Source of the DNA: Alphaproteobacteria bacterium
GTDB lineage: Bacteria > Pseudomonadota > Alphaproteobacteria > Micropepsales > Micropepsaceae
Direction: 5' to 3'
Assembly: GCA_025361185.1 (NCBI GenBank)
Contig: JANYAR010000048.1
Coordinates: 1 to 64,000, forward strand
DNA: 64,000 nucleotides
Below, one piece after another: positions 1 to 64,000 of the stretch. The notes beneath the pieces are model-generated. The model saw only the letters and a list, made by a program, of their open reading frames with translations. It searched no databases and had not been told where the DNA came from. The position numbers and the translations under genes were made by a program. The first letter of the stretch is position 1, and every line of letters starts with the position of its first letter.

Positions 1-1
1 T

Positions 2-76
2 TGGCTGGGGCGGAAGGGATCGAACCTTCGAATGCTGGAATCAAAATCCAGTGCCTTACCACTTGGCGACGCCCCA
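2..76 (-). tRNA. tRNA-Gln (anticodon TTG)
   Basis: On the minus strand the 75-nt cloverleaf begins TGGGGCG and ends CGCCCCA-G-CCA. The acceptor stem pairs fully over 7 bp, with the U1-A72 pair and G discriminator typical of tRNA-Gln. The anticodon arm is CTGGA/TCCAG around loop TTTTGAT, giving anticodon TTG (reads CAA). The T arm has GGTTCGATCC. The CCA is genomically encoded. Confidence 0.95.
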
Positions 77-243
77 ACAGGCCGGTGGGAGGCTCCGGCG
101 CGGCCCCGTATAACGCAAGGCGGGGATATGGCAAATGTCCAAAAAAACCGCTTTGGCCAAGGCCTTTGGGGCCGGTTGCGGGGGGCGGGGGGCATCGTTA
201 TAAGGGCGCCTCCCGAGGCGAGGGGTATCCCCGCGCACTGGTT

Positions 244-320
244 CGGAGAGTAGCTCAGCCTGGTAGAGCACTACGTTCGGGACGTAGGGGCCGGAGGTTC
301 GAATCCTCTCTCTCCGACCA
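244..320 (+). tRNA. tRNA-Pro (anticodon CGG)
   Basis: 77-nt cloverleaf with acceptor stem CGGAGAG/CTCTCCG, D arm AGCTCAGCCTGGTAGAGC, anticodon stem CTACG/CGTAG around loop TTCGGGA (anticodon CGG, codon CCG), T arm GGAGGTTCGAATCCTCT and encoded CCA. It lies head-to-head with tRNA-Gln, 167 bp away. No clear intrinsic terminator follows. Confidence 0.95.
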
Positions 321-352
321 ATTTTTCAAGCACTTGCGATGCTTTACATAAC

Positions 353-1813
353 TCAATCGGTTGCCGGCGCCGGAACGTCGAGAGGCGCGGCAGGGTCGAG
401 CAGGTGTAGTCCGATATCGTCGGGTCCCAAACGGCCCCCAGTGGCTGTGTTTGTCAGCACCACTACGCCGACTCCTGTCTTGGGATTGAAACCGGCAAAG
501 GTGCGAAAGCCTAGGGTGCTGCCGTTGTGCCAGATGATCTCGCCCTCAGGCCTCAAGGTGACGCTCCAACCGAGCGCGGTTTCGACGCGCGGGTTGATTG
601 CTGGGCGGCGCACGGTGCTCCACTGCGCCCGCATAGCTCGGGCGAGTGGGGTCTTACCATAACCAAGCTCCGCTCCCAGGAAGGTCAGCATGTCGTCGGC
701 CGTGGATCTTAGCCCGCCCGCGGGGTCGTAGGCCTGCGCATCGAAAGGCGGAACGGGTTTCAGTGCAGCATTGTGACCAACGGCTAGCGGGGCCCCGGCC
801 GGGGGAGCCACGGTGGTGGCTTTCATCCCAAGCGGAATAGTAATCCGGTCGCGTACCAATTGCCCGTAAGGTTCTCCGGCTTTTCGTGCCAAGAGCTGGC
901 CCAGCACAGACGTACCAAAGTTGGAATAGTCGAAGGCCGTTCCCGGACTATGGCTCAGCTTCGCCTGACCGGCGAAACGAAAGAGGCGAGCGACATCATA
1001 GTGGGCGGATGGGTGGTCCGGGTTTTTGCCCCAAAAATCATCGTCGTCCTCTGGCAGGCCGGACGTATGAGTCGATAGATCGACCAGCGTGATCTGCCGG
1101 CCGCCGCTTTGAGGAATTACAACGCCCTTGGGTGCGAAGCGGCTGGCAGGATCGTCCAGTTTGAGTTCGCCGCGAACGACGCCTTCCTCCAGCAGCAGGG
1201 AGGTGAAGACCTTTGAGATCGAACCGATCTCAAACACGGTCTTGCCGTCGAGTGGCCGATGATCGGAAGCGTCGGAGCGGCCAAAGGCGATGACCCGCCG
1301 GCCCCGGCTATCGATGACGCCGACCACCATCCCAACCCCTTGATGTTCGAGCAAGACGCGCCTGCGCAGCATCGCTTTGATCTCGGCGTCGCTGGGCGCG
1401 GGAACGCGAATGCGGACAGGCGAGAGAGCAGGCCATACCGGCGCTGCACCCGCAGGCCGCCGCTGGAACACAAGAGGCCGGACCCGCCCCCTTTGAGTCC
1501 AGCTTCCCGCCAACGCCTTGCCGTCCCGGGAGGGTTTGCCCCGGAACGTCGCGCTTATCGAAGCCGCGTTCAAAGTTGTGCGTCCGCCAGTTTCCGCGAC
1601 GGCGGCTTTCACACCACTCCAATGCTGATCAGGGCTCGTGATCGAGGCAGTACCATCTTTCGTCACCACCGAAATCCGCGCCTCACCCAGAATTCCCAGG
1701 TCCAAGGTCCCGTCCCACGTTCCGTCGATGCCGGCCGCGTGGCCAGAGGCCGCCGGCAGCAGGGCGAACAAGGGTGAAAGACAAATCCGCAGCACAAGGG
1801 CGTGGCCGGACAT
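353..1813 (-). CDS. Secreted serine beta-lactamase-like hydrolase (class C/esterase family)
   Basis: 486-aa predicted periplasmic serine hydrolase of the beta-lactamase/penicillin-binding-protein-like family (PF00144 type). After a signal peptide (about residues 1-27, ending GHA-AG) comes a roughly 100-residue beta-rich N-terminal region, then the catalytic domain. The three active-site motifs are visible: S198-I-S-K201 (SxxK), Y296-S-N298 (YxN) and H429-N-G431 (HxG). Family members include class C beta-lactamases, esterases and D-amino-acid peptidases, and the substrate cannot be told here. An ATG at 1813 with GGAGGGGAG upstream is preferred over an in-frame TTG at 1837 that lies inside that ribosome-binding site. 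Confidence 0.85.
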
Positions 1814-1907
1814 CGTGCTGGATAGTCTCCCCTCCAATACCGCCAGGATAGCAATCAGAAACGCGGATGCTCAATGACTCAGGGCTGGCGGATACGCGCT
1901 CTTCGCT

Positions 1908-1946
1908 GCCGCTCAGAACCTATGGACCGTTCGCCTGCGGCGAACC
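1908..1946. repeat. Palindromic repeat unit A (intergenic)
   Basis: Contains CTATGGACC followed by the hairpin TTCGCC-TGC-GGCGAA and then CCGCTCC. Over about 33 nt it matches the unit ending near 8804 with one mismatch. It lies between the serine hydrolase and the MFS gene and belongs to the modular family described under findings. Confidence 0.7.
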
Positions 1947-2091
1947 GCTCCGCACGGCATTGAAATAAACAAGCCAAAACAACGCAATGTCCCGGCTCCC
2001 ACGGCCGGTCCTTATCGCTTGAGTGACGCGCGATAGGCTTTAAGCTGGTCCGTGCGTGGCAAACCGCTCACGTGGTCATGAGGGGGCTCGC

Positions 2092-3351
2092 GTGACAATC
2101 GCCGTTCGCCATCGCGTCGTCGCGGTCACCGTCGCACTTGCCGCGGTCACCTATCTCGACCGGGTCTGCATCGCCGTCCTGGCGCCCAAGATCAGCGCCG
2201 AGCTGGGATTGTCGCGCATCGAGATGGGTTATGTCTTCAGCGCCTTCGCGGTCGCCTATGCCCTGTTCGGGGTGCCCGCCGCCTGGTGGACCGATCGTGA
2301 CGGCGCGCGCCGCGTGCTGACCTGGGTGGTGCTGTGGTGGTCGGCCTTTACGATGGCCACCGCCGCCGCGTGGAATTTTGCATCCCTGCTGGTCATCCGC
2401 TTCCTGTTCGGCGTCGGTGAGGCGGGCGCCTGGCCGTCGGTGGCGCGGGTCTATTCGCGCTGGATTCCGCTGGCCGAGCGCGGACGGATCCAGGGAATCT
2501 TCTTCGCCGGCGCCCATCTGTCGGGCGGGCTGACGCCGCTCGCGGTCGCCGCCATCGCTGGAAGGCTGGAATGGCGCGCGATCTTCGTGTTTTTCGGGTT
2601 GATCGGCATGCTTTGGACGGTGGGATGGTATGCCTGGTTCCGCGACGAGCCGCGCGAGCATCCGGCCGTGCCGGCGGACGAGCGCGACCATATCGAGGCG
2701 ACGCGCGGGCTGCCTGCCGCCCAGGACCATATCCCGGGCAGCTGGACTTCGGTGTTTAAGACGGCGACGGTGGCCCCGCTCTGCGTCCAGGCCTTCGCCA
2801 ACAGCTATGGCTTTTATTTCTTCATCACCTGGCTGCCGACCTATCTGGCGCAGGCGCGCGGCATGACGGGGGCGCAGCTGGCGATCTTTTCCGGCCTGCC
2901 GCTGATGCTGAGTTTTGTCGCGGACCTGACCGGTGGCGAGGGCTCGGACAGGCTTTCCCGCCGGATCTCGCTGCGCGCCGCGCGGCGGGCCTTCGGCGTC
3001 GGCGGCTACGCCCTGGCCGCGCTGGCGATTTTCCTGGCCACGCAAGTGGGCAGCGGCTTTGCGGCGGGCTTTTTGATCGCCATCGGCGGCGCGCTATCGA
3101 TGCTGACCTTGGCGCCTGCCTGGGCCACCGCGGTAGATGTCGGCGGCCGCCATGCCGGCGTGACGGCCGGGGTGATGAACACGGTGGGCCAGTTCGGCGG
3201 CATCGTCAGTCCGCTGGTGCTGGCCTATCTGGTCGATGCCACCAACAACTGGAATATCCCGCTGATGGTGCTGGCGGGGATCTATGCCATGGCCGGGGTG
3301 GCATGGCTGATGATCGATCCGGCTCAGCGGGTCGAACGCACGGCTCATTAG
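2092..3351 (+). CDS. MFS transporter, anion:cation symporter (ACS)-like
   Basis: 419-aa inner-membrane protein with about 12 hydrophobic segments. The N-terminal helix carries VTYLDRVCIAVLAPKI and the loop after helix 2 WWTDRDGARR, the conserved layout of the ACS branch of the major facilitator superfamily, which imports organic acids such as hexuronates, galactonate or phthalate with protons. The GTG at 2092 is chosen because AGGGGG lies 5 nt upstream and the protein then starts right before the first transmembrane helix; an in-frame GTG at 2056 would add 12 polar residues. Substrate unknown. No catabolic partner is adjacent. Confidence 0.82.
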   Translation: MTIAVRHRVVAVTVALAAVTYLDRVCIAVLAPKISAELGLSRIEMGYVFSAFAVAYALFGVPAAWWTDRDGARRVLTWVVLWWSAFTMATAAAWNFASLLVIRFLFGVGEAGAWPSVARVYSRWIPLAERGRIQGIFFAGAHLSGGLTPLAVAAIAGRLEWRAIFVFFGLIGMLWTVGWYAWFRDEPREHPAVPADERDHIEATRGLPAAQDHIPGSWTSVFKTATVAPLCVQAFANSYGFYFFITWLPTYLAQARGMTGAQLAIFSGLPLMLSFVADLTGGEGSDRLSRRISLRAARRAFGVGGYALAALAIFLATQVGSGFAAGFLIAIGGALSMLTLAPAWATAVDVGGRHAGVTAGVMNTVGQFGGIVSPLVLAYLVDATNNWNIPLMVLAGIYAMAGVAWLMIDPAQRVERTAH

Positions 3352-3384
3352 ATGCCGGTTGACGGCGATCTGGCGCCGAAATGA

Positions 3385-3475
3385 CCTGAGGGCTCGCCCC
3401 GGCCGCTCGCCCAAGCTCGCGGCGTTCGCCGGGCAAAACGGTCCACAGGACCGTTTTGTAAGGCCCGGCTCACCC
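3385..3475. repeat. Palindromic repeat unit B / possible bidirectional terminator
   Basis: Contains a perfect 11-bp stem, CAAAACGGTCC (3434-3444) and its complement (3448-3458) around loop ACA, flanked by GCTCGCCCAA... and ...CGGCTCAC modules also found in units C and D. It occupies nearly the whole gap between convergent genes, so it may also end transcription on both strands. Confidence 0.75.
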
Positions 3476-4660
3476 TCAGCGCACCGACTGGTAGCCACCC
3501 CGTACGCCGCGCGGCGACAAGACAAACTGTCCGACACTGATGTGGCGGCAGCGGAATGCTCCGGCGCTTTGGAGCAGATAATAGTGCCACATCCGGCAGA
3601 ACCGCTCACCATGCTTGCGGGCCATCTCTTCCCTGTTGGTTTGGAACTTCTCATGCCAGGCCATCAGGGTCTTGTCGTAGAAAACGCCGAAATTGTGCAC
3701 GTCTTCCACCACGAACAGACCCTCGACGGCGGTGGTGATCTGGCCCACGGACGGCAGATCGCCATTGGGGAAAATATATTTGTCCTGCCAGGCGTCGATC
3801 GTGGGATAGCGTTCATTTTCCCAGATCGTGTGCAGAAGAAACAGGCCGTCGTCTTTCATATAGCGGCGCGCGCATTCGAAATAGGTCCGATAATTTTTCG
3901 AACCCACATGCTCGAACATGCCCATGGAAACGAGATGGTTGGCCTTTGGCCCGGCATATTTGCGATAGTCCTGCAACACCGGATGTGCCGCCAGGCCCGC
4001 ATAGCGCTTCTTGGTGTAATCGACCTGCACCGGCGAAACCGTGACGCCGTAGCATTCCGCAGCATAGCGTTCCGCGGCATAGCCGATGAACGATCCCCAG
4101 CCGCAGCCGATGTCCAGAACAATGTCCCGTTCTTTCAGGCCGATCTTGCGGCAGACAAGATCGAGCTTGGCGTCCTGGGCATCGTCCAGGGTGGTGGCGT
4201 TCGCCCAATAGCCGCAGCTTCCCGTCAAGCGCCGGTCGAACGTCGCCTCGAATATGTCGACGGGCAGGTCATAGTGAACGTCGGCCGCTTGGGTGGCGCG
4301 GCTGACGGTCTGGCGGTTCTGCAGGCGCGACACCAGGATCAGAAGGGCCAGCGGCAGGGTGAGGCCCAAGGTTGCGCCCAGACTGTTGGCGATCACGCGA
4401 TCGAAAAACTGGTCGAGCGCTTCGCAGTCCCAATCCCCGTCCATATAGGACTCGCCCAAGGCGAGCGATCCCCCGGCCAGCAAGCGGCGATAAAACCGGT
4501 CGCGGTGAACCTTGATATCCCAGGGCCTGGAACCGCCAATCGCAATGTCGGCGCGTTGAAACAGGTCGGCAACCCGCTGAGACCGGCTAAAACCGCGCCG
4601 CCATCGGGAAAATGGCAGCGTGGGCTGGGTCAAACTGTCAGCGGAAACTCGGTCTGTCAT
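3476..4660 (-). CDS. cfa: Cyclopropane-fatty-acyl-phospholipid synthase
   Basis: 394-aa SAM-dependent enzyme that methylenates cis double bonds of membrane phospholipid acyl chains to give cyclopropane fatty acids; acts at the cytoplasmic membrane face. Seen: DIGCGWGSF (SAM motif I), SCGYW holding the conserved cysteine of the Cfa family, FEHVG, HTIWE and a DKYIFPNGDLPS segment that matches the E. coli enzyme closely. Length is close to E. coli Cfa (382 aa). ATG 4660, with GGAG about 10 nt upstream, is preferred over ATG 4708. Often induced in stationary phase or acid stress; no regulatory site was identified. Confidence 0.93.
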   Translation of the reverse strand: MTDRVSADSLTQPTLPFSRWRRGFSRSQRVADLFQRADIAIGGSRPWDIKVHRDRFYRRLLAGGSLALGESYMDGDWDCEALDQFFDRVIANSLGATLGLTLPLALLILVSRLQNRQTVSRATQAADVHYDLPVDIFEATFDRRLTGSCGYWANATTLDDAQDAKLDLVCRKIGLKERDIVLDIGCGWGSFIGYAAERYAAECYGVTVSPVQVDYTKKRYAGLAAHPVLQDYRKYAGPKANHLVSMGMFEHVGSKNYRTYFECARRYMKDDGLFLLHTIWENERYPTIDAWQDKYIFPNGDLPSVGQITTAVEGLFVVEDVHNFGVFYDKTLMAWHEKFQTNREEMARKHGERFCRMWHYYLLQSAGAFRCRHISVGQFVLSPRGVRGGYQSVR

Positions 4661-4724
4661 GGAATCGCAGCTCCATTGGGGGGCCTTGCCGGCGCCGAAC
4701 CGTAGCATGGTTTGCGCGGCGGGA

Positions 4725-4810
4725 GTCCCGGCCCTTCGCTGCGCTCAGGGCGTTCGCCGCGCGAAACGGTCCACTGGACCGTTTCGTAAGACGCGGCTCA
4801 CCCAAGCGCG
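4725..4810. repeat. Palindromic repeat unit C
   Basis: Same module order as unit B. The stem is CGAAACGGTCC (4762-4772) pairing with 4776-4786 around ACT. Relative to unit B the second base pair has changed from A-T to G-C on both arms, a compensatory change. It is followed by GTAAGACGCGGCTCACCC. It lies between cfa and the spermidine-synthase-like gene. Confidence 0.75.
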
Positions 4811-4815
4811 TGGTT

Positions 4816-6996
4816 TCACCACCTGACGGCGCGGAAAATATTTGAGAAATCGTCAGTCCAAGGCTCGCCGCCAGCGGCTGACCCCAGCGCCTGCCAGCGC
4901 TTTTCGGGCGCCAGGAAACCAAGATCCGCGCCATTGGCCGCGATCAGCATCCATTCCGATCCCGATGCACCCTGGGCGCTTTGCGCCGGCGAGGGATAGA
5001 ATAATTGATGCTGACCCGCCGCGCCCACACTCTTGACGACCGCGGTCAGGACGGGGGCAAGATCGAGATATTCATTGCTGACGTGAAACAGGATGATGCC
5101 GTGCGGCTTCAATTTCCGCAGGTACAGGGCCACCGCTTCCTTCGTCAGAAGATGCATGGGGATCGAGTCTGAACTGAACGCATCGATGATGATAAGATCG
5201 TAGCGCCGGTCCGGCTCGGCCTTGAGGGACAGCCTGCCGTCGCCCAGCACGATGCGCGTGCCGCTGCCGCAATCTTCAAGATAGTGGAAGTAGCGCGTGT
5301 CGCGCGCGATGCGCTCCACCGCGCCGTCGATCTCGAAGAATGTCCAGGCCTCGCCGGGTTTGCGGTAACAGGCGAGCGCGCCCGTACCAAGACCTATGAC
5401 TGCCACGTCTTGCCGGATGCCGGCCAGAGCCCGCATCTGGCCGACCGGCCCCGACCGCGCGTAATAAGCCAGCGGCTCTTTTCGCCGCCCGGCATCGGTG
5501 AACTCATTGCCATGCATCGTCGTGCCGTGAATCAAGGTGACCTTGCGGCCATTGTCGATCAGCTTGACCTTGTTGATGCCAAAGAAGTTTCGTTCTGTAT
5601 GCAGCACGTCGACCGAACCTTGCACCAGAACCACCGCGCCGATCACCGCCGCGACGCCGAAAGCAAAGCGGAACGGGCGGCTGGAAAAGCTGTAGAGAGC
5701 CACCGCGCAGGGCAGGAGAATGGCGATGCGCCCGATCAAGCTGAGCGCACCGGCATCCACGGAGCGGTAGGCCGCCGCTGCCACGAGCAGGCCAAGCCCA
5801 ATCGGATACAAAACATCGCGCCGGTTGAGCGACTTTGGCTCGCCGTCAACAAGACCGCGCAATGCGCAGGCGCCAACCAGCGCCAGGTAATATTCGGTAT
5901 CGGACGAGAAGATCACCGGCGCGATAAGCGCGTTGAAAATGCCGCCGGCAGCCCCGCCGATCGACATGCAGAAGTAGAAGGTGGTGAGCCCTCCAACGTC
6001 CGGGCGGCGCTTGGCCAATTCGGTGTGGCAAACCACAGAAGTGACAAAGAATGTCAACAGGTGGGCGCTGGCCACCATGAGGACCGAGCCGCCCCGGCTG
6101 AAGATCAGCACCAGCAACACCATGATCGACACGACAAGAATGCCGGCGGCCTGCGCTTTCAGCGTCCACTTCGGAGCAAACAGCGAATGGCGGGAAAAGG
6201 CGATGATGAATGACAGCAAATACAAAGCGAGCGGCACCACCCAGAAGAGCGGCGCGGAGGCAATGTCAGTCGTAATATAGGTGGTGACGCCCAGCAGCAG
6301 GCTCGATGGGATGAAGGCCAGTGCGATCCAGATCAGGCGTTGACGCCAGCTGACCCCTGCTCTTCCGGCCACGCTTTCACGCACCGGTGCCGCGCGCCCG
6401 CCCGTCCGCGACAGAAATATTGCGGTGACGATCAACAGCACGAACAGACCGCCATAGCCAAAAGTCCAGGCGCCCGCCTGATGGGCCAAGGTCATTTTCG
6501 GTTCCAGCCAGACGGGAAACATCAGCAGCGCCAGCAGGCTGCCGCAATTGCTGGCGGCATACAGAAAATAAGGATCGCCGCTGAGCCGATGCCGGCTTCG
6601 CCCGAACCAGGTCTGCAAAAGAGGCGCGGACGCCGACAGGGCAAAAAAAGGCCAGCCCACCGACACCGCGAGAAGCCAGACAAGCCAGGGGATAGGAGAA
6701 ACACCGGTGGGCGGCGGCATTGTGTGCGAAACCGCGAAGGGCAGAAACAACAGCCCGCCCGCGACAACCGCGCCATGGATCAACAGCTGCGAACGCAGAT
6801 TGCCTATACGACTGGTCAGCAGATGAGCGTAGCCGTACCCGGCCAACAACATGACCTGGAAGAACATCATCGCCGTATTCCAAACGGACGGCGATCCGCC
6901 GAGAAGCGGCAAGACCATTTTCGAAAATAGCGGCTGCACCCAGAAAAGCAGGAAGGCGCTTAGAAAGATCGCGCTGGCAAAAATGCCGATCGGCAT
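4816..6996 (-). CDS. Membrane-fused spermidine-synthase-like protein
   Basis: 726 aa. The N-terminal ~440 residues form about 12-14 hydrophobic helices (starting IFASAIFLSAFLLFWVQPLF). The C-terminal ~230 residues are a class I SAM-fold domain of the spermidine synthase type: GLGTGALAC (nucleotide loop), FFEID, LGDGRLSL, DLIIIDAFSSDSIP and a terminal WTDDFSN. This is the fused MFS/spermidine synthase-like family, widespread in proteobacteria and without settled function. Polyamine synthesis is not shown: the aminopropyltransferase product is only inferred from fold. Start is the ATG at 6996; its ribosome-binding site is weak. Confidence 0.82.
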   Translation of the reverse strand: MPIGIFASAIFLSAFLLFWVQPLFSKMVLPLLGGSPSVWNTAMMFFQVMLLAGYGYAHLLTSRIGNLRSQLLIHGAVVAGGLLFLPFAVSHTMPPPTGVSPIPWLVWLLAVSVGWPFFALSASAPLLQTWFGRSRHRLSGDPYFLYAASNCGSLLALLMFPVWLEPKMTLAHQAGAWTFGYGGLFVLLIVTAIFLSRTGGRAAPVRESVAGRAGVSWRQRLIWIALAFIPSSLLLGVTTYITTDIASAPLFWVVPLALYLLSFIIAFSRHSLFAPKWTLKAQAAGILVVSIMVLLVLIFSRGGSVLMVASAHLLTFFVTSVVCHTELAKRRPDVGGLTTFYFCMSIGGAAGGIFNALIAPVIFSSDTEYYLALVGACALRGLVDGEPKSLNRRDVLYPIGLGLLVAAAAYRSVDAGALSLIGRIAILLPCAVALYSFSSRPFRFAFGVAAVIGAVVLVQGSVDVLHTERNFFGINKVKLIDNGRKVTLIHGTTMHGNEFTDAGRRKEPLAYYARSGPVGQMRALAGIRQDVAVIGLGTGALACYRKPGEAWTFFEIDGAVERIARDTRYFHYLEDCGSGTRIVLGDGRLSLKAEPDRRYDLIIIDAFSSDSIPMHLLTKEAVALYLRKLKPHGIILFHVSNEYLDLAPVLTAVVKSVGAAGQHQLFYPSPAQSAQGASGSEWMLIAANGADLGFLAPEKRWQALGSAAGGEPWTDDFSNIFRAVRW

Positions 6997-7164
6997 AAGG
7001 ATATCCGCCCTAAGAGCGCCCGCCCGAGCGCAACGGCGCCTGCGGCGGAGCGATGGCAGGTGAACCTAATGGGCAAATATTAAGATCGTTTTCCGGCGTT
7101 ACGGTCTGGCTATACTATTGAAAACAAAGGGCTTTATAAGCGCCGCCGGGTTGCTCCAGTGGCT

Positions 7165-7215
7165 TTCGCAGGTCCGCTGGTCCTGCTCACATGCTTCGCA
7201 TGCCGCGGCTCACTT
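7165..7215. repeat. Palindromic repeat unit D (degenerate)
   Basis: GCAGGTCC-GCT-GGTCCTGC (imperfect stem with one mismatch) followed by a second hairpin CATGC-TTC-GCATG (7190-7202) and then CCGCGGCTCAC, the 3' module seen in unit C. It lies upstream of the M20 peptidase gene. Confidence 0.55.
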
Positions 7216-7276
7216 TTCTCCTTTCACAAATGGACCTGAGCGATAGGCTGTCCTGCGGGAAATTGGGGGACATGCC

Positions 7277-8683
7277 ATGCGGACACTGATTGGCGCGGCG
7301 CTGGCCGCATCTTTGGCCTTGCCGGCGACGGCGCAAACCTTGCGCCCAGATCAAGTGCGCTTCCGCGCCCTCTACAAGGAACTGGTGGAAACCAACACCA
7401 CGCTGTCGTCGGGCGACTGCACCCTGGCGGCGCAAAAGATGGCGGCGCATCTGAAGGCCGCCGGTTATCCCGACAGCGCCCTGCACATCTACACCGCGCC
7501 CGGCCATCCCAAGGAGGGCGGGCTGGTGGCGGTGCTGCCCGGCAGCGACCCGCATGCCAAGGCGATCCTGCTCTTGGGCCATGTCGATGTGGTGGAAGCC
7601 AGGCGCGCGGACTGGACGCGCGATCCCTTCACCCTGATCGAAGAAGGCGGCTATTTCTATGGCCGCGGCACCTCCGATATGAAGGCGCAAGTGGCGGCGT
7701 GGGTCGACACCTTGATCCGCCTGAAAGAGGAAGGCTTCAAAAACCGCCGCGCCATCAAGATGGCGCTGACCTGCGGCGAGGAAACCTCCACCGCCTTCAA
7801 TGGCGCGAGCTGGCTGGCCGGCCATGAACGCGCGCTGATCGACGCCGAATTCGCGCTGAACGAAGGCGGCGCCGGGCGGCTGGACGCCAAGGGCAAGCCA
7901 CTGGCCCTCACCATCCAGGCGGGCGAGAAATTCCCCCAGAATTATCAGCTGGAAGTGACCAATCCCGGCGGTCATTCCTCGCGGCCCGTGCCCAACAATG
8001 CCATCTATCACCTGGCCGCCGGGCTGACCAAGATCAGTGCCTATGAATTTCCCATCCAGACCAATGACGCCACCATCCAGTTTTTCACCAAGATGGCGCC
8101 GCAGGTGGGCGGCGAGATGGGCGCGGCGATGGCCGCCTTCGCCAAGAACCAAGCGGACCGGCACGCCATTTCCGTACTGTCCAGCGATCCCGGCTATAAT
8201 GGCATCCTGCACACCACCTGCATTCCCACGTTGCTGAGCGCCGGCCATGCCAACAACGCCCTGCCCCAGCGCGCTGACGCCAACATCAACTGCCGCATCT
8301 TTCCCGGCACCACGGTGGAACAGGTGCGCGATACGCTGATCCGTGTGGTGGCCGATCCCCAGATCAAGGTGACGGCAACCGACAAGAGAAGCGAAGTGAC
8401 CAAGGTGCCGCCGCCGCTGACGCCGCAGATTCTGACGCCGGTGCAAAATGTCGCCGCCAAGATCTGGCCGGGCACACCGATCGTGCCGCTGATGGCGGCG
8501 GGCGCCACCGACGCCGCGTTCCTGATTCCGGTCGGCATTCCCACCTATGGCCTGTCGGGCATGTTCGGCGATCCCGACGGCAATGGCGTGCATGGCTTGA
8601 ACGAACGCCTGCGCGTCGGGTCGGTCTATGATGGCCGCGATTTCCTTTATGAGGTGGTCAAGATTTACGCCAACGCGAAATAA
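7277..8683 (+). CDS. Secreted M20-family zinc peptidase
   Basis: 468-aa predicted exported metallopeptidase/amidohydrolase. Signal peptide at residues 1-20 (PATAQ). M20 metal-ligand motifs: LLGHVDVV (H102, D104), GRGTSDMK (D134), CGEET (E168, E169) and a dimerisation-domain GGHSSRP; the late histidine is likely in DGNGVHGLNE. Family members hydrolyse peptides, N-acyl amino acids or carbamoyl bonds, and the substrate is not evident. The ATG has GGGGGA 6 nt upstream. The gene stands alone, with repeat unit D upstream and unit E downstream. Confidence 0.87.
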   Translation: MRTLIGAALAASLALPATAQTLRPDQVRFRALYKELVETNTTLSSGDCTLAAQKMAAHLKAAGYPDSALHIYTAPGHPKEGGLVAVLPGSDPHAKAILLLGHVDVVEARRADWTRDPFTLIEEGGYFYGRGTSDMKAQVAAWVDTLIRLKEEGFKNRRAIKMALTCGEETSTAFNGASWLAGHERALIDAEFALNEGGAGRLDAKGKPLALTIQAGEKFPQNYQLEVTNPGGHSSRPVPNNAIYHLAAGLTKISAYEFPIQTNDATIQFFTKMAPQVGGEMGAAMAAFAKNQADRHAISVLSSDPGYNGILHTTCIPTLLSAGHANNALPQRADANINCRIFPGTTVEQVRDTLIRVVADPQIKVTATDKRSEVTKVPPPLTPQILTPVQNVAAKIWPGTPIVPLMAAGATDAAFLIPVGIPTYGLSGMFGDPDGNGVHGLNERLRVGSVYDGRDFLYEVVKIYANAK

Positions 8684-8694
8684 TCCCATTGCCG

Positions 8695-8812
8695 CTCGCC
8701 CAAACCGTCCGCACGCTGTCGCTACGGACCGCTCGTCGCTCGAAAAGGTCCGCTGGACGTCCATACGCTGTCGCTATGGACCATTCGCCTGCGGCGAACC
8801 GCTCCTCTCAAT
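8695..8812. repeat. Palindromic repeat unit E (tandem double unit)
   Basis: Two tandem hairpins share the identical loop CGCTGTCGC: arms GTCCG/CGGAC (8707-8711 and 8725-8729) and GTCCATA/TATGGAC (8759-8765 and 8775-8781). A third hairpin TTCGCC-TGC-GGCGAA follows (8784-8798), then CCGCTCC. It lies between the convergent M20 and NDH-2 genes. Confidence 0.75.
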
Positions 8813-10136
8813 GCAGCTTCAGCCGCGGCCGGATGATGTGATTGACATGGCCCACCGCGATCAGCGCCAACCCCTTGAGCCAGCCATGAATGGCAATCAA
8901 ATGCATACGGTAAAGCGAAACATAGACAAAACGCGCCAGCCTTCCTTCGATCGCCATGCGCCCGCCGATCAGATTGCCCATCAGCGAGCCCACGGTGGAG
9001 AAATGGCTGAGCGACACCAGCGAACCGTGATCGCGATAGACAAAATCCCGCAAGGGTTTGCTCCGGATCATGGCGCGGATGTTGTGAAAGACGATCCCCG
9101 CCATCTGGTGAGCTGCCTGCGCGCGCGGCGGAACAGCGCGCTTTTCGCCTTCCGCAACAAAATAGGCGCAATCGCCAAGGGCGAAGACGCGTTCGTCCTT
9201 GGTGGTCTGCAAGGATGGCTTGACCACCAACTGATTGTTGCGGGTGATTTCCAGCCCCAGGCCCGCCAGCATATCGGGGCCTTTCACGCCCGCCGCCCAT
9301 ACCCGCAGATCGGCTTTGATCAACTCGCCCGATTTGGTGATCATGCCTTCCGGGGTTGCTTCCACCACCTGTTCGCCGGTGACCATGCGCACCCCCAGCG
9401 CCTCCAGTTCCGCATGCGCGGCCTTGGCCAGGTCTTCGGGCAGCGCGGGCAGAATGCGCGGCCCCGCCTCGATCAGCGTTACCTTCAGGCGGCTTTCGTC
9501 GAACACTTCCAGGCCGTAGTGGCGCAGCTCGGCGGCTGAATTGTACAGCTCGGCGGCCAGTTCCACACCGGTGGCGCCGCCGCCGACAATATCCACCCGC
9601 ACCACCGCATCGGAGTCCGGATTCTGGCTGAGCGTGCGCGAGACCCGCAGGCAATGATCCAGCAGCTTGGAACGGAAACGGTCGGCCTGCAGCCTGCTGT
9701 CCAGGAAGATGCAGTTCTGCGCCACGCCCTTGGTGCCGAAATCGTTCGACACCGATCCCACCGCCAGCACCAGATAGTCATAGCGGATGCGGTGACGCCC
9801 CATGATCTCGCGCCCGTCCTCATCCAGGATCGGCGCGATCAGGACATGGCGGCTGGCCAGGTCCACGCCCTCCATGGCGCCATAGAAAAAGCGATAGCCC
9901 CAGGCATGGCCGTGGCTGCGATAGCCGACCTCATCCAGATTGGCGTCCAGCGAACCGGCAGCCACTTCGTGCAGCAGCGGCTTCCAGATATGGGTGCGGT
10001 TTTTCTCCACCAAAAGGATGTCGAACGCTTCGCGCCCGAAATTGGCGCCCAGCCGGGTCGCCAGCTCCAGCCCGCCTGCGCCGCCGCCGACCACGACAAT
10101 TTGGGTTTTGCGCGGCTTGGAAGTCCCCTGGGTCAT
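8808..10136 (-). CDS. ndh: Type II NADH dehydrogenase (NDH-2), FAD-dependent
   Basis: 442-aa flavoprotein that oxidises NADH and reduces membrane quinone without pumping protons. It has two Rossmann motifs: VVVGGGAGGLELA near the N-terminus for FAD and VDIVGGGATGVELAAEL in the middle for NADH, plus the second FAD motif VFALGDCAY. The C-terminal region is amphipathic and basic (ending HIIRPRLKLH), consistent with peripheral membrane binding. ATG 10136 puts the FAD loop about 12 residues from the start, as in E. coli Ndh, but no Shine-Dalgarno is obvious; ATG 10202 is an in-frame alternative. Divergent from the GlcG-like gene. Confidence 0.9.
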   Translation of the reverse strand: MTQGTSKPRKTQIVVVGGGAGGLELATRLGANFGREAFDILLVEKNRTHIWKPLLHEVAAGSLDANLDEVGYRSHGHAWGYRFFYGAMEGVDLASRHVLIAPILDEDGREIMGRHRIRYDYLVLAVGSVSNDFGTKGVAQNCIFLDSRLQADRFRSKLLDHCLRVSRTLSQNPDSDAVVRVDIVGGGATGVELAAELYNSAAELRHYGLEVFDESRLKVTLIEAGPRILPALPEDLAKAAHAELEALGVRMVTGEQVVEATPEGMITKSGELIKADLRVWAAGVKGPDMLAGLGLEITRNNQLVVKPSLQTTKDERVFALGDCAYFVAEGEKRAVPPRAQAAHQMAGIVFHNIRAMIRSKPLRDFVYRDHGSLVSLSHFSTVGSLMGNLIGGRMAIEGRLARFVYVSLYRMHLIAIHGWLKGLALIAVGHVNHIIRPRLKLH

Positions 10137-10222
10137 GCGGCGACAGATAGCATGGCCCGCGCCTTTCCCCGATGCGCTTTTTCGGTCAGGCTGGCATGGC
10201 AATATTCAAAGAGAGCACCCCC

Positions 10223-10654
10223 ATGAGCGAGTTCCGCATCAGCCTTGACAAAGCCAACACCATCATTACCGCGGCCTTCGCCAAGGGCCGGGAGGCGGGC
10301 ATGAAACCGCTTTCCTGTGTGGTGGTGGATGCGGGGGGCCATGTCATCGCCTTTCAGCGGCAGGACGGCACGTCATTCCTGCGGCTGGACATCGCACGCG
10401 GCAAGGCGGCCGGCGCCCTGGCGCTGGGGGTCAATTCCCGCCGGATCGGCGAGATGGCGGCCGAACGCCCCAGCTTCATCGCTTCGCTCGGCCACTTGGC
10501 CGAAGGCGGCCTGATCCCGGTGGCGGGCGGGGTCATCGTCAAGGGCCCGGACGGCGGCGCAATCGGCGCGGTGGGCGTGACCGGCGACACGTCAGACAAT
10601 GACGAGATCGCAGCGCTGGCCGGGATCGCGGCGGCGGGATTGCCCGCGCTTTAA
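10223..10654 (+). CDS. GlcG/HbpS-family (DUF336) protein
   Basis: 143-aa small alpha/beta protein of the GlcG/HbpS (heme-degrading/heme-binding, DUF336) family: LSCVVVDAGGHVIAFQRQDG, a SIASLGHLAEGGLIPVAGG-like segment and GAIGAVGVTGDTSDNDE are the family signatures. Members are found with glycolate oxidase or as extracellular heme sensors; without a signal peptide this one is probably cytoplasmic. ATG 10223 with a weak GAGAG ribosome-binding site is preferred over the upstream ATG 10172. Its TAA overlaps the stop of the convergent MFS gene as TTAA. Confidence 0.83.
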   Translation: MSEFRISLDKANTIITAAFAKGREAGMKPLSCVVVDAGGHVIAFQRQDGTSFLRLDIARGKAAGALALGVNSRRIGEMAAERPSFIASLGHLAEGGLIPVAGGVIVKGPDGGAIGAVGVTGDTSDNDEIAALAGIAAAGLPAL

Positions 10655-11934
10655 GCGATCACCTGCTCCTCAATGTGCAGCCGCCTGTCTGGGTTCACGA
10701 AAAACCAGGGGAAGATGCAGACAAAGCAGACACCCGCCGCGATGTAGAAGGCCGTTTCCCAGCCATAGAGCGAGGCGAAATAGGGCGTCAGCGAGGCCGT
10801 GGCCGCGCCCGCGATCTGGCCTCCCATATTGACCAGGCCGGAGATCACGCCGGTGAAGGGCCCGCCGAAATCCGCCGCCACCGCCCAATAGGTCGCCTGA
10901 CCCAGATAGAGCGCACCGGCGCCGCCCGCCAGCACCAGCACCGCCACCGTGGTGTCCTGGGCGTGACTGCCGATGATCAGGAAGATGGCGGACAGAAACA
11001 GCGTAAAGGCCCCGAACAGGCTGCGGCCGACATATTGCCCCTTATGCTTGACCAGCCAGTCGCTGATCACCCCGCCCAGCAGGCAGCAGGTGGTCATGGC
11101 GATGAAGGGCAGCATGCCGAGCAGCGCGCTGCTCTTGAGATCCAGTCCGCGTCCATCCTTCAGATAGATGAAGAACCAGGTGTGAAAAATAAAGGCGACA
11201 TAGCCGAAGGCCACATAGGCCAGAGTGGTGCCCCAGACATCGATGCTGGTGAAAATTCTCAGCCACGGCACCGGCGGCATCGGACCTTCCACCTTGACCG
11301 GCATGCCTGCCAGGATGTGGGCCTTTTCCGCCGCCGTCACGGTGGGATGTTGGGCTGGGGTGTCGCGCGCCACCTTGTACCAGACGGCCGCCATCGCCAG
11401 CCCGATCACGGCCGACACATAAAACACCGCGTGCCAGCCATAGGTGTAGACGATGAAGGCAACCAGCGGCGGCGCGGAGCCCGAGCCGAAACCGACGCCG
11501 CCAAACACCCAGCCATTGGCCTTGCCGCGTTCGTGGGTGGGAAACCAGGCAGCGATGAATTGGTTGGACGACGGGTAGGCCACCGCCTCGCCCAGCCCCA
11601 GGATGAAGCGCACCGCGATCAGCACCCACAGCGCATTGGTCATGTTGGGCGGCACCAGGGCGGTGGCGACGGACAGTACGCTCCACCAGATCAGCCCATA
11701 GGTCAGGGTCTTGCGCGGACCCAGCTTTCCCACCACCCAGCCCGCCGGAATCTGGAAGGCGGCATAGCCCAGCAGAAAGGCTGAAAACACCCAACCCAGC
11801 TGAATCTTGGAGATGTGATAATCGGCAGCCAGATAAGTGCCGGCAATGGAGATATTGCTGCGGTCGATATAGACCACGGCGCTGACCACGAAGATCAGCA
11901 TGATCAACATATAGCGGACTCTGGACTTCATCAT
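10651..11934 (-). CDS. MFS transporter, ACS family (sugar-acid type)
   Basis: 427-aa 12-helix transporter. VVYIDRSNISIAGTYL in helix 1 and VGKLGPRKTLTYGLIWW after helix 2 are characteristic of hexuronate/glucarate/galactonate ACS symporters. ATG 11934 follows AGGGAAAACGCC. It is divergent from the beta-helix lyase-like gene at 12085 across a 150-bp promoter region, suggesting import of sugar-acid products made by that enzyme; this is inference from position. The 3' end overlaps the glcG-like stop by 4 nt, leaving no room for a separate terminator. Confidence 0.85.
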   Translation of the reverse strand: MMKSRVRYMLIMLIFVVSAVVYIDRSNISIAGTYLAADYHISKIQLGWVFSAFLLGYAAFQIPAGWVVGKLGPRKTLTYGLIWWSVLSVATALVPPNMTNALWVLIAVRFILGLGEAVAYPSSNQFIAAWFPTHERGKANGWVFGGVGFGSGSAPPLVAFIVYTYGWHAVFYVSAVIGLAMAAVWYKVARDTPAQHPTVTAAEKAHILAGMPVKVEGPMPPVPWLRIFTSIDVWGTTLAYVAFGYVAFIFHTWFFIYLKDGRGLDLKSSALLGMLPFIAMTTCCLLGGVISDWLVKHKGQYVGRSLFGAFTLFLSAIFLIIGSHAQDTTVAVLVLAGGAGALYLGQATYWAVAADFGGPFTGVISGLVNMGGQIAGAATASLTPYFASLYGWETAFYIAAGVCFVCIFPWFFVNPDRRLHIEEQVIA

Positions 11935-12084
11935 GGCGTTTTCCCTGACCGATTATGGGCGGATTATGGAGGCGGATTATGGCTTTCCGCTGCTTTCCCG
12001 CAGCAAACCCTAGTTCACGCCGTTCGTCAAAGCCGACTATAGTGCGCCGCAAGAAGGCCCACAGGGCACAGGGGGACATTCGGG

Positions 12085-14130
12085 ATGAAAATCTTTGCGC
12101 TGGCGGTGTGGGCCTGTCTGCTGACAGTTGCGGGCGCCCATGCCGCGCCCCCTCGTCACATCATGAATAATGTGAAGGCGGGCGAGTTGGTGATCGATCC
12201 GCCCACCCTGATCAATCTGGGTTTCGAATGGGTGATCCAGGGCGACGACAATCGCAACGCCAAGGTCGAGGTGTCGTACCGCAGGAAAGGTGATACCACC
12301 TGGAAATCCGCCATGCCGCTTTTGCGGCTTCAGCATGAACGGGTCTATCAGGGCGAAGGCGTCTTCAATGTCGAGATGCCCAACATGTTCGCCGGTTCCA
12401 TTCTCGATCTGGAGGAGAACACAAGCTATGAGGTGAAGCTCGCGCTCAGCGATCCCGATGGTGGCAATGCGGTCAAGACGGTAACGGTCAAAACCCGCGC
12501 CGAGCCCGTGCCCGCGTCCGGCGGCCATGTCTATCACGTCTATCCGCGCGACTGGAAAGGCGCGCGCGAGCCGGGATCGTTCAACGATTTGATGTGCGCC
12601 TATAACACCTATTGCGGCGGCGGCGACACGGTGACGGCATCGCGCCCACGCGTGAAAGCGGGCGACATCATTCTGGTGCATGCCGGCACCTATCGCTATC
12701 ACCCCGAATTCTACACCGGCGACCGCAGCATCAATTCCACCGTGCCGGTGGAAGGCACCTATTACCTCACCGCCAATGGCACGCCCGACAAGCCCATTGT
12801 CATCAAGGCGGCGGGCGATGGGCCGGTGGTGTTCGACGGCGGCGGCAATTTCAACCTCTTCAATGTGAAGGCGGCCAATTACAATTATTTCGAAGGCCTG
12901 ACCTTCCAGAATACGCAAATCGCCATCTGGGCGGGTACACAGTTCATTGCCGGATCGAGCGGGCTGACGGTCAAACATTGCCGCTTCGAGAACATCAATC
13001 TGGGCATTTTCACCAACTGGGCGGGATCGTCCAACTTCACCATCCTGGACAACACATTCATCGGCCGCGATGACCCGAACTATTTGCAGGGCTGGTCGGG
13101 AGACTTCTGGAAACAGTTTGCCGGCGTGCAAGGGCAGAAATTCCCGCCCACACTCGACTCCTACACTGCGGTGCGCGTCTATGGCGGCGGTCATGTCATG
13201 GCCTACAATTACGTCGCCAACTTCCATGACGGCATCGACGTGGAAACCTATGGCAACCCGGACGGCTCCGACGCCATCCATGGCCCGCTCTATCCGCCGC
13301 GCAAATTCTGGAACCGCCGCCCGGTCGCCATCGACTATTACAACAACTATATGACCAACTTTCACGACAATGCCGTGGAGATAGACGGCTCGATGCACAA
13401 TGTGCGGGTGATGCGCAACCTGATGCTGAACTCGGCCTCGCATCCCTTCTGCAACCAGCCGGCGATCGGCGGACCGATCTATTGGATCCGCAATATCGTC
13501 TACAACGCGCCCTTTGGCTCGACGCGCACCAGCAATGGCGCGCCCGGCATGATCTATCTGAACAACACCATCCTGTCGGAGACCAATATCCGCACCACCT
13601 CCAACAGCCACTGGAAAAACAATCTGATGCTGGGCCAGAACAGCGCGCCCGCCATCTTCGCGGTCAACACCTACACCAATTACACTTCGTCGGATTACAA
13701 CGGTTTTCGCGTCAATCCGGGTGCGGCGGTGAGCTTTGAATGGAGCTCGCCGCCATGGGGCGCGGCACAGGATTTCCGCGACCTGCTGGCGGCGCGGGAC
13801 GGGGTGCAGACCCCGCCCGACAAGTATCTGGTGACGCGGCGCTATGCGAACTTGGCCCAATACAGCGCCGAGACGCACCAGGACAGCCATTCCGTGCTGC
13901 TGGACTATGACATCTTCGAGCATGTGCCGATGCTGGACGCCCAGGACGTCAAGACGGTGCAGAAACTTTACGACGCCAAGGACCTGGATTTCCGCCTCAA
14001 GCCGGGCGCGGCGGCCCTGGACCGCGGCGCGGTGATCCCCAATGTCACCGATGGCTATAGCGGCAATGCGCCCGACCTGGGCGCACTGGAATTGGGCAGG
14101 CCCATGCCCCATTATGGTCCCCGCTCCTAA
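12085..14130 (+). CDS. Secreted right-handed beta-helix protein, polysaccharide-lyase-like
   Basis: 681 aa with signal peptide 1-20 (AGAHA-AP). An N-terminal fibronectin-III-like beta domain (about 40-145, ending VTVKTRAEPVP) precedes a long right-handed parallel beta-helix with N/G-rich turns (for example NYFEGLTFQNTQIAIW, HDGIDVETYGN, HDNAVEIDGS, MIYLNNTIL). Such proteins include alginate, pectate and other polysaccharide lyases; catalytic residues could not be assigned, so the exact PL family is open. It probably acts in the periplasm or outside the cell. The SDR gene follows after 18 bp and a sugar-acid-type transporter is divergent. Confidence 0.78.
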   Translation: MKIFALAVWACLLTVAGAHAAPPRHIMNNVKAGELVIDPPTLINLGFEWVIQGDDNRNAKVEVSYRRKGDTTWKSAMPLLRLQHERVYQGEGVFNVEMPNMFAGSILDLEENTSYEVKLALSDPDGGNAVKTVTVKTRAEPVPASGGHVYHVYPRDWKGAREPGSFNDLMCAYNTYCGGGDTVTASRPRVKAGDIILVHAGTYRYHPEFYTGDRSINSTVPVEGTYYLTANGTPDKPIVIKAAGDGPVVFDGGGNFNLFNVKAANYNYFEGLTFQNTQIAIWAGTQFIAGSSGLTVKHCRFENINLGIFTNWAGSSNFTILDNTFIGRDDPNYLQGWSGDFWKQFAGVQGQKFPPTLDSYTAVRVYGGGHVMAYNYVANFHDGIDVETYGNPDGSDAIHGPLYPPRKFWNRRPVAIDYYNNYMTNFHDNAVEIDGSMHNVRVMRNLMLNSASHPFCNQPAIGGPIYWIRNIVYNAPFGSTRTSNGAPGMIYLNNTILSETNIRTTSNSHWKNNLMLGQNSAPAIFAVNTYTNYTSSDYNGFRVNPGAAVSFEWSSPPWGAAQDFRDLLAARDGVQTPPDKYLVTRRYANLAQYSAETHQDSHSVLLDYDIFEHVPMLDAQDVKTVQKLYDAKDLDFRLKPGAAALDRGAVIPNVTDGYSGNAPDLGALELGRPMPHYGPRS

Positions 14131-14148
14131 AACAAAAACAGGAAGATC

Positions 14149-14877
14149 ATGTCCAAGAAGCTTGAGGGAAAAACCGCGCTGATCACCGGCGCCGCGGCGG
14201 GTATCGGCCGCGCCACTACCGAATTGTTTCTCAGCGAAGGCGCGCATGTGATCGCCACCGACCGCGACCTGAAAGGCTTGGACGGTCTGGCCGCGGACAA
14301 ACATCAACTGGATGTGACCGACGGCGCCGCCATCACCGCCCTCGCCAAGAGGGTCGGCAAATTGGATGTGCTGTTCAATTGCGCCGGTTTCGTCGAGAAC
14401 GGCACCATTTTGGATAACGACGACGCCCAATGGCAGAAATCGTTCGAGATCAACGTCTATGCCATGGCGCGAATGATCAAGGCCTTCCTGCCCGCCATGA
14501 TCGAGGCCGGCGGCGGTTCGATCATCAACGTCGCCTCGGTAGCCGGCTCGATCAAGGGCATTCCCAACCGCTGCATCTATGGCGCCAGCAAGGCGGCCGT
14601 GATCGGCCTGACCAAGTCGGTGGCCGCCGATTTCGTCACCAAGGGAATCCGCTGCAATTCGGTCTGTCCGGGCACAGTGGATTCGCCTTCGCTGCAGCAA
14701 CGGCTGCGCGACACCGGCGACTATGACGCCGCGCGAAAAGCCTTCACCGCCCGCCAGCCCATGGGACGGATCGGCACGGCCCAGGAGATCGCCAGCATCG
14801 TGCTGTGGCTGGCGAGCGACGATTCTCAATACTCCACCGGTCAGAACTTCATCATCGATGGCGGTATTACGATTTAA
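14149..14877 (+). CDS. SDR oxidoreductase (sugar-acid/3-hydroxyacid dehydrogenase-like)
   Basis: 242-aa classical short-chain dehydrogenase. TGAAAGIGR (residues about 14-22) binds NAD(P); FNCAG follows beta-4; catalytic Ser sits in INVASVAGS and Tyr/Lys in YGASK; the end is SxGQNFIIDGGITI. Overall it resembles the short SDR group containing 2-keto-3-deoxy-L-fuconate and DHRS6-type hydroxybutyrate dehydrogenases. It follows the lyase-like gene by 18 bp, probably in one operon, so reduction or oxidation of a keto-deoxy sugar acid is a reasonable guess. The ATG follows AGGAAGATC. Confidence 0.85.
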   Translation: MSKKLEGKTALITGAAAGIGRATTELFLSEGAHVIATDRDLKGLDGLAADKHQLDVTDGAAITALAKRVGKLDVLFNCAGFVENGTILDNDDAQWQKSFEINVYAMARMIKAFLPAMIEAGGGSIINVASVAGSIKGIPNRCIYGASKAAVIGLTKSVAADFVTKGIRCNSVCPGTVDSPSLQQRLRDTGDYDAARKAFTARQPMGRIGTAQEIASIVLWLASDDSQYSTGQNFIIDGGITI

Positions 14878-15030
14878 GGGTCGCACGGGGCGCGCCCCCC
14901 GATGCTCCAACTGGCTGCGACACCGCAGTGCACGTTCGTGATGGAAATCCACTATGCGCAATAACGGCGCTGGGCATGGACAATTCAAGCAAGGACACGT
15001 ATTCCCGGCACGGCCCATCCTGGACCGCCG

Positions 15031-15594
15031 ATGACATTTCTTCCCATCCTATTGCTGGCCCTGAGCATGTCGGCCGACGCCTTCGCGGCGGCGCTGGGAA
15101 AGGGGGCGCGGCTGGATCGCCCCACCCTCGGCGAAGCGCTTCGCACTGGCCTGATCTTCGGCTGCGTTGAAGCGATCACGCCGGTGATTGGCTGGGCGCT
15201 GGGCCGCGGCGCCAGCCGCTACATTGCAGCCTATGATCACTGGATCGCTTTCGCACTCCTGGCCGTCATCGGCGGCAAGATGCTGTGGGATAGCGTGCGG
15301 CGTCATCCGGACGCGGAAAAACCGCAGCGCCACACACTGGCCGTCCTGGTCGTGACCGCCATCGGCACGAGTATCGATGCGCTGGCGGTGGGCGTGACCC
15401 TGGCGCTGATCGACGCCAGCATCATCGTCAACGCATTGGCGATCGGCGCAGCGACCTTCATCATGGTGACCATCGGGGTGATGACGGGACGCTATCTGGG
15501 AGAAAAGTTCGGGCGCTATGCCGAAGCGGTGGGTGGCGTGATCCTGATCCTGATCGGCGCCAAGATTCTGTTGGAGCACGCGTTACTCGGCTGA
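15031..15594 (+). CDS. mntP: Manganese efflux pump MntP
   Basis: 187-aa inner-membrane Mn(II) exporter of the MntP (YebN) family. Six hydrophobic helices are visible as two three-helix repeats, each with the conserved acidic signature: LALSMSADAFAAALGKG near the N-terminus and GTSIDALAVGVTLAL in the middle. Length matches the family (about 190). The 153-bp upstream region was checked for a yybP-ykoY manganese riboswitch and none was recognised. The convergent TetR gene starts its 3' end 27 bp away; whether it regulates mntP is unknown. Confidence 0.92.
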   Translation: MTFLPILLLALSMSADAFAAALGKGARLDRPTLGEALRTGLIFGCVEAITPVIGWALGRGASRYIAAYDHWIAFALLAVIGGKMLWDSVRRHPDAEKPQRHTLAVLVVTAIGTSIDALAVGVTLALIDASIIVNALAIGAATFIMVTIGVMTGRYLGEKFGRYAEAVGGVILILIGAKILLEHALLG

Positions 15595-15621
15595 ACCTGG
15601 CCGACGTTCAAGACTTGGCGC

Positions 15622-16221
15622 TCAAGCGCCGCGGAACCGCGCATCGAGCCGGGCGATGATTTCCTCGCGCGAAAAACCCAGCGCCTCCAGCCGCCCCGAA
15701 CGGGCCAGCAGCGCCAACCCGGCCAAGGCGGCTGCCACCAGCACCACATCGCACTGACTTTGGCGGCTGTCGGACGGCATGCCGCTGGCATCTGACAGTG
15801 CTTTCAACGCCGCGATCAGGCGGCCATTGAACAGCCGTTCGGCATCGCCAACCTTGTTGTTTTCTTGAGGCGCGCCCGTCAGCGCGGCGGACGCGGCCGC
15901 CATGGTCTCTGCACCGCGCAATATATCCAGCGCCGCGGTGCCCGCACCCACAAGTCCACCTGTGCCGCGCATCGCGCGCGCCAATGCGGTGAGATCGTCG
16001 GCGGCCAGCGCCAGCAGCAACTCGTCCTTGTTGCAGAAATAGCCATAGAGCGCGGCCGGAGCGAATCCGGCCTCCGCCGCCACGCCGCGCAGACTGAGAT
16101 CACGCGCGCCCTCGCGCACCGCCACCCGGCGCGCGGCATCGAGGATGGCGTTGCGGGACGCCGCCCTGGTGGCATCGCGCTGCCGCCGTTCCTTGGGAAC
16201 CTTAACCGCCACCTCAGCCAT
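15622..16221 (-). CDS. TetR/AcrR-family transcriptional regulator
   Basis: 199-aa regulator. The N-terminal helix-turn-helix spans about residues 20-66 (ILDAARRVAVREGARDLSL, GVAAEAGFAPAALYGYF, NKDELLLAL), the standard TetR layout. The C-terminal ligand-binding half is Ala/Leu-rich and gives no ligand clue. It lies between mntP (convergent) and the TPR-methyltransferase (same strand, 117 bp upstream on the minus strand). Confidence 0.88.
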   Translation of the reverse strand: MAEVAVKVPKERRQRDATRAASRNAILDAARRVAVREGARDLSLRGVAAEAGFAPAALYGYFCNKDELLLALAADDLTALARAMRGTGGLVGAGTAALDILRGAETMAAASAALTGAPQENNKVGDAERLFNGRLIAALKALSDASGMPSDSRQSQCDVVLVAAALAGLALLARSGRLEALGFSREEIIARLDARFRGA

Positions 16222-16338
16222 GGCGGCATGATAGGCGATTCTCTGGCCTGCCGCGTGGCGCCTGCGACAAATTCAAAGGCCGTGAGCGCGGCAAAAGGAA
16301 TCAGCACGCGCCGCGACAGCCCGCCTTATCGCGCCGCC

Positions 16339-17472
16339 TTAGCGCAAAAGCGCGACGGCAAATCCTTCGACGGGCCGCTTGGCCTCATGGCGCGGCGCGG
16401 CGGCCAGAAGCCCGGCCACATGGAACCCGGCTTGTCCCGCCAACGCGCGCAAATAGGCCTCGCTGTGGCGCCAGCGGCGCTTGGGGCCGAGCTCAAACCC
16501 CTCACCTTCCGCTTTCTCGACCGTGAAAATAAAATAGCCGTCCGGCTCAAGACGGGCATGTGCGCCCTGAAAGACCATCTTCAGATCGCCCAGATAGACC
16601 AGTGTGTCGGCCGCCAAAATCAAATCATAATGCGCGCCCGGCGCCGACAGCGCGGTTTCCAGATCCGCGACTTGAAGATTTTCATAGATGCCGCGTGCCC
16701 GCGCCTTTTCGATCATCGCGGGCGACAGATCCACCCCGTCCAGCCGCGCCGCCAGAGGTTTGAACACCGCCCCGGCCAAACCGGTGCCGCACCCCAGATC
16801 CAAAATCGCCAACCCTTTTTTAATGGTCGCTCGCCCATACGCTGACGCTATGGGCTTCGCCGACGCTCCAAGGCCCCCCGGCATCACCATCGCGGCCAGA
16901 TCGAACAGAATCTGCGGCGCGGCATAGGCCAATTGCCCGATCATGCTTCTGTCATAGTCGGCCGAGAACTGGTCGAACAGATGACGCACATAGCCGGGAT
17001 CGCAGCGCTGAGCCGCCTTGATCGCCTGGGCGGCCGCGATCATATCCGCCGGCGGATTTTCCAGGTCTTTCAGATTTTCCAGCGCCATATCGGCCTCGCC
17101 CGCCTTGAGCCAGGCGGTTGCAATGCGTTCGCGCGCGCCCACCAGATTTGAGTCCAGCCGCAATGCCCGTTGAAATTCCGCAATGGCCGAGGGCAAGGCA
17201 TCCACCGCCAGCAACACTTCACCCAGCGCGAGCACCGCAACCGCGGCATCGGGATTGAGCGCCACCGCTTCGCGCGCCTCAGCCAGCGCGCCGCTGGTGT
17301 CGCCCGCCGCCAGCAGCGCCTTGATCAAGGTCAGCCGCGCCAGCAGTCCGCCGCGCCCCGCCGCAAGGCGCGCGCGCAACGCGTCCGCTGCCTCTCGCGC
17401 CTTGCCCTCGGCTATCAGCGCCTCGGCGGCTTCGATGGGATCGCCTTCAAGAATCATCATGAAAGAAGACAC
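16339..17472 (-). CDS. TPR-repeat class I SAM methyltransferase with embedded repeat
   Basis: 377 aa. The N-terminal half (about 10-135) is tetratricopeptide-like (A-x-x-L helices, ALNPDAAVAVLALGEVLL). The C-terminal half is a methyltransferase: ILDLGCGTGLAG (about 223-234), GVDLSPAMIEKAR, DLILAADTLVYLGDL. This layout matches predicted TPR-methyltransferases (COG4976 type), usually with unknown substrate. Between the FDQFSADYD segment and the SAM loop lies an insert of about 20 residues (199-218, with ASAKPIASAYGRAT) encoded by a copy of the palindromic intergenic repeat, in frame and without a stop. The MaoC gene lies immediately upstream; its stop is at 17474. Confidence 0.85.
   Translation of the reverse strand: MSSFMMILEGDPIEAAEALIAEGKAREAADALRARLAAGRGGLLARLTLIKALLAAGDTSGALAEAREAVALNPDAAVAVLALGEVLLAVDALPSAIAEFQRALRLDSNLVGARERIATAWLKAGEADMALENLKDLENPPADMIAAAQAIKAAQRCDPGYVRHLFDQFSADYDRSMIGQLAYAAPQILFDLAAMVMPGGLGASAKPIASAYGRATIKKGLAILDLGCGTGLAGAVFKPLAARLDGVDLSPAMIEKARARGIYENLQVADLETALSAPGAHYDLILAADTLVYLGDLKMVFQGAHARLEPDGYFIFTVEKAEGEGFELGPKRRWRHSEAYLRALAGQAGFHVAGLLAAAPRHEAKRPVEGFAVALLR
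16830..16870. repeat. Palindromic repeat unit F inside a coding sequence
   Basis: GCTCGCCCATACG...CGCTATGGGC then TTCGCC..ACGCTCC. The stem is GCCCATA (16833-16839) with TATGGGC (16849-16855) and loop CGCTGACGC. It matches unit E except one loop base and a compensatory T-A to C-G change in the stem. It is translated as part of the TPR-methyltransferase. Confidence 0.75.
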
Positions 17473-17473
17473 T

Positions 17474-18364
17474 TTATGAAAGAAGGCATAGGCCGTTGTT
17501 CAGCACCATGGTTCCAGGACGTTCCTTGACCGATGCGCGCCAGGAAATTGTGCCGCCGTCCTGCCACATCTCCACCACCAGCGTCTCGCCGGGAAACACC
17601 GGCTTGGAAAAGCGCACATCGAACTGGCGGATGCGTTCGGGTTGATACTGCGCCAGTGTCGAAAGCACGGCCCGGCAGGCGGTGCCATAGGAACACAGGC
17701 CATGCAGGATGGGACGCGGAAAGCCCACCATTTGGGCGAAGGCCGGATCGCGGTGCAGCGGATTGCGGTCGCCCGAAAGCGCATAGAGGAACGCCTGGTC
17801 GGGCCGCGTATCGCATTCCTTCACCAGATCGGGCGCGCGGGTGGGAATTTCGTGCAGTTCGGGCCCGCCTTGCGGCATATTTTTGGAAGAGGGGCCGCCA
17901 AAACCGCCATCGCCGCGCGCGAAAATGGAGGACACGATGGTGAACAGCTTATCGCCGCTTGCGGCCTCGCGCGTGATCCTTTCCTGCACCAGCACCGCGC
18001 CCTTGCCTTCGCCCTTGTCCAGGATGGCCAGCATGCGCTCGTCCGACACCACCTCGCATTTGGAAGGGAGCGGCTTGTGAAAGGTGATGCGCCGCTCGCC
18101 GTCCACCACAAGCGCGAAATTGATCGAGGATTTCTGCGGCATGCGCTGGCGTTCGGGCGGCGCCTCGCCGCGATTGATCACGCTGGCGAAGGTGGGCACG
18201 ACTTTCAACCCGTTATTTTCGTAGACGAAGGCAAGTTCCTTTTCGTCCAGCGGATCGCGCCCCATCCCCACCCCCAGGGCATAAAGCATGACGTCCTTTT
18301 CGTCATAGCGCGCCGCAAGGCCGGTCGCGCCGGACTGCATCATGTCGTCATAATCAATGGGCAT
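17474..18364 (-). CDS. MaoC-like (R)-specific enoyl-CoA hydratase (hydratase 2)
   Basis: 296-aa double hot-dog protein of the multifunctional beta-oxidation hydratase-2 / MaoC family, adding water to trans-2-enoyl-CoA to give the (3R)-hydroxyacyl-CoA. The C-terminal hot-dog carries the hydratase motif SGDRNPLHRDPAFA...GFPRPILHGLCSYG with catalytic Asp/His. The N-terminal hot-dog has lost that motif, as usual. Length agrees with the family (about 285-300). The downstream methyltransferase gene starts within 2 nt of this stop, so the two are probably co-transcribed although no functional link is evident. Confidence 0.88.
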   Translation of the reverse strand: MPIDYDDMMQSGATGLAARYDEKDVMLYALGVGMGRDPLDEKELAFVYENNGLKVVPTFASVINRGEAPPERQRMPQKSSINFALVVDGERRITFHKPLPSKCEVVSDERMLAILDKGEGKGAVLVQERITREAASGDKLFTIVSSIFARGDGGFGGPSSKNMPQGGPELHEIPTRAPDLVKECDTRPDQAFLYALSGDRNPLHRDPAFAQMVGFPRPILHGLCSYGTACRAVLSTLAQYQPERIRQFDVRFSKPVFPGETLVVEMWQDGGTISWRASVKERPGTMVLNNGLCLLS

Positions 18365-18440
18365 GCGCTTTGCCTCATGCGGGTGGCCGCTCTGGTATCA
18401 ATCTCTGGCATCAATCTAAAGCCTGTGATGGTATGATGCC

Positions 18441-18920
18441 ATGACCATGCCAGCGCCCGCTGCCGTGCCGCCACCCCCGCCAATAGCGCGCGGCAATGGC
18501 TGTCTGTGGGGCTGCCTGATCCTGTCTTTGATCCTGATCGCCCCGCCTATCCTGCTGGGGGGCTATGGCGCCTGGTTCCTTTATGACGGCTACCGGCACA
18601 ATCCCGTGGTGCGGATGGTGGGGGAATTGGTGCGCAACGACGGCATGGCGCAGCAGGCCCTGGGCTATGGCGCGGTGATAACCGGCGTGGAAGGCGATGC
18701 CTTTACCTGGGTCCCAGGCAGAATCAGCGGCGATTATCATGTCACGCTGGAGGGCCCCAAGGGTGAGGGCCATCTGATCGTCCGCTCACACCGATCCAGC
18801 CTCGGTCCGCCGAGCCTGGACAGCGCCATCCTCACCGGCCCGGACGGACGGCGCTATGATTTGCTCAAGCATCAGCAATTGCCGGATGATGGCAGGGTGC
18901 GGCCCGATACTTCGATTTAG
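18441..18920 (+). CDS. Coa1-like single-pass membrane protein
   Basis: 159 aa. A Pro/Ala-rich N-terminus is followed by one transmembrane helix (about 23-46, GCLILSLILIAPPILLGGYGAWF) and a periplasmic domain with GAVITGVEG...ISGDYHVTLEGPKGEGHLIV. The V/I-x-G ... GPKG-x-G pattern resembles the cytochrome-oxidase assembly factor Coa1 family (DUF1783), an assignment from memory of the family pattern only. No oxidase genes are nearby. The TAG overlaps the stop codon of the convergent patatin gene (TTAG). Confidence 0.6.
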   Translation: MTMPAPAAVPPPPPIARGNGCLWGCLILSLILIAPPILLGGYGAWFLYDGYRHNPVVRMVGELVRNDGMAQQALGYGAVITGVEGDAFTWVPGRISGDYHVTLEGPKGEGHLIVRSHRSSLGPPSLDSAILTGPDGRRYDLLKHQQLPDDGRVRPDTSI

Positions 18921-20758
18921 GTCGCCACCACCACGTGCGGCAAAGACATATCCAGACCGTCGCCGGTTACATGCGCCATGGGAACGCCGTTCTTGTCGAT
19001 ACAGGCGCGTGCGGTGTCATAGCCTTCCTGGATCGCCAGGTCGAACTTCTTCCAATCGCGCAAGCCGATATGGGGCATGGGCGGCTCGATCAGGTAATCG
19101 CACTGCTGGCGCACGATGCGGCGCTGGGCTTCCGAGCCCACTGTGCCCGATCGCATCAGAATGGAGATGATGCTGGGATTGCCGCGGTCCCGGCGCCAGG
19201 CCAGCCACCAGGGCCGCTCGCCGTAATGCTCGCTGGTCGCCCGCAGATCCACTTCCCCGGTGACGTCACAGGCAATGATCGGCCCGGAATTGCCCTGCTC
19301 GCGCATCACGTCCACCGGCAGGTTATTCATCACCCCGCCGTCCACCAGCAGATGGCCGTGATGGGTCACCGGCGGCAGAATGCCCGGCAGCGCCACACTG
19401 GCCCGAAGCGCCCGCCACAGCTTTCCATCGCGATGGACATGGATGCGCCCGGTGGTCAGATCGGAAGACACCGCAAAGAAGGGCAATGGCAATTCCTCGA
19501 TCGCCACTTCATCGAAATTTTCGCGCAGCCGCGCACTGACCTTCTTGCCGCGTACCAGCGCAACCATCGGATAGGTGAAATCCGAAAGAGGATTGTCGTC
19601 CACGAATACCGCACGCATGCGCTCGCGCATCTCCTCCAGGCTCCATTCCCGCGCCAGGCCCGCCGCAATGATGGCGCCCATCGACGTGCCGCCCAGCTGG
19701 TCGAACGGCACACCGGCTTCCTTCAGCGCCTTGATGATGCCGATATGGGCGAAGCCCCGCGCGCCGCCACCTGCCAGCACCAGGCCCACGGCCCGGCCGG
19801 CGATGAAGCGGGCGACGCGGTCCACATCGGCCTGATGCCCGGCCCGCAGATGATGGTGGGCGCGGAACAGCCCGTTGCGAACCGAGAAATGATCCGGCAG
19901 CACCGTGCTAGCGCCATCGGGATGCAGCAGCAGAAGTTCCGGCAAGCCCGCTGCCCGTTCCTTGAATGCCGGAAGGCCCAGCGGCACCAATGGCAAGGGC
20001 TGGTTGGCGCGGGCGAGCAGGAAAATGCGGTCGGCCTGGCGCAAACATAGCTGCGTCCAGGGCGTGTCGGGGCCGTCGCCGCGATAGAACACAATGTCAT
20101 GGGCCTGTTCGAAGCTGTTGAACCATTCCGCGGTCTGGTCGGAAGCGTTCACATCCACCACCGCGGCGCGGCAGCCCATGGCGGCCAGCGCATTGGTCAG
20201 ACGCTGCGCGACAGGCACCTCCGACAGACCATCCTGCAGCGGCACGATGGCAAAGGTCTTGGGCTGCGACTTGGGCGAGCGGCCGCGATTGGCGTCCTTC
20301 AGCCGCTTCACCAGCATCTGCATCAGGTTCATCATCACCCGGGGATGGCGGGCGATCAGTGTCTCGAAGCCTTCGGGGCTTATGCGCAGCAATTCGGTAT
20401 CGCGCAGCGCCACCAGTTGCGCGGAATGATTGCTGGAGCCGGCGATCAGCGACATCTCGCCCACCGTCTCGCCCGCCGGGATATGCGCCACAAACTGGCG
20501 CTGGCCCTGTTGGGTGGCGGTAAACACGCCCAGGCTGCCGGTCACCACCAAAAAGAGGGCGGCATTGTTTTCGCCATCGCGCTCGAGCAACGTACCGCCG
20601 GGCAACGCGAACCAGTTCGCTTCGGCCAGCAGATTGCGCAGCGCGGCGTCGCCCACATTTTCCAGCAGCGCGAAACTCTTGAGCCGCTCACACAGCTCTT
20701 CGGGATAGACGGTCTGCTGACCGACGCGAAAGGAGGACAGGAACGTCATGATGCCCAT
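18917..20758 (-). CDS. cNMP-binding domain patatin-like phospholipase (NTE/RssA type)
   Basis: 613 aa. Residues about 25-145 form a cyclic-nucleotide-binding-like cupin (FLVVTGSLGVF, IPAGETVGEMSLIAGSSNHSAQLVALRDTELL in pieces). Residues about 320-520 are the patatin domain: GGGARG (330-335, oxyanion hole), GTSMG with nucleophile S359, and DGGVMNNLP with catalytic D473. Bacterial and eukaryotic neuropathy-target-esterase relatives hydrolyse (lyso)phospholipids. No signal peptide, so likely cytoplasmic or membrane-peripheral. ATG 20758 or 20749; the latter has AAAGG 9 nt upstream. The SDR gene ends 8 bp upstream and is probably co-transcribed. Confidence 0.88.
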   Translation of the reverse strand: MGIMTFLSSFRVGQQTVYPEELCERLKSFALLENVGDAALRNLLAEANWFALPGGTLLERDGENNAALFLVVTGSLGVFTATQQGQRQFVAHIPAGETVGEMSLIAGSSNHSAQLVALRDTELLRISPEGFETLIARHPRVMMNLMQMLVKRLKDANRGRSPKSQPKTFAIVPLQDGLSEVPVAQRLTNALAAMGCRAAVVDVNASDQTAEWFNSFEQAHDIVFYRGDGPDTPWTQLCLRQADRIFLLARANQPLPLVPLGLPAFKERAAGLPELLLLHPDGASTVLPDHFSVRNGLFRAHHHLRAGHQADVDRVARFIAGRAVGLVLAGGGARGFAHIGIIKALKEAGVPFDQLGGTSMGAIIAAGLAREWSLEEMRERMRAVFVDDNPLSDFTYPMVALVRGKKVSARLRENFDEVAIEELPLPFFAVSSDLTTGRIHVHRDGKLWRALRASVALPGILPPVTHHGHLLVDGGVMNNLPVDVMREQGNSGPIIACDVTGEVDLRATSEHYGERPWWLAWRRDRGNPSIISILMRSGTVGSEAQRRIVRQQCDYLIEPPMPHIGLRDWKKFDLAIQEGYDTARACIDKNGVPMAHVTGDGLDMSLPHVVVAT

Positions 20759-20766
20759 CCTTTACC

Positions 20767-21549
20767 TCACCAGGCGGTCCAGCCGCCATCCACATTGAGG
20801 CTGGTGCCTGTCACAAAAGACGATGCCGGGCTGGCCAGATACAGCAGCGGCCCGCCGATCTCGTCCGCCTGGCCGGTCCGGCCCAGCATGGTGCGTTCGG
20901 CCAGGCGGCCTTCCAGTCCCGGCGGCATCTTGCCCGGCTGGGGAAAGAGGCCCGGCACCAGGGCATTGACGCGGATCCTCGAAGGCCCCAGCTCGGCGGC
21001 GAGATGGCGGGTAAGCTGCTCCAAACCGGCCTTGGCGGGCCCGTAGTGAAATGGGCTCTGCTGCTCACGCCTGTCATACAGCCGCCCGTCGGGTGAGATC
21101 TGGGCGTACATCGATGAGACATTGATGACACTGGCGTCACCCGAGGCCGTCACGGCGGCTTTCAACGCCGGCAAGGCGGCGCGCACCGATTCAAAGGCGG
21201 TCGTCACGGTGGCGGCGTAGGTGGCGGCGAAATCCTCAGGAGCCAGTTCATCGAAGGACTTGCCCGCCATCCGCCCGATATTGTTGACCAGCACATCCAG
21301 CCGTTTCAGGCCGGCAAAAAAGGCATGAATTTTTTCGACATCATGGGCGTCAAAGGCTGCGGCTTCGACCGAATAGCCCTGGGACTTGAGATCGCCGGCA
21401 AAGACGTCCAGCGCGGCTGCATCGCGCCCATTGACGATAACGTGTGCGCCCGCCTCGCACAGCGCCCGGGTTATGGCCGCGCCCAGATGGCCGCGGCTGC
21501 CCGAAACAAAGGCAGTCTTGCCGTCCAGCCGGAAAAGATGTTGCGCCAT
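20767..21549 (-). CDS. SDR-family oxidoreductase
   Basis: 260-aa short-chain dehydrogenase. Cofactor loop SGSRGHLGAA (about 18-27, a variant of TGxxxGIG), VNNIGRMAG (NNxG), catalytic Ser in INVSSMYAQ, and a C-terminal VTGTSLNVDGGWTAW. The usual YxxxK is represented by HYGPAKAGLEQL, with the Tyr-x-x-x-Lys spacing kept (Y-G-P-A-K). Substrate unknown. ATG 21549 gives a standard N-terminus; ATG 21573 is also possible and has AGG close upstream. It precedes the patatin gene by 8 bp, suggesting a lipid-related role, which is inference. Confidence 0.82.
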   Translation of the reverse strand: MAQHLFRLDGKTAFVSGSRGHLGAAITRALCEAGAHVIVNGRDAAALDVFAGDLKSQGYSVEAAAFDAHDVEKIHAFFAGLKRLDVLVNNIGRMAGKSFDELAPEDFAATYAATVTTAFESVRAALPALKAAVTASGDASVINVSSMYAQISPDGRLYDRREQQSPFHYGPAKAGLEQLTRHLAAELGPSRIRVNALVPGLFPQPGKMPPGLEGRLAERTMLGRTGQADEIGGPLLYLASPASSFVTGTSLNVDGGWTAW

Positions 21550-21843
21550 GGGGAAACGCCCGAAACCAAGCATTCAACCTGCCAGCGCAGGGTAAACAAG
21601 TCTTTACCCCACGAAACGCCGGCCTACCTCCCCCCCGCCTAAGCACCATCGCATGGGGGGGCGAGGCTGGTGCGAAGGCCGGACCGGAGGGGAAGTCCTG
21701 TTGCATTGCAACATGCTCCGCCCTGATCACCTTATTGGAAACAGATCGCGGCCACATTAAAGTTGCAAACCCGCTCACAATAGGACACCCAACAGGGGCT
21801 TCTTCGCCGGCCGGCCGGCCGCACTACAAAGGGACGACTTTCC

Positions 21844-23064
21844 ATGATCAGCAAATTCCTTCTCGCCGCTGCTTCGGCGGGTTTCCTGCTTGGCGCAGCG
21901 CCGAGCGCAATGGCGGCCGATGCCCCCAAAGGCCCCAAGCTCAACCATGCCATCGCGGTGGCGCTCACCGATATTCAGAAGGCGAATGCCGCGAAGGATT
22001 ATCCCGCGGCGCTGGCCGCTTTGGAAAAGGCCAAGGCCGTTTCCGGCCCCACCACCTATGACACGCTGATGATCAACCGCTTTGCGATGGGCATCCATGT
22101 CGGCATGAACGATCTCAATGCCGCGGACGTCGACGCCGAGGCTGCCGCCGACATCGATCCCAGCGAAATTCCCGACGCCGACAAGGCCGCCGTTTACAAG
22201 CCGGCGCTGCAACTGGCGATGAATGCCAAGCATTACGACAAGGCCGTGAAGTACGCCAAGGCGATGATGACGGCGACGCCGCCGCCGTCCGCCGCCGATC
22301 TGACCCTGGCCACACAGGCTTTTTACCTGGGCGGCGATTATGCCGGCGCCACCGGCCTGGCGCAGAAGAATATCGATGCCGCGACCGCAGCGGGCCAAAA
22401 GCCCGCGCGCAGCGACCTGGATATTATTCTGGCTTCGCAGGTCAAGCAGAAGGATGAACCGGGCGCCGAGAAGACCTTGGAGTCGCTGGTCGCCAACTAC
22501 AACATGCCCGAGGACTGGAACCAGATCATGGGCGTGGCGCTGACCACCAAGGGCATGCGCGATATCGACTATATTTACATGGGCCGCCTGATGTTCCTGC
22601 AGGCCGGCAAGATGTCCGCCACCGATGCTTCGCTGGTCGGCTCCACCGCCAGCCGCCTTGCCTTCTTTGGCGACGCGGTGCAGGCGGAAAAGCTGGGCGC
22701 CACTGGCTTCCCGCCAGCCGGCCCCAAGGCGGATGCCGACAAAAAAACCATTCCCGCCCAGATCACCGCCGGCGCCAAGCAGAACGGTCAGTATAATGTG
22801 AAGCTGGCGCAAGCCCTGTACGGCTATGGCATGTTCCCGGAGGCCATCACGTCGGCGCAGTTGGCCAAGACCAAGGGCGGCGCAACCGACCCGACCGAGG
22901 CCGACATGGTGATCGGCATGGCACAGACCGCCGCGGGCCAGTATGCCGACGCGGCCGGCTCCTTCGGCGGCATCAGTTCGGCCAATCCGGCTTCGGCCCG
23001 CGTGGTGCGCTTGTGGGGGTATTTCGCCAAGTCGAAAGCCAACCCCGCGACCGCGGCCAAGTAG
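21844..23064 (+). CDS. Secreted TPR-like alpha-helical protein, function unknown
   Basis: 406 aa. Signal peptide 1-24 (FLLGAAPSAMA-AD). The mature protein is Ala/Lys-rich and helical with TPR-like repeats (for example AIAVALTDIQKANAAKDYPAALAALEKA in pieces, ALQLAMNAKHYDKAVKYAKAM, LGGDYAGATGLAQ, ALYGYGMFPEAITSAQLA). No catalytic motif. Probably a periplasmic protein-protein interaction scaffold. AAAGGGACGAC lies upstream of the ATG, and a strong intrinsic terminator follows the stop at once, so this is probably a single-gene, well-expressed transcript. Confidence 0.75.
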   Translation: MISKFLLAAASAGFLLGAAPSAMAADAPKGPKLNHAIAVALTDIQKANAAKDYPAALAALEKAKAVSGPTTYDTLMINRFAMGIHVGMNDLNAADVDAEAAADIDPSEIPDADKAAVYKPALQLAMNAKHYDKAVKYAKAMMTATPPPSAADLTLATQAFYLGGDYAGATGLAQKNIDAATAAGQKPARSDLDIILASQVKQKDEPGAEKTLESLVANYNMPEDWNQIMGVALTTKGMRDIDYIYMGRLMFLQAGKMSATDASLVGSTASRLAFFGDAVQAEKLGATGFPPAGPKADADKKTIPAQITAGAKQNGQYNVKLAQALYGYGMFPEAITSAQLAKTKGGATDPTEADMVIGMAQTAAGQYADAAGSFGGISSANPASARVVRLWGYFAKSKANPATAAK

Positions 23065-23075
23065 AAGCATGACGC

Positions 23076-23108
23076 AAAAAGGGGTGTGGACCGGCCACGC
23101 CCCTTTTT
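23076..23108 (+). terminator. Rho-independent terminator
   Basis: Stem AAAAAGGGGTGTGG (23076-23089) pairs with CCACGCCCCTTTTT (23095-23108), one G-T wobble, 5-nt loop, ending in a T run. It is 11 nt after the stop of the secreted TPR protein. Because the 5' arm starts with an A run, it can also work in the other direction. Confidence 0.88.
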
Positions 23109-23127
23109 CGTTGCCGCTGGTACTGCC

Positions 23128-23673
23128 ATGAATCTGGTCGCGGGTTTCGCACCATTCATCCTGTTCACAATCCTGTCGCGCCTGTCGGTCGATCTGGCGC
23201 TTTGGGTCGCGTTCGCGACGGCTTTCGTCGTCACCATCCGCGATTTTGTCGAAAGTCCCAGCCTGCGATTGCTGGATGCAGGCAGCCTCGCGCTGTTCGC
23301 CCTGCTGGCACTGGGACGGGGCTTTCTCGACCCTGGCCTGCCCTTAGCATCGGTACGCTTCATCGCCGCGCTGTCGCTGTTTGTGCTGCTGAGTTTGGCG
23401 CTTGTTTTGAAACGGCCCTTCTCGGTGGATTATGCCCGGCTCGATCCGCGTGAAGCCGGCTGGCCGCCGGCCCTGTTCCTGCGCGTGAATTACTTGGTCT
23501 CCGGCGTCTGGGCCACGGCCTTTGCCGCCATAGCCGCGGCCGACGGCGCAGTCTCCTTCGATACGGGACTACCGCTGTATGGCAGCATCGCGATCAGCTT
23601 GATCGCCCTTTCCGCCGCCGTTGCCTTTACCCTGCGCTACCCGGCCCACGCCGCAAAGAAAGCCGCCGCTTAG
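23128..23673 (+). CDS. Polytopic membrane protein, function unknown
   Basis: 181 aa with about five hydrophobic helices (LVAGFAPFILFTIL, LALWVAFATAFVVTI, SLALFALLALGRGF, RFIAALSLFVLLSLALVL, and two more at the C-terminus), ending in a Lys/Ala tail. No signature residues recognised. The ATG at 23128 is just after the upstream terminator; an in-frame GTG/ATG inside that terminator is unlikely. Ribosome-binding site is weak. The thiolase gene follows after 66 bp. Confidence 0.65.
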   Translation: MNLVAGFAPFILFTILSRLSVDLALWVAFATAFVVTIRDFVESPSLRLLDAGSLALFALLALGRGFLDPGLPLASVRFIAALSLFVLLSLALVLKRPFSVDYARLDPREAGWPPALFLRVNYLVSGVWATAFAAIAAADGAVSFDTGLPLYGSIAISLIALSAAVAFTLRYPAHAAKKAAA

Positions 23674-23739
23674 GACCCGCGCGTGCTGGCAGCACGGCGT
23701 GCGAAGAGCTAGGGTCGTGGCAAGCTCAAGGGTTGTCGC

Positions 23740-24948
23740 ATGAAACAGGCAGTGATTGTCTCCACCGCCCGCACCGGTTTGGCGAAATCCGTGCGCGGAG
23801 GCTTCAACGACACCCATGGCGCGGTGATGGGCGGACATGCCGTCAAGCACGCGATCGCGCGCGCCGGCCTTGACCCGGCAGAGGTGGAGGATGTCTTTAT
23901 GGGATGCGGCTTTCCCGAAGGCGCCACCGGCAACAATATCGCGCGCGAAGCCGCCATCTGGGCCGGTTGTCCGGTTTCGACGGCGGGCGTCACCGTCAAC
24001 CGCTATTGCTCGAGCGGATTGAACGCCATCGCTTTTGCCGCGCAGCAGATCATGACCGACGGCACCGATATCGCGGTGGGCGCGGGCGTGGAATCCATCT
24101 CCCTGGTGCAGATGGGCGGCATCAATCTCAAGCATTTCACCGAAGAGCATCTGCTGCAGACAAAACCTGCACTGTGGATGACCATGATCGAAACGGCGGA
24201 GATCGTGGCCGAACGTTACGGCATCAGCCGCGAGCGGCAGGACCTGTATGCGCTGCAAAGCCAGCAACGCACCGTAACCGCGCAAGCCGCTGGCCGGTAT
24301 CAAGACGAAATCGTGCCCCTGACCACAAAAATGAAGAAGCTGGACAAGGCCAGCGGCGCCGAAAGCATCGTGGACGTCACAGTCGATCGCGACGAGTGCA
24401 ATCGCCCCGACACCACGCTGGAGGGGCTGGCGGCGCTGAAGCCCGTGCATGCCGGCGGCCAGCAGGTCGCGCAAGGCAAATATATCACCGCGGGCAATGC
24501 CTCGCAGTTCGCCGACGGCGCGTCGGCCTGTGTGTTGATGAGCGCAGATGCGGCCGTCAAAAAAAACATCAAGCCGCTGGGCATCTTCAAGGGCTTTGCC
24601 GTTGCCGGCGTGGAGCCGGACGAAATGGGCATCGGCCCCGTGCTGGCGGTTCCGCGCCTGCTCGCGCGTCACGGCCTTGGCGTAAACGACATCGACCTTT
24701 GGGAACTGAACGAAGCTTTCGCCAGCCAGACGCTTTACTGCATGGACCGCCTGGGCTTGGACCCCGCGAAAACCAACGTCAATGGCGGTGCGATCTCGAT
24801 AGGCCATCCCTATGGCATGACGGGCGCCCGCCTCACCGGACATCTGCTGCTCGAAGGCCGGCGGCGCGGCGCCAAACTGGGCGTCGTGACCATGTGCATC
24901 GGCGGCGGCATGGGCGCGGCCGGTCTGTTCGAGATAGTTTCCGCCTGA
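23740..24948 (+). CDS. Thiolase-family acetyl-CoA C-acyltransferase
   Basis: 402-aa cytoplasmic thiolase that condenses or cleaves 3-ketoacyl-CoA. All three signatures are present: nucleophile C90 in NRYCSSGLNAIA, NGGAISIGHPYGMTGAR (catalytic His about residue 355) and the C-terminal CIGGGMGAAGLF (acid/base Cys about 388). Length matches the family (about 390-400). Whether it is degradative (FadA-like) or biosynthetic (PhaA-like) cannot be decided from motifs. The CAP-lipoprotein gene begins 1 nt after its stop, so they are co-transcribed. Confidence 0.92.
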   Translation: MKQAVIVSTARTGLAKSVRGGFNDTHGAVMGGHAVKHAIARAGLDPAEVEDVFMGCGFPEGATGNNIAREAAIWAGCPVSTAGVTVNRYCSSGLNAIAFAAQQIMTDGTDIAVGAGVESISLVQMGGINLKHFTEEHLLQTKPALWMTMIETAEIVAERYGISRERQDLYALQSQQRTVTAQAAGRYQDEIVPLTTKMKKLDKASGAESIVDVTVDRDECNRPDTTLEGLAALKPVHAGGQQVAQGKYITAGNASQFADGASACVLMSADAAVKKNIKPLGIFKGFAVAGVEPDEMGIGPVLAVPRLLARHGLGVNDIDLWELNEAFASQTLYCMDRLGLDPAKTNVNGGAISIGHPYGMTGARLTGHLLLEGRRRGAKLGVVTMCIGGGMGAAGLFEIVSA

Positions 24949-24949
24949 A

Positions 24950-25615
24950 ATGACACGCGCTGCATTCTTTCTTTTGGCCGCTGTGCTGCTTGGCGCCTGC
25001 ACCACGCTGGGTCAGGTCGGCGAAAAAGCCGCGCCGCCGCCGCCCGATCCTCGAACGCAGATGGGAGCGCTGGAAACCCGCATCGCTGCCTTGGTCGAGG
25101 AACAGCGCCACAAGCTGGATCCCAGTGCTCGTTTCTTGGCGATCGATCCGGAACTTTCCAGGATCGCCCGGGCGCGTGCCAGCGACATGGCGGCAAAAAA
25201 TTATCTGGCCCACGCCGCGCCCAATGGCGACACCTCGGCCTCGCTGCTGATGCAGCAGAATGAAAAGTGGCAGGGTCTGCTGGGGGAAAATCTCGCGGCC
25301 CAGCACTACACCAAGCAGGCCGGTGTTGCGGTTGACGATTTTGCTCAGCGATTCCTGGACGAATGGCTGAAAAGCCCACCCCACCGGGACAACATGGCCT
25401 TCCCCAACTATGACCATGCGGGCGTGGGGGCGGCCGTAAACGGCGACACGGTCTATGTCGCGGTGCTGTTTTCCACCGATCTGGGACTGAAGCCGCGGGG
25501 CAACGATGGCCCCGCCAGTGCCGTCACCACCTGGCAAAGCCCGGCCGCCGCCAGCGCCGCCCCGGCAAAAGCACCACAAGACCGGCCAGGCTTACGCGGC
25601 GAAGGCGTGCAATAA
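24950..25615 (+). CDS. CAP (SCP/PR1)-domain lipoprotein
   Basis: 221 aa. Lipobox LLGAC with C17 indicates lipidation. Residues about 40-185 form a CAP domain: IDPELSRIARARASDMAAKNYLAHAAPNGD, GENLAAQHY, SPPHRDNMAFPNYDHAGVGAA, VYVAVLFSTD. Bacterial CAP proteins are cell-envelope proteins of unclear biochemical role. A Pro/Ala-rich tail follows. The ATG lies one base after the thiolase TGA. Confidence 0.87.
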   Translation: MTRAAFFLLAAVLLGACTTLGQVGEKAAPPPPDPRTQMGALETRIAALVEEQRHKLDPSARFLAIDPELSRIARARASDMAAKNYLAHAAPNGDTSASLLMQQNEKWQGLLGENLAAQHYTKQAGVAVDDFAQRFLDEWLKSPPHRDNMAFPNYDHAGVGAAVNGDTVYVAVLFSTDLGLKPRGNDGPASAVTTWQSPAAASAAPAKAPQDRPGLRGEGVQ

Positions 25616-25770
25616 GGGCCGCCAGCAGCCATCGCCGCCGATTGCCCAACTAGCTGTGCATGACCGGGAAAATGGCCCCTCTAACCGCAGATCGCGCAGT
25701 CAACATTCCTTTACACTATATCTGGCGACCGGTACTTTCTGTAGTGGGTGCGCGGTGTCATTGATTCGAG

Positions 25771-28380
25771 ATGCGGGCAGAGATTCCCTGGAATGTTGCA
25801 GGTATTCCGCCGGAAGCACGGGAAGCCGCCCGGGCTGCTGCCCGGCGGGAGGGCCTATCCGTCGGTGAATGGCTGACACGCCGTATTTTGCGCAGCTTTT
25901 CGGGCATGGAGGACGAGGTCGCCGGGGCAGCTTTTGAGAACCGCACCCCGTCGGGCGCCCCACTGGACAGCTGGGGCCTTCCGCCTTCCGCGGCGAGCCG
26001 GCGCGACAGCGAGGAAATGCTGGCCCGGGTTGGCCGCAGTGAAAGCGAATCGAATGATGCCTGGCGCCGAATCGAGGAACAATTGCGGGGGCTAGGCCGC
26101 CGGCTCGATTCCACGGAACGCAGCCATAGCGAGAATAATCGCGTCCTGTCGCGCACCGCTCAGGAAATAAACATCAACACGCGTGAACAGGCTCAGGCTT
26201 TCGAGCAGCTGGGGCAAAATGTCGTGGCGCTGAACGACCGGCTGGAACGGCTGGAGCGCAGCAGCACCAGTGACGGCATCAGGGAGGCGGTCAAGGCGCT
26301 GCATCAGGGCCTCTCGCGGCTGGCGGACCAGATCACCGCCACGGCCAACAACTCCACCGGTCAGCTGGCGCAGGTCACCACCAATCTGGAAAAGCTCGCC
26401 GGTCAGGTCGGCCAGGTGTGGGAAGATGCCGACAATGCCGATCAGGCCTTGGAACAGCGCATCGAGAGCACAGCGCAGGGGCTCAGCCAACGCATTGACG
26501 ACAGCGCGCGAGGGCTGGGCCAACGCATCGAGGGCGCGGAACGGACACTGGACGCGCGCCTCTCCGCGGTGGAAAAAACCGTTCAATTCAACACCAACAC
26601 TGTGGATCACGCCCTGGAAAAGATCGCGGCGGGCACGGACCAGCGCGCCGCCGATCGGGGCGAAAATCAGCGCCGCGCCACCCAGCATGAGGACGGCATC
26701 CATCGGCTGCAGGACTCCATCGCGCGGCTGGAATCGCTTTTGCCCGGCCCGGAACTTGACGACCGGCTGGACAGCGTCGAGCGTTCCATCTCCGGCCTCA
26801 CAGACCGGCTGGAGCATTATGACCCCGCCCAAAAGTTCGACGCGTCGATGCAAGCCCTGTCGCACCGGCTGGAGCAACTGGAAAAAGACCATATCGAGCT
26901 GGTGACGGAGCTGCGCATCGCCGCCCCGCAGGAACCGCCGCCGCCCGTACACGAAGCGCCCCCCCCTGTACAGCAAACGCCTCAGACATCAGAACCCGGC
27001 GCTTTTGAACAGCCGCCCTTTGCGCAACCACCGCCCTTTGCGCAGCCGCCGGGTTACGAACCGCCGGACGAGGATTTTCTGTCACAAGACGAGACCGTCG
27101 ACGCTTTCGCCCCGCCGCCCGGTTTCACTTTCGATACGCCCCAGGAGCCGCACGAAGAATCCTTCACGCCCGACTTCGCGGATGTCTTCGAGGAGCCCCC
27201 GGAGGAATTCGAGGAGCCGCCGGAGGCACAGGATAATTTCCTCGCCCGGGCACGCCAGTCGGCTCGCGCCGCATCCGATCAGGCAGAGAGCGAACGCCGG
27301 GGCCGGCTGTCGGCCTTTCGCTGGAGCCAGAATGGCGCGGACCAAGAAGAAAAGGCTAAGCCGCGCTATCTGCTGCCCCTATTGATCACGCTTCTGGTGG
27401 TGGTGGCGGCAACGGCGGCCCTGGTCCTGAGCCAGCGCGCCAAGATGGCGGCCCCCAAACCCGTCAAATCCGCCGCCATTGCCGCCAAAGGGCCAACCTT
27501 CCGCGTGCCTGCGCCGCCCGGTGACACCCAGTTTGTCATCGCGCCACAGGCCAACAGCTTCAACATTGACCATGCGCCAGCGGGCAACGCCCCCTTAGGC
27601 GATGCCCCCATAGGCAATGCTCAAGATTTCAGCTCGCAGCGCTCCGAACCCGCAGCTTCCGATACCACGCCCCAAGCGCCGGCGCCTGTGCAACAGCACG
27701 AGGTGAGCAGCGTTCCCGTCAAGCCCGTAGCCAACAGCGCTGCCGCCAAGACTGCCGCGCCCGCTTCCATGGACCGCGTGGTTCAGCTGGCCAACTCCGG
27801 CAATCCCATAGCGCTCACGATTTTGGGTCTGCGGGCTCTGGACGCACCCAATGGCGCAGCCAACTTGCCGGACGCGGTGAAGTTCCTCACCCAGGCCGCC
27901 GAAAAGGGTCAGGCCGTGGCCCAGTATCGCCTGGGAACCCTTTATGAACGCGGCCAGGGTGTTGCCGCGGACGCAACCAAGGCGATGCACTGGTATGGGT
28001 TGGCCGCCGCTCAAGGCAACCGCAAGGCGATGCACAATCTGGCCGTCGCCTATGCCGGTGGCGGCAAGAAGAACATGGCGGAAGCGGCGCGCTGGTTCGC
28101 CAAGGCCGCTTCATTGGGCCTGTCGGATTCCCAGTTCAATCTGGCGGTCTTGTATGAACGCGGCGACGGCGTGCCGCAAAGCCTGGTGGACGCATACAAA
28201 TGGTATTCCATCGCGGCGACATCCAGCGATGCCGAATCCAAGGCGCGCATCGGTGTGCTGCAGACCCAGCTGGGCGATGCCGATAAGGCTGCCGCCAGCA
28301 AATCGGCCGCCACTTTCCATGCCGCGCCATTGAACCGCAGCGCCAACGTGCCGCCCGAGCCCGCCGATCTGGGAAACTGA
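25771..28380 (+). CDS. PodJ-like polar localization protein with Sel1 repeats
   Basis: 869 aa. The N-terminus (about 5-40: PWNVAGIPPEAREAARAAARR, LSVGEWLTRRI) matches the conserved start of alphaproteobacterial PodJ/localization-factor proteins. Then come long heptad-rich coiled coils (about 80-385), an acidic Pro-rich stretch (about 390-490), one transmembrane helix (about 532-555) and a periplasmic part with four Sel1/TPR-like repeats (about 670-840; AQYRLGTLYERGQGVAADATKA, RWFAKAASLGLSDSQFNLAV). In Caulobacter PodJ organises the new pole. No C-terminal peptidoglycan-binding domain is seen here, unlike Caulobacter PodJ. No clear CtrA box upstream. Confidence 0.85.
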   Translation: MRAEIPWNVAGIPPEAREAARAAARREGLSVGEWLTRRILRSFSGMEDEVAGAAFENRTPSGAPLDSWGLPPSAASRRDSEEMLARVGRSESESNDAWRRIEEQLRGLGRRLDSTERSHSENNRVLSRTAQEININTREQAQAFEQLGQNVVALNDRLERLERSSTSDGIREAVKALHQGLSRLADQITATANNSTGQLAQVTTNLEKLAGQVGQVWEDADNADQALEQRIESTAQGLSQRIDDSARGLGQRIEGAERTLDARLSAVEKTVQFNTNTVDHALEKIAAGTDQRAADRGENQRRATQHEDGIHRLQDSIARLESLLPGPELDDRLDSVERSISGLTDRLEHYDPAQKFDASMQALSHRLEQLEKDHIELVTELRIAAPQEPPPPVHEAPPPVQQTPQTSEPGAFEQPPFAQPPPFAQPPGYEPPDEDFLSQDETVDAFAPPPGFTFDTPQEPHEESFTPDFADVFEEPPEEFEEPPEAQDNFLARARQSARAASDQAESERRGRLSAFRWSQNGADQEEKAKPRYLLPLLITLLVVVAATAALVLSQRAKMAAPKPVKSAAIAAKGPTFRVPAPPGDTQFVIAPQANSFNIDHAPAGNAPLGDAPIGNAQDFSSQRSEPAASDTTPQAPAPVQQHEVSSVPVKPVANSAAAKTAAPASMDRVVQLANSGNPIALTILGLRALDAPNGAANLPDAVKFLTQAAEKGQAVAQYRLGTLYERGQGVAADATKAMHWYGLAAAQGNRKAMHNLAVAYAGGGKKNMAEAARWFAKAASLGLSDSQFNLAVLYERGDGVPQSLVDAYKWYSIAATSSDAESKARIGVLQTQLGDADKAAASKSAATFHAAPLNRSANVPPEPADLGN

Positions 28381-28471
28381 TATTCCGCTTATTCCGTAAG
28401 GTTTTTTTGCGTTGACCCCATGCGCTCGCGCGCGCATGTTCGCCATCAGCGCTGCGTCGCCGAGCTGCCTT

Positions 28472-29389
28472 ATGGAAATCTATCTCCCCGTCGCCGAAAT
28501 GTCAGTCAACTGGCTGGTTATTGTCGCCTTGGGCACGGGCGTCGGCTTCATGTCCGGCCTGTTCGGCGTGGGCGGCGGCTTCCTGATGACGCCGCTGCTG
28601 GTATTTACCGGCATTCCCCCGACCGTGGCGGTGGCAACCACGCTGTCCCATGTCACGGCCTCTTCCATCTCCGGGGCGATCACCCAATGGCGCAAGCGCG
28701 CCGTGGATTTCGGCATGGCCGGCGTGATGGCGATCGGAGGCATGGCCGGCACCTTGTTCGGCGTCTGGCTGTTCGCCCTGATGCGCCGCCAGGGCCAGAT
28801 GGATCTGCTTGTCGGGCTGAGCTACGTCGTCATGCTGGGCAGCATCGGTGTCATCATGCTGCGCGAGAGTCTGGCGACGCTCAAAGCCTATCGCAGCGGC
28901 GTGACGATCAGCCACCGCCCGGTCAATCGCGGCTGGATTCAAGGGCTGCCCTTCAAGATGCGGTTCCGCCAGTCGCGCCTTTATATAAGCGTGATCCCAC
29001 CCATCGTGCTCGGTTTCGCGGTCGGGACCCTCAGCGCCATCATGGGCATCGGCGGCGGCTTCATCCTGGTGCCGGCCATGATCTATCTTCTGCGCATGCC
29101 GACCAAGGTGGTGATGGGCACCTCCCTGGTGCAAATCATCGTCGTCACCGCCATCACGACCATCCTACAGGCAACCAGCAACTATGCGGTGGACATCGTA
29201 TTGGCGGGGTTGCTGGTGTGTGGCGGCGTGGTGGGCGCGCAATTGGGCGTGCGCGCCGGCGCCAAGCTGCGCGGCGAGCAGCTGCGCCTGTTGCTCGCGC
29301 TGCTGGTGCTGGCGGTGGGCGCGGGCCTGGCCTGGCAACTGGTCGCGCGCCCTGTCGACATTTATTCCCTGTCCGAGGGGGTGCCATGA
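28472..29389 (+). CDS. TauE/SafE-family anion permease
   Basis: 305-aa inner-membrane protein with about eight helices in two repeats, each opening with the family signature: GFMSGLFGVGGGFLMTPLL and GTLSAIMGIGGGFILVPAM. This family exports or transports sulfite, sulfonates and other small anions. ATG 28472 gives the N-terminus MEIYLPVAEMSVNW that is common to the alphaproteobacterial subgroup; a TTG further upstream is unlikely. The stop overlaps the start of the TIGR02186-like gene as ATGA, so the two are translationally coupled. Confidence 0.88.
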   Translation: MEIYLPVAEMSVNWLVIVALGTGVGFMSGLFGVGGGFLMTPLLVFTGIPPTVAVATTLSHVTASSISGAITQWRKRAVDFGMAGVMAIGGMAGTLFGVWLFALMRRQGQMDLLVGLSYVVMLGSIGVIMLRESLATLKAYRSGVTISHRPVNRGWIQGLPFKMRFRQSRLYISVIPPIVLGFAVGTLSAIMGIGGGFILVPAMIYLLRMPTKVVMGTSLVQIIVVTAITTILQATSNYAVDIVLAGLLVCGGVVGAQLGVRAGAKLRGEQLRLLLALLVLAVGAGLAWQLVARPVDIYSLSEGVP

Positions 29390-30153
29390 CGCGGGTGAAA
29401 TACGCGCTTGTGCTGCCATCGCTGCTTTTGGCCGTGACCTGCGGCTGGAGCCGCGCCGCCCGGGCCGAGGGTCTGGTATCGGGCATCAGCCAGGACATCA
29501 TCCAGATCACATCGAGTTATACCGGTACCAACATTGTGGTGTTCGGCGCCATCGAACGGGCGCAGAACGCGCAGGGCCGCAATATCGTGGTGGTGGTGCG
29601 CGGCCCCGACGAGCCCATGACGGTGCGCCGCCGCGAGCGGATCGCAGGCGTTTGGGTCAACAGCGACGCGGCCCAGTTCGAAGGCCTGCCGGCCTATTAC
29701 TACCTCGCCTCGACCGAGCCGATCGCGCGCATCGCGCCCCGCGAAGCGCTGGCGCGCTATGGCATCGGCCTGCAGGCGCTCAGGCCATCCGTTGTCGGCA
29801 GCCACCACGATCCCGAACCCTTCCGCCAAGCGGCGATCCGCTACCATATGCGCGCAGGCCTTTATGCCGAAAGCCCCGGCAGCATCGACTTCCTCAGCGA
29901 GACGCTGTTTCGCACCCGTGTGCCGGTGCCGGCGGGCGTGACACGCGGCCAATACAATGTCGAAGTCTATCTGTTCCGTGACGGCGAGGTGATCAGCGCC
30001 CAATCCACACCGATGTTCGTGGACGCCACGGGGTTGGAGCGCCGCCTGTTCGACATGGCGCATAACGCGCCGCTGCGTTACGGCCTGGCCTGCGTCTTCC
30101 TGTCGATGCTGCTGGGCTGGATCTCCTCGGTGCTGTTCAGAAGGCCGGACTGA
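29386..30153 (+). CDS. TIGR02186-family membrane-anchored periplasmic protein
   Basis: 255 aa. Signal peptide 1-27 (RAARA-EG), a beta-rich periplasmic domain (ISQDIIQITSSYTGTNIVVFGAI, VVVVRGPDEPMTVRRRERIAGVWVN in parts) and a C-terminal transmembrane helix (about 228-250) before RRPD. The pattern matches the conserved alphaproteobacterial family TIGR02186, regularly found next to TauE/SafE permeases; function unknown. The ATG overlaps the permease stop (ATGA). Confidence 0.85.
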   Translation: MTRVKYALVLPSLLLAVTCGWSRAARAEGLVSGISQDIIQITSSYTGTNIVVFGAIERAQNAQGRNIVVVVRGPDEPMTVRRRERIAGVWVNSDAAQFEGLPAYYYLASTEPIARIAPREALARYGIGLQALRPSVVGSHHDPEPFRQAAIRYHMRAGLYAESPGSIDFLSETLFRTRVPVPAGVTRGQYNVEVYLFRDGEVISAQSTPMFVDATGLERRLFDMAHNAPLRYGLACVFLSMLLGWISSVLFRRPD

Positions 30154-30205
30154 TCCGCGTTCACCGGACAGCGGCATTTGGCGCCATTAGGCCCTGGCGA
30201 AACCA

Positions 30206-31840
30206 TCAGACCATGTCGCCGGCGAGGCCCAGTATCGCCTTGAAGAGGCGGCGCACATCCTGCGGATTGTCCAGCGCCGGCACATCGACCAGGCGAGGCG
30301 CAAGCCCGCACGCCCGGGCGATGTCCTCCGCCTCTTTCCGCACGGCGGAAAAATCATCCGATGGCACCGCTATCACCACAAAGGATAGGCCCTGCACCGG
30401 CTGCTGCAGCACATGTCCCTTGTCGAACAGATTGTCGACATGCAGCACATTGCGGATGCCGAAGCGTCGCTCCATCCGGCGAACCATCAAGCGGACACGG
30501 CGCTTGGGGGCCTCCCCGCCCCTGACGCCGATCAGCAGGTACGGCCGACCTGCATGGCCTTGAAGGAAGTCCGAAAAAGTGGGACTGCCGCGCACGGCGC
30601 TCAGGTGAATCGCGGCATAGACCTTGGTGACGGTGAAATAACTCAGCGCGAAAAGGACGGTGGCCGAGATATCCACCAGATAGGGCGTATAGCTCACGCA
30701 ATAGATGGTGACGGCGATGAAGCCGGTTTGCAGCACCCCGAACAAGGTGTTGATCCAGCGCTGTTCCACCCGGACCATGAAGGTCGCCGCCAGGCCCAGG
30801 ATCGACAAGATCGACAGCAGCGCCATTGCCCAGACCGGGATGACGCGCAGCCATGTTCCCGACTTCATGTCGTCCATCGCCGTCGCCAGGATGGTGTTGT
30901 CGTCCGTTACCGCCGCGGCGGCGGTGCCCCTGATGCCGCCCAAGCCGGTGGCGGTGGCGCCCAGGATGACCAGGCGGCCGCGATAGCGCGCCACCCGCCT
31001 TGTGTCGCCAGACTCCAGATCCGCTGCGACGTCGGCGAAGGAGCGGCGCTCATAGCCGCCGCGCTTGTTTCGCCAATTGAGGATCATGCCATCGGGAAAG
31101 TCGCCGGGTTTGATGCCGGTGCGGATCCCCCCCGCCTCCAGGGCGCGAAGCGGCAGGGAGGGAAACGAAAAGCCTGGTTCGTTCAGATAGGGATCGAAAC
31201 GGCGCACGGCGCCGTCACTGTCCACCGGAAGATTGTTGAATCCCAATCGGCCATAAGCAGCGGAAAAGGCCGGCACCAGCACGGCAATGGGCTTTGCGGC
31301 GGCGGCTGGATCGTGGATCTGCGCCCCCGCAAAACGGGTGATGGCCACCTGGCTCTGACTGTCATTGGCGGGATTGAGACGGGTGATCGGCAGGACCGCG
31401 TTCGGCGTGTGTGCCAGCACATCCTGGAATGTGGCGTCGTCCTGCGGGTGATCGCGGTCAGGATCACTGAAGGTCAGGTTGATCAGGATGGATCTTGCGC
31501 CGGCGTCGGCAAGGCCCGCAACGGTCTCGGCGATAACCGATCTCGGCCATGGCCAGCGGCCATGATCCGGCGCCAGCAAGGCCAGCGACCGCTCATCGAT
31601 ATCGACAATCAGGATCGACGGATCGGGCGGCGGGCTGGACAGGCGCATCCGCACCGCCAGGTCCAGGGACGTGTTCTTCACACCCGGCGTCGCCCAATTC
31701 CAAACCAGATTGGCCAAAATGGCGATCACGAAGACCGCCGCCAGACCCAGATAGAACATGGTCGAGCGGCCTCGCGCCTGGGCGCCGATCCGCAAGGCCG
31801 CGCTTCTCAAGGCGTCTGGCGCGGGTTGTGGGTCGGTCAA
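30206..31840 (-). CDS. CHASE2-domain membrane sensor without output domain
   Basis: 544 aa. TM1 at about 28-50, then an extracytoplasmic CHASE2 domain (about 55-330; ILIVDIDERSLALLAPDHGRWPWPRSV in pieces, GARSILINLTFSDPD), then three transmembrane helices (about 332-415). CHASE2 proteins normally end in a cyclase, kinase or GGDEF domain. Here the C-terminal ~130 residues are an unassigned alpha/beta region (SPTFSDFLQGHAGRPYLLIGV, FVVIAVPSDDFSAVRKEAEDIARACG). The ATG overlaps the M48 stop (ATGA). Last gene of a three-gene coupled operon. Confidence 0.8.
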   Translation of the reverse strand: MTDPQPAPDALRSAALRIGAQARGRSTMFYLGLAAVFVIAILANLVWNWATPGVKNTSLDLAVRMRLSSPPPDPSILIVDIDERSLALLAPDHGRWPWPRSVIAETVAGLADAGARSILINLTFSDPDRDHPQDDATFQDVLAHTPNAVLPITRLNPANDSQSQVAITRFAGAQIHDPAAAAKPIAVLVPAFSAAYGRLGFNNLPVDSDGAVRRFDPYLNEPGFSFPSLPLRALEAGGIRTGIKPGDFPDGMILNWRNKRGGYERRSFADVAADLESGDTRRVARYRGRLVILGATATGLGGIRGTAAAAVTDDNTILATAMDDMKSGTWLRVIPVWAMALLSILSILGLAATFMVRVEQRWINTLFGVLQTGFIAVTIYCVSYTPYLVDISATVLFALSYFTVTKVYAAIHLSAVRGSPTFSDFLQGHAGRPYLLIGVRGGEAPKRRVRLMVRRMERRFGIRNVLHVDNLFDKGHVLQQPVQGLSFVVIAVPSDDFSAVRKEAEDIARACGLAPRLVDVPALDNPQDVRRLFKAILGLAGDMV

Positions 31841-32715
31841 TGCGCCGCTCTGATACGCGAGGCTGCGGCAGACGGGGTGGCAGCGGACTCTATTTCCGGC
31901 GTCGCCGCGGCGGTCAGCGCCGCGATCCGGGCCTCGGGTGAGGGATGGGTAGAGAAGAGCAGCGCCGTGTCCGCTCCGGTCTTCAGTGCCTCCAGCCGCT
32001 CCATCACCGCGATCAGCGCCGAGGAGTCGTAACCGGCCCGGGCGGCGATCACCACGCCATCGCGGTCCGCTTCAAATTCGGCGGACTTGTCGAGCCCCCG
32101 GGCGATCAGCTTAGTGCCGAGGTCCGCCACCACTTGCGTCGAACGCCCTGGATCGCTGCTTGCCACCGCGTTCCCGGCCAGGGCGACCAGCTTTTGCTGT
32201 TGAATCACTTTCCATTGGTGGCGGCGATTGACATGGGCGATCTCATGGGCGAGCACCGCCGCCAACTCATCCTCGCTGGTCAGGAGGGCGTAGAGCCCGC
32301 GTGTCACCACGACAATGCCGCCGGGAAAGGCCATGGCGTTGATCGAAGGCGTATCCAGGATGGCGAAGCGCCACTGGACGTCCTTGCGCTCGACCTGCCG
32401 CGCCAGATTGCGGCCGACCAGATTGACATAGGACTGGACGGCCGGATTGCGCCAGGGCGGCGCGGCGCCGAACACCGTGGCGGCGATCGCATCGCCGGAG
32501 CGGGCTTCGTCATCCGCGCTTTGGCCGCCGGCCAGACTCTTGACCTGGCCCAGGATGTCGCCGAGACCGGGCTGGCTGTCTTTGCTTGCACCGGATTTGC
32601 CGAGGAGATCGGTCAGAGACTGGGCATGCGCCGGCACGATGGCAAACAGATGCGCCGCCCAGATTGAAACGAAGATTGAAGCCAGGAAGGACGTAAGACG
32701 CTTGCTCGTGTTCAT
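31837..32715 (-). CDS. Secreted M48-family zinc metalloprotease
   Basis: 292 aa. Signal peptide about 1-31 (PAHA-QS). Catalytic zinc motif H157-E-x-x-H161 in LAHEIAHVNRRH and third ligand in SAEFEADRDGV (E213). Peptidase family M48 (BepA/LoiP/OMA1-like) proteins act in periplasmic quality control of envelope proteins. No TPR domain is attached, unlike BepA. The ATG overlaps the SH3 gene stop and its own stop overlaps the CHASE2 start, so all three are coupled and probably act together. Confidence 0.9.
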   Translation of the reverse strand: MNTSKRLTSFLASIFVSIWAAHLFAIVPAHAQSLTDLLGKSGASKDSQPGLGDILGQVKSLAGGQSADDEARSGDAIAATVFGAAPPWRNPAVQSYVNLVGRNLARQVERKDVQWRFAILDTPSINAMAFPGGIVVVTRGLYALLTSEDELAAVLAHEIAHVNRRHQWKVIQQQKLVALAGNAVASSDPGRSTQVVADLGTKLIARGLDKSAEFEADRDGVVIAARAGYDSSALIAVMERLEALKTGADTALLFSTHPSPEARIAALTAAATPEIESAATPSAAASRIRAAH

Positions 32716-33224
32716 CGCTGACCTCGGCCCGCCTTTGGCTGCCGGATATAGTCTATGCGGCGCGTCTGCAACCGGCCGGATCTGGCGAATTGCTCGGCCG
32801 CCGCTTCACTTGCCGCCGAGCGAGAGAGTGCGGACACCGAAGCGGGGTCCGGCGTGGCGCGGGCAAAATCCGCCGCGTCCAGGCCCCGGCCCCCCGAGGC
32901 GCTGACCACATTGTTTGAACCGGTGCGGCCGCTGGCCAGGGCGACGATCTCGCTCCCCGAGTCGCCGCTGGCCATAGACAGGCGGTCGAGCTTCAGCCAT
33001 CCGTTCTGAGCACCGCCATGCACATGCGCCCAGAATCCCTTGCGCTCGACAATATCGACTGTGGCTCCGGCCTTGACGGCGCCTATGGCCGGCGCCTTCG
33101 GCGACGGCTGCGACTGAAGCGGTCCAGCGACGCGGACATGAGCGGGATTGCCCGCGGCGGCCCCGGCATAGAAGAGCGCGCTTGCGACAATTACGACCGC
33201 CCGGACTGAACTGAACCTCGGCAA
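32712..33224 (-). CDS. Secreted bacterial SH3-domain protein
   Basis: 170 aa from a TTG at 33224 that follows GGAG by 9 nt. Signal peptide 1-24 (YAGAAAG). One bacterial SH3 (SH3_3-type) domain at about 26-85: VRVAGPLQSQPSPKAPAIGAVKAGATVDIVERKGFWAHV in pieces and GWLKLDRLS. The Ala/Ser-rich C-terminus is probably disordered. Bacterial SH3 domains often bind peptidoglycan or its stem peptides. It heads the ATGA-coupled operon with the M48 protease and CHASE2 protein. An upstream in-frame GTG (33374) reads through the direct repeat and looks less likely. Confidence 0.78.
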   Translation of the reverse strand: MPRFSSVRAVVIVASALFYAGAAAGNPAHVRVAGPLQSQPSPKAPAIGAVKAGATVDIVERKGFWAHVHGGAQNGWLKLDRLSMASGDSGSEIVALASGRTGSNNVVSASGGRGLDAADFARATPDPASVSALSRSAASEAAAEQFARSGRLQTRRIDYIRQPKAGRGQR

Positions 33225-33334
33225 ATGCGTCGTCTCCGCACCCTGGATCAGGTTAGCATTTCGGCAGGGCGCTGTCTGGTCCGACCGCGCTGCGCGGCCT
33301 GCCCATTTTACACCTATCTTTGACCGCTGGCGCT

Positions 33335-33358
33335 GCGGACAGATCAGACAGCAACGCC
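33335..33358 (+). repeat. 24-bp direct repeat, copy 1
   Basis: Perfectly identical to 36159-36182 (begins GCGGACAGATCAGACAG, ends CAACGCC). It lies upstream of the SH3 gene and forms one side of a 2.8-kb block of small genes. Confidence 0.85.
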
Positions 33359-33455
33359 CCGCCCCGTTTCGCACAGAGCCAACTCAGGGTGAGGACGTAA
33401 CCTCCGGCGTCCTGGCACTTCGCAAGCGCCAGATGCTGATTATCCCGAAGGGAAA

Positions 33456-33722
33456 TCAGCTCTTGAAGAGCCCGCCAGCAATACCGCTCATCTTGCCCAT
33501 GATATCCCCAGACGAGATACCCGCATGGCCCATGAGCTCCTGAATCTTCTCAACGGACAGACCATGTTCGGCGGCCGTGGCTTCGATAGCCGCCAGCTGG
33601 CTTGAGCCATCACCGGTCTTGGCCTCAATCATGCTTGCGACAGAAAGCACTGTTTCCGGTGGTATTCCGACTTTGCCAGCGAGTTCTTCGGCCTTACCCG
33701 TCATCATGTCAAAAAGACTCAT
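33456..33722 (-). CDS. Small helical protein, function unknown
   Basis: 88 aa: MSLFDMMTGKAEELAGKVG..., predicted all-helical with a Gly/Met-rich end (GHAGISSGDIMGKMSGIAGG). No signal peptide and no catalytic motif. The N-terminus resembles short cytoplasmic proteins of the DUF937/YidB neighbourhood only loosely, so no name is given. GGAGTGCGAA precedes the ATG, giving a usable ribosome-binding site. It lies inside the direct-repeat-bracketed block. Confidence 0.65.
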   Translation of the reverse strand: MSLFDMMTGKAEELAGKVGIPPETVLSVASMIEAKTGDGSSQLAAIEATAAEHGLSVEKIQELMGHAGISSGDIMGKMSGIAGGLFKS

Positions 33723-33872
33723 TTCGCACTCCGTTTGATGGGCTGCCTGAAAAGCCTATGCCTTATTGCAGGGGCTGTACATGACCACCTGCGGCTAGAT
33801 GATTTACCCAGTGATCGATTGAAAGCCGACGATTTGGGGAGCAAGATCGGTTGTTCAACCAGCGAGGTTCCC

Positions 33873-34262
33873 ATGCGCTATTTGACTGCTGCGATTGTTG
33901 CTGCCGGGCTTTTGGCTGCCCCTGCTTTCATCACGTCCGCGAGCGCGGATACGATGAAGAACTGTGCCGCGTCCTGGAAGAGTATGGCTCCGGCGGACAA
34001 GTCCAAGACAACCTATAAGGCGTTTTCGACCTCGTGCATGAAAGGCAGCAGTGCGCCCGTTGCCGCACCGGCTGCAGCGCCAGTTCCCGCCCCGGCTGCC
34101 ATGGCCGCCCCAACCAAGCCCGCTGCAGCCACACCGGCCAAAGCAGCAATGGGTGCGGCTCCCGCTGGTGCAACCGGCATGTGCAAAGATGGCACCTACA
34201 CGACGTCCAAAACCCACTCCGGCGCGTGTTCCCATCACAAGGGCGTTGCCAAGTGGCTCTAG
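33873..34262 (+). CDS. Small secreted protein with C-terminal DUF3761-like Cys/His motif
   Basis: 129 aa. Signal peptide about 1-25 (ITSASA-DT). An N-terminal segment NCAASWKSMAPADK...YKAFSTSC resembles PsiF-type repeats, followed by a low-complexity Ala/Pro/Lys linker (about 60-100) and a C-terminal GMCKDGTYTTSKTHSGACSHHKGV segment. The last pattern is typical of DUF3761-like domains. Probably periplasmic; function unknown. CGAGG precedes the ATG at 33873; the longer reading frame from 33735 has no comparable start. Confidence 0.72.
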   Translation: MRYLTAAIVAAGLLAAPAFITSASADTMKNCAASWKSMAPADKSKTTYKAFSTSCMKGSSAPVAAPAAAPVPAPAAMAAPTKPAAATPAKAAMGAAPAGATGMCKDGTYTTSKTHSGACSHHKGVAKWL

Positions 34263-34325
34263 CCTGAAGGAATAAAAGGCACCGGGTAAATTCAAGGAGA
34301 ACCTGGAGAATAACCTTGCGCGTAT

Positions 34326-34607
34326 ATGCGCGTCTGCGGGGGGCAGGAGATGGTCAAAGGTTTAGGGGTAAACCATTGCCCTATTGATGGCGATGAGGCG
34401 CCTACGTTCGCGGCGCGCAAAGGAGTTCTACGGCGAAATTATCACATCATGGTTGTTTGGCCGGACGGCCGCCGCCTAAAGTTAGGTTATTTTCTAAGCA
34501 GATCAGACGCGGCGCGATGGATCGAGCAGAAGTCCGCTGATTGGCTTACCAAGCAGCATGCAGCAAACAACAAAAATCAAGGCGCTATTGAAAACGCATC
34601 TTTATAG
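34326..34607 (+). CDS. Hypothetical small cytoplasmic protein
   Basis: 93 aa; no signal peptide or membrane segment. The core NYHIMVVWPDGRRLKLGYFLSR followed by SDAARWIEQKSADWLTK looks like a folded alpha/beta unit of a conserved short rhizobial-type hypothetical family, but I do not recognise a named domain. Start at ATG 34326 or 34350; the latter has a GGGGG 7 nt upstream. Codon use is less GC-biased than in the surrounding housekeeping genes. Confidence 0.55.
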   Translation: MRVCGGQEMVKGLGVNHCPIDGDEAPTFAARKGVLRRNYHIMVVWPDGRRLKLGYFLSRSDAARWIEQKSADWLTKQHAANNKNQGAIENASL

Positions 34608-35039
34608 CTTCCGATCATCTCATATTCTGATCTTGCCACAGTCGATTGCATAGACGGCCTGACCAACGGGATATTTTGCGTCCATATACTGTGATGTTTC
34701 CCAGATCCTAGTGGTCTTGCCACCAACTTGGAATTCAGTCCCGTCACTCCGCTCAACGCGTGCTCTGTAAAGCTACCGTCGGAAATGCTCCTAATTTTGA
34801 ACCCCGCATGTACAGAGAACGCCATCAGGGGCTATCCTGTCTTTGACCAGTTGCAATACTACAAGACGTCTGCTGGCACGGGCTGCCACAGCGCCAACGC
34901 GAATTCTAAGGTTCCCATCAGAGCGACGGCTGAAACCAAACAAATTATCTCTCAAACAGCACTACAAATTATGATCCAAATCAAACCATCGGCCGAAGGT
35001 GAAGCGCACACTAATATGCAAATCTAGGAGGCATTGCCT
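34608..35039. other. AT-richer intergenic segment, no convincing intact gene
   Basis: This ~430-bp stretch is visibly lower in GC than its surroundings. Apart from the possible remnant at 34620-34772, the open frames here (for example 34728-35027 plus) have no ribosome-binding site or protein-like pattern. It ends with the TAGGAGG ribosome-binding site of the next gene. Promoter for that gene is presumably within it. Confidence 0.5.
34620..34772 (-). pseudogene. Possible gene remnant (start lost)
   Basis: On the minus strand a 50-codon open stretch ending in TGA at 34620 reads ...RVERSDGTEFQVGGKTTR, IWETSQYMDAKYPVGQAV, YAIDCGKIRI. It looks protein-like and ends in a DxGKI pattern of short conserved proteins, yet an in-frame TAG sits just upstream and no start codon with a ribosome-binding site is present. 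Most likely a decayed 3' end of a small gene. Low confidence. Confidence 0.35.
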
Positions 35040-35756
35040 ATGCTCAAGAAATCAAGCGCCATATTGATGGCCACGACAATGTTTGCGGGAATGCTCGTCC
35101 AGACCGCCGCCGCCCAACCGGGCTATGGCCAGCCCGGCTATGGAACGCCCCCTGGTGGTGACTACAATGCTGGTTCCCGCGACCGGTACCGCCAGGGTTA
35201 CGACCAGGGTGGCAATCGAGCGCACTACGATGACCGAGGCCAAAATATTCAAGGTCCTCCCGGCGGTTTTAACGATCAGGGTCAAAGTTGGCGCCAGCGC
35301 TACCAACGCGAATACAGCTACCAAGACGACAATTATTACCGCCAATGCCGCAACCAGGTTGATCCGGCCGGCGTTATCGCGGGGGCCCTGATCGGGGGCC
35401 TGCTGGGCAATGCCTTGGGGCAACGCGGCAGGCGTGGGGTTCCCACCATTGCCGGCGTTGTCGTGGGCGGCGCGCTAGGAGCGGCGCTCACGCGAAATTT
35501 AAACTGCGAGGACCAGAGCTACGCCTATAACACTTATTATAGCGGCTTCAATTCGGGCCGGACCAACGTTCCATATCAATGGCGCAATCCCAATAGTGGC
35601 AACTATGGCGAGGTTCGCGTCGATAACTACTTCAACGATCCTGGCGGCTTCCGCTGCGCCAACTTCAACCAGCAAATCTTCATCCATGGACGTCCACAAG
35701 TGGCCAATGGGCGCGCTTGCCAGCAACCGGATGGAACCTGGGCAGTTGTGAACTGA
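35040..35756 (+). CDS. Secreted glycine-zipper surface protein (17-kDa antigen-like)
   Basis: 238 aa. Signal peptide about 1-25 (VQTAAA-QP), a Gly/Tyr/Gln/Arg-rich low-complexity stretch (about 26-95), then a glycine-zipper segment (about 105-150: GVIAGALIGGLLGNALGQRG, VVVGGALGAALT) of the Rickettsia 17-kDa antigen / SlyB type and a C-terminal beta-rich domain (GEVRVDNYFND, CQQPDGTWAVVN). Likely outer-membrane associated; no lipobox seen. ATG 35040 with AGGAGG 8 nt upstream is chosen over TTG 35034. Confidence 0.8.
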   Translation: MLKKSSAILMATTMFAGMLVQTAAAQPGYGQPGYGTPPGGDYNAGSRDRYRQGYDQGGNRAHYDDRGQNIQGPPGGFNDQGQSWRQRYQREYSYQDDNYYRQCRNQVDPAGVIAGALIGGLLGNALGQRGRRGVPTIAGVVVGGALGAALTRNLNCEDQSYAYNTYYSGFNSGRTNVPYQWRNPNSGNYGEVRVDNYFNDPGGFRCANFNQQIFIHGRPQVANGRACQQPDGTWAVVN

Positions 35757-35813
35757 TAGGTTACCGAGGACCTGCCGCGACAAGCGGCGCCTAAACTGAA
35801 AAGGAGCTTTGTG

Positions 35814-36044
35814 ATGAGAAACTATTATCTGGCCATTGGTATTGTCCTCATGCTCGCCACGCCCGCGCTAGCGCAGGATGCGGGACTAGTGTTCACGGCC
35901 CTCGACACAAACAAGGACGGCAAAATCAGCCAGGCGGAAGCGCAAAGGAACACAATGGTTTCGGACAACTTCGCAGCTGCCGACAAAAACCACGATGGGT
36001 CTCTCTCTAAGGACGAATTTGTGGCCGCCTTCGGAAAAAAATAG
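35814..36044 (+). CDS. Small secreted EF-hand protein
   Basis: 76 aa. Signal peptide about 1-20 (TPALA-QD). Two EF-hand loops: DTNKDGKISQAE (about 31-42) and DKNHDGSLSKDE (about 57-68), both with Asp/Asn/Gly/Glu at calcium-coordinating positions. A periplasmic calcium-binding (calerythrin-like) role is likely. ATG 35814 follows AAGGAG; a GTG sits directly before it. It is 57 bp downstream of the glycine-zipper gene and may be co-transcribed. Confidence 0.82.
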   Translation: MRNYYLAIGIVLMLATPALAQDAGLVFTALDTNKDGKISQAEAQRNTMVSDNFAAADKNHDGSLSKDEFVAAFGKK

Positions 36045-36158
36045 GCGGGACCAAAGCCCCCCAGCGCCATCCGGCAAAACAACCCGGTCGGCCCCTCCTC
36101 CCATCTGAAACCCGGCGATATCCAGCGCGCAGCACATGATGTCCACTTTTGGCGCAAA

Positions 36159-36182
36159 GCGGACAGATCAGACAGCAACGCC
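36159..36182 (+). repeat. 24-bp direct repeat, copy 2 (in the 3' end of pdeM)
   Basis: Identical over 24 bp to 33335-33358. It includes the last four sense codons and the stop of pdeM and 9 bp beyond. Just upstream, GATGTCCACTTT faces AAAGCGGACAGATC, an imperfect inverted repeat. Confidence 0.85.
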
Positions 36183-36848
36183 TCGCGCCATCGCATAGAC
36201 CCGGCTTTGCCCCAGCATATAGGCGTGAAACGGGCCCGCGAACAGGGACGCGAAGGCGGCATCGCCCACATCCAACCCGCCGGTAAAAGCGCCAAAGGAG
36301 GGCAGAACAAGCCTCAACCCATCGGATACAAAACAGCGGCGGCGCACGCTGCGGCCCCATTTGGCCACGCGCGCGCAAGGATGCAAATGGCCCGCGACTT
36401 CGCCGGGCTCAAACGCCGCCAGCGGTTCGTGCCGGAAGATCAGCCCGCCAAGGCGCAGACTTTCCACCACCTCGCCGCCCAGCCAGGCGGGCGGATGGGG
36501 ATCGTGATTGCCCGTGATCCAGGTAAAGCGCGCCTGGCGGACAATATAGTCCAGCTGCGCGCGCGCCTGCTCTCCCAACCGGCTCGCAGCCTCGCCGTCA
36601 TGAAAGGAATCGCCCAGCGCGATCACATGCGCCGGCTTGTGGCGCGCGATTGCCTGGTCCATCCGCAGCAGAGTATCGGCGGTGTCATAGGGCGGCAGGA
36701 ATTGGCGGCTGCGGGCATAGGAACTGCCCTTTTCGAAATGCAGGTCGGAAAAGATCAAGGTGGAATGGGCGGGGCTGAAGGCCGCGCCGCAGGCATCCAG
36801 CAACAGGGTCTGGCCATTCACCTCGATTTGCAGGGTCTCAGTCCACAC
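36168..36848 (-). CDS. pdeM: Ligase-associated DNA-damage-response phosphoesterase PdeM
   Basis: 226-aa calcineurin-like metallophosphoesterase. Metal-binding motifs: FSDLHFEKG (D35, H37), LGDSFHDGE (79-80), GNHDPHP (113-116), GHLHPCARV. It matches PdeM, the phosphoesterase/endonuclease of the ligase-associated repair cluster (Lhr-type helicase, ATP ligase, exonuclease, PdeM). The ATG lies inside the helicase 3' end (11-bp overlap), so the two are co-translated. Ligase and exonuclease partners are not in this window. Its 3' end overlaps direct repeat copy 2. Confidence 0.9.
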   Translation of the reverse strand: MWTETLQIEVNGQTLLLDACGAAFSPAHSTLIFSDLHFEKGSSYARSRQFLPPYDTADTLLRMDQAIARHKPAHVIALGDSFHDGEAASRLGEQARAQLDYIVRQARFTWITGNHDPHPPAWLGGEVVESLRLGGLIFRHEPLAAFEPGEVAGHLHPCARVAKWGRSVRRRCFVSDGLRLVLPSFGAFTGGLDVGDAAFASLFAGPFHAYMLGQSRVYAMARGVAV

Positions 36849-39318
36849 GCATGGCGTCCCGTATCAACGCATCTTCACTCTCGCGCAGAATAGCCTCGTC
36901 CGCCTCGCCCGCAACCATTTCGCGAGAAATCTCCAGCAAGGCGGGCACCGACAGGGGGGAAACCCGATCCAGCCGCCTTGTGACGATTCGCTTCTTCACC
37001 CGGGCCAGCATGTCGCCAAGGCGGGCAATGTCGAGCAGCCCGGTGCCCGCGTCCTGGTAGGTCGCGCGCAACAGCACATGGTCGGGCTCGTGGTCCCTGA
37101 GCACGTCGTAAATCAGGTCTGACGAAAATGTCACCTGACGCCCGCTCTTTTCCTTGCCCGGAAAGCGGCGCTGGATCAGCCCGGCGATGATGGCGCAGTT
37201 GCGGAAGGTGCGCTTGTAGAGATTGGACCCGGCCAGCCAGCTGTCCAGATCATCGCCCAGCATATCCTCGTCGAACAGGGCGTCCATGTCGGCGCCGGAC
37301 ATATCCTTGGCCGCCCACACCGCCAGGGCATACTCGTTGGCGACAAATCCCAAGGGCTGGTAGCGGCCACGCTCCAGCCGCCTGGTCAGCAGCATGCCCA
37401 ATGTCTGGTGCGCCAGACGGCCTTCGAAGGGATAGCAGACCAGATAGTGGCGATTGCCGCGCGGAAAATTTTCCACCAGCAGCTGGCCCGCCTGGGGAAT
37501 CACGCTGCGCCATTCCTGAATCTTCAGCCATTCCTGCACCGGGGCGGGCAATGCGTGCCAGCTTTGCGGCGATGACACCATCTCGCGTACTCGTTGGGCC
37601 AGGAAGGTGGAGAGTGGAAACTTGCCGCCATTGTAGCTGGGGATTTGCGCCTGCGGGTCGCGGGTGCGGGTGACATAGGCGCCGGTCTCGCGCAGACCCT
37701 CGAAACGCAGCACCTCGCCGGAAAAAATGAAGGTGTCACCGACCGACAATTGCTCAATGAAATATTCCTCCAGCTCGCCCAACTTACGCCCGCCCGCACC
37801 GGCGGGACGGCCCTTGCCTTGCAGCCTGATCTCCACCATCGGGTCTTCCACGATCACGCCCGCATTCAGCCGGTATTCCTGCGCCAAGCGGGGATGGGCA
37901 AGACGCAAGCGCCCATCCTCGGTCTTGCGCAGCCTGGCATAGCGGTCATAGGCGCGCAGCGCATATCCGCCGGTGGCGACAAAATCGACCACCGCATTGA
38001 AATCCTGCCGCGTGAGCTGGGCGTAAGGCGAGGCCGCGCGCACTTCGGCGAACAACGCGTCTGCCGAGAATGGCGCGGCGCAGGCCATGCCCAAAACATG
38101 CTGCGCCAAAACGTCCAGCGCGCCCGATTTCAAACGCTCGCCATCCAGCTCGCCCGCCAGCACGGCGTCGCGGGCGGCGTTGCATTCCAGAACCTCAAAC
38201 CGGTTGGCGGGAACCAAGAGAGCCAGACTGGGTTCGTCCAGCCGGTGATTGGCGCGGCCGATGCGCTGGACCAGCCGGGCCGCGCCCTTGGGCGCGCCGA
38301 TGCAGATCACCTTGTCCACCGCACCCCAGTCGATGCCAAGATCCAGGGTGGAGGTGCAGACCACCGCGCGCAAACTGCCTTTGGCCATGGCCGCTTCCAC
38401 CTTGCGCCGCTGCTCTTGGGCGAGGCTGCCATGGTGCAGAGCAATGGGCAGATTTTCGTCATTGATCGCCCACAGCTCCTGGAACGTGCGTTCGGCCTGG
38501 CTGCGGGTGTTGACGAAAACCAGGGCGGTCTTGGCGCTTTGGATCGCCGCCATCACATCACCCATGGCGTGACGCGCCAGGTGGCCGGCCCAGGGAACAT
38601 AGGAATCCGAAGTACTGATCTCGATTCTCGGCCTGGCGCCGCCTTTGGCGATCACTAGGTCTGACAGCACTTCGCCGCTTATCGGCTGCGGCATTAAAAA
38701 GCGCTGCAGCGGCGCGGGATCTTTCACCGTGGCCGACAGGCCGACGCGGCGATGTGTGGGAGCCAAGGTCTGTAGCCGCGCCAGCGCCAGGGCCAAGAGA
38801 TCGCCGCGCTTGGAGTTGTACAGGGCGTGCAGTTCGTCCAGCACCACGCTGCGTAAATTCTCAAACATCTGAGTTGCGCGTGGATGCGCCAGCAGCAGGC
38901 TCAACTGTTCCGGCGTGGTCAACAGGATATCGGGCGGGCTGTGACGCTGGCGCTGGCGCCGGGCGGCGGAGGTATCGCCGGTGCGAGTCTCCACTGTTAC
39001 CGGCAGAGCCATATCCGCGATCGGCGCGTCGAGATTGCGTGCCACATCTACCGCCAGCGCCTTGAGCGGCGAGATGTAGAGCGTGTGCAGGCCGCGCTTG
39101 TGCGCACGCCCCGGCCGCGAGACCGCCAATTTGGCAGGGCGCTTCTCAGACAGATCGATCAGGCTGGGCAGGAAACCGGCCAAAGTCTTGCCGCCGCCGG
39201 TGGGCGCCACCAGCAGCACGCTGTGACCCCGGGCGGCATGCTCCACCAGCGCCAGCTGATGATCCCGCGGCTGCCAGCCGCGCACCGTGAACCAATCCTG
39301 GAATCTTTGCGGCAGCAT
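36838..39318 (-). CDS. Ligase-associated DEXH-box DNA helicase (Lhr-type)
   Basis: 826-aa superfamily 2 helicase. Walker A APTGGGKT (38-45), motif Ia SPLKALAVDV, TTPEQL, DELH box (161-164), SATVKD (motif III), and helicase-C motifs VCTSTLDLGIDWG and QRIGRANHR. A DUF4910/Lhr-like C-terminal region follows (about 470-826; FIFSGEVLRFEG, GNRHYLVCYPFEGRLAH). This is the core helicase of the ligase-associated DNA damage response module. It precedes pdeM with an 11-bp overlap. Start ATG 39318. Confidence 0.92.
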   Translation of the reverse strand: MLPQRFQDWFTVRGWQPRDHQLALVEHAARGHSVLLVAPTGGGKTLAGFLPSLIDLSEKRPAKLAVSRPGRAHKRGLHTLYISPLKALAVDVARNLDAPIADMALPVTVETRTGDTSAARRQRQRHSPPDILLTTPEQLSLLLAHPRATQMFENLRSVVLDELHALYNSKRGDLLALALARLQTLAPTHRRVGLSATVKDPAPLQRFLMPQPISGEVLSDLVIAKGGARPRIEISTSDSYVPWAGHLARHAMGDVMAAIQSAKTALVFVNTRSQAERTFQELWAINDENLPIALHHGSLAQEQRRKVEAAMAKGSLRAVVCTSTLDLGIDWGAVDKVICIGAPKGAARLVQRIGRANHRLDEPSLALLVPANRFEVLECNAARDAVLAGELDGERLKSGALDVLAQHVLGMACAAPFSADALFAEVRAASPYAQLTRQDFNAVVDFVATGGYALRAYDRYARLRKTEDGRLRLAHPRLAQEYRLNAGVIVEDPMVEIRLQGKGRPAGAGGRKLGELEEYFIEQLSVGDTFIFSGEVLRFEGLRETGAYVTRTRDPQAQIPSYNGGKFPLSTFLAQRVREMVSSPQSWHALPAPVQEWLKIQEWRSVIPQAGQLLVENFPRGNRHYLVCYPFEGRLAHQTLGMLLTRRLERGRYQPLGFVANEYALAVWAAKDMSGADMDALFDEDMLGDDLDSWLAGSNLYKRTFRNCAIIAGLIQRRFPGKEKSGRQVTFSSDLIYDVLRDHEPDHVLLRATYQDAGTGLLDIARLGDMLARVKKRIVTRRLDRVSPLSVPALLEISREMVAGEADEAILRESEDALIRDAMRVD

Positions 39319-39375
39319 GGCGCAAAAAGACCATGCGCCCGCGGCAAAAGGCGAGTCCTATTTGCGCGCCGCGCT

Positions 39376-40173
39376 TCAGCTCTGGCGGCGGAAGAAGTCG
39401 ATCACGGCCTGGCGGGTGTTTTTGTCGCCCACCGCCGACATATGATCCCGGCCGGGAATCGTCACCGCATGGCCGTCGGCAAAGGCGTGCGCCAAGGGCT
39501 CGGCCCGGCCCGCGGTTTCGTCTTCGCTGCCATCCACCACCAGGATGGGACGGACCAGCCGCGCCAGAACTTCGGCAGGAAGACGCGGCGACATGGCCCG
39601 CATGCAGGCCGCCAGCGCCAGCCGGTCCTTTCCGGGCTGGTCGGCAAAGGCGCGAAACATCTTCGCCCGTGGATCGGTGATGCTGTCCTTGTCTTGTGTG
39701 GTCAGGGCATCGGCCAACGCGGCCCGCGCTTGTGGCGCGGTGATGTCATCGCGCAGATAGCTTTCGCCCACACCTGCCACGGCCAGCTTGATGACCCGCT
39801 CGGGATGCGCCGCCAGCAGCCGTAGCCCGATGAAGCCGCCCATCGAATAGCCACAGATCAGCGCGCCCGAAAGACCGCAGGCTCCCATCACCGCGATGAC
39901 GTCATCCGCCATGCGGTCATGGCCGTAAGATTGCGGATCGTGCGGCTTGCCGCTTTCGCCATGGCCGCGGCAATCCATCGCCACGATGGAAAATCCGGCT
40001 GCCGTGAGCCCCCCATACCAGCCGGTGGATTTCCAGTTCTGCACCCGGCTGGAGCCAAAACCATGCACCAGTACAATGGCAGGGCGCTCTGTTCCTTTCT
40101 CGGCGTCCTTCTCGGCGCCTTGGCGCTCATAGGCCAGTTCGACCCCATCCTCCGCAATCGCATATTCGGGCAT
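39376..40173 (-). CDS. Alpha/beta-fold hydrolase
   Basis: 265 aa. HG oxyanion motif in VLVHGFGSSR, nucleophile elbow GYSMGG (GxSxG), late His in IPGRDHMSAVGDK and probable acid in VVDGSEDE. The fold is typical of small esterases, lipases and haloperoxidase-like enzymes; substrate unknown. ATG 40173 is preceded by AGGG with 6-nt spacing; ATG 40179 is an equal-frame alternative. Divergent from the DUF423 gene. Confidence 0.85.
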   Translation of the reverse strand: MPEYAIAEDGVELAYERQGAEKDAEKGTERPAIVLVHGFGSSRVQNWKSTGWYGGLTAAGFSIVAMDCRGHGESGKPHDPQSYGHDRMADDVIAVMGACGLSGALICGYSMGGFIGLRLLAAHPERVIKLAVAGVGESYLRDDITAPQARAALADALTTQDKDSITDPRAKMFRAFADQPGKDRLALAACMRAMSPRLPAEVLARLVRPILVVDGSEDETAGRAEPLAHAFADGHAVTIPGRDHMSAVGDKNTRQAVIDFFRRQS

Positions 40174-40226
40174 AGCCATCCCTGCCAAACTCGCAAAGTG
40201 CGCGGCCACTGTCTATAAACGAACGC

Positions 40227-40595
40227 ATGAAAATCTGGATGTTTATCGCTGGCCTGAACGGCGCCGTGGCGGTGCTGATGGGTGCATTCGCGGCGCATGC
40301 GATGGGACCGGGCCATCCCTTTGCGTCCGCCTTTTCCACCGCGGCCCATTATCACCTGGTTCATGCCGCCGCCATGGCGATCGCGGCCCTGGCGGCACAG
40401 GGCGCGGCCGGGCCGCGCGCCCGGATGGCGGCCATGCTGTTCCTGGCCGGGATCCTGCTGTTCAGCGGATCGCTGTATATGCTGACTCTGACGGGGTTGC
40501 GCGCATTCAGCTATATCACCCCGGTCGGCGGATTGGCCCTTGTCGCGGGCTGGCTGGTGCTGGCGCTGGCTGCCCTCAAACTGGAGACATCATGA
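40227..40595 (+). CDS. DUF423-family membrane protein
   Basis: 122 aa with four hydrophobic helices: GLNGAVAVLMGAFAAHAM, YHLVHAAAMAIAALAA, MLFLAGILLFSGSLYMLTLTG and ITPVGGLALVAGWLVLALAA. These match the DUF423 (YgdD) family, small inner-membrane proteins of unknown role. The stop overlaps the start of the CopC gene (ATGA at 40592), so it heads a coupled DUF423-CopC-CopD unit. Confidence 0.9.
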   Translation: MKIWMFIAGLNGAVAVLMGAFAAHAMGPGHPFASAFSTAAHYHLVHAAAMAIAALAAQGAAGPRARMAAMLFLAGILLFSGSLYMLTLTGLRAFSYITPVGGLALVAGWLVLALAALKLETS

Positions 40596-40924
40596 AAAAA
40601 ATCCTGTTGCTGATGCTGCTGGCGGCAAGCCCCGCCCTGGCGCATGCCAAGCTCAAATCCTCCGATCCCGCGGCGGGCAGCCATGTGAAGTCGCCCAATA
40701 TGATCAAGCTGATTTTCTCGGAACCGCTGGAGCCCGCCTTCAGCGGCGCGGAGCTGCTGGACGCAGCCGGCAAACCGATGCCGGTGCCCAGATCGGTAGG
40801 CGGCGCCACCATCACCCTTCTGCCGCTGGCCCTGAAACCCGGTGCCTATAAAGTGAGCTGGCACGGCGTCGGCCATGACACCCATCGGATGAGCGGCAGC
40901 TTCGGATTCACGGTCGTTCCATGA
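40592..40924 (+). CDS. CopC-domain periplasmic copper-binding protein
   Basis: 110 aa. Signal peptide 1-17 (SPALA-HA). The mature N-terminus HAKLKSSDPAAGS has the Cu(II)-binding His of the CopC amino-terminal motif, and the C-terminal SWHGVGHDTHRMSGSFGFTV supplies the conserved Asp/His. CopC hands copper to CopD or other acceptors. Start and stop overlap the neighbouring genes by ATGA, so the three genes are translationally coupled. Confidence 0.9.
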   Translation: MKKILLLMLLAASPALAHAKLKSSDPAAGSHVKSPNMIKLIFSEPLEPAFSGAELLDAAGKPMPVPRSVGGATITLLPLALKPGAYKVSWHGVGHDTHRMSGSFGFTVVP

Positions 40925-41736
40925 TTGTGGCCGGGGTCGCGGTTGCGCGCGGCATCTATTTCATTGCTGTGATGCTGCTGTTCGGCAGCGCGGTGTTCGG
41001 CGCCTTGCTGAAAAGCCGCCTGCCCGCTATCCCGCCACCGGACCTGCCGCGCCGATGGACGCTGCTGCTGGCGGCGATGGCCGGCTGCGCTTGGTTCATC
41101 CTGGCAGCCGCGCAAATGGCGGGCGAAATGAGCCAAAGCGCGATCCTGCAAGCCGCCACCGCCACCCTGTTCGGCCAGGTCTTCCTGATTCGCCTTGCCG
41201 CACTGCTGAGTCTCGTCTTTGTCTTAAAGCACGAAAAAGCAGTGGCGCTGCTGGCCGCGATGGCGCTGGCTCTGCCCGCCGTCACAAGCCATGCCGCCGC
41301 TTCCAGCCCGGCCGGCTTCGCTGTCATAGGCGCGAGCCTGGACGCGGTGCATCTGCTGGGAGGCGGTTTCTGGATCGGCGGGCTGGCGGTGCTGGCCGCG
41401 CTATTTAAGCGCAAGGAACCCCATATTCTGCAGGCTCTATCGCACTTTTCGGATTGGGCGCTGGTAGCCGTGCTGCTTCTGGTCATGACGGGACTGGTCA
41501 ACGCCGCTTCGATCCTTCTGGGTGGGGATACGCCCGCCACCGCGTATCTGGCCGTGTTGGGCGCCAAGTTGGCGCTTGTGCTGGTCATGCTGGGGCTCGC
41601 CGCTATGAACCGCTTCAAGCTGATGCCGCGCGCCCAGGACAGAGCCATCGCGCGCAATGCCGCATGGGAACTGGGGCTGGGGATTGTTGTCGTGCTGCTG
41701 GCGGGCGCGCTGGGCCAGTTGCCGCCGACCCAGTGA
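40921..41736 (+). CDS. CopD-family copper import/resistance membrane protein
   Basis: 271 aa with about eight transmembrane helices. The family segment AVHLLGGGFWIGGLAVL (around residue 142-158) with its His, and conserved His in ALSHFSDWAL, identify CopD/YcnJ-like proteins. It is fused in operon to CopC (4-bp overlap), the usual pair; together they move copper across the inner membrane. No CueR or CopRS-type site was seen. Confidence 0.88.
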   Translation: MIVAGVAVARGIYFIAVMLLFGSAVFGALLKSRLPAIPPPDLPRRWTLLLAAMAGCAWFILAAAQMAGEMSQSAILQAATATLFGQVFLIRLAALLSLVFVLKHEKAVALLAAMALALPAVTSHAAASSPAGFAVIGASLDAVHLLGGGFWIGGLAVLAALFKRKEPHILQALSHFSDWALVAVLLLVMTGLVNAASILLGGDTPATAYLAVLGAKLALVLVMLGLAAMNRFKLMPRAQDRAIARNAAWELGLGIVVVLLAGALGQLPPTQ

Positions 41737-41788
41737 CGGGCGCTGACCGGCGCCGTTATGTCCCGGGAGACCGCGACCAGGCAAAAGC

Positions 41789-41896
41789 CCCACCCCGGTT
41801 ATGCACGGCTCGGGGTGCGCCCTTCGGGCGCCCTCGCCGTGCAGATTCCAATTAAAAGCCACAAGTGCCGGTGCGATCCTGGGCGGCCCGGCACTT
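41789..41896. terminator. Hairpin cluster between convergent genes (possible bidirectional terminator)
   Basis: Three structures: TGCACGGC (41802-41809) pairs perfectly with 41836-41843, enclosing GCGCCC-TTC-GGGCGC; CACCCCG just upstream can instead pair with CGGGGTG (41811-41817), an alternative fold; and AAGTGCCGG (41863-41871) pairs with CCGGCACTT (41888-41896). Lacks a long T run. It lies between copD and the glucokinase gene. Confidence 0.5.
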
Positions 41897-41913
41897 TGGA
41901 TATCGGAAGGCTG

Positions 41914-42627
41914 TTATTCTTTTGGAAGATGTTTCCAGGCGAAAGCTCCACCCTCCATGCCTGCATCGTTGGACACTATGGTCACATTGCGCGGAAGCTT
42001 GAAATTTATGCAGCGGGAATTTCCGCCGCCCAGATAGAGATGGTCATAAGAAAATACCGTCTCCAAAATGGCGATCAATTTCTTGATCCGCTTGTTCCAG
42101 CGGCGGTCGCCGATCTTGCGGCGGGTCTTGTCTCCCACAGCGATATCGAAATCGTCTTTGCTGCGCATCACCAGATGCGCCAGATCCATGTGCGGCATCA
42201 GCGCGCCGTCCCGAAACCAGGCGGTTCCAAAACCGGTGCCCAGGGTGCAGACCAGCTCCAGGCCCGTGCCTTGGATGGCCGCCAGGCCCTGTACATCGGC
42301 ATCGTTCAACAGCTTGACCGGCTTGCCGAGTTTTTGCTGCATCACCGACGCCAGCGCGAAGCCCTTCCAGTCCTGGGTTCCGAAATGCGGTGCACTGATC
42401 ACCTTGCCGTTCTTGACCATGCCGGGAAAGCCGATGTTCACGCAATCGAACTTGCCCAAGGGGGCAACCATTTCGGTCAGCAGCTTGACGATATTCTTGG
42501 GCTTGCGGCGTTTGGGGGTCTTCACCCGCACGCGCTTGACCAGATATTTTCCGCGCGGCGAGATCACCGCCGCTTTCAGGCCGGTGCCTCCCACGTCAAT
42601 GCAAAGAATGCGCTTTGCGCCAACCAT
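41914..42627 (-). CDS. ROK-family / polyphosphate-type glucokinase
   Basis: 237 aa. LCIDVGGTGLKAAVI is the phosphate-1 loop of ROK/PPGK sugar kinases; NIGFPGMV, LLNDADVQGLAA (catalytic Asp) and TLGTGFGTAWF follow in the right order. The short length and layout are closest to polyphosphate/ATP glucokinases. It phosphorylates glucose to glucose 6-phosphate, the substrate of Zwf encoded upstream. ATG 42627; a GTG 12 nt upstream is possible. 19 bp downstream of pgl, last gene of the pentose-phosphate operon. Confidence 0.85.
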   Translation of the reverse strand: MVGAKRILCIDVGGTGLKAAVISPRGKYLVKRVRVKTPKRRKPKNIVKLLTEMVAPLGKFDCVNIGFPGMVKNGKVISAPHFGTQDWKGFALASVMQQKLGKPVKLLNDADVQGLAAIQGTGLELVCTLGTGFGTAWFRDGALMPHMDLAHLVMRSKDDFDIAVGDKTRRKIGDRRWNKRIKKLIAILETVFSYDHLYLGGGNSRCINFKLPRNVTIVSNDAGMEGGAFAWKHLPKE

Positions 42628-42646
42628 CACAATCCACACTCCCGCT

Positions 42647-43366
42647 TCACTGTCCTGCCGCCGCCGCATCGGCCAGCCACAACACCTTGCCCTCAGGCAC
42701 AATCGCGCCCGCCGGTCCCACGCCACGGCGCGCCTTGGCCAGGGCATCGCGCTTGCCCGCGCCACTGACCAGGAACAGGATCAGCGCGCTGGATTCCAGC
42801 GCCGGATAGGTAAGCGTAATGCGCGGCTCCGCCCGCCCCTGCGGCACCGCCGCGGCCCAGCGCTCGCGCTCCTCAAGCACCGGCTGGCCGGGCAGCAGGG
42901 ATGCGGTATGGCCGTCATCGCCCAGCCCCAGCAGGGTCAGGTGGAACAGGGGGACGCCGTGTTCCAGCGTGCCGGCGCCATATTGCTGGCGCAGGATCTC
43001 ATCATAGCGTTCGGCGGCGCTCTGCGGCGTGCCGTCGGTGGGGATCGCCGCGAGCTTGCGCGGATGGACCAAGCCGCCCGCCAGAAGCGTCTCACGCACC
43101 ATGCGATAGTTGGAGTCCGGATGGTCCGGCGGCACAAAACGCTCGTCGCTGAAGAACAATTCAGCGCAGCTCCAGTCATTGTCCTGGTACGCCAGAAGTT
43201 GATAAGCGGCACGCGGCGTGGACCCGCCCGACAGCACGATCCGGAACGGGTATTTCGCACCGCCAAGCCGTTCGGCAACAATCTGGGCCGCCCGCGCCGC
43301 CAATGCAGCCGCGTCTTTCACCACCTCAAGGGTACCGGCGATTTTGTTGTCGCCCGGCGTGTTCAA
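42647..43366 (-). CDS. pgl: 6-phosphogluconolactonase
   Basis: 239 aa, DevB/Pgl type. Motifs IVLSGGSTPRAAY (sugar-phosphate loop), FFSDERFVPPDHPDSNY and LGLGDDGHTASLLPG are diagnostic. It hydrolyses 6-phosphogluconolactone made by Zwf. The start is a TTG whose bases overlap the zwf stop as TTGA, so translation depends on coupling to zwf. Length is normal for the family. Confidence 0.93.
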   Translation of the reverse strand: MNTPGDNKIAGTLEVVKDAAALAARAAQIVAERLGGAKYPFRIVLSGGSTPRAAYQLLAYQDNDWSCAELFFSDERFVPPDHPDSNYRMVRETLLAGGLVHPRKLAAIPTDGTPQSAAERYDEILRQQYGAGTLEHGVPLFHLTLLGLGDDGHTASLLPGQPVLEERERWAAAVPQGRAEPRITLTYPALESSALILFLVSGAGKRDALAKARRGVGPAGAIVPEGKVLWLADAAAAGQ

Positions 43367-44889
43367 CTGATGCGCCTCCAGGATCGCCCGTCGCGCGCCA
43401 GCAGGTCATTGGCGGCGCTGGGTCCTTCGCTGCCCGCGGCATAATTGGGAAAGTGGCGCGGCGTCGTGTTGGCCCAGCCTTCCAGCACCGGCGCGACCAG
43501 GTCCCAGGCGGCTTCCACCTGGTCGGCGCGCTGGAACAACGTCGCGTCGCCGATCAGGCAGTCATAGATCAGTGTCTCATAACCCACCGCGGGCGCCTGC
43601 TTGAAATAATCCTTATACTTGAACTCCATCGCCACGCTTTCCAGGGCCATTGCCGGACCCGGCCGCTTGGCGTTGAAACGCAGACGGATACCCTCATCCG
43701 GCTGCACCCGCAGGATCAGCCAGTCGGCGTCCAGCTCATCCACCGGCGTCTCGCGGAACAAGGCCAGCGGCGCGCTTTTGAAGCGGATGGCGATCTCGGT
43801 ATAGCGCTTGGTCAGCCGCTTGCCGGTGCGCAGATAGAACGGCACGCCCGCCCAGCGCCAATTGTCGATCATCAGCCGCATGGCGGCATAGGTTTCCGCC
43901 GTCGATTCCGGCGAGACATTGGCTTCGGCGCGATAGGCCTTGGCCTTCTCGTCGCCGACGATGCCGCTGTCATACTGGCCGCGCACCACATCGCTCAAGG
44001 TCAGGCAATGAATCGCCTTGAACATCTCGGCTTTCTTGGCACGGATGTCCTCGGCGTCGAAGGAGACCGGCGGCTCCATCGCCGTCATCGCCACCAGCTG
44101 GAACAGATGGTTGGGTATCATATCGCGCAGGGCGCCGGTGGCTTCGTAGAATTTTCCGCGCGTCTCCACGCCGATCGATTCCGCCACCGTGATCTGGACA
44201 TGATCGATACGGTCCCGATTCCAGATCGGCTCGAACAGCCCGTTGCCGAAACGCAGCGCCATGATGTTCTGCACCGTTTCCTTCCCCAGGAAATGGTCGA
44301 TACGATAGATCTGTTCTTCCTTCAGCCATTTGCGCAAACAGGCATTGAGCGCCTTGGCCGAGGCCAGGTCGTGGCCGAAAGGTTTTTCGACAATCAGGCG
44401 GCGGAAGCCAACCTTCTTGTTGTTGTCCGAGCCGCCGGATTCGACCAGACCGGCCTCACCCAGTTTGCCCGCGATGGTGCCGAAGAATCGGTCGGCCACC
44501 GCCATGTAGAACAGCACATTGCCTTCCAGCGCCTGTTTCTCATCCAGCTCCCCGAGCAGATCCTTCAGGCTTTGATAGGTTTCGGGCTTTTCAAAGTCGC
44601 CGCTGAGGAAGGTCATGCTGCGAGCGACCTGCCGCCACAACATTTCGTCGATTTCCTCATTGTTCTTGGCCAGAACCTGCGCCAGGAAATCCTTGAGCTG
44701 CCCGGTCCATTCCTCGCTGGTCTTCTTATTGTGGTCCACCCCGACCAGCGCGAGGCTGCTGGGAAGAAGCTGGGTGCGCGCCAGGTTGTAGAGCGCGGGA
44801 ATGATCAGGCGCTTGGTCAAATCGCCATTGGCGCCAAAAATCACGATGGCGCAGGGCGGCGGCGGTGACTTATGCGAAAGCATGCTCAT
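43363..44889 (-). CDS. zwf: Glucose-6-phosphate 1-dehydrogenase
   Basis: 508 aa. NADP loop [10 protein letters not shown] (18-27), VEKPFGHD (167-174) and the substrate/catalytic RIDHFLGKE (196-204) are all present; length is typical. It oxidises glucose 6-phosphate to 6-phosphogluconolactone. The ATG overlaps the gnd stop (ATGA) and its own stop overlaps the pgl start (TTGA), giving continuous translational coupling gnd-zwf-pgl. Confidence 0.96.
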
Positions 44890-45887
44890 TGATCGTCATC
44901 CTTCGCCTTGTGTACCGGAATGGCGCTCTCGATATGGCCGCCGAATTCCTTGCGCATGGCCGACAACAATTTCTCGCCGAAGCTATTGCCGCTACGGGAA
45001 CGGAACCGTGCATAGAGCGCCGCGGTGATCACCGGCGCCGCCACCGCCTCATCCACCGCCGCCTGAATGGTCCAGCGTCCTTCACCGCTGTCGTCCACCT
45101 TGCCGCTGAATTCCTCCAACTTCTCCGACTTGGCCAACGAGATGGCGGTCAAATCCAGCAGCCAGGACGCCACCACGCTGCCGCGACGCCATACTTCGGC
45201 AACATCGGCAACATTGATGTCGAAGCGCTCATCGTCCGGCAGGTGATCGCTGTTTCGGCCGCGCATGATGTCGAAGCCTTCGGCATAGGCCTGCATCAGG
45301 CCATATTCGATGCCATTGTGCACCATCTTGACGAAATGCCCCGCGCCTGCCGGTCCCGCATGCATGTAGCCTTCGGTGACGCGCGGATCGGACTTTTCCC
45401 GGTTTGGCGTTTTCGCGATGGAACCGGCGCCCGGCGCCAGCGCCCGGAAGATGGGATCGAGACGGTCTACCGCGGCTTTTTCGCCGCCGATCATCATGCA
45501 ATAGCCGCGCTCCAACCCCCACACACCGCCCGATGTGCCGACATCGAGATAGAAGATGCCGTGGCGGTGCAACGCGTGCGCGCGGCGGACATCGTCCTTG
45601 AAGAAAGTGTTGCCGCCGTCGATGACAACGTCGCCCTTCCCCAGCAATTTGCCCAGTGCGGCGATGGCGTCTTCGGTGATCTTGCCGGCCGGCAGCATCA
45701 CCCAGACCGCGCGCGGCGCCTCCAGTTTTTTCACCAGCTCTTCCAGGGACGCCACACCGATAGCGCCTTCCAGCGACTTTACCGCCGCGGGATTGGCGTC
45801 ATAGCCGACCACCGTATGGCCGCACTTCATCAGCCGCCGGCCGATATTGGCCCCCATGCGGCCCAATCCGATAATCCCTAACTGCAT
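44886..45887 (-). CDS. gnd: 6-phosphogluconate dehydrogenase, decarboxylating (short form)
   Basis: 333 aa, the short GntZ/YqeC-like class, which often prefers [15 protein letters not shown] (7-18) is the dinucleotide loop; [27 protein letters not shown], and the [18 protein letters not shown] substrate signature follow. It converts 6-phosphogluconate to ribulose 5-phosphate and CO2. ATG 45887 follows AGGGAG with 5-nt spacing. First gene of the operon; divergent from the malic enzyme gene. Confidence 0.94.
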
Positions 45888-46114
45888 GCAAACTCCCTGC
45901 TCACGCCAAGCGCGGTACAAACGGCACTATCGGCCAAATCTAGCGCCGGCGAACACACCTTGAAACCGTTCCCGGCCGCACCCCCGGATCACCGTATCCT
46001 TGCCCACCGCAGGTCTTCGTCGAATTGCCCGGAAAAAACCCCATAAACGGGCGGAAACTATTGATTTTAGCTCCCCTTACCTGCCAATTACCGCGGCCCC
46101 ACATCAGGCCTGTC

Positions 46115-48391
46115 ATGGACGACGATTTCCGCAAAAGCGCCCTGGACTATCACCGCATCCCCAGGCCCGGCAAATTGTCGGTGGAAGCCACCAAGCGGAT
46201 GGCGAATCAGCGCGACCTGGCCTTGGCCTATTCCCCAGGAGTCGCTGCGCCCTGCGAAGCCATCGCGGCCGATCCATCGCTGGCGCGCGAATACACCGCA
46301 CGCGGCAACCTGGTGGCGGTGATCACCAATGGCACCGCCGTGCTGGGGCTGGGCAATATCGGGCCGCTGGCATCCAAGCCGGTGATGGAGGGCAAGGCCG
46401 TCCTGTTCAAGAAATTCGCCGGCATCGACGTGTTCGACCTGGAAGTGGACGAGACCGACATAGACCGCTTTGTCGACATCGTGGCGTCACTGGAGCCGAC
46501 CTTCGGCGGCATCAATCTGGAAGACATCAAGGCGCCGGAATGCTTCGTCATCGAAAAGAAGCTGCGCGAGCGGATGAAAATTCCGGTCTTTCATGACGAT
46601 CAGCACGGCACCGCCATCGTCTGCGCCGCCGCTATCCGCAACGGACTGGTGCTGCAGGGCAAGACCCTGTCCGAGGTGAAGCTGGTGACCAGCGGCGCGG
46701 GCGCCGCCGCGCTCGCCTGCGTGGATTTACTGGTGGCGATGGGCCTGCCGGTGGACAATATCACCCTGACCGACATCAAGGGCGTGGTGCACAAGGACCG
46801 CGGCGATGAAATGGCGCCCAACATGGCGCGCTATGCCCGAAAAACCGACGCGCGCACCCTGGGCGATGTTCTGGTCGGCGCCGATGTGTTTCTGGGCCTT
46901 TCGGCGCCCAATGTGCTCAAGTGCGAATGGCTGCCGCAGATGGCGGCCAAGCCGCTGATCCTGGCCCTGGCCAATCCCGATCCCGAAATCCTGCCGGAGG
47001 TAGCCAAGGCGGCGCGGCCCGATGCCATCATCGCCACCGGCCGCTCGGACTATGTCAATCAGGTCAACAATGTCCTGTGCTTTCCCTTTGTGTTCCGCGG
47101 CGCGCTGGATGTGGATGCCACCACCATCAACGAGCCGATGAAAGTGGCGGCCGTCGAGGCCATCGCGGCACTGGCCCGCGCCGAAGCCAGCGACGTGGTG
47201 GCAAACGCCTATGGCGGCACTCTGACCGGTTTCGGGCCGGATTATATTATTCCCAAGCCTTTCGACCCGCGCCTGATCCTGCACATCGCGCCCGCCGTGG
47301 CGCGCGCCGCCATGGACTCGGGCGTGGCACGCCGCCCGATCGCCGATTTCGACGTCTATCACAGCGAGCTGGAGAAATTCGTTTATCGCTCGGGCCAGTT
47401 GATGCGGCCTGTCTTCGACACCGCCCGCCAAAATCCGCGCCGCGTGGTCTATGCCGAGGGCGAGGAAGACCGCACCCTTCGCGCCGTGCAGACGGTGGTG
47501 GACGAAGGCCTGGCCCATCCCACCCTGATCGGCCGCCGCGAGGTCATTCTGGAAAAGACCCGGAAACTCAGCTTGCGGCTCGACTTCGACAAACAAGTGC
47601 GCATTCTCGATCCGCTGCAGGATCGTGAATTCTTCGCGCCCCTCATCGAACGCTATCAGCGCCTGGTGGAGCGGCGCGGCGTGCAGCCGGAATCGGCGGC
47701 GCGCTGGCTGGCCACCCGTCACGGTATCGCCGCCGCCATGCTGCTGGAGGCGGGCGAAGTGGATGCCGCCTTATGCGGCGGGCTGGGCGACTGGACGCGG
47801 CAGCTCAGCAATATTCTGCCCATCATTCCGCGCCTGCCCGGCGTCAGCCGGCTCTATTCGCTGGCGGCGCTGATCCTGCCCAATGGCGCGCTGTTCTTCT
47901 GCGACACCCATGTCAATGTCGACCCCACCGCGGAGCAGATCGCGGAGATGACCCAGCTGGCGGCCAAGACCGTGCGCCGTTTCGGGCTTGCGCCCAAGGC
48001 AGCGCTTCTGTCCCATTCCAGTTTCGGCACCTCCCACTCGCCCAGCGCCATCAAGATGCGCAAAGCGCTGGCGCTGCTGCATGCCGCCAAGCCCGATTTC
48101 GAGATCGACGGCGAAATGCATGCCGATGCGGCGTTGAGCGAAAGCTTGCGCGCACGCGTCGTCTCCAGCAGCCCGCTGACCGGTTCGGCCAATCTTCTGG
48201 TCATGCCCACGCTGGATGCGGCCAATATCGCGCTGACCCTGTTGTCGGCGGCCACAGAGGCGCTTTTGGTGGGGCCGCTGCTGCTGGGCGTTTCCAAGCC
48301 CATCCATGTCATGGTGCCATCGGTCACCGCGCGCGGTATTGTCAACATGACCGCTTTGGCGGTGGCCCAGGCCGCCGCTCCGGCGGCTTGA
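46115..48391 (+). CDS. maeB: NADP-type malic enzyme fused to phosphotransacetylase-like domain
   Basis: 758 aa. The N-terminal malic enzyme (about 10-425) has [32 protein letters not shown] (in parts), [12 protein letters not shown] (NADP loop) and [10 protein letters not shown]. The C-terminal ~320 residues are a phosphate-acetyltransferase-like domain ([31 protein letters not shown]), thought to be regulatory in MaeB. It makes pyruvate, CO2 and NADPH from malate. ATG 46115 gives the usual MaeB start ([18 protein letters not shown]). The glycosyltransferase-like gene follows after 31 bp. Confidence 0.94.
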
Positions 48392-48422
48392 GCAGGCATA
48401 GCCGCGCCAACAAGGAATTAGA

Positions 48423-50924
48423 ATGGAAGTTCTGGATCTGAAAGCCATGGCCGAGCAGGCCGTTGCCTTGCACCAGCAGGGAAACCTGGCGCAGGCGGAA
48501 ACCCTCTATAGGCAGATTCTGGATACCGATCCGCGCCTGTTCGGGCCGCGCTATTATCTGGGCCTGATGCGGTTGCAGCAGGGCCGTAGCGCCGAGGCCT
48601 GCGAATTTCTGGACGAAGCGCTGCAGGTTTATCCCAATGATCTGGGCGCGTTGATGAATTATGGCATGGCCCTGCGTGGCGCCGCGCGGCCAGAGGAAGC
48701 GGTGGCGGTGTTCGACCGGGTGCTGGCGATCCAGCCCAACATGATGGAGGGCCTTTTCAATCGCGGCGTGGCGCTGGGCGATCTCAACCGTTTCGAGATG
48801 GCGGTGGAAAGCTATGACCGTGCCTTGGCTGTGCAGCCGGAAATGGTCGCGGCCATGGTCAACCGCGCCGCGGCAATGGCCGTCATGGGACGCTTCGACG
48901 ACGCCATCGCTGGCTATGACCGGGTGCTGGCGATCCAGCCCAGCAATGTGGGGGCGCTGGCCCAGCGCGGACAGGTCCATCGCACCCAAGGCCGCCCCGA
49001 ATTGGCGCTAGCCGATTACGACCGCGCCCTGGCACTCGATCCCAACCTTGACGACGCCCACTATAACCGCGGCGTGGCGATGTTGGATCTGCAGCGCGCC
49101 GCCGAGGCGCTTGCCGCGTTCGACGCGGTGATGCCTACCTACCAGGGCAATGCCGAAATGCTGAACAATCGTGGCGTGGCGCTGTGGAATTTGAAGAGGC
49201 CCGCCGAAGCGCTGGAAAGCTATGAGCGCGCGCTGGCAATCGAACCCGCCTTTGCGGAAGCCTGGGGCAATCGCGGCCTGGCGCTGCGCGACTTGCTGCG
49301 CCAGGAAGAAGCAATCGCCAGTTTCGACCAGGTGCTGCGGCTGGAGCCGCGCAACGCAGTGGCCTGGAACAGCCGCGCCAATGTGCTGCGCGACACCAAG
49401 GATTTTAATGCGGCCCTGGAATGCTACAGCCGCGCCATCGAATTACGCCCCGACTATGCCGAGGCGATTATCAATCGCGGCTATGCCCTTTGGACCCTGA
49501 AGCAGTACGACGCCGGCATGGCGGATGTGGAACGCGGCTTGGCGCTGAATCCCGACTATCCTTATGGCCGCGGCGAACTGCTGCATTACCGCATGTATTG
49601 CGCCGACTGGCACGACTTTGCCCCGCGCAAGGCCGAGCTGGAAAAGCTGGTGCGCGCGGGCAAGCGCAGCGTGCAGCCGTTCATTTTCCAGGCAATCGCC
49701 GAGACGCCGGAAGATTCGCTAAGCTGCTCGCGCATCTGGGCGCGGGACAAATACCCGGCACTGACGGCGGCGGTTCATAACCCCGCCACCCGCAAGGGAC
49801 GCGACAAGATTCGCGTCGGCTATCTCTCCGGCGAATTTCGTCACCAGGCCACCGCCATCCTGATGGCGGGCGTTTATGAACACCATGACCGGGACAAGTT
49901 CGAGATCGTCGCCATCAATTCCGGCGCCAATGACGGCAGCGAGATGCGCGCGCGGCTGGAAAAGGCTTTCGACCGCTGGATCGATGTCGCCAGACTGGCA
50001 GACGAAGAGGCCGCCCAGGCGATTGCCGCCGCCGAGATCGACATTCTGGTCAATCTCAACGGCTATTTCGGCGATGCCCGCATGGGTGTTTTCGCCCGGC
50101 GCCCGGCGCCTGTGCAGGTCAACTATCTGGGTTTTCCCGCCACCCTGGGGGCACCCACTATCGACTACATCATTGCCGACAGGATCGTGATTCCGGAAGG
50201 CGAACAGGGCTTTTACGACGAGAGGATCGTGTATCTGCCCGGCTGCTATCAGGCCAATGACGATCACGGCCGCCCGATCGCGCAGACACCCAGCCGGGCC
50301 GAGGCCGGATTGCCGCCGTCGGGCTTCGTGTTCTGCAATTTCAACAGCGCCTACAAGCTGACGCCGGAAAGTTTCGACAGCTGGATGCGAATCCTGAAGG
50401 CGGTGGAAGGCAGCGTGCTGTGGCTGCTGGAAAGCGTGGGGCCCTTTGCCGCCAATCTGCGCAAGGAAGCCGAAAAGCGCGGCGTGCCGGGCGGGCGGTT
50501 GATTTTCGCCCCAGACCTTTTGCCCGACCAGCATTTGGCGCGGTTGCAACTGGCCGACCTGTTCCTGGACGGCCTGCCCTACAACGCCCACACCACGGGC
50601 AGCGACGCTTTGTGGGCGGGCGTGCCGCTGATCACCCAAAAGGGCACCACCTTTCCGGGACGCGTCGCCGCCAGCCTGTTGATGGCGGCCGGCCTGCCCG
50701 AACTGGTGACGGAGAGTGCGGCCAATTTTGAAGCGCTGGCGATCAAACTGGCCGGCGATCCCAAGGCCCTGAAAAAGCTGCGTGACAAGCTGGCCAAGAA
50801 CAAGACCAGCTGCGCCTTGTTCGACACTGATCTGTTCGCCGCGAATATCGAGGCCGCCTATCGCATCATGTGGGAGCGCTGGCTCGCCGGCGAGAAGCCG
50901 ATGGGCTTTACCGTCGGACCCTAA
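48423..50924 (+). CDS. TPR / GT41 O-GlcNAc-transferase-like (SPINDLY-type) protein
   Basis: 833 aa. About ten tetratricopeptide repeats (residues 1-400; for example ALNPDYPYGRGEL at the end of the array) precede a GT41 catalytic region (about 455-825): KIRVGYLSGEFRHQATAIL, VNLNGYFGDARMGVFARRPAPVQV (in parts), YLGFPATLGAPTIDYIIAD, PYNAHTTGSDALWAGVPL. Eukaryotic OGT/SPY attach GlcNAc or fucose to Ser/Thr; bacterial members glycosylate proteins such as flagellins or adhesins, mostly unproven. AAGGA precedes the ATG. It probably shares a transcript with maeB. Confidence 0.9.
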   Translation: MEVLDLKAMAEQAVALHQQGNLAQAETLYRQILDTDPRLFGPRYYLGLMRLQQGRSAEACEFLDEALQVYPNDLGALMNYGMALRGAARPEEAVAVFDRVLAIQPNMMEGLFNRGVALGDLNRFEMAVESYDRALAVQPEMVAAMVNRAAAMAVMGRFDDAIAGYDRVLAIQPSNVGALAQRGQVHRTQGRPELALADYDRALALDPNLDDAHYNRGVAMLDLQRAAEALAAFDAVMPTYQGNAEMLNNRGVALWNLKRPAEALESYERALAIEPAFAEAWGNRGLALRDLLRQEEAIASFDQVLRLEPRNAVAWNSRANVLRDTKDFNAALECYSRAIELRPDYAEAIINRGYALWTLKQYDAGMADVERGLALNPDYPYGRGELLHYRMYCADWHDFAPRKAELEKLVRAGKRSVQPFIFQAIAETPEDSLSCSRIWARDKYPALTAAVHNPATRKGRDKIRVGYLSGEFRHQATAILMAGVYEHHDRDKFEIVAINSGANDGSEMRARLEKAFDRWIDVARLADEEAAQAIAAAEIDILVNLNGYFGDARMGVFARRPAPVQVNYLGFPATLGAPTIDYIIADRIVIPEGEQGFYDERIVYLPGCYQANDDHGRPIAQTPSRAEAGLPPSGFVFCNFNSAYKLTPESFDSWMRILKAVEGSVLWLLESVGPFAANLRKEAEKRGVPGGRLIFAPDLLPDQHLARLQLADLFLDGLPYNAHTTGSDALWAGVPLITQKGTTFPGRVAASLLMAAGLPELVTESAANFEALAIKLAGDPKALKKLRDKLAKNKTSCALFDTDLFAANIEAAYRIMWERWLAGEKPMGFTVGP

Positions 50925-50974
50925 TTCTGCTTTCTGCCCTTCGTCTCCGCCTGGCCAGCGGCGGCGCCGTCTTC

Positions 50975-51490
50975 CTACCGGATGAACTGATCCACAAAGT
51001 CCGCGCCCAATCCCACCTTCTCATAATGGGCGCGGCACAGATTGATCTTGGTGAAGACGTCTTCATATCCCAGCACGCCGCCATCGGGGTCGACATAGAT
51101 CATCACGCCATTGACCTGGAACAGGGTGATCATCTCTTCCACGTCTTCGTCCACCACCAAGGTGTGGGTCTCGCCCGGCGCCTCATAGACATAGCCGCCT
51201 TCCTGGGCGACCCAGTCATGCTCCAGATAGCGCCAGCGCCCTTTGATCACATAGCCGTGCACCGGCTGGGGATGGCGGTGGCGCGACAGCACGCCCGACT
51301 TGCGCACCCGAAGCAGGTTCATCCAATAGCCGCGCGAAGCACAGAGGCACAGCGGGCGAAACCAGACGTTCTCGCCCTGCGGCACCCACACCCGTTCGTC
51401 GGCGGGAATGACGGAAGGGATCACCAGTTCGGGCGGGGATTCCTTGGGCTGGGGGTGACGATAGGGAATGCGGGAATTGTCCTGGGCCAT
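50975..51490 (-). CDS. Cupin, 2,4'-dihydroxyacetophenone dioxygenase-like
   Basis: 171-aa single cupin. Metal-binding histidines in LSRHRHPQPVHGYVIKG and YEAPGETHTLVVDED (HxH ... E ... H pattern). The VIPADERVWVPQGENVWFRPL start resembles the 2,4'-dihydroxyacetophenone dioxygenase family, non-haem iron C-C cleaving enzymes, but many relatives have no known substrate. AAGGAT lies 5 nt before the ATG. Downstream of the SDR gene on the same strand (36 bp), so part of the PQQ dehydrogenase-SDR-cupin set. Confidence 0.78.
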   Translation of the reverse strand: MAQDNSRIPYRHPQPKESPPELVIPSVIPADERVWVPQGENVWFRPLCLCASRGYWMNLLRVRKSGVLSRHRHPQPVHGYVIKGRWRYLEHDWVAQEGGYVYEAPGETHTLVVDEDVEEMITLFQVNGVMIYVDPDGGVLGYEDVFTKINLCRAHYEKVGLGADFVDQFIR

Positions 51491-51526
51491 TTTCTATCCT
51501 TTAATTGGCGGCTCCGCCGCCGGGGC

Positions 51527-52228
51527 CTATTTCGCGGTATAGCCGCCATCCACCGGCAGTATCGTGCCGGTGATGAAGCCGGCCGCTTCCGAGCAGAGAA
51601 ACACCGCCGCGCCGCCAATGTCATCGGGCTGGCCCCAGCGCCCGAATGGCGTGCGGCTGACAATGGCCTCGGAGCGCGCCTTGTCGGCTTGTGCCGCTTT
51701 GGTCAGTTCGGTCTCGATCCAGCCCGGTGCGATGGCATTGACCCGGATGGCGGGCGCCCAGGCCACCGCCAGCGCCTTGGTCAATTGCGCCACCCCGCCC
51801 TTGGACGCGGTATAGGCGGGCACCAGCCCGCCGCCAAAGAAAGACCAGATGGAGGCGATATTGACGATCGCGCCACCCTGTTTTTCCAGCAGCGGCTTCG
51901 CCGCAACGCACATCCGCATGGTGCCGGTGAGATTGACGTCGATGACTTTCTGAAAGCCTTCAATGGTGAATTCCTTGCCGTCCCGCAGCACCATGCCGGC
52001 GCAGTTCACCAGCGCGTCCAGCCGCGCGAGTTGCGCGACACAGGCTGCGACATTGCCATCTCTGGTCACATCCAACCTGACTGCGCGCAAATGATCGCGC
52101 GCCGGCACGCCTGCGACTTCTTCTTCCGTCAAGCCGGTGACGGTGACGCCATAGCCCGCGTCCAGCATGGCCCCGGCGATGCCAAAGCCGATGCCCCGCG
52201 CCCCGCCGGTTATCAGTGCCTGTTTCAT
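51527..52228 (-). CDS. SDR-family oxidoreductase
   Basis: 233-aa classical SDR. TGGARGIGFGIA (cofactor loop), VNCAGM (NNAG position), INIASIWS-like Ser (IVNIASIWSFFGG), YTASKGG (catalytic Tyr/Lys) and a terminal GTILPVDGGYTAK. Substrate unknown. AAGGTGG precedes the ATG. It starts 9 bp after the PQQ dehydrogenase reading frame and precedes the cupin gene. Confidence 0.87.
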   Translation of the reverse strand: MKQALITGGARGIGFGIAGAMLDAGYGVTVTGLTEEEVAGVPARDHLRAVRLDVTRDGNVAACVAQLARLDALVNCAGMVLRDGKEFTIEGFQKVIDVNLTGTMRMCVAAKPLLEKQGGAIVNIASIWSFFGGGLVPAYTASKGGVAQLTKALAVAWAPAIRVNAIAPGWIETELTKAAQADKARSEAIVSRTPFGRWGQPDDIGGAAVFLCSEAAGFITGTILPVDGGYTAK

Positions 52229-52237
52229 GTCGCCACC

Positions 52238-54320
52238 TTAGCGAGAAGGCAGCGCGAAGGCGACATAGGCCGCGCCCTGCTCGGCCTTGCGGTCGCGGGC
52301 ATTGTCGGCCTGGATCAGAACATATTGCCGCCCGCCCGCCATATAGGTGATCGGCGTGGCATTGCCGGCATAAGGCAGCTGCGCGTCCCATAACAGTTTG
52401 CCATTGCGGGGGTCGAAGGCGCGGATTTTCTTGTCATACAAAGTGGCACCGATGAACAACACGCCGCCCGCCGTCAGGATCGGCCCGCCGTAATTTTCCG
52501 ACCCCGTGCTTTTGTCGGCCCATCCCGGGTATTTAAGTGCAGGGTATTCGCCAAGCGGAATGCGCCACAAATAGGTGCCGTTATTGAGGTCGATGGCGCT
52601 GAGCGTGCCCCAGGGCGGCGCCACCGCCGGATAGCCGTCCGGGTCCAGGAATTTGCGGTAGCCGGTGAAACGATAGGACGGCCGGTCATCGCTGGCGGGC
52701 GCCGCAAGCTCCGTCTTGTCCGTGCTCCCGCGCACGAAAGCCAAAAGCGCCTTGAGATCGCCGGCCAGCAACCCGCGAAAGGTCGGCATGCGGCCACGCC
52801 CGGACCACAGCACATCCGCCATCTCGGCCTCTGTCAGCTTGCTGTCCACCAAGGACGGAAACGCAGGCGGCGAACCCTTGCGGTCGCCGCCATGACAGGT
52901 GGCGCAGTTGTCCAGATAAAGCCCCTCGCCCAGGCTGGCGACCTTGTGGTTCTCCACCAGCCCGCCGGTCCAGGCGACATCATTGGCGTTGAGATAAAGA
53001 ATACCGGTCTTGAGATCGGCGGCCTGGCCGCCCCATTCCGCCCCGCCGTCAAAACCCGGGAAAGCGAGTGTCTCGCGGCCCAGCCGCATATGGGGGAACG
53101 GTCCGTCATTGGCAAAAGAGCGGAACTGTTCCAGCGCCCATTGATGAGCCTGGGGCGTGCGCTGGGTCAGCAAAGCTTCGCTGAGATGCTGGCCGGGCAT
53201 AGGGCGCGGGCGCGGACGGGATCGGCTGGCTGGCGGCCGCCTGCTCGCCCGGCACCTCGCTGGGCGGGGTGGGCATTTCGGTAATCGGAAAAAAAGGCTT
53301 GCCGGTTACCCGATCCAGCACGAACAAATAACCCTGCTTGCTGGCCTGGGCCACTGCGTCCACTCTTTTGCCGTCATGCATCAAGGTCAGCAGCACCGGC
53401 GGCGAGGGAAAATCCCGGTCGGCGATATCGTGGTGCACGCCCTGGAAATGCCACAGCAGCTTGCCGGTGTTGGCGTCCAGCGCCAACAGGCTGTTGGCGT
53501 AAAGATTGTCGCCGCGGCGGTCATAGCCATAGAAATCGCTCACCGCCGAGCCCGTCGGCGCGAAGACGATGCCGCGCTTTTCATCCAGCACCATGCCGGG
53601 CCAATTGTTGGCGCCGCCGCCGGTCTTCCAATAGTCCGGCGGCCAGGTGTCATAACCCGGCTCGCCGGGATGGGGGATGGTGTGAAAGCTCCAGCGCAGC
53701 TTGCCGCTGCGCACATCGAAGGCGCGGATATCGCCGGGGGCGGCAGGGGCTGCTTCGGCGGTGCGAAATCCCATGATGATCGTATCGCGCCAGATGGTGC
53801 CGGGCGCCGTCAGCGCCACACTGATTTTTTCCACATCACGGTCCAGGCCAGCGCGCAGGTCGATGCGGCCATCCTCGCCAAAACCGGCCAACGGTTTTCC
53901 CGTCGCAGGATCGAGCGCATAGAGAAAATTTCCGGCACTGGCGAACAAGCGCCGTTCCTTGCCATGCCGCCAAAAGGCCAGGCCCCGCTGCGGCCCGCCC
54001 GCCTTGACCTCGGAATGAAAGCGCCAGAGCAATTTTCCGCTTGCCCCATCCAGCGCGATGGTGTCGAGGGCGGGCGTATAGGCATAGACCACGCCGCCAA
54101 TCGCGAGCGGATGGGTTTGCGGATCGCCCAACTCCGCCATGTCGAACCGCCAGGCCTGCCGCAGCCGCGCGACGTTGGCGCGGGATATCTGAGCCAGGCT
54201 CGAAAAACGCCGCCCGCCCTCCCCGCCATACAGCGACCAGTCGCGGTCCATGGCAAAGACCGGGCGCAGCAGCGCGGCCAGCAGAACGGGCACAAGCAAG
54301 GTTGTTGGGACTCTGACCAT
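52238..54320 (-). pseudogene. PQQ-dependent dehydrogenase with inserted cytochrome c domain, frameshifted
   Basis: Two overlapping frames together make one quinoprotein. Frame 1 (53106-54320) has signal peptide MVRVPTTLLVPVLLAALL, the PQQ beta-propeller start (DWSLYGGEGGRRFSSLAQIS) and blades up to GKPFFPITEMPTPPSEVPGEQ. Frame 2 (52238-53200) continues with QLHLSEALLTQRTPQAHQW-type sequence, a haem site CATCH in LDNCATCHGGDRKG and the closing blades (LFIGATLYDKKIRAFDP). The frame change lies in a GC-rich run near 53200-53290; an extra T or a 2-nt loss would explain it. Either a true mutation or a base-call error. An intact protein would oxidise sugars or alcohols in the periplasm. Confidence 0.82.
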
Positions 54321-54436
54321 GGCGCCACCTTATCCGATTTTTCGAAAAGCGATGGCGCAGGCCGACCGGTTCGGCCATTCTTCCGGCAGATGCCTAAGCC
54401 TGTCCTTGAAGAGACATGCGGCACAAGGGAAACGAC

Positions 54437-55696
54437 ATGCACGCCACGCCAACACGCCTGAGCCGCCAGCAGATTCTGGGCTTTTGGGCTGCCTGGACCG
54501 GCTGGGTGCTGGATGGCATGGACTCCGTCATCTACGCGCTGGTCCTCAGTCCGGCGATGAAGGAGCTGTTGCCCAATTCCGGCATGGCCGCCACGCCCGC
54601 CAATGTCGCGTTCATGGGCTCGCTGCTGTTCGCGCTGTTCTTGCTGGGCTGGGGTCTGTCCTTTGTCTGGGGACCCATCGCCGACCGTTTCGGCCGCGCC
54701 CGATGCCTTGCCGCCACCATCCTGGTCTTTTCGGTTTTCACCGGCGCCGCCGCCTTTTCCCATACGGTCTGGCAATTGGGACTGTTTCGCTTCCTGGCCG
54801 GCATCGGTATCGGCGGGGAATGGGCCATGGCGGGCACCTATGTCGCCGAATCCTGGCCGGAAGACCGCCGCAAGGCCGGCGCCGGTTATCTTCAGACCGG
54901 CTATTATGCCGGTTTCTTCCTGGCTGCGGCGCTCAACTTCACGGTGGGGGCTGCGTGGGGCTGGCGCGCCATGTTTCTGTGCGGTGCCGCCCCCGTGCTG
55001 GTCACGCTTTTTACGCTGGCGCGCGTGCGCGAACCGGCGCGCTGGAAAGAGCATCAGGCCCGGTCAAATCCGCTTGCCGCGATATTCTCCGCGCCCTATC
55101 TGCGCCGCACCATCGTCAACACCGCGCTGGTTTCGATCGCCATCATCGGGTTGTGGGCGGGAACGGTTTACGAGCCGACCGCGCTGATCAGCCTGGCGGC
55201 GAAAGCGGGCTTCACGGCCTTGCAGGGCACAAGACTTGCGTCGCTGGGCACCGCGATATTGTCGGTCGGGACCATTCTGGGCTGCCTGCTGCTGCCGGGC
55301 CTGGCGGAACGTCTGGGCCGCAAAAAAACCCTGGCGCTTTATTTTTGCGGCATGGCGATGGCCATTGTTCTTGCCTTCGGCTGGGCCTTTTACCTGCCCA
55401 ACGGTCTCGTTCCATTTCTGGTCATACTCTTCTTCCTGGGCCTGGCGGGCGGAAATTTCGCGATGTACAGCCTGTGGCTTCCTGAACAATATCCCACCCA
55501 GATGCGCGCCACGGCATTTGCCTTTTGCACGTCTTTCGGCCGCTTTCTGGGTGCAGGCGCCAACTTCGCCATCGCCGGCCTGATCCAGTGGACCGGATCG
55601 CTGGGTTATGTGATTTCGCTGACGGCGATTGCGTTTGTGATCGGCCTGGCGGTCATACCCTTCGCCACTGAAACAAAGGGTCAGCCCCTGCCCTAA
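54437..55696 (+). CDS. MFS transporter, sugar/aromatic-acid:H+ symporter-like
   Basis: 419 aa with 12 hydrophobic helices. GWVLDGMDSVIYALVLSPAM in helix 1 and GPIADRFGRARCLAATILVF after helix 2 are typical of the SHS/AAHS-type MFS branch (sialate, aromatic acids, metabolites); WLPEQYPTQMRATAFAF near helix 11 agrees. ATG 54437 with AAGGGA 6 nt upstream is preferred to ATG 54416. Divergent from the PQQ dehydrogenase set, so perhaps importing the same or a related compound. Its TAA overlaps the matB stop (CTAA). Confidence 0.83.
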   Translation: MHATPTRLSRQQILGFWAAWTGWVLDGMDSVIYALVLSPAMKELLPNSGMAATPANVAFMGSLLFALFLLGWGLSFVWGPIADRFGRARCLAATILVFSVFTGAAAFSHTVWQLGLFRFLAGIGIGGEWAMAGTYVAESWPEDRRKAGAGYLQTGYYAGFFLAAALNFTVGAAWGWRAMFLCGAAPVLVTLFTLARVREPARWKEHQARSNPLAAIFSAPYLRRTIVNTALVSIAIIGLWAGTVYEPTALISLAAKAGFTALQGTRLASLGTAILSVGTILGCLLLPGLAERLGRKKTLALYFCGMAMAIVLAFGWAFYLPNGLVPFLVILFFLGLAGGNFAMYSLWLPEQYPTQMRATAFAFCTSFGRFLGAGANFAIAGLIQWTGSLGYVISLTAIAFVIGLAVIPFATETKGQPLP

Positions 55697-57204
55697 GCTT
55701 GTTGGTACAAAGCCTGATATTCCTCACGCAGCACGCTTTTTTGCACCTTGCCCATGCTGTTGCGGGGCAATGCGTCCAGGAACAGCACGCGCTTGGGAAG
55801 CTTGAAACGCGCAAGCCTGTCCTGCAGTGATTCCAGGATGGCGCCTTCCGTCAGTTGCGCGCCGTCCTTGCAGACCAGAAAGGCGGTGACGCCTTCGCCG
55901 AAATCGTCATGCGGCAGCCCGACCACCGCTGATTCTTCCACACCCGGCAGCTCGTCCAGCAGGCTTTCGATTTCCTTAGGGTAGACATTGAGCCCACCGG
56001 TGATGATGAGATCCTTGCCGCGCCCCACGATGCGCACATAACCATCGGCGCCGATGGTGCCCAGATCGCCGGTGATGAAGAATCCGTCCTTGTGGAATTC
56101 GGCCGCCGTCTTCTCGGGCATGTTCCAATAGCCTTTGAAGATATTGGGGCCGCGCACTTCGATCATGCCGATGTCACCCTTCGCCAACGCGTTGCCGTCA
56201 CTGTCGGCGATGCGGATCTCAACACCGGGCAAGGGTAGACCGACGGAACCGGCAATCCTGGGGCCCACATAGGGGTTGGAGGTGTTCATGCCCGTTTCCG
56301 TCATGCCATAGCGTTCCAGCAGGACATGACCCGTGCGCGCCTGCCATTGCTGATGGGTCTCCGGCAAAAGCGGCGCCGACCCGGAAATAAACAGCCGCAT
56401 GTGACGCGTTGTATCCTGGTTGAGACGGCTGTCCTTCAGCAGGCGGGTATAGAAGGTGGGAACGCCCATCATCACGGTCGCCTGCGGCAGGGCCTGAAAA
56501 ACAGCGTCAGGCTCGAACCTGGGAAGCAGCAGGATGCAGGCGCCCGCCAGCATGGTGACATTGGTGGCGACGAAAAGGCCGTGGATGTGAAATATCGGCA
56601 AAGCGTGCAGCAGCACATCGCCCTGCGAAAATGCCCAGGCCTGCTTCAGGCTTTGCGCGTTGGACGTGAGATTGCCATGGGTCAGCATGGCGCCCTTGGA
56701 GCGGCCGGTGGTGCCCGAGGTGTACAGAATGGAGGCCAGATCCTCCATCCCGATTTGCGGGTCGGGGAACTGCTCAGGAGCGGCGGCGGCTTCCTCGACC
56801 AGGGAGCCGCTGCGCCCATCATCGCTGATCGTCAAAAACGTGACCCTGGGCAAGGCCGCCGCGATCTTCTCCCTGTTCTTGGTCGAACAGACGAACAGGC
56901 GCGGTTCGGCATCCCGAACGAAATAGGCCAGCTCCGCCGGCGTGTAGGCGGTATTCAGCGGCAGATATACGAATCCTGCCCTCAGACAGGCCAGATACAG
57001 TATCAATGCGGCCGGGCTTTTCTCAGCCTGCACGGCCACGCGGTCGCCGGGCCTCGCACCGTGCCTGGCCAAAACATGGGCATACCGCGCCGCAGTGGCG
57101 AAGGCATCCTGATAACGCAGGGCGGCGCCGTCCGCCAAGCGCAGAAAATCCGTTTCAGGGCCCGGCACAGCCGATTCGAAACGCTTGAATAAATTGTCGG
57201 ACAC
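55693..57204 (-). CDS. matB: Malonyl-CoA synthetase (MatB-type acyl-CoA ligase)
   Basis: 503 aa. AMP-binding motif YTSGTTGRSKGAMLTHGN, LFISGSAPLL, ERYGMTETGMNTSNP, GYWNMPEKTAAEF and C-terminal GRGKDLIITGGLNVYPKE plus catalytic Lys region NSMGKVQKSVLR. Long stretches match rhizobial/Rhodopseudomonas MatB, which makes malonyl-CoA (and methylmalonyl-CoA) from the free acid with ATP. The start is a GTG at 57204 (VSDNLFKRFE aligns with the MatB N-terminus); upstream in-frame codons look non-coding. No MatA/MatC partners are adjacent. Confidence 0.88.
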   Translation of the reverse strand: MSDNLFKRFESAVPGPETDFLRLADGAALRYQDAFATAARYAHVLARHGARPGDRVAVQAEKSPAALILYLACLRAGFVYLPLNTAYTPAELAYFVRDAEPRLFVCSTKNREKIAAALPRVTFLTISDDGRSGSLVEEAAAAPEQFPDPQIGMEDLASILYTSGTTGRSKGAMLTHGNLTSNAQSLKQAWAFSQGDVLLHALPIFHIHGLFVATNVTMLAGACILLLPRFEPDAVFQALPQATVMMGVPTFYTRLLKDSRLNQDTTRHMRLFISGSAPLLPETHQQWQARTGHVLLERYGMTETGMNTSNPYVGPRIAGSVGLPLPGVEIRIADSDGNALAKGDIGMIEVRGPNIFKGYWNMPEKTAAEFHKDGFFITGDLGTIGADGYVRIVGRGKDLIITGGLNVYPKEIESLLDELPGVEESAVVGLPHDDFGEGVTAFLVCKDGAQLTEGAILESLQDRLARFKLPKRVLFLDALPRNSMGKVQKSVLREEYQALYQQA

Positions 57205-57442
57205 GGGCTTTTTCCAGCCAAAGGACGCGAGCCCGACTATACGCCAAAACGCACGAATTGCAGGCATCCGCGCAGGCATGAAGAAAATCGGCGGGCGTTC
57301 GCGGCGCTTTGAAGCCGATAACGGTATATGGCAATTGCACGCGGTTCCGGGATAAAATATCACACCCTGAACATCTGTGTGCGGTTGGGGCAACGGGCAA
57401 GAACAGGTCCAAGTTCCGTGTTGTGTAGGGGAGGTGTTGCGC

Positions 57443-57790
57443 GTGAGTCTTCAACAGCGCCGAAGCAGGCTTGACGAACTTCTTGATCAGATCAGGGAAC
57501 TCGCAGCCGCCGAATATCAGCGCGGCGTGCGCGATGCGCTGGCACGCGTGGTGGATGTCGCCCAGGTGTCGGGCAAGTCCATGCGCGTGCGTGCACCCCA
57601 CGGTGCGGCCAGAGCCTTGGTGGAGCGTGTCTTAAAATCCGGGCCGCGCACGATCCGCGAGATTCGAGAGGCGGCAAAAACCGAAGCGGAAAAGCTTGTC
57701 TCATACCAGACCGCGAGACTCGAGCTGGAGAGGGGCAAGAAGGAAAAGCGCTACCGGAACGCGAAGGGCAAGTGGTCGCTCCATAGCTGA
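57443..57790 (+). CDS. Small basic winged-helix-like protein
   Basis: 115 aa from a GTG preceded by GGGGAGG at 9 nt. The N-terminal helix (LDELLDQIRELAAAEYQRGVRDALARV in pieces) could form a coiled coil. The C-terminal half (ALVERVLKSGPRTIREIREA, LVSYQTARLELERGKKEKRY, NAKGKWSL) has the helix-helix-wing order of winged-helix DNA-binding proteins with a basic wing. Regulator or nucleoid protein is an inference. Convergent with the cold-shock gene (24 bp gap). Confidence 0.6.
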   Translation: MSLQQRRSRLDELLDQIRELAAAEYQRGVRDALARVVDVAQVSGKSMRVRAPHGAARALVERVLKSGPRTIREIREAAKTEAEKLVSYQTARLELERGKKEKRYRNAKGKWSLHS

Positions 57791-57814
57791 AGACGCAAAA
57801 CAAGGCCGATTGCG

Positions 57815-58333
57815 TTATGACGCGCGGCGCGCCCAGGTGGCCTGCTTGCCCTTGGACCCATCGGCCACGACCACCTGCAGCCTGTCGCCTTCCTGAACCG
57901 CCACGATCCCGCCGCGCCGCAGTGTTTCCATGTGGACAAAGACGTCCACGGCGTCTTCCAGACAAACGAACCCATATCCTTTGGCGCGGTCAAACCATTT
58001 GACCGTCCCTTCTTTTACGAACGCGCTCGGCGCATCCAGTTGGGCAGGCGCCACAGCAAAATCTTTGGATGGGACGCTGGAATTGTCGACTGCCAGAACG
58101 CGGCTTGCCTGAAGGCCGCTGGGGCCTTTCACCACTTCACAGCTGACCGTGGCGCCTTCCGCAACATGGGTGAACCCCGACCGGCGCAGGCACTTGTGAT
58201 GCAGCAGAACATCGCCGGTATCGCGCGAGCAGAGGAAGCCATATCCTTTGGTGAAATCAAACCATTTCACCTGGCCGACAATATAGAGCGGCTCGGCATC
58301 GGTCTGCAGGTGGCTTTTCTGGCTCAGCTCCAT
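57815..58333 (-). CDS. Tandem cold-shock-domain protein
   Basis: 172 aa with two cold-shock domains: about 17-80 (GQVKWFDFTKGYGFLCS, DVLLHHKCL) and about 107-170 (GTVKWFDRAKGYGFVCLED, DVFVHMETL), joined by a ~25-residue linker. Each keeps RNP1 (KGYGF) and a degenerate RNP2. Such double-CSD proteins are common in Alphaproteobacteria and bind single-stranded RNA/DNA. ATG 58333 is preferred, although the ribosome-binding site is weak; an upstream TTG (58366) is possible. Confidence 0.9.
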   Translation of the reverse strand: MELSQKSHLQTDAEPLYIVGQVKWFDFTKGYGFLCSRDTGDVLLHHKCLRRSGFTHVAEGATVSCEVVKGPSGLQASRVLAVDNSSVPSKDFAVAPAQLDAPSAFVKEGTVKWFDRAKGYGFVCLEDAVDVFVHMETLRRGGIVAVQEGDRLQVVVADGSKGKQATWARRAS

Positions 58334-58697
58334 TGGCTTCAAATCCCCGCTATCTGCCCGTTTCAATAGGCAATCCGACAGAATTTGATGGTACGATTTC
58401 CAAGCCTGTTAACGCTAAAAACCGCACTGATGTCAGACACATACAGACAAACAATGACCCTCTCGCTGCGTTTCGGGTAGCAACCATCCTTGCAACGGCT
58501 GTCCATATTTGAACAACCAAGGCATAGAATTGGATACAGCAGCCCGCTAGGCAGGCCCTTTGCAAGGATGTCCTAGCGCCCGGCGTTGAAATCGGGCAGG
58601 GATACAAGTCGTTAGTCCGCCAAGAAAAATGGATTACTCAACATGATTTCTCAGGCAGAACTCTGTTCGAGCGCACCTGAACCCCGGGCAAGCACCT
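58334..58697. promoter_or_regulatory. Divergent intergenic region with long inverted repeat
   Basis: 364 bp between the cold-shock gene and the LysR gene. It holds an 11-bp perfect inverted repeat, CATCCTTGCAA (58485-58495) and TTGCAAGGATG (58560-58570), separated by 64 nt, and a smaller GCCCGGCGTTGAAATCGGGC hairpin-like stretch. No coding sequence seen. It probably contains the promoters of both genes. Confidence 0.5.
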
Positions 58698-59735
58698 ATG
58701 TCTCAGCCGTTTGATCAGTCAAACCGAGCGCTCAACCGCACCCTGCTGGATGACCCAAGAATCCTCAGCGGGCCGTTCTGGGCGGAACTGCGCGTATTTC
58801 TCGCCGTGGCGAAGTCAAAATCCTTCAACAAGGCTGCCGAAGAGCTTGGCATCAGCCAACCGACCGTAAGCCGGCATGTGCACCGGTTGCAGGATCTGAT
58901 GGGCTGTCAATTGCTCAGCTCGTCGAACAGCGGGGTCGTACTGACCGAGAGGGGCAACGAACTCGCCAAAACACTGCTAGAGCTCGACGATCGTCTTTTC
59001 AAACTGTCGCGCCAGCTACGCGCTGAAACGCGCGCAGCGGAAGGCATCGTTCATGTCAGCTCAACCGAAGCGCTGGCCGGCTTGTTCATTGTTCCCAACG
59101 TCGCGGCCTTCAACGAACACTTCCCCAACATCCGGTTGCATCTGAAAAACCCCATCAATCTCGTTACCTTCCGCGAAAATCAGGCAGATATTGCCCTGCG
59201 TTTCGCGCCGGCGATTGAAAAAGGCGTGGAATCTCGTGCGGTCGGATATGTCCATTTGATTCCGGTGGCAACGCATGCCTACTTCTCCCGGTACGGTATG
59301 CCGACAAAAGACAATCTTGAAAGCCACTGCTTTATCGACACGGAATATTATACCGCCCGGACGGACTTGTGGAACTCCTGGCGCGACGCGGTTGACCGCG
59401 GCCATGCGGCGCATTTCTCCGACAACTCCTATGCTTATTCTTTTATGGTCAAGAGCGGCTTGGGGATCGGCCTGCTCGGCAGCTATGCCTTGAGCGACCC
59501 GGAATTTGTTCCGCTGGAGATCGGGATACACATAAGGTTGCCGCTATATTTGCATGCCGATGGCGAAAGGTTGAATTCCAAGCCGGTGCGGGCGGTCCAT
59601 GACTGGCTTGCCGAACTCTTCAGCATGCGCAATCCCTGGTTCGGGCCGGAGCTTACATCGGGAATATTCCCGACAATTTCGGGAACGCTTTCGCAAATCT
59701 ATTCCGGTACGCCATTCTCCGGCGAACCGGAATAG
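58698..59735 (+). CDS. LysR-family transcriptional regulator
   Basis: 345 aa. The helix-turn-helix at about 32-70 (FLAVAKSKSFNKAAEELGIS, QPTVSRHVHRLQDLMGCQLL) is a clear LysR signature. The effector domain (about 115-310) has IVPNVAAFNEHFPNIRLHLK. Longer than the usual ~300 aa, with an extra ~25 N-terminal and ~25 C-terminal residues. It is not divergent from an obvious target gene; the acyltransferase gene is convergent 83 bp downstream. No strong ribosome-binding site. Confidence 0.9.
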   Translation: MSQPFDQSNRALNRTLLDDPRILSGPFWAELRVFLAVAKSKSFNKAAEELGISQPTVSRHVHRLQDLMGCQLLSSSNSGVVLTERGNELAKTLLELDDRLFKLSRQLRAETRAAEGIVHVSSTEALAGLFIVPNVAAFNEHFPNIRLHLKNPINLVTFRENQADIALRFAPAIEKGVESRAVGYVHLIPVATHAYFSRYGMPTKDNLESHCFIDTEYYTARTDLWNSWRDAVDRGHAAHFSDNSYAYSFMVKSGLGIGLLGSYALSDPEFVPLEIGIHIRLPLYLHADGERLNSKPVRAVHDWLAELFSMRNPWFGPELTSGIFPTISGTLSQIYSGTPFSGEPE

Positions 59736-59818
59736 CGTTAAGTCGTCCCTCTATCACCGGACGGCTTTCCCGATCCAGAGCCATGATACCAGCCGCTCAT
59801 GCTTGCATGCGGCGCCGA

Positions 59819-60424
59819 CTATAGAGCCTCATATTTGGCCGGGATGTCCCAGTCCCCTTCGGTGCGGAACAGGATAGCAGTATCGGTATCGATCGAAATG
59901 GCATTGGACGGAATTTCGAGCTGGCGCATCAGTTCAAAATATTTTTCGCCGTGATATTCCGCGGGCGGCTTGCCGGGAACATCGCGAAATCCGAAATGCA
60001 TCCGCCAAAGCCGGGCATAAATGGGCGCGGCGTGGGTTATTGCAACCGGATAACCTTTTCGCGCGATGTGCGCGAACGTGAAATTCGCCACGATCTTGAT
60101 GTTCGGGATGCTGCGGTACGCTTTGCGAAACGCCGTGCGTTCAATCTTGGCGAAGTCCTTAAACCACCGGATTCGCATGGTTCCGATAGGCTCAATGCCG
60201 TCATATCCCACCACATGGGTCGCCTGAAGATCGTTGCCGTCGAAGGCGTGGTCAAACGGTAACCCGGTATCCTCCATGAAACAGATCGCGCGCAGGGCGA
60301 ATACCTGAATCAGCTGCTCCATGGTCTTGACAACTTCGACGCGAAACGAGTTGCGTCCACCATTTTCACTGCCCGAGTCGCGAATCATATTGTGAGTCTC
60401 TCGAAAACCGGGATAATCAGGCAT
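59819..60424 (-). CDS. FeeM/autoinducer-synthase-like N-acyltransferase (GNAT fold)
   Basis: 201 aa. The sequence FALRAICFMEDTGLPFDHAFDGND followed by ATHVVGYDGIEPIGTMRIRWF and a Phe/Arg-rich helix resembles GNAT-fold N-acyl amino acid synthases (FeeM) and AHL-synthase relatives, where an early Arg and an acidic residue hold the substrate and GTMRIRW forms the core beta strand. It might make an N-acyl amino acid or signal from acyl-ACP; this is inference. ATG 60424 or ATG 60388, the latter with GAGAGAC upstream. A LysR regulator lies next to it. Confidence 0.6.
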   Translation of the reverse strand: MPDYPGFRETHNMIRDSGSENGGRNSFRVEVVKTMEQLIQVFALRAICFMEDTGLPFDHAFDGNDLQATHVVGYDGIEPIGTMRIRWFKDFAKIERTAFRKAYRSIPNIKIVANFTFAHIARKGYPVAITHAAPIYARLWRMHFGFRDVPGKPPAEYHGEKYFELMRQLEIPSNAISIDTDTAILFRTEGDWDIPAKYEAL

Positions 60425-60488
60425 TCACACCGCGCGCCCAACTAGGCGTGCTTATATTTAACAGCTCTTCAATTTTGAAGATCGGCTT

Positions 60489-60692
60489 ATGACACCTACG
60501 GTTCTCATCTCTCTGCTTGACGGTTGGGTACGGGAAGCTGTTGCCAGCCACGGCGACGATTGGCCTGCCATCATGGCCGCACTGGAAAAAAATATGGGGG
60601 GCCTCGGCAACAAGCAGCGCACCGAGCTTTCCAGTCAAATCGCCCTGCTTCTGGCATCCTGCTCCAACGGCACGCATTCCGGTCTCAACTGA
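60489..60692 (+). CDS. Small hypothetical protein, divergent from acyltransferase gene
   Basis: 67 aa (MTPTVLISLLDGWVREAV..., KNMGGLGNKQRTELSSQIALLLA), predicted two helices with a soluble, slightly acidic surface; size and character are like a small carrier or binding protein, but no phosphopantetheine DSL motif is present. It lies 64 bp from the acyltransferase start, on the opposite strand, so a shared promoter region is likely. Could be non-coding. Confidence 0.4.
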   Translation: MTPTVLISLLDGWVREAVASHGDDWPAIMAALEKNMGGLGNKQRTELSSQIALLLASCSNGTHSGLN

Positions 60693-60946
60693 GTCGCGCG
60701 ACGGCGGGGCAATCCCAAGCTGCTCATGTCCAAGCTGCCTATGAAGCTCAGCCAGTCATTTTTGGGCTCCCAACCGATCAGGACAGACAAGACGCCTTTG
60801 CGTGCCAGCAGGTGCCTGAAAAAAGGCCGAATTTCCCGCCGCCGCAAAGCTTGGAGATCACCGGCGCCATCGTCCCCCCGCCTGGATCAATCTGCTGCAG
60901 TGAAATATCCTCCCCCCGCCGTGACCGTGAAACTTGCAGGTAACCC

Positions 60947-62044
60947 ATGATATTTCGTCCGACGCGACGCGCGCTGCTTGCCTCGGGCCCAGGGCTCATC
61001 GCCGGGGCTGGCGGGTCCCGCGCTGCTGCCAGGCGCATCGTTACGGTGATCGGTACCGGCACCCAGGGAACCGCGACGGACGGCGCCTCGGCCGGGACGT
61101 CCGCCCTGAATCAGCCTTACGGGGTATTTGTCGCCCCGACCGGCGCGCTGTATTGGGCCGACTTCGGCAGCGACCGCGTGCTCATGTTGGAGCGAAGATC
61201 CGCAACTGTGTCGGTCGTTGCGGGCAATGGCGTAAAAGGCCATGCCGGTGACGGCGGTTCCGCAAAGATGGCGCAGCTCAGCGCACCCCATGAAGTCCGC
61301 TTTGACCGCCAAGGCAACATGCTGGTCGCCGAGCGGGACGCGCATGTGATCCGCCGGATCGACGGACGCACGGGCCTGATCTCCACCCTGGCAGGCACGG
61401 GGACGCCGGGCTTCAGTGGCGATGGCGGCCCGTCGGACAAGGCACAGCTCAGGCAGCCGCACAGCATCGCCCTGGATGGGCGCGACAATCTCTATATCTG
61501 CGACATTCAAAATAATCGCGTGCGCATCCGCGATGCGGCCACGGGAATTCTGACGACTTTCGCGGGAAACGGCGAGGTGAACGACACGCCCGACGAAGCG
61601 GCCCTGACCAGCGCGCTACATGGCCCGCGTTCCATCGATATAGGGCCGGACGGGACGCTGTATCTCATTCTGCGCGAGGGCAACAAAGTCTACAGCATCG
61701 ACCCCCTCGCCAAGACCCTTAAGCGCATCGCAGGGTCGGGTGAGAAAGGCTATGAGGGCGATGGCGGGCCGGCACGCGACGCCAAATGGAACGGGCCAAA
61801 GGGCATCGCCTATGCGCCTGACGGAAGCCTCTATATTTCGGACACTGAAAATCACGTCATCCGCAGAGTTTCACTGCATGATGGCAATATCCATACCGTC
61901 GCTGGCACCGGTACACGCGGTGACGGGCCCGACGGCGATCCGTTGCGTTGCGCGCTGGCACGCCCGCACGGCCTCTATGTGCGAGGCAATATTCTCTATA
62001 TCGGAGACTCGGAGAATCACCGCATCCGCGCCATGGGAATTTGA
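60947..62044 (+). CDS. Exported NHL-repeat beta-propeller protein
   Basis: 365 aa. N-terminal RPTRRALLASGPGLIAGAGG looks like a twin-arginine signal. About six NHL repeats follow, each with the hallmark L-x-P-x-G-I/V and N/D-RV/I pattern: LNQPYGVFVAPTG, LSAPHEVRFDRQG, LRQPHSIALDGRDNLYICDIQNNRVR (in parts), LHGPRSIDIGPDG, WNGPKGIAYAPDG, LARPHGLYVRG. Alternating loops carry AGTGTPGFSGDGGP-type repeats. Such propellers serve as binding platforms or lyase/lactonase folds. AGG 6 nt before the ATG. Confidence 0.85.
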   Translation: MIFRPTRRALLASGPGLIAGAGGSRAAARRIVTVIGTGTQGTATDGASAGTSALNQPYGVFVAPTGALYWADFGSDRVLMLERRSATVSVVAGNGVKGHAGDGGSAKMAQLSAPHEVRFDRQGNMLVAERDAHVIRRIDGRTGLISTLAGTGTPGFSGDGGPSDKAQLRQPHSIALDGRDNLYICDIQNNRVRIRDAATGILTTFAGNGEVNDTPDEAALTSALHGPRSIDIGPDGTLYLILREGNKVYSIDPLAKTLKRIAGSGEKGYEGDGGPARDAKWNGPKGIAYAPDGSLYISDTENHVIRRVSLHDGNIHTVAGTGTRGDGPDGDPLRCALARPHGLYVRGNILYIGDSENHRIRAMGI

Positions 62045-62125
62045 AGGCGGGGTGCCAGCCATCCTCGGCGAACAATCGCACGCGCCATGATGTTGTCCGT
62101 GAAGCGCCCGCGATGACGATAGCGG

Positions 62126-62377
62126 CTATTGATCGCGCAGCGATTGGTCACCGGGCGTGTCGCGCACACATGCGGCGGCGGCGGCGTCCTGGTTGCCGGG
62201 CGAATCCACCACCCGGGTGCGGTCACGCATGCAATCGGCAAGGGAACGCTCATAGTCGGAGGTATTGTCGCCATAGGGATGAAAATAGAGCAGCATGCCC
62301 CAACCCACGACCGCCGCCGCGATAACGCCCATAACGACGCGGCCCAAATATTTCCGGCGCGACTTGACCCTGCGCAT
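62126..62377 (-). CDS. Small single-pass membrane protein, unknown
   Basis: 83 aa: basic N-terminus (MRRVKSRRKYLGR), one transmembrane helix (about 14-32, VVMGVIAAAVVGWGMLLYF) and an exported acidic tail with two cysteines (LADCMRDRT, AAACVRDTP) that could form a disulfide. No known family recognised. The reading frame, topology and the GAGGGGGAAATG start region support a real gene. Confidence 0.6.
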   Translation of the reverse strand: MRRVKSRRKYLGRVVMGVIAAAVVGWGMLLYFHPYGDNTSDYERSLADCMRDRTRVVDSPGNQDAAAAACVRDTPGDQSLRDQ

Positions 62378-62889
62378 TTCCCCCTCCTCCCACCGATCGG
62401 GGCATCATACAGCAAACGGGGATTTTGAATACCTCCGACCGGCCACAGCAACGTCACACGCTGCCCGCGCCGTGTCCGGCTTTGTCAATGCCGCTTTCCA
62501 AGCGTCTTGCTGCCCAATCGGCCGAGACAAAACGAGTCCGTCGGGCCGGCTGCGTCCTTTCGATCCGCCGTTCAACATGCGCCCTCATTTTCGCGCCATT
62601 ATGGATTGTGCTTGAGCGTCTGCACCGGCAGCTGCACAGCAACTGCCTGAGCACCTGCGCGCATATTGTCCGCGCCGTCTTGCGCGCACTATGCCGCCGG
62701 TTCTCAATGGCTCAAGAATATTGCGGCGCAACAAAACATCGCGAACCATAAGGGGCCTAGGAACATTTCTTGCCGTTGCCCGGTGTGTTATTAATTACGC
62801 AGACAAATCGAAATAGGAGGCCAGCCGATGCGCGCCAAGGCAAGGGCTCTCAACCGCAACCAGGAAATTGGCGCCAAGATGGAATCGTC
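62378..62889. other. Intergenic region, no convincing gene
   Basis: 512 bp upstream of the DUF1592-type gene. Several open frames exist but are Arg/Cys/Leu-rich shadows without ribosome-binding sites. A short reading frame of 27 codons starts at ATG 62828 behind a strong AGGAGG and ends at 62908, overlapping the next gene; see findings. TTAATTA at about 62790 is the only AT-rich promoter-like spot. Confidence 0.5.
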
Positions 62890-64000
62890 GTGGTCAAGTC
62901 CGTCATTGTGAGATTTGCGGGACTGGGGCTTGCGGCGGCCGGCTTTTGTGCGGCCGCAGCAGTGGCGGCACCACAGCCGGTGCCCGCAGGCTTGCGCCTT
63001 CTGACGGAGAGCCAGTACCGCAATTCCATTGCCGACGTCTTCGGGCCGGGCATCAAGGTCCAGGGCCGCTTTGAACCCGAACGCCGTGTCGGCGGCCTGT
63101 TGGCCGCGAGCAGCGCAATTCTTTCGGTCACGCCGGCCGGGTTCGAGGCTTTCTCCAAGATGGCGGACACAATCGCCATTCAGGTGGTCGACGCCAAGAA
63201 TCGCGCAAGGCTGGTTGCCTGCACGCCCAAATCGGCCAAGGCCCCGGATGACGCCTGCGCCGGACAGTTTCTCAGCCAGGTTGGACGCCAGCTGTTCCGC
63301 CGCCCGTTGACGGCGGATGAACTGCAATCCCGCCAGGCGCTGGCGGCCAGGCTGGCCAAATCGTCCAACGATTTCTACTACGGCCTTCGCTACAGCCTGG
63401 GCACATTGTTGTCGGCACCCGCTTTTTTGTTTCGCACCGAACTCGCGGTGCCGGCGGCAGACAAGGGCTATACCTTGGAAGGCTACAGCCGCGCGTCCCG
63501 CCTCAGCTATCTGATGTGGGACACCACGCCGGATGCCGAGCTGTTGCGGGCGGCAGAGAGCGGCGAGCTTCAAACACAAGCCGGCGTGTCCAGGCAGGTT
63601 GACCGGTTGATGGCCTCGCCCCGGCTGGAAACGGGCATGCGCGCCTTCTTCACCGACATGCTGCAGCTCGACACCTTCACCGACATCACCAAGGACGTGC
63701 TGATCTTCAACAAATACACTCCCCAGATGGCCAACTCCGCGCAGGAAGAAACCCTGCACATGGCGATCGATCTGAGCCTGAGGTCCAACCAGGATGTGCG
63801 CGAGCTGATGACCACGCGCAAGACCGAGATCAATCGCACCCTGGCCTCGATCTACAACGTGCCGTTCAATGCCGATGGCGAATGGATGCCGTACGAGTTT
63901 CCCGCCGCCACCGGCCGCAGCGGGTTGCTCACCCAGGTCAGCATGCTGGCGATGTTCTCCCACCCCGGGCGCAGTTCGCCGACCAAGCGGGGGGTGGCGC
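62890..64000 (+). CDS. DUF1592/DUF1588-type exported protein (3' truncated by window)
   Basis: Open to the window end (370 codons here). GTG start, signal peptide about 1-26 (GFCAAAAVAA-PQ), then GLRLLTESQYRNSIADVFG (DUF1587-like opening), QLFRRPLTADE, SAPAFLFRTELA, YSRASRLSYLMWDTTPDAELL (DUF1592 core), MRAFFTDML, and finally LTQVSMLAMFSHPGRSSPTKRG, the start of DUF1588. These multi-domain proteins, first noted in Planctomycetes, usually carry a cytochrome-c-like N-terminus and end with DUF1585; function unproven, possibly extracellular polymer oxidation. No CxxCH is seen in this part. Confidence 0.82.
   Translation, partial: MVKSVIVRFAGLGLAAAGFCAAAAVAAPQPVPAGLRLLTESQYRNSIADVFGPGIKVQGRFEPERRVGGLLAASSAILSVTPAGFEAFSKMADTIAIQVVDAKNRARLVACTPKSAKAPDDACAGQFLSQVGRQLFRRPLTADELQSRQALAARLAKSSNDFYYGLRYSLGTLLSAPAFLFRTELAVPAADKGYTLEGYSRASRLSYLMWDTTPDAELLRAAESGELQTQAGVSRQVDRLMASPRLETGMRAFFTDMLQLDTFTDITKDVLIFNKYTPQMANSAQEETLHMAIDLSLRSNQDVRELMTTRKTEINRTLASIYNVPFNADGEWMPYEFPAATGRSGLLTQVSMLAMFSHPGRSSPTKRGVA

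What the first reader, a model, noticed from the sequence alone, without database searches (positions are those of the whole stretch)
16819..16878. Palindromic repeat translated inside a methyltransferase
A copy of the same intergenic repeat sits in frame in the TPR-methyltransferase, adding about 20 residues (around 199-218) just before the SAM-binding loop. The stem GCCCATA/TATGGGC differs from the intergenic GTCCATA/TATGGAC by a matched pair change, and the loop differs by one base. This resembles Rickettsia palindromic elements that create new peptide segments in proteins, and suggests the mobile repeat can tolerate or exploit coding insertion.
Basis: partly seen in the sequence, partly recalled or inferred. 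Interest (0 to 1): 0.7.

Follow-up and report, generated by a model that had tools for sequence, protein, structure and literature searches.

The report
Palindromic DNA repeat inserted inside proteins
A short palindromic DNA repeat that is scattered between genes in a group of alphaproteobacteria has also landed, in reading frame, inside a methyltransferase and other ordinary enzymes, adding 12 or 18 amino acids in loops, much like a phenomenon best known from Rickettsia.

Summary
The methyltransferase ORF (16339-17472, -) has an 18-residue insert (about 200-217) just before the SAM-binding motif LDLGCGTG. Of 60 same-genus loci (itself included) 2 have this 54-nt long form, 1 (G084) a 36-nt short form at the same site, 56 neither, 1 unreadable. 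The insert is a copy of a dispersed repeat: body GGAGCGTYGGC...GAGCGACC and an A-rich tail; the long form holds a hairpin whose stem covaries. The short form occurs in 27, the long in 13 of 69 genus genomes. In-frame copies lie at 18 gene sites with Pfam-recognised hosts (M20 peptidase, RimP, HemN/W-type, CysQ-like, Rsm22, glycerol kinase, MutS and others); orthologues were compared genus-wide for five of them. Five of six genes with an internal long copy hold a short one at the same site in another species. AlphaFold shows a disordered loop. The window's intergenic repeat shares only the hairpin. It works like Rickettsia palindromic elements and intragenic REPs, but met no family definition that I could test. 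Probably neutral; the mover is unknown.

The parts
16339..17472 (-). TPR repeat + class I methyltransferase gene, 377 aa (GTG start as listed), host of the insert
   Evidence: ORF; Pfam Methyltransf_11/12/25 and TPR; orthologues
16816..16869 (-). long-form palindromic element, 54 nt, read as GASAKPIASAYGRATIKK
   Evidence: family profile; translation; gap in orthologues
16822..16875 (-). codons 200-217, the gap seen in orthologues; shifted by 6 nt from the element consensus because gap placement is ambiguous
16833..16839 (-). one arm of the 7-bp stem (hairpin module)
16849..16855 (-). other arm of the 7-bp stem
16840..16848 (-). 9-nt loop GCGTCAGCG
16816..16824 (-). A-rich 3' tail of the element (ATTAAAAAA)
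8759..8781 (.). intergenic copy of the hairpin module in another outer context
8707..8729 (.). degenerate intergenic copy of the hairpin module

Best explanation
The segment is a copy of a non-autonomous palindromic repeat of this genus that was inserted in frame into the methyltransferase gene and is kept as a harmless disordered surface loop. The repeat has a short form (about 36 nt: GAGCG, a short stem YGGC-GNRA-GCCR with mostly GNRA loops, GAGCGACC, A-rich tail) and a long form (about 54 nt) in which that small stem-loop is replaced by a 7-bp hairpin with loop GCGNCAGCG. Both consensus lengths are whole numbers of codons (12 and 18), and the two commonest sense frames give small, polar residues (GASARAGATNK, SVGESRSDQ), so a copy landing in a surface turn can survive. 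Shown: the insert, its family, its absence from most orthologues, in-frame copies in other genes, short and long forms at the same site. Inferred: translation in the cell; that a short copy came first and the hairpin was gained in place; that recombination between species takes part; that the mover is outside the element.
For: MTase site: 2 long, 1 short, 56 empty, 1 unreadable of 60 loci. Family: 33 long copies in 13 of 69 genus genomes (reversed-pattern control 0) and 180 short copies in 27 of 69 (sum of the per-genome counts; control 1). Element edges and tail from 33 long and 149 short unique copies; three long-form stem pairs change on both sides and are paired in 33 of 33 (25, 18 and 23 expected if independent). 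In-frame copies with Pfam-recognised hosts; 8 ORFs picked by the same filter, mostly antisense to other signal, had no Pfam match. No element at the site in 25 of 30 M20, 28 of 30 RimP, 28 of 29 covered HemW and 27 of 30 CysQ-like loci. Glycerol kinase and the glycosyltransferase-41 protein have 7 residues in excess of the best solved homologue at the repeat. AlphaFold: MTase residues 200-210 and 212-215 below pLDDT 50 in a model of mean 91.6; M20 residues 94-108 below 50 (mean 77).
Against: No transposase or target duplication was identified. The RAYT family (PF01797) has no match in this genome and in 11 of 13 long-form carriers. The DNA folding energy of the window copy is not unusual (z -1.21). 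Long copies are not nearest to others of the same genome more often than chance (5 of 33; 602 of 2000 permutations as high), so recent bursts are not shown. RimP and CysQ-like linkers vary in length without the element, and two M20 loci (L211, L212) have other longer loops, so these sites are indel-prone anyway. For 11 of the 18 gene sites no homologue comparison was made, and for MutS it was not clear-cut. The M20 model has four other poor stretches. No transcript or protein data.
Confidence: 0.85

Rival explanations
1. Native protein loop that by chance resembles the repeat.
For: Loops before motif I vary among methyltransferases (general knowledge, recalled).
Against: The 45-nt body differs at 1 position from a copy outside recognised genes; 56 of 60 loci have no loop there; the same peptide is found in unrelated proteins.
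Confidence: 0.02
2. One ancestral insertion per gene, inherited vertically, with many precise losses, explains same-site copies in distant species.
For: Insert edges agree to the codon in MTase of G000, G015 and G084 and in M20 of G000, G066, G086 and G014. Supports at some key nodes are low (0.40 for G015+G092, 0.87 for G000+G084).
Against: M20 carriers have empty nearest relatives (G084, G090, G070) and MTase of G015 has empty G092, G085, G036; these keep native-looking residues, so losses would have to be precise.
Confidence: 0.25
3. Recombination between species carries insert-bearing or empty alleles around, making the patchy pattern.
For: M20: in windows over columns 240-600 G086 is slightly nearer to G014 (77-89%) than to its sister G070 (75-86%), while beyond column 660 it is nearer to G070 (85-96% against 74-88%).
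Against: The difference near the site is only 2-5 points, and the first two of those windows include the insert itself, which G070 lacks. Gene trees without the insert broadly follow the five-gene tree. No clear switch in MTase.
Confidence: 0.35
4. Independent insertions at the same permissive or preferred site in different species.
For: RimP of G000 and G068, far apart in the tree, carry copies in the same linker and frame. A same-site case is reported for recB of two Xanthomonas species (PMC3733652, section 15 read).
Against: No fixed target word upstream of the element.
Confidence: 0.4
5. The insert is exploited: it adds a useful function such as regulation or binding.
For: It is present in three species whose MTases are 76-78% identical to this one.
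Against: The peptide differs among the three, is predicted disordered, and recurs in unrelated proteins in two main frames.
Confidence: 0.07

Closest known systems
Rickettsia palindromic elements (RPE)
   Same: Palindromic dispersed repeats found between genes and in frame inside unrelated genes, adding a peptide segment (PMC10969869, passages; PMC3733652, passages)
   Different: Given there as about 150 bp; here 36 or 54 nt in a GC-rich genus, in two size forms.
CGTC- and GTAG-tagged REPs, including intragenic ones (PMC3733652; passages and section 15 read)
   Same: 20-40 nt palindromes, CGTC group mainly in alphaproteobacteria and without dedicated transposase, some inside ORFs, one same-site case in recB
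   Different: CGTC REPs have 8-9 bp stems almost always starting with A-T pairs, 4-5 nt loops and a CCA tail; the present stems are 4-5 or 7 bp. The hairpin module does sit in the loop of CGTC-like repeats elsewhere in this genome
Enterobacterial RU small mobile sequences within genes (PMC2759123; abstract and section list seen)
   Same: Small dispersed repeats with open frames that occur inside genes
   Different: 103-168 bp units in enterobacteria
Caulobacter CIR elements (named in PMC10969869, passage seen)
   Same: Alphaproteobacterial dispersed repeat
   Different: Said there to be strictly intergenic

Membership tests
Rickettsia palindromic elements | In-frame copies in unrelated genes that lengthen the protein relative to orthologues | tested here: met
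   (orthologues compared for five genes)
Rickettsia palindromic elements | Element length about 100-150 nt | tested here: not met
   36 and 54 nt; RPE length ~150 bp in PMC10969869, lower bound recalled
Rickettsia palindromic elements | Sequence similarity to an RPE family | not tested
   No RPE sequences at hand
CGTC-tagged REP | 8-9 bp stem almost invariably with A-T pairs in first and second position, loop 4-5 nt, CCA tail | tested here: not met
   Definition from PMC3733652 passage; present stems 4-5 bp (short) or 7 bp with 9-nt loop (long)
CGTC-tagged REP | No dedicated transposase | tested here: inconclusive
   No RAYT match in this genome; other transposases not searched
GTAG-tagged REP with RAYT | RAYT (Y1_Tnp, PF01797) gene in the carrier genome | tested here: not met
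   0 matches in G000 and G015; 2 of 13 long-form carriers (G014, G016) have one; several assemblies are incomplete
GTAG-tagged REP with RAYT | GTAG at the unpaired end of the palindrome | tested here: not met
   GTAG, where present, lies at the junction of stem and loop
MITE | Target site duplication and terminal inverted repeats | tested here: inconclusive
   Judged by eye on the filled and empty sites: no general duplication, ends not inverted repeats; one gene (iPGM, L396) shows a local repeat
Known structured RNA (Rfam) | Match to a family | tested here: not met
   0 matches at E <= 1 over window 16500-17200

The most novel reading that the evidence does not exclude
The repeats are modular: one hairpin module (loop GCGNCAGCG) moves between different outer repeat bodies, including CGTC-like REPs and the GAGCG...GAGCGACC body, also while that body is part of a protein gene, so that protein loops lengthen or shorten in place by six codons. 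Together with an A-rich tail and the sense-strand bias of non-coding short copies between co-directional genes (16 sense, 1 antisense) this would point to an RNA-level step in its spread.
Probability: 0.15. Interest if true: 0.8.

Novelty: new variant of a known kind. Interest (0 to 1): 0.55.

Why it matters
In-frame palindromic repeats are best known from obligate intracellular Rickettsia. Here a genus with many sequenced relatives shows empty, short and long states at the same codon in several genes, a natural series for asking how such repeats move and how enzymes tolerate them. If the modular six-codon length change is real, it is a way for a DNA repeat to change protein loops stepwise. 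Topic-word searches of open-licence papers listed no paper that I recognised as describing this repeat; the repeat's letters cannot be searched there and subscription papers are mostly missing.

Tried and rejected
Chance resemblance was rejected. RAYT-driven mobility was tested and not supported. That long copies resemble others of the same genome looked likely from the MTase copies of G000 and G015 but failed a permutation test. Folding energy gave no support (the second sequence in that call had wrong coordinates and is not used). Rfam gave nothing. The sense bias inside genes (16 of 18 gene sites, my count; binomial 0.0007) was first read as selection for the peptide; it is weakened because non-coding short copies between co-directional genes are also mostly sense (16 to 1), although copies with a signal on the left only are even (12 to 12), long copies are 3 to 2, and 53 short copies could not be assigned. 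Reverse frames of the short form are open more often than sense frames.

Rows left out: the filter flagged 43 rows of 186; 29 of these I count as true host genes. Left out are 8 loci without Pfam match (L381, L385, L390, L391, L400, L407, L447, L452; L381 gave two rows), L410 (Pfam match far from the element) and L004, L090 and two rows of L378, which were not Pfam-tested. In one search the 24 of 149 short copies labelled CDS include L410 and two from the tandem array L438; 7 of 33 long copies are labelled CDS. 186 rows became 182 after removing duplicates. The RimP end copy of G013 (L127) is not among the 18 sites. IQ-TREE gave no tree, so trees are FastTree only. The Ogata 2002 paper is not held.

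Full report
What was checked. The window lies on contig 47 of a 3.5-Mb assembly (G000, unnamed). The reported hairpin is at 16833-16855 inside a 377-aa ORF on the minus strand with TPR and class I methyltransferase domains. A hairpin pattern with up to three mismatches occurs three times in the window against a mean of 0.01 in shuffles.

The insert. tblastn of the protein against 30 same-genus loci, itself included, shows a gap of 17-18 residues before LDLGCGTG in 28 of them; only G015 shares the segment. In a second set of 30 loci, 28 could be read by motif: G084 carries a 12-residue version and 27 have none; G063, missed by the motif, has none in the alignment; in G001 the match breaks off before the site. 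Sum: 2 long, 1 short, 56 empty, 1 unreadable of 60. These are the best matches for which loci were given; some genus genomes had no such locus.

The family. The core CNTAGCGNCAGCGTANG occurs 45 times in G000, with 0 for the reversed control, and in 24 of 61 genomes searched, 23 of them of this genus. The 45 copies show one hairpin in several outer contexts. One context, GGAGCGTCGGCG...CGAGCGACC followed by A-rich sequence, is that of the methyltransferase; with up to three mismatches it has 33 copies in 13 of 69 genus genomes. An exact search of the public species genomes found 15 stretches, all with alphaproteobacterial or proteobacterial titles (records very near the window may be left out there). 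A shorter form without the hairpin, GAGCGTNGGCGNNAGCCNGAGCGAC with up to one mismatch, has 180 copies in 27 of 69 genomes (sum of the counts). From 149 unique short and 33 unique long copies the conserved body is followed by 8-9 A-rich positions (13-30% GC in the short, 6-21% in the long form, the last one higher), after which conservation stops; consensus lengths are about 36 and 54 nt. In the long form three stem pairs vary as TA/CG, CG/GC and GC/AT/GT/TA/CG with 33 of 33 paired at each; the search pattern itself favoured C and G at one of them. In the short form one stem pair varies as CG, TA, AT but is unpaired in 26 of 149. Tandem arrays have periods of 32, 33, 35 and 36 nt (positions), so a whole-codon length is not guaranteed outside genes.

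Other proteins. Scoring coding signal on both sides found further in-frame copies, with hosts recognised by Pfam: M20 peptidase, RimP, a HemN/HemW-type radical SAM protein, an inositol-monophosphatase-family protein (CysQ-like is my narrower name), Rsm22, an FGGY kinase (glycerol kinase by its solved relatives), MutS, NAD-glutamate dehydrogenase, iPGM, EamA and MFS transporters, an FAD-binding monooxygenase-like protein, two YjeF/Nnr proteins, a metallo-beta-lactamase-fold protein, an alpha/beta hydrolase and a DUF4236 protein. With the methyltransferase that makes 18 gene sites: 7 in the GASARAGATNK-like frame, 8 in the SVGESRSDQ-like frame, 1 in the third sense frame, 2 reversed (my count). 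The long form is open in the third sense frame in 0 of 33 copies. Orthologues were compared genus-wide for five genes: besides the methyltransferase, the element is missing from 25 of 30 M20, 28 of 30 RimP, 28 of 29 covered HemW-type and 27 of 30 CysQ-like loci. For glycerol kinase a solved homologue shows 7 residues fewer at the repeat; for MutS the alignment is not clear-cut; for the rest no homologue was compared. The hairpin alone, without the outer body, sits in a glycosyltransferase-41 and an AMP-binding protein of G000; the former has 7 extra residues against a solved homologue.

Same site, two sizes. MTase: long in G000 and G015, short in G084. M20: long in G000, short in G066, G080, G086 and G014. 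RimP: long in G000, short in G068. CysQ-like: long in G084, short in G077 and G066. Rsm22: long in G070, short in G080 and in L334 (G092 by the order of the list); no genus-wide survey was made for it. HemW-type: long in G015 only. On a five-gene FastTree of 35 genomes the carriers are scattered among empty relatives, and gene trees without the insert agree broadly. Some supports at key nodes are low (0.40, 0.87). M20 of G086 may be mosaic between G014-like and G070-like stretches, so recombination may take part; the signal near the site is small.

Structure. AlphaFold gives the methyltransferase a mean pLDDT of 91.6 with residues 200-210 and 212-215 below 50, between a helix (185-196) and a strand (221-226) that leads into motif I; a short helix drawn at 206-212 lies in the low-confidence part. 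In the M20 peptidase residues 94-108 are below 50 between strands 83-88 and 112-118; that model is weaker overall (mean 77, four other poor stretches).

Mechanism. Most likely a small non-autonomous repeat, copied by an unknown agent, survives inside genes when it falls in a surface turn and keeps the frame. The RAYT family has no match in this genome. Non-coding short copies between co-directional genes are sense in 16 and antisense in 1, which may hint at an RNA-level role; genes there were called by composition only, and this is unexplained.

Known relatives. In-frame palindromes of Rickettsia are described in PMC10969869 (passages), and intragenic GTAG and CGTC REPs in many bacteria, with a same-site case in Xanthomonas recB, in PMC3733652 (passages and section 15). 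The present family does not meet the stem definition of CGTC REPs or the size of RPEs. The phenomenon is therefore known; this family, its two codon-multiple forms and the repeated use of the same sites are what I did not find in print in the searches named under Why it matters.

Names.

Noticed in passing
L396 (G016:C19:54400-56200), minus strand: In the iPGM gene the element is followed by a perfect inverted repeat (16-nt arms, 3 nt between) of local coding sequence and a repeated AVHVMG segment, as if a fold-back copy arose with the insertion.
   Followed up: partly
L073, L081, L084, L100, L107, L108: The same hairpin sits in the loop of CGTC-like REPs (TGTCATTCCCGCG...CGGGAATCCA and variants) of this genome.
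   Followed up: partly
L438 (G014:C54): Several short elements in tandem, in frame, in a metallo-beta-lactamase-fold protein.
   Followed up: no
L127 (G013), about 1500: A long element forms most of the C-terminal end of RimP in G013, while G000 carries one in the RimP interdomain linker.
   Followed up: partly
L131 / L157 and G070:C24:135179-135424: Tandem arrays of the short element with a 33-nt period.
   Followed up: no
window 1920-1951 and 8774-8805: A further 32-nt repeat, 97% alike, with arms TTCGCC/GGCGAA; the second copy overlaps the end of the hairpin copy at 8759.
   Followed up: no
non-coding copies of both forms, e.g. L144, L148: A stop triplet lies within a few bases of the element's 5' end in 12 of 26 long and 35 of 125 short non-coding copies; chance level not computed.
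   Followed up: partly
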